A stretch of DNA of 37,009 nt from Salinicola peritrichatus (GTDB lineage: Bacteria > Pseudomonadota > Gammaproteobacteria > Pseudomonadales > Halomonadaceae), in NCBI RefSeq assembly GCF_003206715.1, contig NZ_PZJU01000041.1, positions 1 to 37,009 on the forward strand. The letters run 5' to 3'. The notes beneath the pieces are model-generated. The model was not told the DNA's origin and did not search any database. It worked only from the letters and a program-made list of their open reading frames with translations. Made by a program: the position numbers and the translations under genes. This document shows positions 1 to 37,009 of this stretch, one piece after another. The first letter of the stretch is position 1. Each line of letters starts with the position of its first letter.

Positions 1-54
1 TGGGGCGGAGGCGTTCTCGGTAGTGGATTGGGAGACAGTCAGGCGGTGGCTGGC

Positions 55-2289
<2,235 letters not shown>

Positions 2290-2357
2290 CTACGGAGAGA
2301 TTTACGATTTGTTAAATTGAATGAAGATAGGATTCTGATAATTTTTTACTATTTAAT

Positions 2358-2388
2358 GCCAGGCCCGCCGGCTGTCGGTGGGCCTGGC
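2358..2388 (-). terminator. Hairpin after tctA
   Basis: A 12-bp stem (GCCAGGCCCGCC paired with GGTGGGCCTGGC, one G-T wobble) and a 7-nt loop lie 10 bp past the tctA stop. There is no T-tract on the minus strand, so termination here is an inference from position and stem strength. Confidence 0.4.
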
Positions 2389-2397
2389 GGCCGTGGC

Positions 2398-3927
2398 TCA
2401 ACTTGCGGGAGGCGTACCCAGGCTGTTGTCCTTGGGTTTGCGAATGACCATGAAGTAGAAGAACACCACGGTCAGGGCGAGGAAGAACAGACTGTCGGGG
2501 CTGGTGAAGAAGATCGACGGATTACCGTCATTGATGGAGAGCGCGCGACGGCAATACTCCTCCAGGCTCGGGCCGAGCACGAAACCCAGCAGCAGACAGA
2601 CGGTGGGATACTTCTGCTTGCGCAGGAAGTAGGCCAGCACGCCGAATACCAGCGCCAGCGCCATCTGGAAGACCGAGTAGGTGGCGACATAACTGCCGAC
2701 CAGGGCGATGACCGCGATGCTGGAATAGAGCACGTCACGGCGGATCGAGACGATCTTGAGGAAATAAGGGCCCAACAGATAGAGCGTCAGCGGGATCAGG
2801 ATCAGGGCGCTGACGAACAGCGAGGCGAACATCGGCGCGACCAGTTCGAGCTGGGTATTCATGAACTGCGGTCCCGGTTGCAGGCCGTTGATGATCATCA
2901 CACCGAGGACGATGGCGGTGGTCGGATCGCCGGGAATGCCGAAGGTGAGCATGGGCACGAAGGCGCCACCGCACATCGAGTTGTTGGCGCACTCCGCCGC
3001 CGCGATGCCTTCCGGGTTGCCCTTGCCGAAGCGCTCCGGATGTTTCGAGGAACGCATCGCCTCGGCATAGGAGACGAAAGCCGCCATCGAGCCGCCGGCG
3101 CCGGGCAGTATGCCGACCGCGTAACCGATCACGGCGCTCTTGAGGTAGCGGTAGAGACCGATTTCGCGAACCTCGGAGAGCGGGGGGATGAAATCGCGCC
3201 GGCGAACCTTGGCTGCTTTCATCTGGCTGGGATCGACGGTGCGTCGATCGCGGGAGTCGGCCTGGACCAGCAACTCGCTGATGGCGAAGGTACCGATGAT
3301 CAGCGGCATCATGTCGATGCCTTGTACCAGCGCGCTGGTGCCGAAGGTGAAACGTGCCAGTGGCTGCATCACATCGATGCCGATGGTGGCGATCATCACT
3401 CCGAATAGCGTGGCGATCGTGCCTTTGGTGACCGAACCGCGCTGGGAGATGATGATGACGATCAGCGCAAAGGCGATCAGCGCGAATTTACCCGGCGTGC
3501 GGATCAGCAAGGCGGCATCGGCGGCGAGTGGCGCCACCACCATCAGCAGCAGTGCACCGATCGAACCGCCGATCATCGACCCCAGGGCGGCATGCCCCAG
3601 CGCCTTGGCACCCTCGCCGCGCTGTTGCATCGGGTAGCCTTCTATCGCTGTCATCATCGAGGCTGGTGCACCCGGAATGTTGATGGTGGTGGCGGTGATG
3701 CTGCCGCTGCACATCCCGGCCATGAAAATGCTGGCACAGGCAACCAGGGCGGAACTGACGTCGAGACTGTAGGTGAGCGGCAGCAGCAGGGCGATCGCCA
3801 GCACCGAGGTCAGGCCCGGCACCGCGCCGAAGAAGGTGCCGATCAGAAAGCCGCCGACCATGTAGAGCAGGGTCTCGGGCTGGGCCAGAACGGCGAATCC
3901 ATGCAGCATGGCATGCAAGATGTCCAT
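2398..3927 (-). CDS. tctA: Tripartite tricarboxylate transporter, large membrane subunit TctA
   Basis: Large integral membrane subunit (509 residues, many hydrophobic segments) of a TTT-family secondary importer that takes up a carboxylate bound by the periplasmic TctC protein. Family hallmarks are visible: the N-terminal GTFFGAVPGLTSVLAIALLLP segment and the central region with PGAGGSMAAF, then AAECANNSMCGGAFVP and TFGIPGDPTTAIVLG. It is the last gene of the leftward unit and starts 3 bp after the tctB stop, so translation is probably coupled. The substrate cannot be read from the sequence. Confidence 0.93.
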   Translation of the reverse strand: MDILHAMLHGFAVLAQPETLLYMVGGFLIGTFFGAVPGLTSVLAIALLLPLTYSLDVSSALVACASIFMAGMCSGSITATTINIPGAPASMMTAIEGYPMQQRGEGAKALGHAALGSMIGGSIGALLLMVVAPLAADAALLIRTPGKFALIAFALIVIIISQRGSVTKGTIATLFGVMIATIGIDVMQPLARFTFGTSALVQGIDMMPLIIGTFAISELLVQADSRDRRTVDPSQMKAAKVRRRDFIPPLSEVREIGLYRYLKSAVIGYAVGILPGAGGSMAAFVSYAEAMRSSKHPERFGKGNPEGIAAAECANNSMCGGAFVPMLTFGIPGDPTTAIVLGVMIINGLQPGPQFMNTQLELVAPMFASLFVSALILIPLTLYLLGPYFLKIVSIRRDVLYSSIAVIALVGSYVATYSVFQMALALVFGVLAYFLRKQKYPTVCLLLGFVLGPSLEEYCRRALSINDGNPSIFFTSPDSLFFLALTVVFFYFMVIRKPKDNSLGTPPAS

Positions 3928-3930
3928 GGA

Positions 3931-4410
3931 TCATTGGCTCCACAAGGTAGGTAGGCGAACCTGGAAGACCAGTTCGAACAGGCCGAAACCGAGCGCGGTG
4001 ATGACCACCGCCGCGAGCAGCTTGAACGGCCAGCCGCGACGCCCGCCGAAGATCACGCTCAGCAGCAGCACGTAGAAGAACGTGGCGACGAAATAGCCGG
4101 CGACATCGAAGGCCGCCAGATAGGCGGCCGTGATCAAGGTCACCGCCAGCGCCTTGGCCGAGATGCCGCCGCGTGGCCGGTCTTCCGACTCGGCCTGCGT
4201 CGCCATGCCACGAATGGCCTGAACCATGGCGCAGGCCAGCGCGATCAGGGTGACGATGGCGATGGCGATGGGAAAGAAGGCGGGCGTCATGTTGCCCCCT
4301 TTCATTGGCGGGCCGATGCGTATGGCCTCGATCAGGTAGACGACGGTGACGATCGTCAGCACGGCGGGTACGACGAAGCGCCCGTCGGCAATGAGACGTT
4401 TGGGAGACAT
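3931..4410 (-). CDS. tctB: Tripartite tricarboxylate transporter, small membrane subunit TctB
   Basis: Small membrane subunit (about 159 residues, about four hydrophobic segments) that partners TctA in the inner membrane. TctB proteins are poorly conserved; the call rests on size, the hydrophobic pattern and the position between tctC and tctA. I prefer the ATG at 4410 (MSPKRLIADG), preceded by AGGTG at good spacing. A GTG three codons upstream (4419) is also open and overlaps that Shine-Dalgarno. The gap to tctC is 65 bp. Confidence 0.88.
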   Translation of the reverse strand: MSPKRLIADGRFVVPAVLTIVTVVYLIEAIRIGPPMKGGNMTPAFFPIAIAIVTLIALACAMVQAIRGMATQAESEDRPRGGISAKALAVTLITAAYLAAFDVAGYFVATFFYVLLLSVIFGGRRGWPFKLLAAVVITALGFGLFELVFQVRLPTLWSQ

Positions 4411-4475
4411 GCAAGACACCTGGTTGATGGTGCATCGCGGGGCAGCGAAAGATGCATTTCCCCGCGATGAAGACG

Positions 4476-5459
4476 TTATTTTTCCAGCACGCCCTGCTCG
4501 GCGAGCTGATCCATCGTGCTGAACAGCGACTCCTGGGTCTGTTCGACCCAGTCGGTGACATCATCGCTTCCCAGCCAACTGGGCGTGACGCCGATCTTGG
4601 GCAACCACTGCTGGAACTCGTCGCTTTCGAAAGCCTCGTGATAGGCGTTTTCCAAGGTGTCGACGGCAACATCCGGGGTGCGCGCCGGTGCCGCCAGGAT
4701 GATGAAGCTGCCCATCTGCAGATCGATGCCGGCATCGGTCTGGCTGATCGGCGGCACGTCCGGAAAGCCTTGGTTCTGCTTGTCCGAGAACTCCACCAGT
4801 CCGCGTGCCTGCCCTGACTCGATCAGTGGCGCGAAGTCGCCGAGGCTGGTGATGACGAAGTCGACCTCGCCATTGAGCAGAGCCTCCTTCTGCGGCGCGG
4901 CGCCGCCGGGGTAGGACACGATCTTGAACTCGACACCGGCCTTGTCCTGCAGCTGCAGCAGGGTCAAATGGGTCCGCGATCCCATGTTCTGGATGCCGAC
5001 ACGTATGCTGCCCGGCTTTTCCTTGGCGGCGGCGACCAATTCGTCGAAGGAGTGATAAGGCGCATCGGCGGTGGTGATGATGGCATCCGGTTCGCTGGTG
5101 ATACGGGCGATCAACTTCATCTGATCGACCCCGAAACCGGGAATGGTGCCCTGCCAGGGGACGGTGATCACGCTGTCGTAGGTCAGCGCGGCAATGGTCT
5201 GACCATCCGGGCGAGCCTTGGTCAGCTGCAGCAGTCCAGTGGCGCTCATGCCGCCCTCGACGTTCTCGACATACATCGAAACCGGCAGTGACTGCTCGGC
5301 AATGTTGGAGATCTTGCGCACGATGGCATCGGTGCCGCCCCCCGCGGCCCAAGGCACGATGACGCGAATGTCGCGGTTGGGGAAATCTGCCTGGGCGCCG
5401 GTTGCGGCGATCATCAGGGCCGTGCAGCTGATCCCCAGGGTGAGCTTGCGGATGAACAT
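4476..5459 (-). CDS. tctC: TctC/Bug-family periplasmic substrate-binding protein
   Basis: Extracytoplasmic solute receptor of the TTT importer, 327 residues, typical for the family. The N-terminus is a Sec signal peptide: basic MFIRK, a hydrophobic core, and a probable cleavage after AQA near residue 24. Next come FPNRDIRVIVPWAAGGGTD, the characteristic first strand and ligand loop of Bug proteins, and the RVGIQNMGSRTHLT region. Bug receptors bind carboxylates and related small acids; the ligand here is unknown. The start region AGGAACACGCCA-ATG is the same as that of the upstream NIPSNAP gene. The adjacent TPP enzyme hints that the imported acid may be a 2-oxo acid or be converted to one (inference). 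Confidence 0.93.
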   Translation of the reverse strand: MFIRKLTLGISCTALMIAATGAQADFPNRDIRVIVPWAAGGGTDAIVRKISNIAEQSLPVSMYVENVEGGMSATGLLQLTKARPDGQTIAALTYDSVITVPWQGTIPGFGVDQMKLIARITSEPDAIITTADAPYHSFDELVAAAKEKPGSIRVGIQNMGSRTHLTLLQLQDKAGVEFKIVSYPGGAAPQKEALLNGEVDFVITSLGDFAPLIESGQARGLVEFSDKQNQGFPDVPPISQTDAGIDLQMGSFIILAAPARTPDVAVDTLENAYHEAFESDEFQQWLPKIGVTPSWLGSDDVTDWVEQTQESLFSTMDQLAEQGVLEK

Positions 5460-5540
5460 TGGCGTGTTCCTTTCGGTCGTGTTGTCGTCGTTGGATGTTG
5501 CCGTCTCGAGTCGAATATCCCGCTTGGTGGCGGGAAGGCC

Positions 5541-5858
5541 TCAAAGCGGGGAGAAGGGCACCGAACGCAGCAGTTTGTTCTCCTGGTACTGCACATTGCC
5601 CGCCTCGGCGCTCTTGCGGCGGTACGCGATCCAGTCCGGATCGCTCTCCATCGCCGTGCGTCGGCGTTCGCGGTCGGCGGCGCTCTCGTAACCCCATAGA
5701 TGCACGACCTGATTCTGCGGTCCGGTCTCGACGGTGAAATAGCCGATCGGTTCACCGAGATGTTTGCGCTGGACGGGCAGCCCCTCCCGTTCGTAGAGTT
5801 CGAGAAAGGCTTTGAGCCTGCCCGGTACCATGGTGTAAGTGCGGTGGTCGATGATCAT
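5541..5858 (-). CDS. NIPSNAP-family small protein
   Basis: Small cytoplasmic protein of 105 residues with the NIPSNAP dimeric alpha/beta-barrel pattern: MIIDHRTYTMVPGRLKAF at the start, GYFTVETG and VVHLWGYESAADRERRR in the middle. No enzymatic role is established for the bacterial proteins. They often sit in catabolic or transporter operons, as here between a TPP-dependent enzyme and tctC. The start at 5858 has AGGAA at good spacing. It lies 97 bp from the upstream gene and 81 bp from tctC. Confidence 0.85.
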   Translation of the reverse strand: MIIDHRTYTMVPGRLKAFLELYEREGLPVQRKHLGEPIGYFTVETGPQNQVVHLWGYESAADRERRRTAMESDPDWIAYRRKSAEAGNVQYQENKLLRSVPFSPL

Positions 5859-5955
5859 TGGCGTGTTCCTGATTTTTCGGACAAACGTTGCGATGCGATA
5901 GGTGTAGCGGGTTTATTCGTACGATGTAATACAACCTTGGTGGCAGCGACTCGAT
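5859..5955 (-). promoter_or_regulatory. Possible internal promoter/operator before the NIPSNAP gene
   Basis: This 97-bp gap is more AT-rich than its surroundings and contains TGTAATACA (5925-5933), a 4+1+4 inverted repeat, next to CGTACG. A related TTGT/ACAA dyad lies upstream of the first gene of the unit (7737-7747). The same regulator could bind both. This is a weak inference with no clear -35/-10 pair. Confidence 0.25.
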
Positions 5956-7629
5956 TCACCTGCTTCCCGCTCGACCATCGGCGCCCCGCAACCTTGTCAG
6001 GGTGGTTCGCGAGGTGATCCGTTCGACGTCGGTCCGCAATTCGATCAGCGAGGGGCCGTCATGGTCCAATGCCCGCTGCAAAGCCGGGATGAACTCCGCG
6101 GTGCGGGTGACGACTTCGGCCCGTGCCCCCATCGCCGTGGCCATCTGCGTGAAGTTCGGATTGCACAGGTCGGTGCCGATGACACGCTCGGGATAGTCAC
6201 GTTCCTGATGCATGCGAATGGTGCCGTAGCTGGCGTTGTTGAACAGCAGTACGATCAGCTTGCCGCCGTGTTGAACCGCCGTGGCGATCTCCTGACCGCT
6301 CATCATGAAACCGCCGTCGCCGACGCAGGCCAGCACCTGATGGTCGCGGCGGGTCAGCGATGCGGCCACGGCAGCGGGAACGGCATAGCCCATCGCGCCA
6401 CAGGTGGAGCCGATCTGGCGTCCGGGGCGGGCATACTGGAGAAAGCGCTGCGCCCAGCCGGTATGGTTGCCGGCGTCCAGGGTGACAGTGGTTTCGTCGG
6501 GCAGCAGCGTATTGGCTTCGACGAGCGCGCGGGAGACATCCAGGTCGCCGTCATAGGCGGGCGGTTGCCGATCGGCGAGATGCTCGTCGCGCAGCCTGCG
6601 CTGCCAGTCGGCCCAGCGTTCCCGCGCTGACAGACGTCGCTCGGCGACGGCATGGGCAAAGGCGCCTGGAGTGACCGTCAGGCCGATTTCGGGAGCGTAT
6701 ACGCGACCGATCTCGTCGGGGTCGAGGTGAAGATGCAACAACCGCTGGCGTGGCGTGGGCGCCTCCAGCGTGGTGTAGCCACGGGTCGTCATCTCGCCCA
6801 GGCGGGCGTTGACCACCAGCAGCAGGTCGGCTTCGCGGATACCCGCGAGCAGCGTCGGCGAGACCGTGGTGCCGAAGTCGCCGACATAGGCCGGGGAGCG
6901 ATTGTCGATCAGATCCTGGCGACGAAACGCGCAGGCGACCGGCAGATGGTTGGCCTCGGCGAAGCGTGTGAGGGCGGCGCAATCGGCGTCGCGCCATCCG
7001 CCTCCGCCGACCAGCACCAGCGGTCGCCGGGCGCTCTCCAGGGCGGCGACGAGCGTCTCGAGATCGGCGGGGGAGAGCCCCGGGGTGGTCGCCGTATAGG
7101 CGGGTGCATCGGCAACCTCGACCGTGTCGGTGAGCATGTCCTCCGGCAGCGCCAGGACCACTGGGCCGGGGCGGCCGCTGGTTGCGGTGCGGAAGGCACG
7201 GGAGAGATATTCGGGGATCCGCCGGGCATCATCGATCTGGGCGACCCATTTGGCCATGCCGCCGAACATGGCACGGTAGTCGATCTCCTGGAACGCCTCG
7301 CGATCCAGGGCGGGGCGATCCACCTGACCGATGAACAGGATCATCGGCGTCGAATCCTGCATTGCGATATGCACGCCGATGGCGGCATGACAGGCACCGG
7401 GGCCGCGGGTCACGAAAGCGATTCCGGGTTTGCCGCTGAGTTTGCCGTAGGCCTCGGCCATGTTGGCGGCGCCGGCCTCGTGGCGGGCGTTGTAGAGCCG
7501 GAACCGGTCGCGCACCGCATACAGGGCATCGAGCACGGCGAGATAGCTTTCGCCCGGCACGCAGTAAGCGTGATCGGCGCCGTGGACGAGCAATTGATCC
7601 ACCAGCACCTCGCCGCCGGTGCGTGGCAT
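5956..7629 (-). CDS. Thiamine-diphosphate-dependent enzyme, acetolactate synthase-like
   Basis: Member of the ThDP 2-oxo-acid decarboxylase / acetolactate synthase superfamily, about 557 residues, with the usual order Pyr domain, central domain, PP domain. The N-terminal part has CVPGESYL and the catalytic glutamate in the RHE motif. The cofactor-binding motif near the C-terminus reads VGDGGFMMSG and ends in LLFNNASYGT. There is no neighbouring regulatory subunit, so a role in branched-chain amino acid synthesis is unlikely. As first gene of a unit with NIPSNAP and TctCBA it probably acts on the imported acid. I chose the ATG at 7629 (MPRTGGEVLV), with AAAGGA five bases upstream; an ATG at 7644 also has a GGGAGG site. 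The specific reaction cannot be assigned. Confidence 0.85.
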   Translation of the reverse strand: MPRTGGEVLVDQLLVHGADHAYCVPGESYLAVLDALYAVRDRFRLYNARHEAGAANMAEAYGKLSGKPGIAFVTRGPGACHAAIGVHIAMQDSTPMILFIGQVDRPALDREAFQEIDYRAMFGGMAKWVAQIDDARRIPEYLSRAFRTATSGRPGPVVLALPEDMLTDTVEVADAPAYTATTPGLSPADLETLVAALESARRPLVLVGGGGWRDADCAALTRFAEANHLPVACAFRRQDLIDNRSPAYVGDFGTTVSPTLLAGIREADLLLVVNARLGEMTTRGYTTLEAPTPRQRLLHLHLDPDEIGRVYAPEIGLTVTPGAFAHAVAERRLSARERWADWQRRLRDEHLADRQPPAYDGDLDVSRALVEANTLLPDETTVTLDAGNHTGWAQRFLQYARPGRQIGSTCGAMGYAVPAAVAASLTRRDHQVLACVGDGGFMMSGQEIATAVQHGGKLIVLLFNNASYGTIRMHQERDYPERVIGTDLCNPNFTQMATAMGARAEVVTRTAEFIPALQRALDHDGPSLIELRTDVERITSRTTLTRLRGADGRAGSR

Positions 7630-7736
7630 TGTGGTCCTTTCCATGCAGCCTCCCGAGAATGATTGACCTGGCGGACGCCAGGCCTCCTACTCCATAACCC
7701 CTTTTCCGGCCGCTGATAAGTGCGCTTAGACCAATG

Positions 7737-7747
7737 TTGTATGACAA
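7737..7747. promoter_or_regulatory. Small TTGT/ACAA dyad between divergent genes
   Basis: TTGTATGACAA (4+3+4 inverted repeat) lies between the leftward TPP-enzyme unit and rightward glnE. It resembles half-sites of GntR-type regulators. No such regulator gene is in the window, so this is a low-confidence candidate. Confidence 0.25.
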
Positions 7748-7841
7748 AGTGGCGTGCCGCAGCAGCGACCTTGGTCGCTTGGGTGCCGGGCGAGGCACCC
7801 GCTATGCTGGGCGGGCTTTGAAAATCCCCGGAGTCGTTGTC

Positions 7842-10817
7842 ATGCCCTTGTCCGATGATTGGTTTCCCGAACTCGATGTGCCGCCGGAGTTGGCCACCGC
7901 CTGGGTGGACTTGCGCGAGGCGCTGACGAGCGCCGGCGATGCCTCTCGGTTCGAAGCGACGTGGGACGCGCTGGATACGGCGCGACGGCGTCAGCTGGCC
8001 AGGACCTGCCTGCTCTCCGATTTCGCCTGCGAGACGCTGGCGCGGCGCCCAGCGCTGCTGGAAGAACTGATGGACAGCGGCGAACTCGAGACGCCTCCCG
8101 CCCGCGAATGGCTGAATGCTCGACTGAGCCGGTCGCTGGCCGCGGCGGAGCGCGAGGAGGCGATGCAGGCGGCACTGCGCCGATTCCGCCAGGCACGTAT
8201 GCTGGGCATCGTCTGGCGCGACCTCAACGGCGCCGAGATGTGGCGGACGGCCGGCGCTGTCTCCACCCTGGCCGAGGTTTGCCTCGAGCAGGCACTGGAC
8301 TGGCTGGAGCATCATCTGGCGCCGCGCTGGGGCACGCCGCAGGCGCGCGGCGACGGCTCGCCGCAGCGCTTGGTCGTGCTGGGGATGGGCAAGCTGGGGG
8401 CCGGCGAGCTCAATCTCTCTTCCGATATCGATCTGATCTTCGCCTTTCCGGAGAAGGGCACGACCCGGGGCGGGGAGCGCGAATACGACCACCAGCAGTA
8501 TTTCACCAAACTGGGCCAGAAGCTGATCGCGGCGCTGGATGCGATCACCGCCGACGGTTTCGTGTTTCGGGTCGACATGCGGTTGCGGCCGCTGGGCGAC
8601 GGCGGGCCGCTGGTCGGCAGCTTCAACATGTTGACCGGTTACTACCAGGACCAGGGGCGTGAGTGGGAGCGTTATGCCATGCTCAAGGCGCGTCCGGTGG
8701 CGGGCGACCTGGCCGCCGGACAGGAATTGCTGGCTTCGCTCAAGCCTTTCATCTACCGCAAGTATCTCGACTTCGGGGCGATCGCGTCGCTGCGCGAGAT
8801 GAAGGCGATGATTCACCGCGAGGTCAAGCGCCTGGGACGCGAAGACAACATCAAGCTCGGGCGTGGCGGCATCCGCGAGGTGGAGTTCGTGGTCCAGGCG
8901 TTTCAGTTGATTCGCGGCGGTCGCGATACCGAACTGCAGGTCACCTCGCTGCGCCAGGCGATGGCGCGGCTGGCGGAGCTTGGACTGCTGCCGCAAACGG
9001 TGGTCGACGAGTTGCGTGAGGATTACGTCTTTCTGCGCAATCTGGAGCATGCGTTGCAGGCACAGCAGGATCGTCAGACGCAGCAGTTGCCCGATGACGC
9101 CGAGAACCGAGCGAGGTTGGCGATGGCGATGCAGATGCCGGACTGGGCTGCCTTGAAAGAAGCGCTCCTGGCCTGCCGCGAGCGGGTGCGGCGCCACTTC
9201 GACGCCGTGATCGCCGACTCGCGGGACGAAGCCTCCGACAGCGATGACGAGCCGCCGGCGGATAGCCTGGAATCCTGGCGCCAGCTGTGGCGGGGCGAGT
9301 GGGATGACGAGCGCGCGCAGCAGGCGATGGCGCGTGCCGGTTTCGAAACGGGTGCCTGGCGTCGGCTCAAGGCGTTTCGCGATTCCCGAGGCGTGCAATC
9401 GATGCAGCGCATCGGCTACGAGCGCCTCGAGGCCGTCATGCCGATGCTGCTGGAAGCTGCCGCCGCAAGCGAGTCGCCGGGCGTGGCGCTGGAACGCGTG
9501 CTGCCGTTGATCGAGGCGGTGCTGCGGCGCACCGCCTACCTGGCGTTGCTGCGCGAGAATCCGGGCGTGCTGCCTTCGCTCGTCCGACTCTGCGCCGCCA
9601 GCCCCTGGATCGCCGAACAGCTGGCGCGCCACCCGATTCTGCTCGACGAACTGCTGACCCCGGCCACGCTCTATTCCCCGGCCGACAAGCAGCGCCTGAG
9701 CGATGAGTTGCGCCAGACCCTGGCGCGCATTCCCGAGGATGACGAGGAGGGGCTGCTCGAAGCGCTACGGATATTCAAGCAGAGCCAGGTTCTGCGCGTG
9801 GCGGCTTCCGATATCGCCGGTGCGCGCGTGCTGATGAAGGTCAGCGACTATCTTACCGCCATCGCCGAGGTGGTGCTCGAGGCCGTGCTGCAGATGTCCT
9901 GGCGATCGCTGGCGGCGCGCTATGGCCAGCCGAAACCCCGCGAGGGCGCGGCGCAGGCGGCCTTCTTGATCGTCGGCTACGGCAAGCTGGGCGGCATCGA
10001 GCTTGGTTATGGCTCCGACCTCGACCTGGTGTTCCTCTACGATGCCGCGCCCCAGGGGGTGACCGACGGGGCGAAATCGATCGACAACGTGGTGTTCTTC
10101 ACCCGGCTCGGACAGCGCATCATCCACCTGCTGACCGCCACCACACCCAGCGGCACGCTGTATGAGGTCGACATGCGCCTGCGTCCCTCGGGCAATGCCG
10201 GCTTGCTGGTCTCTTCGCTCGATGCCTTCGCCGAGTACCAGCGCCGCGAGGCCTGGACCTGGGAGCATCAGGCGCTGGTGCGGGCCCGGCCGGTGGCGGG
10301 GAGCTCCGCGCTGGCGGAGCGTTTCGAAGGCGTGCGCCGGGAGGTGCTGAGCCGTCAGCGTGAGTGCGCTGGCCTGCGTGACGAGGTGGTCAAGATGCGC
10401 GCGAAAATGCGCGAGCACCTCGGCAGCGGCGGGGAAGCCAGAGAGGCGGGGCAGTTTCACCTGAAGCAGGACGCCGGCGGGCTGGTCGATATCGAGTTCA
10501 TGAACCAGTTCGCCGTGCTGGCGCTATCGCATCGGACTCCGGCGCTGCTCGAGGTGACCGACAATATGCGCCTGCTGGACGCCTTGGCCGAGAGCGGTGG
10601 CTTGCCGGAACAGGAGGCGCGGGATCTGCAGGCGGCCTATCTCGCGTATCGCAATGCCAGCCACCGGGCTTCACTGGCAAAAGGGGGAAGCTTGGTCAGC
10701 ACCGCCGATTTCGCCGAGCACCGGGACCGGGTGCGGGAACTCTGGCAGCAGTGGATGGGGACAGAAATGGATGGGGAAGACGTCGACACCAGGATCGGAC
10801 ATCGAAACGAGAAATGA
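7842..10817 (+). CDS. glnE: Bifunctional glutamine synthetase adenylyltransferase/adenylyl-removing enzyme
   Basis: Adenylylates glutamine synthetase when nitrogen is plentiful and removes AMP when it is scarce, under PII control. The product is about 991 residues with the expected duplicated nucleotidyltransferase layout. The first domain has GMGKLGAGELNLSSDIDL near residue 190 (AMP removal); the second has GYGKLGGIELGYGSDLDLVF near residue 720 (adenylylation). Each copy is followed by a DMRLRP motif. I chose the ATG at 7842 (MPLSDDWFPELD), with GGAG eight bases upstream; an open frame reaches 36 codons further but without a good start signal. The nitrogen role is thematically related to the nitrate locus at the right end but they are not adjacent. 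Confidence 0.96.
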   Translation: MPLSDDWFPELDVPPELATAWVDLREALTSAGDASRFEATWDALDTARRRQLARTCLLSDFACETLARRPALLEELMDSGELETPPAREWLNARLSRSLAAAEREEAMQAALRRFRQARMLGIVWRDLNGAEMWRTAGAVSTLAEVCLEQALDWLEHHLAPRWGTPQARGDGSPQRLVVLGMGKLGAGELNLSSDIDLIFAFPEKGTTRGGEREYDHQQYFTKLGQKLIAALDAITADGFVFRVDMRLRPLGDGGPLVGSFNMLTGYYQDQGREWERYAMLKARPVAGDLAAGQELLASLKPFIYRKYLDFGAIASLREMKAMIHREVKRLGREDNIKLGRGGIREVEFVVQAFQLIRGGRDTELQVTSLRQAMARLAELGLLPQTVVDELREDYVFLRNLEHALQAQQDRQTQQLPDDAENRARLAMAMQMPDWAALKEALLACRERVRRHFDAVIADSRDEASDSDDEPPADSLESWRQLWRGEWDDERAQQAMARAGFETGAWRRLKAFRDSRGVQSMQRIGYERLEAVMPMLLEAAAASESPGVALERVLPLIEAVLRRTAYLALLRENPGVLPSLVRLCAASPWIAEQLARHPILLDELLTPATLYSPADKQRLSDELRQTLARIPEDDEEGLLEALRIFKQSQVLRVAASDIAGARVLMKVSDYLTAIAEVVLEAVLQMSWRSLAARYGQPKPREGAAQAAFLIVGYGKLGGIELGYGSDLDLVFLYDAAPQGVTDGAKSIDNVVFFTRLGQRIIHLLTATTPSGTLYEVDMRLRPSGNAGLLVSSLDAFAEYQRREAWTWEHQALVRARPVAGSSALAERFEGVRREVLSRQRECAGLRDEVVKMRAKMREHLGSGGEAREAGQFHLKQDAGGLVDIEFMNQFAVLALSHRTPALLEVTDNMRLLDALAESGGLPEQEARDLQAAYLAYRNASHRASLAKGGSLVSTADFAEHRDRVRELWQQWMGTEMDGEDVDTRIGHRNEK

Positions 10818-10885
10818 AAACATCGTTTGATTAAGCTAATATTAACGGGTCATGACAACCGCGTTGCGGTTTGGAGCGGCCCGCC

Positions 10886-11533
10886 ATGTTTTCACGATCG
10901 ACGTCTTTGCCATCGACGTTTTCATTATCAACCGCCAGCGAAATTGCCCATGGCAATGACCGCGCCGTCTATCGCCATCCCGAGCATGCCGGGCGCTGCA
11001 TCAAGGTGCCCCGCTTTCCCGAGAAGGGTAGTCATCAGAACGAGCGCGAGAAGGCCTACTTCGAGGTGCTCAGACGCCGTGGCCTCTCGGATTGGCGCTA
11101 CGTGCCGGAATATTTCGGTACCTTGGCGACGGATCATGGCGAAGGCCTGGTCTTCGCGCTGATCACCGATGCTGATGGTTGCGTCTCGCCTACCATGCGT
11201 GACTATCGCCAGAGCGGCGACAGCGCTTGGTTCGAAACGCCGGCATTTCGCGCCGAGCTGCAGCGGCTCTATCGCTACCTGCATGACAACTGGATCGTAC
11301 CTTCCGATATCAACGACCGTAACGTCGTCTGCCAGCGCCGTGCCGATGGCAGCGTGCGACTGTGGTTGATCGATGGTATCTCCAACCCCGACTTCATGCC
11401 CCTGGCCAATGTCTGGCCCTGGTTCGCGCGTCAGAAGATCGAACGGCGCATGAAGCGTTTCTTCGCCAAGTTGACGCGCCACGGTCTGTTGCCCGAGTTC
11501 CAGCGGGATGGGCTGCTGCGCAGCGTGCATTGA
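10886..11533 (+). CDS. yrbL: YrbL-family (PhoP regulatory network) protein
   Basis: 215-residue protein of the YrbL family, a kinase-fold-like group of unknown biochemical activity, named for PhoP control in enteric bacteria. Recognisable parts are AVYRHPEHAGRCIKV, NEREKAYFEVL, and a catalytic-loop-like stretch with PSDINDRNVV followed by WLIDGI. The start at 10886 has GGAG nine bases upstream; an in-frame TTG at 10871 is less likely. The upstream gap is AT-rich (CTAATATTAA near 10835), which could mark its own promoter. No PhoP box is convincing. Confidence 0.8.
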   Translation: MFSRSTSLPSTFSLSTASEIAHGNDRAVYRHPEHAGRCIKVPRFPEKGSHQNEREKAYFEVLRRRGLSDWRYVPEYFGTLATDHGEGLVFALITDADGCVSPTMRDYRQSGDSAWFETPAFRAELQRLYRYLHDNWIVPSDINDRNVVCQRRADGSVRLWLIDGISNPDFMPLANVWPWFARQKIERRMKRFFAKLTRHGLLPEFQRDGLLRSVH

Positions 11534-11534
11534 G

Positions 11535-11675
11535 AAGGTGTCTACAAAAAAAGGCTGCACTCGGCAATACGGCGTTGAAACCGCCCTCACAATGCTCATT
11601 TACCACTTGTAAACTGCGCTTGTTCGATCGATTTCGCCTTGTCTTGCCTTCATTCGCCTGTTTTGTAGACACCCT
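11535..11675. repeat. 141-bp palindromic intergenic repeat with terminal inverted repeats
   Basis: The left end AAGGTGTCTACAAAA and the right end TTTTGTAGACACCCT are inverted repeats differing at one position. The interior is also imperfectly palindromic (GGCAATACGGCG against a complement GGCAAGACAAGGCG). It begins 2 bp after the yrbL stop and has no credible ORF. It looks like a small non-autonomous repeat element; only one copy is in this window. Confidence 0.6.
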
Positions 11676-11689
11676 CTGAGACCGAAGGT

Positions 11690-11730
11690 AAAAACGACGA
11701 TACCCTTTCGGTTGGACCGAAAGGGTATCG
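11690..11730 (-). terminator. Rho-independent terminator of trhO
   Basis: A perfect 15-bp stem (11698-11712 with 11716-11730) and a 3-nt loop lie 25 bp past the trhO stop. On the minus strand the stem is followed, after a 3-nt gap, by a run of five T (A-run at 11690-11694). Confidence 0.85.
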
Positions 11731-11755
11731 CTGCGATCGAGAAGAGCGTTCTTTC

Positions 11756-12697
11756 TTAAGCCGTTTCGCGGGGATTGCGTCCGATCGGATGCGGCTCGTT
11801 ACGGACACGGGCCAGCTCGATCTGCTTCTGCCGCTCGCGGGCGCTGGCGCGGGTCTTTTCCGGCAGGGAGTCCCAGCAGTGCGGGCAGCTCACCCCCGGC
11901 GAATACTTGTCCGAAGTCTGGTCCTCGGCCGAGATCGGCATGCGACAGGCATGGCACTGCTCGTACTCGCCCTCGCTCAGGTCGTGGCGCACCGTGACCC
12001 GGTTGTCGAAGACGAAGCAGTCGCCGCGCCAGCGGGTCTCGGATTCCGGCACCTTCTCCAGATAGTTGAGAATGCCGCCCTTGAGATGAAAGACCTCCTC
12101 GAAGCCTTCGTTCAGCATGAAGCTCGAGGCCTTTTCGCAACGAATACCGCCGGTGCAGAACATCGCCACTTTCTTGTGGCGGCTCGGGTCGTAATGGCGT
12201 TTGACGTACTCGGGAAATTCACGGAACGACTTGGTCTTGGGATCGACCGCGCCCTCGAAACTGCCGATCGCCACTTCGTAGTCGTTGCGGGTGTCGATGA
12301 CCAGCACCTCGGGGTCGTCGATCAACTCGTTCCACTGCTCCGGCTCGACGTAGGTACCCACGCGCCGGTTGGGGTCGACGCCTTCCACGCCCAGCGTGAC
12401 GATCTCGCGCTTGAGCTTGACCTTGGTGCGGTAGAACGGATGCTCGTCGCAGTAGGATTCCTTATGATCCAGGGCGGCGAAACGGGCGTCGCGCTTGAGC
12501 CAGGCGAGCAGCGCGCCGATGCTTTCGCGCGTGCCGGAAATGGTGCCGTTGATGCCCTCGTTGGCCAGCAGCAGAGTGCCCTTGACGTCGAGCCGCTTCA
12601 TTTCGTCGAGCAGCGGCTCGCGCAGTGATTCGTGATCGTCGAGCGTGACGAATTGATACAACGCCGCAACGACGATCGGATGATCGGGTGATGACAT
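11756..12697 (-). CDS. trhO: tRNA uridine(34) hydroxylase, rhodanese family
   Basis: TrhO (YceA) catalyses oxygen-dependent 5-hydroxylation of wobble uridine 34 in tRNA. The 313-residue protein has the N-terminal acylphosphatase-like part with [13 protein letters not shown], then a rhodanese domain with [18 protein letters not shown] and the active-site loop [12 protein letters not shown] near residue 180. A C-terminal CxxC pair (CHAC and CPHC) probably binds zinc. I chose the ATG at 12697 ([10 protein letters not shown]) because AGGAG lies seven bases upstream; the frame is open to 12757. It lies 126 bp downstream of the paiB-like gene on the same strand and may be cotranscribed or have its own promoter. 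Confidence 0.95.
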
Positions 12698-12823
12698 GCT
12701 ATGACTCCTGGTAGTTGCCCGCGTAAAGGGCAGACCTGGGTGTATGACGACGCGCATTCTACCCGGCCACGCCGCGACGTCCAGTGGCGCGGCGTCGCAG
12801 GGACGAGCGATACGGCAAACCTT

Positions 12824-13465
12824 TCAGTTCACGTCGGTGCCACTCAGGCAGACGGCATCCTGCGCAGTGTAACCGTACTCTTCCTGCAATCCCCGCAAGA
12901 TCGCTGCGCGTTCCCCGAGCGGCTTGTGCTGGCTGGCCTTGCGCTTGCCTTCCAGACGCTCGATGGTCAGTTCGATCCCGACGATGGCTCGACACATGGT
13001 TTCGATGTAGGCGGGCGGAGCGTCGTCGATCGACCAGGGATCGTCGCGATCGCCTTCGAAGCGCTCGGTCAGTGCGCCCACCACCGCCCTGAGCCAGTCG
13101 GCGTCGTCGATCAGGCGTAGCCGGCCGTGGGTATGCACCACCTGATAGTTCCAGGTCGGCACGACCTTGCCGTGTTCGCGCTTGGCCGGGTACCAGCTCG
13201 GCGTGACGTAGGCCTGCGGCCCGTGGAAGATCGCCAGGGCGTCGATGGTTGCCGGTCCTCCGGTGAGCGGGTTGGCCCGTGCGATATGCCCGCGCAACGT
13301 GCCCAGCGTACGCTCGCTCGTATCTGGCTCGAACAATAGCGGCAGATGATCGGCGCTGAGGGCACCGTCAGGGGAATGGGTAATCAGCGTCGCAAAGGGA
13401 AAGCCGTCGATGATTTCCTGCAACACGGCACGCTCTTCGATGCGGAACTGGCACGGTTGGTACAT
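12824..13465 (-). CDS. PaiB-family FMN-binding protein
   Basis: 213-residue protein of the PaiB / FMN-binding split-barrel family (a Bacillus member was named a negative regulator of sporulation and protease genes). Family signatures: MYQPCQFRIEE at the start, FATLITHSPDG, the AIFHGPQAYVTPSWYP core, and VVPTWNYQVVHTHG. Many members probably act as flavin-dependent enzymes or sensors rather than DNA-binding repressors. It starts 3 bp after the stop of the GNAT gene, so the two are likely in one operon. The divergent MocR-type regulator at 15335 is the obvious candidate controller. Confidence 0.9.
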   Translation of the reverse strand: MYQPCQFRIEERAVLQEIIDGFPFATLITHSPDGALSADHLPLLFEPDTSERTLGTLRGHIARANPLTGGPATIDALAIFHGPQAYVTPSWYPAKREHGKVVPTWNYQVVHTHGRLRLIDDADWLRAVVGALTERFEGDRDDPWSIDDAPPAYIETMCRAIVGIELTIERLEGKRKASQHKPLGERAAILRGLQEEYGYTAQDAVCLSGTDVN

Positions 13466-13468
13466 GGC

Positions 13469-14221
13469 TCAAGGTTCCCGGATGGTGCTGAGAGACGCTG
13501 TCATGCTTGACAGGGATTGCCGCTGCCGACCCTCGGCATCGAAGTTCCGCGGCGACAACCAGCGGCGATGGCACTCATGGATCGCCGGCCATTCGCCATC
13601 GATGATCGAATACCAGGCGCTATCGCGGTTGCGCCCGTCGACCACGCGATGTTGACGAAAGATGCCTTCGAAGCGAAAGCCCAGGCGTTCGGCGGCGCGT
13701 CGGGATGGCGCGTTCAGTGCATCGCATTTCCATTCGAGGCGCCGATAACCCAGGGCGAAGGCGTGCTCCATCATCAGCATCAGCGCCTCGCTGGAGACCG
13801 GTGTGCGCGCCATTCGCGGCGAGAAGCTCAGATGACCGATCTCGATGCGTCCGTCCGCCGGTACGATATTGAGGTAGCTGGCGAATCCGACAGCCTCGTG
13901 GTCTCGCCGATCGACGATAGCGAAACTCAAGCGCGAACGATCTTCCTCGCATTTCTCCAGCCAACGCCGGCAACCGGCATCGTCGTCGAATTGACGGCCG
14001 CCGAGATAGGTCCAGCGCGCCTTGGCTTCGTGATCGTTGGCGATAGCGGGATCCGGCAACTGCCAGGCCCGCCACAGAGCCGGCCCATGCAGGGCGGCGT
14101 CCAGCGGTTCCAGGCGGCAGCAGTGGCCTTTCAGGGTTGCGGCCCGAAGTGCCGGCGGCGGCTGCCAGCCGTCGATATCCGGGCCGACGGGCTGGCCGTA
14201 TTCGTTTCGTGTCTGACTCAT
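13469..14221 (-). CDS. GNAT acetyltransferase, RimJ/RimL type
   Basis: About 250-residue N-acetyltransferase of the RimJ/RimL branch. The GNAT core shows in VGFASYLNIVPADGRIEIGHLSF, then SSEALMLMMEHAFALGYRRLEWKCDALNAPSRRAAERLGFRFEG. The acceptor is unknown; it may be an amino group of a small molecule or a protein N-terminus. I chose the ATG at 14221 (MSQTRNEYGQ), 8 bp after the rhodanese stop; the upstream in-frame TTG would overlap that gene. It ends 3 bp before the paiB-like gene. The C-terminal 30 or so residues after the GNAT fold look unstructured. Confidence 0.88.
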   Translation of the reverse strand: MSQTRNEYGQPVGPDIDGWQPPPALRAATLKGHCCRLEPLDAALHGPALWRAWQLPDPAIANDHEAKARWTYLGGRQFDDDAGCRRWLEKCEEDRSRLSFAIVDRRDHEAVGFASYLNIVPADGRIEIGHLSFSPRMARTPVSSEALMLMMEHAFALGYRRLEWKCDALNAPSRRAAERLGFRFEGIFRQHRVVDGRNRDSAWYSIIDGEWPAIHECHRRWLSPRNFDAEGRQRQSLSSMTASLSTIREP

Positions 14222-14229
14222 GATGCTTC

Positions 14230-14679
14230 TCAACAGCCGCAGGATTCGAGTTCATGGCCGTGCAAACTTCCGGCATCGGAACCGATGGCGATTGGATGAC
14301 CATCACGGCGCCAGAAATCGAGCCCGCCGAGCAGTTCCTTGACGCGGAGTCCTGCGCTGGCGAGCTTGAATGCGCCCCAGGTCGAACCGTTACAGCCGAT
14401 TCCATCGCAGTAACTGATGTAGAGACGGGAGCGATCCAGCGAAGCGAGTCGATCCACCGTCATTTCGACGTGGGGAAGATTGATCGCACCTGGAATATGT
14501 CCGGCCAGGTAGTGCGCTTGGCTTCGCGTGTCGACTACCACGATTTCGGTGACGCCATTGGCAAGATCCACCGCTAGATCCCAGGCATCGGTATGTAGAC
14601 GTAGTTTTTCGAGCATGGCAGCAGCGCTCTCTTCAGGGGACGCTGGCGGAACTGCAAGAACGAGTGATTCAGTGGGCAT
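14230..14679 (-). CDS. Single-domain rhodanese-like protein
   Basis: 149-residue rhodanese-fold protein. It shows the family strand EIVVVDTRSQAHYLAGHIPGA and an active-site loop beginning at the cysteine of YCDGIGCNGST. The loop is longer than the common six-residue CxxGxR loop and has a second cysteine. The protein ends in CGC, giving further thiols near the C-terminus. Sulfur transfer or a thiol-sensing role is possible; the substrate is unknown. A strong GGAGG lies six bases upstream of the ATG at 14679. Spacing to both neighbours (18 and 8 bp) supports a four-gene operon. Confidence 0.85.
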   Translation of the reverse strand: MPTESLVLAVPPASPEESAAAMLEKLRLHTDAWDLAVDLANGVTEIVVVDTRSQAHYLAGHIPGAINLPHVEMTVDRLASLDRSRLYISYCDGIGCNGSTWGAFKLASAGLRVKELLGGLDFWRRDGHPIAIGSDAGSLHGHELESCGC

Positions 14680-14697
14680 TTTGATCCTCCGGATAGC

Positions 14698-15144
14698 TTA
14701 AATGGTCAATAAATAAGTATGAAAAGCCTCGTCGCGCTGCCAGCCGAGGGCTTCGTAGCGGGACTGGGCGGTGCGGTTCTCGACCTGGGTGCGCAGCAGC
14801 AGCTTAGGAACGCCATGGGAGCGGGCCAGTTCATGGGCGGCACGCAGCAGGGCGCTGCCGGTACCGTGGCGGCGTGCTTCAGGCGTCACGAACAGGTCGT
14901 TGAGAATCCAGCGCGGAGCCAGATCCGTTGTTGCCGGCACGGGAAATATCTGCACGAAACCGATGGCCTGGTCGTCAGCGTCATGTGCCAGCAGGACATG
15001 GGCATCGCCTTTCTCGAAGCGCTCGCGCATGAAGCGCCGCACCCCTTCGGGATGACTGACCTGGGCATAGAACTGGCGATAGCCATCGACCAGCGGCACC
15101 AGGGCTTCGAGATCATGGATATTGGCTTGGCGAATCGTGGTCAT
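14698..15144 (-). CDS. GNAT family N-acetyltransferase
   Basis: 148-residue GNAT protein, first gene of the leftward unit. The acetyl-CoA-binding motif A is LNDLFVTPEARRHGTGSALLRAAHEL, and the C-terminal NRTAQSRYEALGWQRDE is the usual GNAT ending. GGAG lies five bases before the ATG at 15144. It is divergently transcribed from the MocR-type regulator with a 190-bp gap. The substrate is unknown. Confidence 0.9.
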   Translation of the reverse strand: MTTIRQANIHDLEALVPLVDGYRQFYAQVSHPEGVRRFMRERFEKGDAHVLLAHDADDQAIGFVQIFPVPATTDLAPRWILNDLFVTPEARRHGTGSALLRAAHELARSHGVPKLLLRTQVENRTAQSRYEALGWQRDEAFHTYLLTI

Positions 15145-15230
15145 GGCGGCTCCTTTACCGATGGGTGACTAAGAAGAGGCGAAAAGTGAAGAGACGAAAG
15201 GTGGCCAAGAAAAGGTGACTGGGCGAGAGT

Positions 15231-15288
15231 TTGACGCCATAGTGGTTCCTTCATAAGAGCCAGTCTCGGCAATAGTGAGGGAACCAGT
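15231..15288 (+). promoter_or_regulatory. Promoter/operator region between the GNAT operon and the MocR-type gene
   Basis: TTGACG (15231-15236) could be a -35 box, with TAAGAG 17 bp downstream as a weak -10. Between and over them is an imperfect dyad, AGTGGTTCC and AGAGCCAGT (15241-15264), and a further GGAACCA copy at 15280-15286. MocR-type proteins typically bind repeated half-sites in the gap between their own gene and a divergent target, so this is a plausible auto- and cross-regulatory site (inference). The left half of the gap (15170-15230) is purine-rich with no other clear signal. Confidence 0.45.
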
Positions 15289-15334
15289 GCCGTCATCTCA
15301 TGACCACCGACTGTGGGTCATCGAAGCGTTGACC

Positions 15335-16795
15335 ATGCAACTCGCTTTGCCTTCGGCGTTGACCTTGACCCAGCGACTCTATCGATCGCTGCGAGACTGG
15401 ATTCAGGAAGGCAGGCTCGGTGCCGGTATGGCGCTACCTTCCTCTCGCCGGTTGGCACGCGAGCTCGGGCTGGGCCGCAATACCGTGCTGGGCGCCATCG
15501 ACCGACTCATCGCCGAAGGATTTCTGGTGTCGCGGCCCGGTGCCGGCGTATTCGTTGCCGAGTGGCGACCGGAAGCCCTGGCGAGGGCGACATCGGCATC
15601 CGGCGCCGCGACACCATCGCTCTCCGCTCGGGGCCTGCGCATTCTCGATTTCAGCGCTACGTTGAGCGCGCGCCACATGGCCTTCGCGCCGGGCGTGCCG
15701 GCACTGGATCGGTTACCTCGCGAGCGCTGGCAACGCCTGTTACGCCGCCACCAACAACGTGCGCCCACTGAGTGGTTCGACTACCCAAAGCAAGGTGGTG
15801 TACCGGCCTTGCGCGAGGCGCTGTGCGACTATCTGCGTCTGTCCCGTTCCGTGCGTTGCCGGCCGGAGCAGATCCTGATCACCCAGGGGGCGCAGCAGGG
15901 GTTCGAGCTGATCGCGCGGCTACTCGCCGATGCGGGCGACTGCGTATGGCTGGAGGAGCCGGGCTATGGCGGGGCGCAATCCTGCTTCGCTTCGGCGGGG
16001 CTGACGCTGCAGCCGGTGGCGGTGGACGAAGAGGGCATGGACATCGATACGCTGCCGGCGTCGACTCCGGCGCCCCGGCTGATCTACGTGACGCCGTCGC
16101 ACCAATATCCCCGTGGCGTGACGATGACCTTGCCACGGCGCATGGCGCTGCTGGAACGTGCCCGGCGCGAGGGCGCCTGGATCGTCGAGGACGACTACGA
16201 TAGCGAGTTCCGTTATGCCAGCGCGCCGATCGCCTCGCTGCAGGGGCTCATTCCGAGCGCACCGGTGATCTACGTCGGCACCTTCAGCAAGGTGCTCTAT
16301 CCCGGGCTGCGCCTGGGCTATCTGGTGCTGCCGGAAGCGCTGGTCGAGCCGTTCCGGCGGGCCAATGCGCGGCTACATCGCGAGGGCCAGTACGCGGTTC
16401 AGGCCGCGTTGGCGGATTTCATCGGCGAAGGTCACTTCGTGCGCCACGTCGCCCGCATGCGCGAGTGCTACCGGGAGCGCCAGGCCAGGCTGCGCCAGGC
16501 GCTGGCACCGGCAATTGCCGCAGGGCTTGTGCTGTCTTCCGGCCATGCCGGCATGCACCTGGTCGCCCATCTCGAGAGTCATGCGCTCGAAAGCGAACTG
16601 GTCGCACACGCCCGCGCGACGAGCATCCTGCTGTCTCCGCTGTCGCGCTACTATCTCGAGGGCCCCGGCGAACCGGGGCTGGTGCTTGGCTATGCCTGCG
16701 CCACGGAAGCGGAAATCGATTTGGCGGGGCGGTGGCTGGGCGAGAACTGGCTGGCACGGGAGCGGCCATCCCGGACACGAAAAGGCCGCGCCTGA
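15335..16795 (+). CDS. MocR/PdxR-type GntR-aminotransferase transcriptional regulator
   Basis: Transcriptional regulator fusing an N-terminal GntR winged helix to a PLP-dependent fold-type-I aminotransferase-like domain. The DNA-binding part reads LPSSRRLARELGLGRNTVLGAIDRLIAEGFL. The aminotransferase-like part has VTPSHQYPRG, IVEDDYDSEFRY and the PLP lysine in YVGTFSKVLYPGLRLGY. These proteins sense PLP or amino compounds and seldom catalyse transamination. I chose the ATG at 15335 (MQLALPSALT, 486 residues); a GTG at 15275 is also open. Its divergence from the GNAT-rhodanese-GNAT-paiB unit suggests it regulates that unit. Confidence 0.9.
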   Translation: MQLALPSALTLTQRLYRSLRDWIQEGRLGAGMALPSSRRLARELGLGRNTVLGAIDRLIAEGFLVSRPGAGVFVAEWRPEALARATSASGAATPSLSARGLRILDFSATLSARHMAFAPGVPALDRLPRERWQRLLRRHQQRAPTEWFDYPKQGGVPALREALCDYLRLSRSVRCRPEQILITQGAQQGFELIARLLADAGDCVWLEEPGYGGAQSCFASAGLTLQPVAVDEEGMDIDTLPASTPAPRLIYVTPSHQYPRGVTMTLPRRMALLERARREGAWIVEDDYDSEFRYASAPIASLQGLIPSAPVIYVGTFSKVLYPGLRLGYLVLPEALVEPFRRANARLHREGQYAVQAALADFIGEGHFVRHVARMRECYRERQARLRQALAPAIAAGLVLSSGHAGMHLVAHLESHALESELVAHARATSILLSPLSRYYLEGPGEPGLVLGYACATEAEIDLAGRWLGENWLARERPSRTRKGRA

Positions 16796-16838
16796 TCGGC
16801 GCGGCCAAGTCGAGCGGTTCAAGATTACGCTATCGGCG

Positions 16839-18074
16839 TCATTCGCCCTGTAGGGCTTTCCTCATCTCGGCGACGTCTCCGGCGGAGACGGTGGGCGCGG
16901 CATTGCCCCAGCTGTTACGCACAAAGGTGACCACGTTGGCGATCTGGTCATCGCTCAGGTCCCAGCCGAAGGCGGGCATCGCTGGCGCGGTCGGTTTGGC
17001 ATCGGTGTCCACCGCCCGGCTGCCGGCTAGCACCACGCGGATCAGCGACGAGGCGTTGTCGTTGTTGATCAGCGGATTCTCCGCGAGTTGCGGGAACATG
17101 CCGTTTTCGCCGCTGCCATCGGTCTTGTGGCAACCGGCGCAGCGATCGAAGTAGATCTTGCTGCCGGCCTGGACCTGGGCGTTGGATTGCGCCAAGGGCT
17201 CGGGTGCATCTGCGCTGGACGCAGTCTCGTCGATACCCGCGCCGGTCAAGAGATAACGCGCCACGGCGTGGAGATCGTCGTCAGTCCAGTATTGCGATGA
17301 GTGACGAACTTCGTCCGCCATCGGGCCAGAGGCAAAGTCGAAGCGGTTGCCACCGGTCTTCAGATATTCGACCAGTTCGTCCTCGCTCCAGCCGCCGATC
17401 CCTTTGTGTGGATCCGGCGTGATGTTCGGCGCGAGCCAGTCGTCGACGATGGCGCCGGTGAATTTGCCGTCGCCATCGCCGCCCATGAAGTTGCGCGGCG
17501 TGTGGCAGGTGCCGCAGTGGTCGAGGCCTTCGACCAGATAGGCGCCACGATTGATATCGTCGGGCCGGTCCGGGTCGGGCTGGAAGTCGCGATCATCGAA
17601 GTTGAGCCAGTTCCAACCCATCATTGCCAGGCGGATATTGAACGGGAACGGTAGCTGGTTGGCTTCGACGTCGTGGTTGACCGGCGAGACGGTCCGCAGG
17701 TAGGCCCAGAGGTCGCGGAGGTCTTCGTCGCGCATCAGCGTATAGGCGGGATAGGGCATGGCGGGGTAGAGATGGTAGCCGCCCTTGCCGATACCTTCGG
17801 TCATCGTGCCCTTGAAATCCTCGAACGTCCAATTGCCGAGGCCGGTTTCGGCATCCGGCGTGATGTTGGGGGCCACCAGCGTGCCGAAAGGGGTTTCCAG
17901 CGAGACGCCACCGGCGAGAGGCTGTTCTTCATTGGCCGTATGGCAGGCGGCACAGTCGCCGAGCACGCTCAGGTAGCGGCCGTGTTCGATGTCCTGATAT
18001 TCGGTGCTGGCGGCCTGCGCCGTCAGGGCGGTACCGGCCAGGCTCAGGAGAGTGAATCCGATGAGCGTTTTCAT
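16839..18074 (-). CDS. Triheme cytochrome c subunit of a membrane GMC dehydrogenase
   Basis: 411-residue c-type cytochrome with a Sec signal peptide (cleavage near AQA, residue 21) and three CxxCH heme sites: CAACH at 41-45, CGTCH at 187-191 and CAGCH at 312-316. This is the layout of the electron-transfer subunit in gluconate 2-dehydrogenase, sorbitol or alcohol dehydrogenase complexes, which pass electrons from a periplasmic flavoprotein to ubiquinone. It overlaps the GMC subunit end by 4 bp and is the last gene of the unit. Its reading frame is intact, unlike the two genes before it. Confidence 0.93.
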   Translation of the reverse strand: MKTLIGFTLLSLAGTALTAQAASTEYQDIEHGRYLSVLGDCAACHTANEEQPLAGGVSLETPFGTLVAPNITPDAETGLGNWTFEDFKGTMTEGIGKGGYHLYPAMPYPAYTLMRDEDLRDLWAYLRTVSPVNHDVEANQLPFPFNIRLAMMGWNWLNFDDRDFQPDPDRPDDINRGAYLVEGLDHCGTCHTPRNFMGGDGDGKFTGAIVDDWLAPNITPDPHKGIGGWSEDELVEYLKTGGNRFDFASGPMADEVRHSSQYWTDDDLHAVARYLLTGAGIDETASSADAPEPLAQSNAQVQAGSKIYFDRCAGCHKTDGSGENGMFPQLAENPLINNDNASSLIRVVLAGSRAVDTDAKPTAPAMPAFGWDLSDDQIANVVTFVRNSWGNAAPTVSAGDVAEMRKALQGE

Positions 18075-19838
18075 GTGCTGATCATCTCCCCCGGATTGCG
18101 AAGGTAGTGTTTAGTGATCGCATCGGCAGCCTTGAAAGCCAGGGCGCCGACGGTGCCGGTGGGGTTGTAACCGGGGTTTTGCGGGAAGGCGGAAGCACCG
18201 ACCACGAACAGGTTGGGGACGTCCCACACCTGCAAATACTTGTTGACCGAGCTGGTGCTGGGGTCGACGCCCATGATGAAACCGCCGACGACGTGCGACG
18301 ACTGGTAGGGGCGACCATCCCAGGGGCCGGTACGCGGGCTGGGGATCATCTGGCGCGGGTTCATCCGCTTGGCGATCTCCACGACCTTGCCGGTCACGTA
18401 CTGGGCCATCTTGAGATCGTTGTCGGTGAAGTCGAACGTAATCCGCAATAGTGGGCGACCCAGCCGATCGCGATAAGTCGGATCCAGCGACAGATAGTTG
18501 TTGGGCGAGGAGTAATTGCTCGCCTCGCAGCCGATCGACATGGTGCTGGCATAGTTGTCGACGGTGGCGCGTTTCCACTGCGATCCCCAGCGCGGAGTGC
18601 CGGGCGGTGTCGGACGCGCCTGGATCGGCGCAGCGCCGATCGGAGTGACGCGAGTACTGCCGCCGCCGAAGAAGCCCAGCCCCGAGTGATCGAAGTTGTC
18701 GTTATTGAATTCGTCGATGCCCATGCCGACAGCACCGGCGCCGATGAAGGGATTGAAGTTCTTGTCGTCGAAGAACAGTTGCACGCTGTTGGCGGTCTGA
18801 TAGGCGTAGTTGCGCCCGGTGGTGCCGCGACGCGTGGCGGGGTCGTAGGCTTCGCCGATCCCCGACATCAGCATCAGACGTACATTCTCGAAGGTGAACG
18901 CCGCGACCACGACGATCTCCGCGGGCTGTTCCCACTGACGACCGGCGGAATCGACATACACGATGCCGGTGGCCCGGCGGCCATCGGAGTCGGTGGTGAC
19001 CCGCAGGACTTCGCAATGGGTGCGAGCTTCGAAGTTGTCCTTGCGAATCAGCGCCGGCAGCACGGTGGTGATCGCGCTGGCCTTGGAGTAGTTGGCGCAG
19101 CCGTAGTTGGTACAGAAGCCGCAGAAGGTACAGGGCCCCATGGTGACGCCGAGCGGGTTGGTATAGGTCTGGGACACCAGGGACGATGGCACCGGAAATG
19201 GCTTGTAACCCATCTCGCGGGCGGTATCGGCGAAGAGCGTCGGCGAGTAGGGCTGTTTCAGCGGTGGGGTGGGGTAGTCGTTGGCACGCACGCCCTCGAA
19301 TGGATTACCGCCTGCTTGCCGCCCGCTGATCAGGTTGGCGGCGCGGCCGGAGGTGCCGGCGATCTTTTCGAAGGCGTCGTAGTGGGGCTCCATTTCATTC
19401 CAGTCGGTGCCCCAGTCCTGCAGCGACAGTTCGTCGGGAATCGAGTCGGCGCCATAGCGTTCCTCGAGATGGCTGCGCAGGTGGAACTCCTCGGGCTGAA
19501 AGCGGAAGGTGATCCCGGCCCAGTGATTGCCCGCACCGCCGGTACCATTGCCCGGATGAAAGGAGCCCCATTTACGCATCGGCAGCGCGGTCTGCGACGG
19601 GTTGTTGCGCATGGTGATGGTGTTCTGTGCGGTGCGCAGCATCAGTTCCTGGCGCTGCGAGTAGCGCAGTTCATCGGTCACCGAGGCGATGTTGAAGTCT
19701 TTCGCGGTATCACGCCAGGGGCCGCGCTCGACGCCGACGACGCTCAGGCCGGCATCGACGAGTCCATTGGCGATGATCGCACCGGCCCAGCCGAGCCCGA
19801 CCACCACCGCATCGGTGGGGGGGGAGTTTGGTTGCCAT
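18071..19838 (-). CDS. GMC oxidoreductase large subunit, frameshifted at codon 7
   Basis: FAD-containing catalytic subunit of a periplasmic sugar/alcohol dehydrogenase (gluconate 2-dehydrogenase-like). The FAD-binding motif is VVVGLGWAGAIIANGLVDAGLSVVGVERG; the GMC C-terminal motif includes NPGYNPTGTVGALAFKAAD. A cysteine-rich CTFCGFCTNYGC stretch is present. The natural start is the ATG at 19838, ten bases after the small-subunit stop (MATKLPP, then TDAVVVG). An eight-C run at 19817-19824 puts the rest out of frame by +1; seven C would join them and give 588 residues, the family length. The out-of-frame ORF is open upstream to 19972 but has no plausible start. Phase variation, +1 slippage at CCC-C, a pseudogene or a sequencing error are all possible. 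Confidence 0.85.
19817..19824. repeat. Eight-base G/C homopolymer at the start of the GMC gene
   Basis: Eight G on the plus strand (eight C in the mRNA) begin 14 bp into the coding sequence after the ATG at 19838. The length is one more than the number that keeps the MATKLPP start in frame with the FAD domain. Confidence 0.9.
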
Positions 19839-19845
19839 GTCTTGA

Positions 19846-20608
19846 TTATCCCTGCGTATTCCAGTCGGAGCGGCCGGCAATGCTTACCGGTTCCAGGCCT
19901 AGATCTTCGTTGTGACGCTCGATGTAATCGCGATAGTCGTAGCGGGCACCGGGGAAGCCGAGCATCCTCCATGATGCCATGTCGCGATTGCCGCCATAGA
20001 TCGGGTCGGCGAAGAAGCCTTCCATGGTGTTCTGCAAAATGGCCTCGAAGAACAGCGGCGTATCGATGTCGTCGAGTTTGATTTCGTCGGCTTCAAGCTG
20101 GCTCAGGACCCGATCCCGTTGCTCCTCGCTCAAATCGGCGAAAGGGGCGCCGAGTTCGTTGCGGCAATGGTCGTTGAGTGCCGCAAGCCCAATGCGGTAG
20201 CGCTGTCGCGGTGTCAGCGGTGATTGGTCGCCTTGCTGCGGGATGCCGTCCTGAAACGGGCCATGCATATAGAGGCGTTCGAAATCCCCATAGGGGCCGG
20301 CCAGTTGGCGGTCGATGAAGACCGCGCAACCCGCCTCTTTCCCGCTCACACTCAAGTCATCGGCAGGAATCAGGCGCTCGACGATCGCCTCGACGGTGGC
20401 GGCTTCGTCATCGGTGAAGAATTGCCAACCGGCATCGGGATCGACCGGTTCTTCAGCGATGTTGGCAAAGGGTTGCCATTTGGGGGGTGCTGGTATGGGT
20501 CAGGGCTTGGGCGGTGCCGGAAGCGCCAATCAGCAGAGCGGCCGACGAGCCCAGTAACTCGCGTCGGGTCAGGCCGCCAGCCGCGGCAGTTTTAGGTTTT
20601 TTGCTCAT
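19846..20608 (-). CDS. Gluconate 2-dehydrogenase subunit 3-like small subunit, Tat-exported, frameshifted
   Basis: Small subunit that escorts the GMC flavoprotein through the Tat system. The start at 20608 gives MSKKPKTAAAGG followed by the twin-arginine signal LTRRELLGSSAALLIGASG ending in AQA. The body includes WQFFTDDEAATVEAIVERLIP, GCAVFIDRQLAGPYGDF, and MEGFFADPIYGGNRDMASW, typical of the subunit 3 family. A six-C run (20482-20487) separates signal from body by a +1 shift: the signal frame stops at CQHR, and five C would restore 253 residues. The ORF finder start at 20355 is only an internal TTG. It precedes the GMC gene by 7 bp. The same kind of +1 change occurs in that gene. Confidence 0.8.
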
Positions 20609-20718
20609 CACGGTTTCCCTTGCGGTAAGACCGGCCATGGTCTCTTCTCTCGGAGAAGAAACGGGGCCCGAATTCATGATTAGAATAAGTTCGCATGAGA
20701 TTAAATGGCGTGCTAACT

Positions 20719-20746
20719 ATTATGTTTAACATATGCCATGCGACAA
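20719..20746 (-). promoter_or_regulatory. Promoter of the GMC dehydrogenase operon with a palindromic operator
   Basis: On the minus strand TTGTCG (20741-20746) and CATAAT (20719-20724) are spaced by 16 bp. Between and over them lies TATGTT-A-AACATA (20721-20733), a perfect 6+1+6 palindrome that could be an operator. Transcription would start near 20712, about 100 bp before the small-subunit ATG. The rest of the gap (20750-20873) shows no clear element. Confidence 0.5.
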
Positions 20747-20873
20747 TTAACCGCAAGACGAAAGTCGAATTCACATTTGCTTGGAAGGCTAAGCAAAGGC
20801 AGGTGCCAGTTTCTAACTCGGAAATCCTGGCGGCGGGATCAAGGGAAGGTTAAGCCTTTGAATTCGAGGGAAT

Positions 20874-21386
20874 TCAGGCGTGACAGCACCGCTTGGCCTT
20901 CTTGCCGCTGCCGCAAGGGCAGGGCGCATTGCGCGATGCCGGCCGGGGTGGCGGGTCGATGACACCGTCGACATAGCGCCAGGCACCCTTATGGCGCCGA
21001 AAGCGGGAGCGTTCGTGGAGCAGCTGAGATGGCGCACCGGAGGCGGTGGTCAGCGGGCGGTAAGTGGCCTTGAATTCGACCGTGCCTCGCGTGCCGTCGT
21101 CGCTGGCATCGAGGATTTCGAGCCCGAGCCAGTCGCTATCACGCTGGTCCAGCATCTGCGCGGTCAATGCCGGGTCTCGATACTTGGGGTCCCAGGTCGT
21201 GAGCAGGTACGCGCCCAGGCCACCGAGTGCAAAGGCGCTGTAGCGCGATCGCATCAGCGCCGCGGGTGTCGGCGCCAGCGCCTGGCCTCGGTGATAAGGG
21301 CCGCAGCAGCTGCCATAGTCTGCTCCGCTGTCGCAGGGACAAGGGGCGAGAGCGTCGCGGGCGGGAACTGTGGTCTGAGCGTACAT
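20874..21386 (-). CDS. ychJ: YchJ family protein with two SEC-C zinc motifs
   Basis: 170-residue UPF0225/YchJ protein of unknown function. The N-terminal SEC-C motif is CPCDSGADYGSCCGPYH and the C-terminal one is CPCGSGKKAKRCCH, both zinc-binding as in SecA tails. The middle LMRSRYSAFALGGLGAYLLTTWDP is the YchJ core, an NTF2-like fold. It is divergent from the DUF3581 gene. No Shine-Dalgarno is evident before the ATG at 21386. Confidence 0.92.
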   Translation of the reverse strand: MYAQTTVPARDALAPCPCDSGADYGSCCGPYHRGQALAPTPAALMRSRYSAFALGGLGAYLLTTWDPKYRDPALTAQMLDQRDSDWLGLEILDASDDGTRGTVEFKATYRPLTTASGAPSQLLHERSRFRRHKGAWRYVDGVIDPPPRPASRNAPCPCGSGKKAKRCCHA

Positions 21387-21513
21387 TTGGTAAACTGCGC
21401 TATCATTTGTCTCTAAATGTTAATGCTACGCTGACCTTACCGTTGGCTTATGGTAAAACAGCGACGCTGCCAGGCAACGGTGCCAAGTCATTCGACATGT
21501 AGGTCGATCATCC

Positions 21514-22230
21514 ATGTTTCTCGACGAGTTTCATTCTACCGACGCAGATCGTTTCTGCATCACCGCAGAGCAGGCCAGTCGGTTCGCCCGTGAGGTCGCT
21601 GGCGATTACAATCCGATCCACGACCCTTGCGCGCGGCGTTTCTGCGTGCCGGGGGATCTGTTGTTTGCCTTGGTCCTGTCGCGCTACGGCTTGTCCCAGC
21701 ACATGTCGTTTCATTTCTGTGGCATGGTGGGGGATTGCGTGCCGCTGCGGTTCGTGGAGGGCGACGCGGGCTCGGTCAGTGTGGTCGACGATGCCAACAA
21801 GCAGTACCTCGAGGTCAGGCGCGAAGGGTGGACCATCCGCGATCCGGCCACCATCGAGACCTTTACCCGCCGTTACGTTGCCTTTTCCGGGCGCAACTTT
21901 CCGCATTACCTGAAGCCGCTGCTGGAAGACAAGGGCGTGATGTTCAATCCGCAGCGCCCACTGGTCATCTACGACAGCATGGGATTCAATCTCGAGGATC
22001 ATGACCCGTGCGATCTCGATCTGGACTTCGCCGGGGCCAAGCTGGACGTGAAGGGCAAGCGGGGCGAGGCACACCTGGAATTTCGCATGAGCTGTAACGG
22101 CCGACCAGTGGGAACCGGCTCCAAGAAACTGGTGATCAGTGGTCTCCAGGCCTACGACGCGGAGCAGATGGAGACCTTCGTGACCAACTTCGTGCAGCTC
22201 AAGGCGGCCAATCCCTGCTCGGCTTGTTAG
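21514..22230 (+). CDS. DUF3581 family protein
   Basis: 238-residue protein I recognise as the gammaproteobacterial DUF3581 family, function unknown. The start MFLDEFHSTDADRFCITAEQ leads into a segment with AGDYNPIHDPCARRFCVPGDLLFAL, which resembles the acyl-hydratase (MaoC-like hotdog) signature with an N-P-I-H motif. That suggests a hotdog fold, perhaps acyl-CoA or acyl-ACP related (inference). Only a weak AGGT lies before the ATG. The 127-bp gap to ychJ must hold two divergent promoters; I could not place them confidently. Confidence 0.8.
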   Translation: MFLDEFHSTDADRFCITAEQASRFAREVAGDYNPIHDPCARRFCVPGDLLFALVLSRYGLSQHMSFHFCGMVGDCVPLRFVEGDAGSVSVVDDANKQYLEVRREGWTIRDPATIETFTRRYVAFSGRNFPHYLKPLLEDKGVMFNPQRPLVIYDSMGFNLEDHDPCDLDLDFAGAKLDVKGKRGEAHLEFRMSCNGRPVGTGSKKLVISGLQAYDAEQMETFVTNFVQLKAANPCSAC

Positions 22231-22381
22231 TGCTTCCATCAAGGGGCGTTTCGCTGCCGGCGATCGGTACGAACTCTCCTGTGTCGAGAGATTCGTGCTT
22301 GGTGCCGTAACCTAACGATAATACGCAGGGTCCGTCTCGAAACGGCGGGTCGTTCGTGTCACCAGCGTCAGCGGACCGGTC

Positions 22382-23188
22382 ATGAAGGAACACGTCTCGC
22401 CATTTCAATTCTTCGTTTTGGCCCTCTCGTTCTATGTCCTCGGAGCGATGGTCGCCGATACCTTTTTCACGCTTCCGCCCGAAATCAGTCAACTGCTCGG
22501 CTACATGGACTATGTGGTCTGCTCGGTCTTCTTCATCGACTTCTGTCTGCGTTTCTATCGTGCGCCGAACAGATGGCGCTATATGCTGCGTTGGGGATGG
22601 CTGGATCTGCTGGCATGCATTCCCGCCGGTTGGTTCCAGGCGGCGCGTCTCGCCCGCGTCGTGCAGGTTATCCGCGTGTTGCGTGCGTTGCGCTCGATGG
22701 AATTGATCTGGCAGTTGCTGTTTCGCAACCGCGCCGAAGGCGTACTCGCCTCGGCTGCCACGGCGACCATGCTGTTAGTGGTCTTCGGCGCCTTGACGGT
22801 ATTGCTGGTGGAGACGCCGAACCCCGAAAGCCCGATCAATACCGCGGAGGAGGCGCTATGGTGGGCGATCGTGACAGTCACCACGGTGGGTTACGGAGAT
22901 TACTACCCGGTCACGACCCTGGGGCGGGTCGTCGCTGTGTTGCTGATGGTCTGCGGGGTGGGCTTGTTCGGTAGTTTCGCGGCTTACGTCAGCTCACTGT
23001 TCGTCGAGGATCAAGGCGAATCGGAGGCGCGCCAGCACAAGGCCAACCGGCGCATGATGCGACATATGATCGAACAGGTCAGCGAATTGCAGATCGAAAT
23101 CGAGTCGCTCAGGCGGGAACTCCAGGAGCATCGCCAGGAACTGGCGGAGCATCACGCGAGCGAGGCGGGCGATGAGCGAGAGCGATGA
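22382..23188 (+). CDS. Voltage-gated-type potassium channel
   Basis: 268-residue inner membrane ion channel of the Kv/KvAP type with six hydrophobic segments. S4 carries regularly spaced arginines (AARLARVVQVIRVLRALR), consistent with a voltage sensor. The pore has the K+ selectivity filter TVTTVGYGDYYP. After S6 comes an acidic/basic tail that should form a coiled coil (ISELQ-like pattern in EQVSELQIEIESLRRELQEH), probably a tetramerisation helix. In a halophile, K+ flux fits osmoadaptation (inference). Confidence 0.9.
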   Translation: MKEHVSPFQFFVLALSFYVLGAMVADTFFTLPPEISQLLGYMDYVVCSVFFIDFCLRFYRAPNRWRYMLRWGWLDLLACIPAGWFQAARLARVVQVIRVLRALRSMELIWQLLFRNRAEGVLASAATATMLLVVFGALTVLLVETPNPESPINTAEEALWWAIVTVTTVGYGDYYPVTTLGRVVAVLLMVCGVGLFGSFAAYVSSLFVEDQGESEARQHKANRRMMRHMIEQVSELQIEIESLRRELQEHRQELAEHHASEAGDERER

Positions 23189-23243
23189 CGACGATTGGAA
23201 TATTGCATTGCCCGAAAAACATAAGGGTGCTAATATAATTTCT

Positions 23244-23353
23244 GTCGAATGAAGATTCTTCGGTAGCAGTCGTTCGAGTCGCGTCTCAGACGCATCTCCT
23301 AGGTAACACCCCGCCTCGCCCGCGCATCCCCCCCTCTTGCGCGGGCTTTTTTT
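23244..23353 (+). ncRNA. Candidate small RNA with its own promoter and terminator
   Basis: Promoter-like TTGCCC (23208-23213) stands 17 bp before TAATAT, which is preceded by TGC as an extended -10; an overlapping perfect TATAAT lies at 23234-23239. The transcript would run about 110 nt through a GCGTCT-C-AGACGC hairpin to a strong terminator at 23318-23353. No ORF or Shine-Dalgarno is apparent. It could instead be a leader of the GNAT gene ended by the terminator. Confidence 0.4.
23318..23353 (+). terminator. Strong rho-independent terminator
   Basis: Stem GCCCGCGC (23318-23325) with GCGCGGGC (23339-23346), a 13-nt loop with seven C, then seven T. It ends whatever is transcribed between the channel gene and the GNAT gene. 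Confidence 0.85.
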
Positions 23354-23469
23354 GTGTCCGCTCAGCAGTCGGGCTAGTGCGGTGCGCAGCGCAAGCGTGG
23401 CCGTCAAATGCGATCGCGCGTGCTATCGTGACCGGATCGACCGATTTTCGCCGAAGGGGCGTAACGCCT

Positions 23470-23961
23470 ATGTCCAACGTTTCTCTGCAAAGCCTCTCGC
23501 CTCAATCCACTCATGTCGAGACTGTAGCCCGCTGGACCTACGACGCCTGGGGTGCGCTCTATCCCGAGGAGAGTTGGGCGCAGTGGCGTGAGAACGTGCG
23601 TCTCCAGTGTCGCGACAGCGGTGTACCTTCGGTGTTCGTTGCGGTTGTCGTGGGAGCGGGAGGAAAAGATGTCTTGGTGGGTACAGCGAGTCTGACGGCG
23701 CAGGATATGAGCGTGCGACCCGAATTGACGCCGTGGCTGGCTTCCGTCTTCGTGCCGCTGGCGTGGCGGGGGCTGGGGATTGCCTCAGCGCTGATCGCGC
23801 GGGGGGAAGCAGAGGCGCGCAACGCGGGCTTCAATCACTGCTATCTCTACACTCCGGATCAACAGAGGCTCTATGCGCGGCTGGGCTGGTGCGAACAGGA
23901 GCGCCTTGAATATCGTGGCGAGTGGGTCACACTGATGCGGCTCGATCTGATGAACAGATGA
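23470..23961 (+). CDS. GNAT family N-acetyltransferase
   Basis: 163-residue GNAT protein. The acetyl-CoA site is in LASVFVPLAWRGLGIASALIARGEAEARNAG, with CYLYTPDQQRLYARLGWCEQE near the end. I chose the ATG at 23470 (MSNVSLQSLS); the frame is open back to 23377 but that part reads as noncoding. AAGGGG lies about 12 bases upstream. The substrate is unknown. It converges on the decayed end of the nirBD operon. Confidence 0.87.
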   Translation: MSNVSLQSLSPQSTHVETVARWTYDAWGALYPEESWAQWRENVRLQCRDSGVPSVFVAVVVGAGGKDVLVGTASLTAQDMSVRPELTPWLASVFVPLAWRGLGIASALIARGEAEARNAGFNHCYLYTPDQQRLYARLGWCEQERLEYRGEWVTLMRLDLMNR

Positions 23962-23980
23962 CCTCGCCGACTGGGCCGAA

Positions 23981-24097
23981 TTACCAGCTTTCATAGGGCA
24001 GAAACTTGCCGCTCATGGTGACCACGACGCGGTCACCCTTGGGATCCCCCTTGCGCGCGACGTCCATCTCGAAGTCGATGGCGCTATTCATGCCGTA
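23981..24097 (-). pseudogene. cynS: Remnant of cyanase (cynS), C-terminal part only
   Basis: About 38 codons ending in TAA at 23981 encode [17 protein letters not shown]...[14 protein letters not shown]. This matches the C-terminus of cyanate hydratase (Escherichia coli ends in a GIMSAINFKLDV...VITLDGKYLP pattern). A stop codon immediately precedes the fragment and the other 110 or so residues are missing. It lies in the same orientation as nirBD and the transporter remnant, so the ancestral operon probably continued nirC-like, cynS. Confidence 0.7.
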
Positions 24098-24146
24098 TCA
24101 GACTGAGACGATCCACACAGCGCCCGATCGCGTTGTCCAGCGCATT

Positions 24147-24329
24147 TCAGCTAAGGTCTTTGCGTGCCTGCGTGCCTGCGTGCCTGCGTGCCTTGGCGGC
24201 TATCAAGGCATGGTACATTTCCAGCTTGTCCACCGTGCGAATCAGCGTGTCGCGGGTCGACATGAAAATCTTGGACTCGCCGGCATCCACCATCTTGGCG
24301 GCGAATTCCGCAGGGACGAGATAGGACAT
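24147..24329 (-). pseudogene. Remnant of a formate/nitrite transporter (FocA/NirC family), N-terminus only
   Basis: The first 31 or so residues, MSYLVPAEFAAKMVDAGESK then IFMSTRDTLIR, match the cytoplasmic N-terminus of FNT-family transporters. The sequence then departs into VDKLEMYHALIAAKARRHAG, with no membrane segment, and stops after 60 residues. The tail runs through an 8-bp microsatellite (24161-24192). Position 78 bp after nirD fits a former nitrite transporter. A deletion that removed the rest together with the front of cynS is the simplest history. Confidence 0.7.
24161..24192. repeat. Four tandem copies of an 8-bp unit
   Basis: TGCGTGCC is repeated exactly four times in the tail of the transporter remnant. 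An 8-bp unit changes frame with each copy. Confidence 0.95.
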
Positions 24330-24406
24330 GACGCTTTCCTCATTGTGATTATGATCGAGACGATTGAGAGGTCTTGCCGTGTTGCCGTGTCGACACGCTG
24401 GCCCGG

Positions 24407-24952
24407 TTAGTCCGGGTGCGACTTCTCCTCATCGGGCAACAGCACGACGTCGTTCCCGTCCAGCGCGACGGACCAATGTCGCAGCCGCCGTTCCGGATCC
24501 TCGAGACATTGCCCGTCGCGTAGCCGGAAGTGCTGCTTGTAGATCGGCGAGGCGACCACCAGCTCGCCGCCCAGATCGCCGACGATGCCGCGGCCGATCA
24601 CGTTAGCCCCGGAGAACGGGTCCCGGTTGTCCAGGGCGTAAAGCTCGGCAACGGCTTCGGGTTGCCTAGAAGGCTCATCGGCCCCGTCGGTCCTGTCGGC
24701 GGTTTCGGGCCGACAAGATAGCGGTCGGCGAGGTAGCCCGTCGGCGTCTTCGGCGTCTTCGGGCCGACAAGATAGCGGCCGACAAGGTAGATAGAAAAGC
24801 GCGATCTGATGGCCTGCATGCCAGGCAACGACGCCGGAGCCGGCGACCAGATCCGCTCGGCCGCACAGGCGAACGGGGAGCGCAGGCGCGATGGCCTGCT
24901 CCGCCGGGGTTTTCTGGGTGGCCGGATTTTGTTGTGTAATCAGTTCGCTCAC
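24407..24952 (-). CDS. nirD: Nitrite reductase small subunit NirD with a repeat-bearing insertion
   Basis: Rieske-like small subunit of assimilatory NADH-nitrite reductase, partner of NirB. The frame gives 181 residues against a usual 105-120. The canonical start of the domain (LPVRLCGRADLVAGSGVVAW, then QIALFYL) and end (LYALDNRDPFSGANVIGRG, then SPIYKQHFRL) flank about 45 extra residues (CRPLSCRPE...RQPEAV). The insertion is in frame and falls in the surface loop between two beta strands. The start is GTG at 24952, overlapping the nirB stop as GTGA. Whether the protein still works is uncertain, but both flanks are well kept. The Rieske-type cysteine/histidine ligands are absent, as is usual for NirD. 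Confidence 0.85.
   Translation of the reverse strand: MSELITQQNPATQKTPAEQAIAPALPVRLCGRADLVAGSGVVAWHAGHQIALFYLPCRPLSCRPEDAEDADGLPRRPLSCRPETADRTDGADEPSRQPEAVAELYALDNRDPFSGANVIGRGIVGDLGGELVVASPIYKQHFRLRDGQCLEDPERRLRHWSVALDGNDVVLLPDEEKSHPD
24647..24792. repeat. Repeat-containing insertion inside nirD
   Basis: A 21-bp direct repeat occurs at 24704-24724 and 24758-24778, 54 bp apart (18 codons, so frame is kept). A partial third copy GGCCGACAAGGTAG lies at 24777-24790. Read in nirD it gives repeated RPLSCRPE. Boundaries of the insertion are estimated from the protein and could be off by a few codons. Confidence 0.75.
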
Positions 24953-27507
24953 GAGGTCACCTCCACCGCCAGCGCGGCGATCTCTTCGGGACGTGCCGGG
25001 CGCGGCTGATCGCGTTCGGACACGGCGATGATGTCGGGGTCGCTGCGCTTGTCGTTGACGAAAGTGCGGAAGCGCTTGAGCTTTTCCGGGTCCTTGAGCG
25101 CCCCGGCCCACTCGCACTCGTACTGATCGACCACGTGCTGCATCTGCGCTTCCAGTTCGGCGCCCAGACCCAGGCTGTCCTCGAGAATCACCTGCTTGAG
25201 GTAATCGAGGCCGCCTTCCAGGCTCTCGCGCCACACCGAGGTGCGCTGGAGCTTGTCGGCGGTACGGATGTAGAACATCAAAAAGCGGTCGATGGTCTTG
25301 AGCAGCGTGTCGTCATCGAGATCGGTGGCGAACAGTTCGGCATGGCGCGGGCGCATGCCGCCGTTGCCGCAGACGTAGAGATTCCAGCCGTGCTCGGTGG
25401 CGATCACGCCGACATCCTTGCTCTGCGCCTCGGCGCACTCGCGGGTGCAGCCGGAGACGGCGAACTTGAGCTTGTGCGGCGAACGCAGCCCCTTGTAGCG
25501 ATTCTCGATGATCAGTGCCATGGCGACGCTGTCCTGCACGCCGTAGCGGCACCAGGTGCTGCCGACGCAGGATTTCACCGTGCGCGTCGACTTGCCGTAG
25601 GCGTGGCCGGTCTCGAAGCCGGCAGCGATCAGTTCGCTCCAGATATCCGGCAACTCGTGCAGCTGGGCGCCGAACAGGTCGATGCGCTGGCCGCCGGTGA
25701 TCTTGGTATAGAGGTTGTATTTCTTGGCTACTGCGCCGATGGCGATCAGCTTGTCGGGGGTGATCTCGCCGCCCGGGATACGCGGTACCACCGAGTAGGT
25801 GCCGTTCTTCTGCATGTTGGCCATGAAGGTGTCGTTGGTGTCCTGCAGCGGCACCAGCGACGGATTCATGATCGGCTCGTTCCAGCACGAGGCGAGGATC
25901 GAAGCGACCGCCGGCTTGCAGATATCGCAACCCAGCCGGCCCTTGCCGTGACGGGCGTGCAACTCATCGAAGCTCTTGATGCCTTCGACCCGGATCAGGC
26001 CGTAGAGCTCCTGGCGGGTATAGGCGAAGTGCTCGCACAGGCTGCGATCGACTTCGACGCCGCGGCTTTCCAGCTCGTGTTCGAAGACCTGCTTGAGCAG
26101 TGCCGTGCAGCCGCCACAGCCGGTGCTCGCCTTGGTCTCGGCCTTGAGCGCGCCGAGATCGGTGCAGCCGGCATCGACCGCCTGGCAGATCGCGCCCTTG
26201 GTGACGTTGTGGCACGAGCAGATCATCGCCGTCTCGGGCAGGGCGTCGGCGCCCAGCGTCGGCGCGCCTTCGCTGCTGGGGAGAATCAGCGAGGCCGGGT
26301 CCCTGGGCAGTTCCAGGCCGTTGCTGTAGTACTGCAAAAGAGTGTCGTAGTAGCTGTTGTCGCCGACCAGCATGGCGCCGACCAGCTTCTTGCCGTCGCT
26401 GGAGACCACCAGCTTGCGGTACTCCTGCTTGATCTGGTCCAGATAGCGGTACATGCGCGCCCCGGGAGTGCGGTCGCCATGCGCATCGCCGATCGAGCCG
26501 ACATCGACGCCGAGCAGCTTCAGCTTGGTGCTCATGTCGGCACCCTGAAAGGTGAGTTCGCCCTCGACCAGGGTATCGACGGCGGCCTTGGCCATCTGGT
26601 AGCCGGGGCCCACCAGGCCGAAGATGCTGCCCTGCCATAGCGCCACTTCGCCGATGGCCAGAATGTTCGGATCGCTGGTCCGGCAGTTGTCGTCCACCAC
26701 GACGCCGCCGCGTTCGCCGATCTCCAGCCCACAACCCCGGGCCAGTCGATCCTGGGGACGGATGCCGGCGGAGAACACGATCAAGTCGGTTTCCAGCACT
26801 TTTTCATCCTGGAAGACCATGCGGTGCTGGTGGTCCTGACCGTCCTCGATGCGCTGGGTGGCCCGCCCCGTCAGTACCTGGACGCCCAGTTGCTCGATCT
26901 TTTCGCGCAGCAGATCGCCGCCTTCGGTGTCGACCTGCATCGGCATCAGGCGCGGCGCGAACTCCACCACGGCGGTGTCGAGATTCAGGCCGCGCAGGGC
27001 GTTGGCGGCCTCCAGCCCCAGCAGGCCGCCACCGACCACCACGCCGCTGGAGGCCGTTTCGGCCGCGGCGCGGATCGCATCGAGATCGTCCAGGGTGCGG
27101 TAAACGAAGCAGTTGGGGCGGTCGTTACCCGGAATCGGCGGCACGAAGGGATAGGAGCCGGTGGCCAGTACCAGTTGGTCGTAGGCGTATTCTCCACGGC
27201 CGGTGGAGACGGTACGCGCAGCGCGGTCGATGGCCGTCACTTCTTCGCGCAGGTGCAGATCGATGCCGTGGCGGTCACAGAAATCCGCTTCGTTCAGCGA
27301 CAGCGACTCGGCATCGCGACCGCTGAAGTATTCGGACAGGTGGACGCGGTCGTAGGCGCGACGGCGTTCTTCCCCGAAGATCGTGACGGCATAGCTTTGG
27401 TGAGCGCCGCTCTCGACCAACTGCTCGAGAAAGTGGTGCCCGACCATGCCGTTGCCGATGACGATCAGGCGCGGCGTGTTGGGATTCGAGATGCTTGACG
27501 AGGACAT
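24949..27507 (-). CDS. nirB: NADH-dependent nitrite reductase large subunit NirB
   Basis: Reduces nitrite to ammonium in the cytoplasm using NADH. The 852 residues follow family order. An FAD/NAD domain comes first (VIGNGMVGHHFLEQL, and GGGLLGLEAANALRG near 160). A BFD-like [2Fe-2S] domain has CSCHNVTKGAIC and TGCGGCTALL near 427-465. The C-terminal siroheme/[4Fe-4S] reductase domain has ligand cysteines in CVGSTWC near 646 and CTRECAEAQ near 686. Its start overlaps the stop of the upstream FAD subunit by one base (TGATG) and its stop overlaps nirD, so the three are translationally coupled. Siroheme would be supplied through the nearby CobA. Confidence 0.96.
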   Translation of the reverse strand: MSSSSISNPNTPRLIVIGNGMVGHHFLEQLVESGAHQSYAVTIFGEERRRAYDRVHLSEYFSGRDAESLSLNEADFCDRHGIDLHLREEVTAIDRAARTVSTGRGEYAYDQLVLATGSYPFVPPIPGNDRPNCFVYRTLDDLDAIRAAAETASSGVVVGGGLLGLEAANALRGLNLDTAVVEFAPRLMPMQVDTEGGDLLREKIEQLGVQVLTGRATQRIEDGQDHQHRMVFQDEKVLETDLIVFSAGIRPQDRLARGCGLEIGERGGVVVDDNCRTSDPNILAIGEVALWQGSIFGLVGPGYQMAKAAVDTLVEGELTFQGADMSTKLKLLGVDVGSIGDAHGDRTPGARMYRYLDQIKQEYRKLVVSSDGKKLVGAMLVGDNSYYDTLLQYYSNGLELPRDPASLILPSSEGAPTLGADALPETAMICSCHNVTKGAICQAVDAGCTDLGALKAETKASTGCGGCTALLKQVFEHELESRGVEVDRSLCEHFAYTRQELYGLIRVEGIKSFDELHARHGKGRLGCDICKPAVASILASCWNEPIMNPSLVPLQDTNDTFMANMQKNGTYSVVPRIPGGEITPDKLIAIGAVAKKYNLYTKITGGQRIDLFGAQLHELPDIWSELIAAGFETGHAYGKSTRTVKSCVGSTWCRYGVQDSVAMALIIENRYKGLRSPHKLKFAVSGCTRECAEAQSKDVGVIATEHGWNLYVCGNGGMRPRHAELFATDLDDDTLLKTIDRFLMFYIRTADKLQRTSVWRESLEGGLDYLKQVILEDSLGLGAELEAQMQHVVDQYECEWAGALKDPEKLKRFRTFVNDKRSDPDIIAVSERDQPRPARPEEIAALAVEVTS

Positions 27508-28775
27508 CAGGCTGCCTCCTCCAGATGTTGTGTGGCTTCCGACGCGCCGAACAGCAGCGTGTCGCGGCAGTCGCCGAGCGGGACGCCCGCCTGGGCGAGC
27601 TGATAAAGACGCGGGCCGTCGGCGGTGTCGCCGTAGAGCACCGCACCGTTCAGGCGGTCGTCGCGCAGCAGCAAGCGGCGGTAATCGCCGGCATCGCGGT
27701 CGGCATAAGTCAGGGTTTCGAAGTCGGGAGCGTCGACCGGGCCGAAGGCGTAGAGCGAAATGCCCGCCACCTTGAGCCGGGTTGCGCAGTCGCTGTTGAC
27801 GTAGGGCCGGGGAGCGTCACCGCAGATCACCTCGGCGAGGGTCTCGACCTGCCGCCAGATCGGCTCGACCAGACCCACAGTGCAACCGTCGAATTCGCAG
27901 CATTCGCCCAGCGCATGGATCGATGGCTCGGTGGTGGTCAGGCACGCATCGACGTGAATGCCGGCGCCGACATCGAGCCCCGCCATTCGGCCCAGTTCGG
28001 CATTGGGGGTGATGCCCGCCGCGACGACCACGCAGTCGGCCGGCAGGCGGCGACCATCGGCGAGCGTCACCGCGCGCACCTTGCCGTTTTCGTCTCCCTG
28101 GCAGTCGACCAGGCTGGCGCCGGTCTCGATGGTCAGGCCGCGTCCTTCCAGGCTTTCACGCAGCCAGGCCGCTGCGGTGGCATCCAACTGGCGGTTCATC
28201 AACCGCTCGCTGCGTTGCACAACGGTGACCTGCAAACCCCGCTTGCGCAGTCCCTCCGCCGCCTCCAGACCCAGCAGGCCGCCACCGACGACGATGGCAC
28301 GGCTACCCGGGGGTTGCGCGCTCAGCCAGTCGGCGTCTTCCAGATTGCGGAAGCCGCCGACGTTGCCCAGCCGAATGCCCGGAATGTCGGGCAGTGTCGG
28401 GCGCGAGCCGGTGGCGATGACCAGCCGGTCGTAATCCACGCGGCTGCCCTTGCCGGTGCGCTGACACTCGGTGCGCAGCCAGCGGGCGTGGCGGTCGATG
28501 TCGACCACGCGCTCGCCCAGGCGCCACTCGATACCCGAAGCCTGCGTGTCGCTCAGCTTGAGATCGAGCGCATCGCGGGTGATCTCGCCGGCCAGCCAGG
28601 GGGAGAGCAGGATGCGGTTGTAGGCCGCTGCGGTTTCCTCGCCGATCACCGTGATGCGATCCGGCCGGTCAGGACGGCCATGCAACGCCTGCAGCAGTCG
28701 GTGGCCGGCCATGCCGTTACCGATAATGACCAGATGCTCCCCCGCGAGAGGCGGGGATTGGGTGGTCTTTGCCAT
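27507..28775 (-). CDS. FAD/NAD-dependent electron-transfer subunit for assimilatory nitrate reductase (NasC-like)
   Basis: 422-residue flavoprotein similar to the N-terminal FAD/NAD half of NirB, with VIIGNGMAGHRLLQALHG (FAD) and IVVGGGLLGLEAAEGLRKRG (NAD). It lacks the siroheme domain and the BFD motif. In other bacteria such subunits pass electrons from NADH to the NasA nitrate reductase, here encoded divergently. Rubredoxin reductase-like roles are the main alternative. I chose the ATG at 28775 (MAKTTQSPPL), with GGGAG seven bases upstream. It is first in the nirB operon and lies behind a NasR-type leader. Confidence 0.87.
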   Translation of the reverse strand: MAKTTQSPPLAGEHLVIIGNGMAGHRLLQALHGRPDRPDRITVIGEETAAAYNRILLSPWLAGEITRDALDLKLSDTQASGIEWRLGERVVDIDRHARWLRTECQRTGKGSRVDYDRLVIATGSRPTLPDIPGIRLGNVGGFRNLEDADWLSAQPPGSRAIVVGGGLLGLEAAEGLRKRGLQVTVVQRSERLMNRQLDATAAAWLRESLEGRGLTIETGASLVDCQGDENGKVRAVTLADGRRLPADCVVVAAGITPNAELGRMAGLDVGAGIHVDACLTTTEPSIHALGECCEFDGCTVGLVEPIWRQVETLAEVICGDAPRPYVNSDCATRLKVAGISLYAFGPVDAPDFETLTYADRDAGDYRRLLLRDDRLNGAVLYGDTADGPRLYQLAQAGVPLGDCRDTLLFGASEATQHLEEAA

Positions 28776-28836
28776 GGTTATCTCCCGTCGTGTGCGGCGA
28801 TGACTCGACTGATAAGCCGAGCACACCGACGCAACG

Positions 28837-28904
28837 AAAAAAGGCGCCTGATGACACGAAGGCCGGCTTCCGAGAGCTTGGGCTTCGTGGCATCAGGCGC
28901 CTTT
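28837..28904 (-). terminator. Leader terminator (attenuator) of the nirB operon
   Basis: On the minus strand a 22-bp stem with one mismatch (28883-28904 pairing with 28840-28861) is followed by six T. It sits 61 bp before the first start codon, so it must be passed to express the operon. Its 5' strand begins AAAGGCGCCTG, which is the loop and 3' arm of the P2 hairpin. That makes P2 and the terminator mutually exclusive. Confidence 0.9.
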
Positions 28905-28909
28905 GCCTG
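28894..28909 (-). promoter_or_regulatory. ANTAR-type P2 antiterminator hairpin, nirB leader
   Basis: RNA CAGGC-AAAGGC-GCCTG: a 5-bp stem and a hexaloop with A at position 1 and G at position 4, the known ANTAR target rule. It overlaps the terminator 5' strand. It lies 1 bp from the 144-bp repeat. Confidence 0.8.
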
Positions 28910-28910
28910 A

Positions 28911-29054
28911 AGGAAACACTGCATAAATGTCTGCGCAGGCGAACCGCTGCGTTGCGCGGTGCTAGCAATCCTCACCTATACCCCATAGGCTCCGGTTGCT
29001 GCGCTCCGTGCGCCTTGCGCTTCATCCTGCTCGCCGTTTTATTCAGCGGTTCCT
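28911..29054. repeat. 144-bp repeat element inserted in the nirB leader
   Basis: Terminal inverted repeats AGGAAACACTGCATAAA and AGGAACCGCTGAATAAA bound the element, which has no ORF. A second copy begins at 36922 upstream of nasR in the same orientation and is cut by the window end. Flanking GA or TGA on both sides may be a target duplication but is too short to prove. It separates P1 from P2 in the leader. Confidence 0.8.
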
Positions 29055-29121
29055 GAATTCCGCTATGACGTTTCGGTCCGTCTGGCACGGTGCTGCGACA
29101 TTGCGGCGACCGGCCGACGCT

Positions 29122-29141
29122 AGCGACCGTCATTGATCGCT
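29122..29141 (-). promoter_or_regulatory. ANTAR-type P1 hairpin, nirB leader
   Basis: RNA stem AGCGATC/GGTCGCT (7 bp, one G-U) with hexaloop AATGAC, A1 and G4. It starts about 3 nt after the predicted transcription start. Its partner P2 is 212 nt downstream because of the inserted repeat. Confidence 0.75.
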
Positions 29142-29154
29142 GGCATGCGTGCCA

Positions 29155-29170
29155 AGCGAAAGGTGTGCCA
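29155..29170 (-). promoter_or_regulatory. Sigma-54-type promoter of the nirB operon
   Basis: TGGCACACCTTTCGCT on the minus strand: GG and GC are 10 bases apart as required, and the -24 box TGGCAC is perfect. Start near 29144. Confidence 0.7.
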
Positions 29171-29186
29171 GATCGACGATCTGGCA
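29166..29186. promoter_or_regulatory. Perfect 21-bp palindrome overlapping the nirB promoter
   Basis: TGCCAGATCG and CGATCTGGCA flank a single A. Its left half contains the -24 TGGCA of the nirB promoter. It could bind a regulator that competes with RNA polymerase. A second TGGCA-TGCG-TGCCA dyad lies at 29141-29154. Confidence 0.5.
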
Positions 29187-29247
29187 GACGATTCAGTCGC
29201 TTGGTAGCGATCGCGAAGGCGAAAAAGCGGCCTGCAACGGTCTGGCT

Positions 29248-29295
29248 TGCTCAAGCCCGGTGCAGATCGATGCGTTTTCGCACCAAAGAAAAGCA
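29248..29295. promoter_or_regulatory. Pair of NtrC-like sites between the divergent promoters
   Basis: TGCTCA-N5-GGTGCA (29248-29264) and CGCACC-N5-AAAGCA (29279-29295) resemble the NtrC consensus TGCACC-N5-GGTGCA, with one strong half each. Their centres are 31 bp apart, as between tandem NtrC sites. The midpoint is about 128 and 136 bp upstream of the two predicted starts. Confidence 0.55.
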
Positions 29296-29381
29296 ATACG
29301 CTTCGCGGACGCCGCCGTCGATGACGGGAGCGTTTCTCGAGAATCGGTCAGGTCGCTGTCCCGCAAGTAAAAAATGATCGT

Positions 29382-29397
29382 CGGTCCGGTAATTGCA
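29382..29397 (+). promoter_or_regulatory. Sigma-54-type promoter of nasA-cobA
   Basis: CGGTCCGGTAATTGCA has GG and GC 10 bases apart and a perfect -12 TTGCA; the -24 side is weaker. Start near 29408, giving a leader of about 160 nt. Confidence 0.55.
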
Positions 29398-29423
29398 TCG
29401 GTACACGCATCAGAAGGGCCTTT

Positions 29424-29444
29424 CGCTTGCCAATGCCGGCAGCG
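29424..29444 (+). promoter_or_regulatory. ANTAR-type P1 hairpin, nasA leader
   Basis: Stem CGCTTGCC/GGCAGCG with one bulged T and hexaloop AATGCC, A1 and G4. A further hairpin (29477-29503) lies between it and P2. Confidence 0.75.
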
Positions 29445-29505
29445 GGCCCGAGCGAATCGACGAGTTACAACACGGCACCGCAGTTGCCCTGTACGGCTGC
29501 GGTAG

Positions 29506-29552
29506 CAGGCAAAGAGGCCTGACGTCACGTTAGTGATGTCGGGCCTCTTTGC
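29506..29552 (+). promoter_or_regulatory. P2 antiterminator and overlapping leader terminator, nasA leader
   Basis: P2 is CAGGC-AAAGAG-GCCTG (29506-29521), with A1 and G4 in the loop. The terminator is a 20-bp stem (29509-29528 with 29533-29552, two G-U) and a GTTA loop, ending CTCTTTGCGTTT, so the U-tract is weak. P2 loop and 3' arm form the start of the terminator stem. The nasA Shine-Dalgarno GGGAGG follows directly. Confidence 0.85.
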
Positions 29553-29569
29553 GTTTCAGGGAGGCTTCC

Positions 29570-32353
29570 ATGTCCGAACCGCGCACCACCACCTGCCCGC
29601 CTTTTCAGGGCACCACCGCCTGCCCGCCTTCCAAGGGCACCACCACCTGCCCGCCTTCCAAGGGCACCACTACCTGCCCGTATTGCGGCGTCGGTTGCGG
29701 TGTCGTCGCCACTATCGAGGATGGCGCGTTGACCGGCGTCGCCGGTGATGCCGAGCATCCCGCGAACCAGGGCAGGCTCTGCGTGAAGGGGAGTGCGTTG
29801 CATGAAACCCTTGGCGCCGAGGGGCGACTGTTGCAACCCCATGTGGACGGCCAGGCGGTGACCTGGGAATACGCGCTGGAGTGCGTTGCCGAGCGCCTGG
29901 CTGCCACCCGGCGCGAGCATGGCCGCGAGTCGGTGGCCGCGTATCTTTCCGGGCAGTTGCTGACCGAGGACTATTACGTCGCCAACAAGCTGTTCAAGGG
30001 GTTCCTCGGCACGCCCCACGTCGACACCAATTCGCGCCTGTGCATGGCCTCGGCGGTGGCTGCCTACAAGCGATCCTTCGGCGCCGATGCGGTGCCGTGC
30101 TGCTACGAGGATCTGGAGTGCGCGGAACTGGTGGTGCTGGTGGGGTCCAATCTGGCCTGGAATCATCCGGTGCTCTACCAGCGTTTGAAAGCAGCCAAGA
30201 GCCGCAATCCGCTGATGCGCGTGGTGGTGATCGATCCGCGCGTGACCGACAGCTGCGAGATCGCCGATCTCTATCTCGGCATTGCCCCCGGCAGCGATGC
30301 GCGGCTGTTCAATGGCCTGCTGGCCTGGATGCATGCCACTGGCCGGATCGACCGGCTCTACCTCGAGCGCCATACCCAGGGTTTCGAGGAAGCCTTGCAG
30401 GCGGCCCGGGAGGACGATGTCGGCATCGAGGCGGTCGCCCGTGACTGCGATGTCGACGCCGAGCGGCTCGAAACCTTCTACTACTGGTTCGCGACGCAAC
30501 TGCACGTGGTGACGCTCTACTCCCAGGGGATCAATCAGTCGAGCAGTGGCACCGACAAGTGCCAGGCGATCATCAACTGTCATCTGGCGGGTGGCAAGCT
30601 GGGCATGCCGGGGGCGGGGCCGTTCTCGATCACCGGCCAGCCCAACGCCATGGGCGGGCGCGAAGTCGGCGGCCTCGCCAACCAGCTCGCCGCCCACATG
30701 GACTACCACACGCCCGGCGCCATCGACCGGGTCACCCGCTTCTGGACGACGCTGAGCCTGACGCCGGCGCTGCCGACGGGGCCGGGTTTGAAAGCGGTGG
30801 AGCTGTTCGATGCCATCGAGCGCGGCGAGATTCGCGCCGTCTGGATCATGGCGACCAATCCGGTGGTCAGCCTGCCCGAGGCCAATCGGATCAAGCGCAT
30901 TCTAGCCCAGTGCCCGCTGGTGATCGTCTCCGACTGCATGGCCAACGCCGACATTCTGGCGGTGGCGGATATCGTGCTGCCGGCGACCAGCTGGTCGGAG
31001 AAGGATGGCACCGTGACCAATTCTGAGCGCTGCATTTCGCGCCAGCGCGGGCTGCTGCCGCCGCCCTTTGATGCGCGCCACGACTGGTGGATCATGAGCC
31101 AGGTCGCCGCTCGTCTGGGCTACGCCGAAGCCTTCGATTATCGCCACCCGGCGGAGATATTCGATGAGCACGCACGCCTGTCTGGCTTCGAAAACCGTGG
31201 CGAGAGCCGGCGTCCCTTCGATATCTCGGCGCTGGCGGGGCTCGGTCGCGCGGGATACGACGCCCTCGCGCCGATCCAGTGGCCGGTCACTGCCGAGGCG
31301 CCTAAAGGCACGGCACGGCTGTTCGAGTCGGGTCGCTTCGCCACGCCGGATGGCCTGGCGCGGCTGCTGCCGGTGCGGCCGCGCCAGCCGGAGCAGGCGG
31401 TGTCGCCGGCGCGGCCACTGCGTCTCAATACCGGCCGCGTGCGCGATCAATGGCACACCATGACTCGCACCGGGCGCGCCGCGCGACTGATGAACCATCG
31501 CAGCGAGCCGTTCGTCGATATTCACCCGCTGGACGCCGAGACTTTCAGCGTGGCCGACCAGCAACTGGTGGAACTGAGCGGTATCGATGGCTGCTATCGG
31601 GGGCGCGCGCGTCTGGCCAAGGGTCAGCGACGGGGCGAACTGTTCGTGCCGATGCACTGGAACGAGGCGTTCAGTGGCCAGGCCAAGGCCAACGGCCTGA
31701 TCGCGCCGGTGACCGATCCCATCTCGGGCCAGCCGGAATCGAAGCAGGGCGCGGTCGGCCTGCGTCCGCTGCCGCTGGCGTGGGAGGCGACCTTGATCGT
31801 CGCGGCCGATCTCGCCGCCGAGATCGATCCGACCCTTGATTGCGAATACTGGGCGCGTATTCCGCTCGATCACGCGCTGCGCTGGCAATTGGGCGGTAGT
31901 CCGCAAGCCGGCGATCGCGACTGGCTGGCGTGGGCCGCCACTTACCTGCCGGTGCCGGCATCGCAATGGAGCCGTGACGATGCTCGCGGGCGGCTGCGTG
32001 TCAGCGGGATCGAACAGGGCCGGTTGCGCTGGTGGCTGATGGTCGGGCCGCCGCAGTCGCTGCCGGCGCTGCATTGGCTGGATGCCTGTTTTGCGCGTGC
32101 TCCCGATGCAGTGCTCGACCCGGAAACGCGGCGCCGTATTCTGGCCGGCTGCGGCAGCGGCGCGCGCAACGATGGCCCGATCGTCTGCAGTTGCCATCAG
32201 GTCGGGCAGAACTCGATCATTGCCGCCATCCGCGCCGGCGATACCAGTGTCGAGGCGCTGGGGGCCCGCCTGGCCTGCGGCACGCAGTGCGGTTCCTGCC
32301 AACCCGAATTGAAAGCCCTGCTGGAAGAGGAGAACGCCCATGCCAGCCTGTAA
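29570..32353 (+). CDS. nasA: Assimilatory nitrate reductase, molybdopterin catalytic subunit
   Basis: Cytoplasmic nitrate reductase of the NasA/NarB type (927 residues), reducing nitrate to nitrite with a bis-MGD cofactor. The N-terminal [4Fe-4S] site is CPYCGVGCG with a fourth cysteine in GRLCVKG. The likely molybdenum ligand is the cysteine of NSRLCMASA near residue 155. The body has GINQSSSGTDKCQAIINCHL and PNAMGGREVGGLANQLA. The C-terminus carries a BFD-like [2Fe-2S] domain (CSCHQVG near 871, CGTQCGSC), which accepts electrons from the FAD subunit. Before the iron-sulfur motif is a threefold 9-residue repeat. The ATG at 29570 has GGGAGG upstream. The downstream cobA overlaps it by 14 bp. 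Confidence 0.96.
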   Translation: MSEPRTTTCPPFQGTTACPPSKGTTTCPPSKGTTTCPYCGVGCGVVATIEDGALTGVAGDAEHPANQGRLCVKGSALHETLGAEGRLLQPHVDGQAVTWEYALECVAERLAATRREHGRESVAAYLSGQLLTEDYYVANKLFKGFLGTPHVDTNSRLCMASAVAAYKRSFGADAVPCCYEDLECAELVVLVGSNLAWNHPVLYQRLKAAKSRNPLMRVVVIDPRVTDSCEIADLYLGIAPGSDARLFNGLLAWMHATGRIDRLYLERHTQGFEEALQAAREDDVGIEAVARDCDVDAERLETFYYWFATQLHVVTLYSQGINQSSSGTDKCQAIINCHLAGGKLGMPGAGPFSITGQPNAMGGREVGGLANQLAAHMDYHTPGAIDRVTRFWTTLSLTPALPTGPGLKAVELFDAIERGEIRAVWIMATNPVVSLPEANRIKRILAQCPLVIVSDCMANADILAVADIVLPATSWSEKDGTVTNSERCISRQRGLLPPPFDARHDWWIMSQVAARLGYAEAFDYRHPAEIFDEHARLSGFENRGESRRPFDISALAGLGRAGYDALAPIQWPVTAEAPKGTARLFESGRFATPDGLARLLPVRPRQPEQAVSPARPLRLNTGRVRDQWHTMTRTGRAARLMNHRSEPFVDIHPLDAETFSVADQQLVELSGIDGCYRGRARLAKGQRRGELFVPMHWNEAFSGQAKANGLIAPVTDPISGQPESKQGAVGLRPLPLAWEATLIVAADLAAEIDPTLDCEYWARIPLDHALRWQLGGSPQAGDRDWLAWAATYLPVPASQWSRDDARGRLRVSGIEQGRLRWWLMVGPPQSLPALHWLDACFARAPDAVLDPETRRRILAGCGSGARNDGPIVCSCHQVGQNSIIAAIRAGDTSVEALGARLACGTQCGSCQPELKALLEEENAHASL
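29588..29680. repeat. 27-bp tandem repeat in the nasA N-terminus
   Basis: Three 27-bp units (29588-29614, 29615-29641, 29642-29668) encode TTCPPFQGT, TACPPSKGT and TTCPPSKGT. A partial fourth unit, TTCP, is the true start of the iron-sulfur motif. Units two and three differ by one base, so the last duplication is recent. Confidence 0.92.
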
Positions 32354-33257
32354 TCCTTCGCGTGACCCCACGCTCAAGACCGCTGGTTGGGTAGCGCGGT
32401 TCTGTTCAACGTTCAGGCAGGCCGCTCAAGGCCGACTGACGCCTGGCTCTCATTCGGGGGGTGTGGTGGCAAACAATGGCGCGGGTCGTGGCCGGGTGGC
32501 GCTGGTCGGCGCGGGTCCGGGAGCCGCGGATCTGCTGACCATGCGAGCGCTGAGACGGCTCGAAGCGGCCGATGCCGTGGTCTACGACCGGCTCGTCGGC
32601 CCGGATATCCTGGCGCTGCTGCCTCGAGGCTGCGAACGTTACTACGTCGGCAAGGCAAGAGGGAATCACAGCGTGTCCCAGGCGGAGATCGGTGGCCTGC
32701 TGGTGCGTCTCGCTGGCGAGGACAAGCGGGTGGTGCGCTTGAAGGGCGGCGACCCCGGTATCTTCGGGCGCATGGGCGAGGAGTTGGCGGCGCTCCATGA
32801 TGCCGGCGTGGAGACGGAAATCATCCCCGGCATTACCGCGGCATCCGGCGCCGTGGCGGCGATGGGGATGCCGTTGACCGATCGCGCCCATGCCCAGCAG
32901 GTACGTTTCATCACCGCCCAGCGATGTTGCAAAAGTACGGGCCGCGCCGATGGCGAGCCGGAGTGGGCGGCGCTGGCACGGCGTGACGAAACGCTGGTCT
33001 TCTACATGGGGCTCAATCGCGTCGGCGATATCTGCTCGGGCCTGCGCCGGGGCGGACTGCCCGACGACTGGCCGATCATGCTGATCGCCAATGCCTCGCT
33101 GCCGCAGCAGCAAACGCTGGCCGGCACACTGGCGGAGATGCCGGCAAAACTCGCCGCGCATCCGTTGCCTTCCCCGTGCCTGATCGTGGTGGGGAGTGTG
33201 GTGGAGATGGCCCGTTCCACTGCTGGCTCGTGCTCCAGTCTCGAACGTCCCGTTTAA
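32340..33257 (+). CDS. cobA: Uroporphyrinogen-III C-methyltransferase (SUMT)
   Basis: Makes precorrin-2 from uroporphyrinogen III with two SAM-dependent methylations, the first step toward the siroheme used by NirB. The 305 residues show GRVALVGAGPGAADLLTMRAL, YDRLV, RLKGGDPGIFGRMGEE, and EIIPGITAASGAVAAMGMPLTDR. About 50 residues precede the usual domain start and have no family match; a GTG at 32463 (VVANNGAG) is an alternative start. The chosen ATG has GGAG upstream and overlaps the nasA end, suggesting coupling. The placement in the nas operon matches the demand for siroheme. Confidence 0.93.
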   Translation: MPACNPSRDPTLKTAGWVARFCSTFRQAAQGRLTPGSHSGGVVANNGAGRGRVALVGAGPGAADLLTMRALRRLEAADAVVYDRLVGPDILALLPRGCERYYVGKARGNHSVSQAEIGGLLVRLAGEDKRVVRLKGGDPGIFGRMGEELAALHDAGVETEIIPGITAASGAVAAMGMPLTDRAHAQQVRFITAQRCCKSTGRADGEPEWAALARRDETLVFYMGLNRVGDICSGLRRGGLPDDWPIMLIANASLPQQQTLAGTLAEMPAKLAAHPLPSPCLIVVGSVVEMARSTAGSCSSLERPV

Positions 33258-33269
33258 CCGAGCGGGACG
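33246..33269 (+). terminator. Weak hairpin around the cobA stop
   Basis: CGTCCCG pairs with CGGGACG over a 10-nt loop that contains the cobA stop codon. No T-tract follows, so termination is uncertain. Confidence 0.35.
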
Positions 33270-33321
33270 GATCCAATCAGGATAGAATGCGCCGCTTCTT
33301 TCTTCCCCACCGGAGCGACTC

Positions 33322-33660
33322 ATGAACCAATTGCCCCCTTGTCCGCAGTGCGGATCGGAGTACACCTACGAGGATATGGGCCTCTACGTCTGCCCCGAGT
33401 GCGCCCACGAATGGTCGGATAGCGAGCGCGCAGCCGACGAAGCCGCGAAGGTGGTGACCGATGCCCACGGCACGCCGCTGGCCGATGGCGATAGCGTCAC
33501 CGTGATCAAGGACCTCAAGGTCAAGGGCTCCTCCCAGGTGGTCAAGGTCGGCGCCAAGGTCAAGAGCATCCGTCTGGTGGACGGCGATCACGATATCGAC
33601 TGCAAGATCGACGGTATCGGGGCGATGAAGTTGAAGTCGGAGTTCGTCCGGAAGGCCTGA
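33322..33660 (+). CDS. yjdM: YjdM/PhnA-family zinc-ribbon protein
   Basis: 112-residue protein with an N-terminal zinc ribbon ([21 protein letters not shown]) and the compact SH3-like YjdM domain ([22 protein letters not shown]). The old name PhnA does not mean a phosphonate hydrolase. Function unknown. GGAG lies six bases before the ATG. A TAGAAT at 33283-33288 is a fair -10, but I see no good -35. It interrupts the nitrogen genes without an obvious link. Confidence 0.9.
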
Positions 33661-33721
33661 GAGCTTGTTCACAATCCGCTGTGCGTCGGCCCGAAAGGTG
33701 CCTGCCAGGGATGGCGGGCAC

Positions 33722-33759
33722 AAAAAACCGCTGCCCGGGAAGGCAAACCGGGACAGCGG
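33722..33759 (-). terminator. Rho-independent terminator of narK
   Basis: Stem CCGCTG-CCCGG with CCGGG-A-CAGCGG (one bulge), loop of 9, then six T on the minus strand (A-run 33722-33727), about 30 bp past the narK stop. Confidence 0.87.
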
Positions 33760-33790
33760 CAAAGATCGCATGGACGCGATGAAACGGAAC

Positions 33791-35143
33791 TCAGTTCTGG
33801 GCTAGTGCGCCGCCGCCATTGCGCTCGTTGTCGGCTCGCTGATAGGCCTCGTTCTCTTCGGCCTCGGTCTCCGGCGTGAATCTGACCGCGAGTGCGAACA
33901 GGGATGCGGCGATGACCGCCATGCCGAGGTAGAACAGCCCCTGCTGATAGCTGAGCGACTCGGCGCGGAACAAAAAGCCCGCCGCTACCGCGCCGGCATT
34001 GCCCCCGGCGCCGACGATCCCCGCGACGGCCCCCAGGGCCTTCTTGTTGATGAACGGCACCACGCCGAAAGTGGCGCCTTCGGCCATCTGCACGAACAGG
34101 CTGAACACCAGCATGATCCCGATGGCGATCGCCAGCGTCTGCATCTGGGCGAAGCCCATCAGTGCGATCCCCTCGCAGAACAGCGCGATGAACAGCCAGC
34201 GTACCCGTCCCTTGAGCCCGCCGTTACGGGCGAACAGATCGGAGAAGATACCGCCGAGCGTGCGCGCGAACAGATTCATCAGGCCGAACAGACCGGCAAT
34301 CAGGCCGGCGGTGGCGAGATCCAGCGAGAAGGTATCGAAGAAGTAGATCGCGGCGATGTTGTTGATCGTCAGTTCGACGCCAAAGCAGGCGGCATAGACC
34401 ACGAACAGCGCCCATACGCGAATGTCCTTGGCGGCTGCCGTGAAGCTCTGCATGGCGCCGTGTTCGCGCGTTGCCGGCGGCAGCTCGCCGCGGGCCCGCA
34501 GATCGCTGAAATTGCCATCGGGGGCGTCCTGGGTGAAGCGGTAGTAGGCCAGGCCGGTCAGGAACAGCACGATACCGGGAACCACCATGGCCAGGCGCCA
34601 GCCCAACGTTTCGCTGACGCCGAGCATCAGCATGCCGGAGAACACCAGCGGCATCAGGATCTGCGTGGTGCCGCCGCCGAGGTTGCCCCAGCCGGCGGTG
34701 GTGGCGTTCGCGGTGCCGACCACGTTGGGCGCGAACATGACGGTGGAGTGGTACTGGGTGATGACGAAGGACGCTCCGATGGCGCCGATCGCCAGACGCG
34801 CCAGCAGGAAGGTCTCGAAACTGTCGGCCAGGCCGATCGCCATGACCGGCAGCGAGCCGAGACAGAGCAGCCAGGTGTAAGCCTTGCGCGGGCCGATGCG
34901 GTCGCACAGCAGACCGATCACCAGACGCACCAGGATGGTGATCGCCACCGAGGCGATAATGGTGTTGCCGATCTGGGTCTTGGTCAGGCCAAGATCGTCG
35001 CGGACGACGGCCATCAGCGGGGCGATGCCGAACCAGCCGAAGAAACAGACGTGGAAGGCGAACCAGGATAGATGGAAGGCTCGCATCTGCGGCGTCGATA
35101 GAGTGAACAGACGTATCTTGTTGGCCTTGTGGCGGATGTCCAT
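33791..35143 (-). CDS. narK: Nitrate/nitrite transporter of the NarK/NRT2 family
   Basis: 450-residue major facilitator importer with about 12 membrane segments, bringing nitrate (and possibly nitrite) into the cytoplasm for NasA. The nitrate signature motifs are visible as GWGNLGGGTTQILMP and IVGAGGNAGAVAAGF, and CDRIGPRKAY is the MFS loop 2-3 motif. The start MDIRHKANKIR at 35143 is well before the first membrane segment; the frame is open upstream but that part holds the leader hairpins. It has its own sigma-54-type promoter and NasR-type leader and is terminated before yjdM. Confidence 0.94.
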   Translation of the reverse strand: MDIRHKANKIRLFTLSTPQMRAFHLSWFAFHVCFFGWFGIAPLMAVVRDDLGLTKTQIGNTIIASVAITILVRLVIGLLCDRIGPRKAYTWLLCLGSLPVMAIGLADSFETFLLARLAIGAIGASFVITQYHSTVMFAPNVVGTANATTAGWGNLGGGTTQILMPLVFSGMLMLGVSETLGWRLAMVVPGIVLFLTGLAYYRFTQDAPDGNFSDLRARGELPPATREHGAMQSFTAAAKDIRVWALFVVYAACFGVELTINNIAAIYFFDTFSLDLATAGLIAGLFGLMNLFARTLGGIFSDLFARNGGLKGRVRWLFIALFCEGIALMGFAQMQTLAIAIGIMLVFSLFVQMAEGATFGVVPFINKKALGAVAGIVGAGGNAGAVAAGFLFRAESLSYQQGLFYLGMAVIAASLFALAVRFTPETEAEENEAYQRADNERNGGGALAQN

Positions 35144-35265
35144 GAGATATCTCGCTCCGAGGTGATGACGACACTCGGCGATGGCCGTGACACAAGAAAT
35201 CGCCGGGAGCGATTTTTGACGTGTCAGCGACGACCCGAAGAGTGTCCGCCAGGGACGGTGAGCAC

Positions 35266-35326
35266 AAAAAAACGGCGCCCATCTCTCGTCATGCGCTGCA
35301 TGAAGAGTCGATGGACGCCGTTGTCC
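35266..35326 (-). promoter_or_regulatory. P2 antiterminator and overlapping leader terminator, narK leader
   Basis: The terminator stem (35271-35293 with 35299-35322, a few mismatches) is followed by seven T on the minus strand. P2 is GGAC-AACGGC-GTCC (35313-35326), A1 and G4, whose loop and 3' arm start the terminator. An extra hexaloop GGCC-ACCGTC-GGCC (35339-35352) and a plain hairpin (35370-35391) lie between P1 and P2. Confidence 0.82.
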
Positions 35327-35394
35327 GTTATGGCAGCCGGCCGACGGTGGCCTGACTGCTGAATGATTCGAGATCGCCATGTGACGATCTCTGG

Positions 35395-35414
35395 TCGAGC
35401 CGCCATTGGCTCGA
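35395..35414 (-). promoter_or_regulatory. ANTAR-type P1 hairpin, narK leader
   Basis: Perfect 7-bp stem TCGAGCC/GGCTCGA with hexaloop AATGGC (A1, G4), starting about 4 nt after the predicted transcript start. Confidence 0.8.
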
Positions 35415-35428
35415 TCTGTCAAAACCCA

Positions 35429-35444
35429 AGCAGAAGCGATGCCA
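35429..35444 (-). promoter_or_regulatory. Sigma-54-type promoter of narK
   Basis: TGGCATCGCTTCTGCT on the minus strand, GG and GC 10 bases apart, close to the TGGCACG-N4-TTGCW consensus. Start near 35418. Confidence 0.7.
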
Positions 35445-35519
35445 GGATCGAAGGAGTCTTAATGATTCAACAAGATAGGGCGTTTGCTGGGTAGGGGTGG
35501 AAGCGTGAAAGTTCGATTG

Positions 35520-35567
35520 CGCTATCCGAAGGTGCAGTGGCGGAAAGCCATGCACCAGCGAGTCGCG
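35520..35567. promoter_or_regulatory. NtrC-like half-sites upstream of narK
   Basis: GGTGCA (35531-35536) and TGCACC (35551-35556) give the same GGTGC-N16-GCACC arrangement as at 29259-29284. The midpoint is about 126 bp upstream of the predicted narK start. The same bases could form a hairpin after nasR, without a T-tract. Confidence 0.5.
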
Positions 35568-35596
35568 AGAGCGGTGGCCGTCGTGGCGCCCGAGCG

Positions 35597-36889
35597 TCAG
35601 GGCCGGCCCTGGGACAGCATTTCCACCAGGTCGATGACGTTGCGCGCGACTTCGACCAACGGCTTGCTCTGATCCATGGCGGTCTTGCGCAGCAGGCGAT
35701 AGGCCTCGTCCTCGGAGAGTTTCCGATGCGTCATCAATAGCCCCTTGGCGCGTTCGACCTGCTTGCGATCGCGCAAGGTCTTGCGGGTGCTCTCCAGCTC
35801 ATCGCTGATCTGCTGGAGTCGCGCGTTCTGGATTTGCACGAGATTGATCAACGAGCGACTGAAACGGGAGTCCATGGCGTTGGCCGTCAGCTCGCCGAGT
35901 CCGGAGGCGTGGTCGGCGTCCCTGGCCTCCAGCAACAGGCTCACCGGCGCCGCCCATAGCTCGTCGTCCAGGGAGTCGAGCAGGCCGGCGGTGTCGTCGA
36001 TTTCACGTTTGGCCCGGGCGATCTTGTCCTGGCAGAGACGCTGCAACTCCTCGACCAGGCTGTCCTCCAGCCCCTTCATGGTATCGATGCGCTGCGTGGC
36101 GATGGCGTACCACTGCTCACCGGGATCAGGGAGATCGTCGGGTAGCGCCGCGCCCTGACAGGCCATGTCACGCAAGCGGGCGATAGCGGCGTGGATGGGA
36201 TGGCCGAGCTCGGCTTGCCAGCGCGTCAGGGTATCCTTGCTGGCGAACTCGGCGAAGGTATCGAAGCAGTGACGCTGGGCATCGATCAGTTGCTGCATAG
36301 TGTCACGATGCGTCGCGTCGAAGGCGCCCAACGTAAAACCCAGTGCGCCGCAGGCACGTTCCTGGCCGGCCAGCTCCTTGCCCTGAATGAAATGAAACAG
36401 GCATACCAGCACGCGGGTGATATCGGTGTCGCTGGCGGTATCCGCGGCTTCGAAGATCACCGACAGCAGGTTGCTGATCAGCCGGTTGAACAGGCGCATG
36501 GCATCGTCGGCGGACAGCCGTTGACGCCGGATCTCCTCACGGATCCGCGGCAGTGCGTCGAAACCGTGCCAGACGCCGGCCAACCGGATCAGCAGACGTG
36601 CATCGGCATAGCGCGGCGATGCCTCCTCCACGCCCGGCGCGGCCCAACTCTCCAGACGCTGCCGCAGCTGCGCCTCGGCGTGCTGGCACTCCGCGATGCG
36701 TTGTCGGCGCTGCGTGGCGAAGCGCTTGCCGCCGGATCCGAGATAGATGCTCGAGGAGCCGCGTTCGCGCTGCAGGGCGTGAACGAAGCGACTGATGTCA
36801 CCGACCACCGCAGCGGTTTCCGCCAGACGCGTGAGTTGTTCGATCTCCGAGAATCTGGCTGCCTGCAGCAGCCGTTCGGCAGCGTTCAT
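35597..36889 (-). CDS. nasR: Nitrate/nitrite-responsive antiterminator NasR (NIT-ANTAR)
   Basis: RNA-binding antiterminator that lets RNA polymerase pass leader terminators of nitrate assimilation operons when nitrate or nitrite is bound. The 430 residues hold an N-terminal NIT sensor (HALQRERGSSSIYLGSGG near 40, and FIQGKELAGQERACGALGF) and a C-terminal ANTAR domain (VERAKGLLMTHRKLSEDEAYRLLRKTAMD, about residues 380-425). The family is known from Klebsiella nasF regulation. Three matching RNA leaders are in this window. The ATG at 36889 has AGGA nine bases upstream. Its promoter is probably beyond the repeat at 36922, outside the window. Confidence 0.95.
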   Translation of the reverse strand: MNAAERLLQAARFSEIEQLTRLAETAAVVGDISRFVHALQRERGSSSIYLGSGGKRFATQRRQRIAECQHAEAQLRQRLESWAAPGVEEASPRYADARLLIRLAGVWHGFDALPRIREEIRRQRLSADDAMRLFNRLISNLLSVIFEAADTASDTDITRVLVCLFHFIQGKELAGQERACGALGFTLGAFDATHRDTMQQLIDAQRHCFDTFAEFASKDTLTRWQAELGHPIHAAIARLRDMACQGAALPDDLPDPGEQWYAIATQRIDTMKGLEDSLVEELQRLCQDKIARAKREIDDTAGLLDSLDDELWAAPVSLLLEARDADHASGLGELTANAMDSRFSRSLINLVQIQNARLQQISDELESTRKTLRDRKQVERAKGLLMTHRKLSEDEAYRLLRKTAMDQSKPLVEVARNVIDLVEMLSQGRP

Positions 36890-36921
36890 GAGTCATCGGT
36901 CCTGTCCAGTCCGCCATCATC

Positions 36922-37009
36922 GGGAAACACTGCATAAATGTCTGCGCAGGCGAATCGCTGCGTTGCGCGCTGCTGGAGCGCCAGCCCGGTCAAAATCCTC
37001 ACCTATACC
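36922..37009. repeat. Second copy of the 144-bp repeat, cut by the window end
   Basis: GGGAAACACTGCATAAATG onward matches 28911-28985 almost base for base, up to ATCCTCACCTATACC. It has about 20 extra bases (GGAGCGCCAGCCCGGTCAAA region). It lies 33 bp upstream of nasR in the same orientation as the copy upstream of the nirB operon. Confidence 0.88.

Follow-up and report, generated by a model that had tools for sequence, protein, structure and literature searches.

A MITE between the two hairpins of a putative NasR-type antitermination leader upstream of nirB in Salinicola peritrichatus

Among the closest described counterparts of the leader studied here is that of nasF in Klebsiella oxytoca, which is controlled by the NIT-ANTAR regulator NasR and carries two hairpins, P1 and P2, each with a hexaloop that has A at position 1 and G at position 4 (A1/G4) and is closed by a C:G pair, P2 overlapping the intrinsic terminator, as described in PMC7496416, PMC3369931 and PMC3369936. 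The values reported for NasR are 12 µM on P2 alone and 1 µM on both hairpins, and the motif selected by NasR has A1, G4 and the C:G closing pair (PMC7496416). The eut leaders of Enterococcus faecalis, controlled by EutV, are similar to the present leader in having a dual hexaloop motif that overlaps a terminator, but they differ from it in that their linker is 5–12 nt long and intolerant of change and they are governed by a phosphorylated response regulator (PMC3369931, PMC8934654). With the linker set to 3 or 14 nt, induction by EutV is reported to drop drastically (PMC3369931); 20 additional nt in the linker abolished antitermination in vitro, and the EutV dimer was argued to be unable to contact both hairpins at once, the spacing being strict (PMC8934654). 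For inclusion in a curated set of actinobacterial ANTAR RNAs, linkers had to be 2–25 nt long, a range that is a selection rule and not a measured limit (PMC8164766). With regard to transposable elements in transcripts, a review (PMC10969869) describes that RNase III cleaves transcripts bearing Correia elements; judged by such descriptions, Correia elements and other transcribed MITEs resemble the element presented below as short hairpin elements in mRNA that can affect the mRNA, whereas the element in the nirB leader sits between two parts of one regulatory RNA. We found no published title or abstract describing an ANTAR leader that contains a MITE, or long linkers in such leaders, which does not prove their absence, and none describing the MITE family of the nirB leader.

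The window, i.e. the whole stretch of 37,009 nucleotides that was analysed, contains a leader of this build 5' of the nirB operon, together with a gene for its presumed regulator:

29156–29170, minus strand: sigma54-like promoter TGGCACACCTTTCGC (GG-N10-GC), called from the sequence
29122–29141, minus strand: P1, AGCGATC[AATGAC]GGTCGCT, 7-bp stem, hexaloop with A1 and G4, C:G closing pair, starting at about +4
29054–29057, minus strand: left copy of the target-site duplication, TTCA
28912–29053, minus strand: MITE, 142 bp, ends GGAACCGCTGAATAAA and, inverted, GGAAACACTGCATAAA, predicted to form a single long hairpin
28908–28911, minus strand: right copy of the target-site duplication, TTCA, its last three bases being the first three of the P2 stem
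28893–28910, minus strand: P2, antiterminator hairpin TCAGGC[AAAGGC]GCCTGA, 6-bp stem (5-bp core 28894–28909)
28838–28904, minus strand: intrinsic terminator, overlapping the loop and 3' arm of P2, with a T run at its end
27507–28775, minus strand: first gene of the operon, open frame of 422 aa for a NirB-like FAD/NAD(P) reductase, below the curated cut-off for NirB
24949–27507, minus strand: nirB, nitrite reductase large subunit, open frame of 852 aa
35597–36889, minus strand: nasR, open frame of 430 aa for a NIT + ANTAR protein, the presumed regulator

An earlier note on this DNA had placed P1 and P2 exactly where we find them, 212 nt apart. The hexaloops of both hairpins have A at position 1 and G at position 4, as expected of ANTAR targets, and both are closed by the C:G pair that was described for NasR from SELEX (PMC7496416). 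P2 and the terminator are predicted to exclude each other, the probability of P2 falling from 0.953 before to 0.000 once the terminator is included. The product of nasR matches both PF08376 and PF03861 above cut-off, and we regard the nirB leader, judged by its sequence, as a putative antitermination leader of the ANTAR/NasR type. At gathering score, Rfam matched nothing in the window, and the nirB leader is thus not covered by a curated family; four sub-threshold matches fell within it (lowest E-value 0.041). The sigma54 consensus and the spacing from −12 to +1, both as we take them to be, were used to call the promoter and to predict the transcription start at about 29144. A sigma54-like motif, TGGC-N9-[GT]C, is found at a similar distance 5' of P1 in 20 of 22 distinct relatives, which is a raw count without a chance baseline, and P1 begins at +3 to +14 from the start predicted by this motif in 20 of the 22. 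A hexaloop hairpin of the P1 type arises by chance in a given 50 nt with a frequency of 0.0005 for stems of at least 7 bp and 0.005 for stems of at least 5 bp (2000 shuffles). That P1 is the NasR site is supported by its position behind a promoter-like motif, by the letters of its loop and by stems that differ; the pairing of its stem, on which the search was based, is no independent evidence. As far as the sequences tell, the sigma54-like promoter, the start-proximal P1 (+3 to +14) and the P2 fused to the terminator are what is constant across these leaders.

Outside the family, NasR was found in six of 274 class genomes, in addition to our own genome (G000) and G031, and among the regions of these six one leader passed our scan (L164, linker 17 nt). 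Within the window, the leaders of narK and nasA are built like that of nirB:

35395–35414, minus strand: P1 of the narK leader, TCGAGCC[AATGGC]GGCTCGA
35313–35326, minus strand: P2 of the narK leader, GGAC[AACGGC]GTCC, overlapping its terminator
29427–29442, plus strand: P1 of the nasA leader, TTGCC[AATGCC]GGCAG
29506–29521, plus strand: P2 of the nasA leader, CAGGC[AAAGAG]GCCTG

A motif scan of the nasA leader gave no sigma54-like motif at the expected place.

The element between P1 and P2 of the nirB leader had previously been described as a 144-bp repeat. It is indeed a repeat and was inserted, but a comparison of 40 copies sets its ends at GGAAACGCTGAATAAA and, inverted, GGAAACACTGCATAAA, which gives a MITE proper of 142 bp and, together with the 4-bp duplication, 146 nt added to the leader. 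Our own genome holds at least 41 matches to the MITE at a minimum of 40 places (40 of 99 candidates were scored in the search) and, with at most two mismatches allowed, 56 left ends; the left end of the family occurs in 15 of the 18 genus genomes, our own included. An exact 4-bp target duplication flanks the called ends in 15 of the 40 copies of our own genome, the other 25 including copies cut by contig ends or misread by the end-finder. The sequence YTAR, which we take to be the target of the IS5 group, fits eight of these 15 duplications (CTAA four times, TTAG four times), and the TTCA of the nirB copy does not strictly fit it. In S. salarius (G013) we found an IS of 1226 bp with inverted ends of the same kind, a CTAG duplication and an open frame of 332 aa, the protein of which lies above cut-off for NCBIfam NF033581 (IS5 family transposase) and for Pfam DDE_Tnp_1 and DUF772. 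The terminal inverted repeats shared with the MITE read GGAAACGCTGAACAA and GGAAACGCTGCATAAA at L148, the IS whose protein passes NF033581. The nirB element has in common with IS5-family IS and the MITEs derived from them the GGAAACGCTG-type inverted ends, the target duplications of 4 bp and the existence of a full-length relative with an IS5-family transposase; unlike an IS of that family, it is without coding capacity, and it is present in many copies that carry no transposase gene. Given the shared ends and the NF033581-passing protein in G013, the 142-bp element is best read as a non-autonomous MITE of the IS5-type family of that genome, with mobilisation by the family transposase being putative.

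We sought two transposase families, DDE_Tnp_1 and DUF772, the latter being found in three of the 18 genus genomes. DDE_Tnp_1 gave eight matches in our own genome, and loci on two contigs, C104 and C22, have MITE-related ends (L101, L104, L146, L149). Both were considered as the mobilising element and rejected, because in each a single in-frame TAG interrupts one of the two matched domains; the open full-length relative is that of G013. With these stops in the IS relatives of its own genome, the MITE may at present be without an active helper. A plasmid search gave one match, to positions 67440–67582 of the Nitrosomonas plasmid NZ_CP133084.1 (full length, 70% identity), which suggests that the MITE family extends beyond Salinicola.

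An empty site in close relatives had been set beforehand as a test of the insertion, and such sites are present in all ten genus-mates in which we found this leader (G001, G004, G006, G010, G011, G012, G013, G014, G015 and G016). Of 151 family genomes searched for orthologues of the first gene, 108 matched, and 30 loci were fetched; a second search added 36 named loci, some of them from the same genomes as the first 30. The MITE lies 5' of the first gene in one of these 66 loci, our own (BLAST, E-values up to 0.001), and a BLAST of the MITE against 20 fetched regions, that of G010 included, gave no match. The leader of G010 precedes a NirB-like frame, while the other nine genus-mates come from the search for first-gene orthologues; the count leaves out seven genus genomes, six of which have no first-gene match at the threshold and one of which (G017) has in-frame stops. 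The P2 letters are identical in the ten genus-mates. Their empty sites read TTCAGGCAAAGGCGCC, in which the TTCA target runs into the start of the 5' arm of P2. The former description of an element that landed without touching either hairpin consequently needs qualification: P2 is whole, but the target duplication includes the first three bases of its 5' arm, and it is for this reason that P2 survives. Read from the sequence, the insertion rebuilt the hairpin, since the duplicated TTCA stands again before GGC and the stem is complete, while cleavage a few positions further along would have split it. The case provides an example of an RNA hairpin that was cut into by an insertion and yet spared through the target duplication. 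Moreover, the matching TTCA on both sides speaks against an artificial junction created at the repeat in the draft assembly.

Next we consider the length of the linker. Altogether 56 loci (the first 30 and 26 of the 36 named ones) were scanned for P1, P2 and terminator. Half of them, 28, lack the full motif by our rule and show both hairpins without a terminator, one hairpin or none; the 28 that passed consist of our own locus, five repeats of a genome or leader already counted, and the 22 distinct relatives. The scan takes the nearest hairpin as P1, except that the promoter-anchored hairpin was used for two S. salarius strains, which have a second A1/G4 hairpin nearer to P2 (linkers of 82 and 98 nt). 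In the 20 promoter-anchored relatives the P1–P2 linkers range from 24 to 155 nt when uniform 5-bp stems are assumed; the linker of G010, determined separately, is 89 nt. By the same rule our own linker is 214 nt, or 68 nt without the insert, which is the remainder formerly claimed; by the stems used for that claim the numbers are 212 and 66. Even as 212 nt it is longer than the longest linker found in a relative. The equality of the remainder with the narK linker, which had been put forward as evidence, must be ascribed to chance, as the linkers of the relatives vary over the range given above and change by tandem duplication; the uniform rule gives 69 nt for narK and 63 nt for nasA. Two pairs of leaders illustrate this kind of change. 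Those of G015 and G006 are near-identical, with linkers of 25 and 73 nt, the 48 nt of difference being repeats; in two S. salarius strains a 16-nt tandem duplication accounts for linkers of 114 and 130 nt. Within both pairs the letters of P1, P2 and terminator are unchanged. From these sequences we infer that the linker in this family of NasR-type leaders most likely tolerates changes in length. The linker of 212 nt lies outside the short linkers of the eut (5–12 nt) and actinobacterial (2–25 nt) leaders, and compared with nasF the feature to be set beside it is a linker of 24–155 nt in the relatives and 212 nt here. The nirB leader is nevertheless a variant of the NasR-type kind, as the published ranges describe other ANTAR systems and do not define NasR leaders. 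If P1 is the NasR site, the leaders examined here would not obey a spacing rule of the EutV type.

Repeat-expanded linkers adjoin the 5' arm of P2 in two nirB leaders (L083 of G006 and L073 of G013), with ATTCAGGC-like units, and a narK-type leader of G046 (L183) has a linker of 120 nt with four 16-nt repeats; outside the window, "narK-type" refers to likeness of P2 and not to a check of the gene. Five of the ten narK-type leaders of the family f1 (five of the eight from the genus) contain an extra A1/G4 hexaloop hairpin about 10 nt from P2, in addition to the start-proximal one. These are the leader in the window (35339–35352) and L170, L172, L173 and L174, and their stems differ (GGCC/GGCC, CGGTC/GACCG, CGGCC/GGCCG and CGGCC/GGTCG). 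Close spacing could still matter in narK-type leaders with such a hairpin.

The folding prediction closes the whole MITE, from one end to the other, into a single hairpin (z = −3.2 against 300 shuffles); the earlier note had considered that the palindromic element may fold. In an alignment of 20 copies, both partners have changed in nine of the 41 base pairs of the consensus hairpin, compared to a mean of 3.4 in shuffled and 1–4 in slid controls. The alignment covers 20 of about 40 copies, nearly all near full length, and since the structure was derived from the same alignment and the copies are related, the covariation is supporting evidence, short of proof, for a hairpin that has been maintained within the family. 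For the nascent leader from its predicted start to the end of P2, the predicted probabilities of P1 and P2 are 0.935 and 0.952 with the MITE and 0.915 and 0.952 without it; with 9 nt instead of 3 nt 5' of P1, they are 0.991 and 0.953 in both cases. Shuffled inserts leave both hairpins at 0.9 or above in 125 of 300 cases, bring one of them below 0.9 in 175 of 300 and P2 below 0.5 in 41 of 300. The folding model thus suggests that the MITE hairpin insulates, being self-contained and leaving P1 and P2 undisturbed. The further idea that the palindrome brings P1 and P2 together was not borne out. The predicted path between the hairpins is similar with and without the MITE (median 15 and 16 units), and of up to 200 dinucleotide shuffles of the linker at equal length, a fraction of 0.59 has a path no longer than the native one. 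A role of the palindrome as a special compactor or bridge was rejected on this ground. Across 23 leaders, with the nearest hairpin taken as P1 for S. salarius, natural linkers were not consistently more compact than their shuffles, the fraction at or below the observed value ranging from 0.12 to 1.0. A rough chain estimate, for which we assumed the chain parameters, gives an effective hairpin concentration of about 1.1 mM at 66 nt and about 0.19 mM at an unstructured 212 nt. As the latter is above the 12 µM of NasR on P2 alone, the model indicates that NasR tethered at P1 could still reach P2 across the long linker.

Taken together, we consider it probable that the MITE is a tolerated insertion in a length-tolerant linker and that nitrate-dependent readthrough is largely intact. 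An IS5-family MITE would have transposed into the linker of the NasR leader at the 5' base of P2, and the staggered cut would have duplicated TTCA and so restored the 5' arm. Transcription would start at the sigma54-type promoter a few bases before P1; the nitrate-loaded NasR dimer would first bind P1, close to where the RNA begins, and next P2, the formation of which would block the overlapping terminator. P1 would accordingly keep its place at the transcript start and P2 its place at the terminator, with the linker between them free in length, and with variable linkers between fixed hairpins in the relatives, the additional 146 nt, of which the MITE part would form a hairpin of its own, most likely leave readthrough largely intact. 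The longer transcript might also give NasR more time to load P1. It is unlikely, in our judgement, that the insertion instead uncouples the operon, with P1 and P2 too far apart for one NasR dimer, termination by default and nirB low or lost under nitrate. Spacing does matter in at least one ANTAR system, the tight one reported for EutV (PMC3369931, PMC8934654), which by analogy speaks against tolerance, and the curated actinobacterial RNAs were selected with linkers of 2–25 nt (PMC8164766). However, relatives with linkers of 24–155 nt have the same kind of P1, P2 and terminator, the genes downstream are still open frames, and P1, P2 and terminator are without decay although the nirB copy of the MITE differs from the majority of the 20 aligned copies at six of 142 positions, a number that is weak as a clock.

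That the MITE mainly changes the dose appears more doubtful again. Its 142 nt could delay the synthesis of P2 and terminator and thereby prolong the loading of NasR, or RNase III could cut the MITE hairpin and so trim the mRNA after the decision has been made. The predicted end-to-end hairpin ends directly beside P2, and the review cited above describes RNase III cleavage of transcripts bearing Correia elements (PMC10969869), but the duplex of this MITE has mismatches; moreover, such an effect is compatible with a tolerated insertion and does not exclude it. Least of all do we expect that the MITE brings a promoter of its own or a nearer ANTAR hairpin that replaces P1, which seems highly improbable. 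MITEs can carry promoters, but a scan for sigma70-type promoters gave none in 28780–29300, and a start inside the MITE would still meet the terminator, now without P1. A different P1 nearer to P2 was a point on which the claim of an insertion between P1 and P2 had been made to depend, and a search of the window for A1/G4 hexaloop hairpins (stems of at least 3 bp) ending within 2–34 nt of the nirB P2 gave none.

For the family as a whole, the balance tips slightly towards a more general reading, namely that its NasR leaders break the EutV spacing rule, P1 serving as a loading site held at the start and P2 being tied to the terminator, with any self-contained RNA of 24 to more than 200 nt in between. 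If this is true, the MITE represents a natural linker-insertion experiment in which a dimeric ANTAR protein acts across a long and folded RNA tether. The question it bears on is whether an ANTAR dimer engages its two hairpins simultaneously or by hand-over from P1 to P2, and natural leaders of the same build with linkers of 24 to 212 nt, near-identical pairs among them, are ready material for testing this.

A second copy of the same MITE family is located close to the regulator gene:

36923–37009 (extending to 37074 on the contig), minus strand: MITE copy with a CGAT duplication, 33 nt before the ATG of nasR

The MITE is absent from the ten other nasR upstream regions of the genus that were examined, and this copy may alter nasR expression. 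The presence of two copies within 8 kb in one regulon was considered as meaningful in itself and dismissed, as other pairs are equally close (on C13 and C74).

Tandem repeats are also seen in two coding regions of the window. The small Rieske-type frame that follows nirB (24407–24949), nirD by position, contains a 54-nt unit in tandem (24683–24790, 81% alike), and its Pfam domain match is confined to the C-terminal part. At the 5' coding end of nasA, a 27-nt repeat of about 3.6 units (29583–29680) encodes a repeated GTTTCPPSK-like stretch directly before the CPYCGVGC motif.
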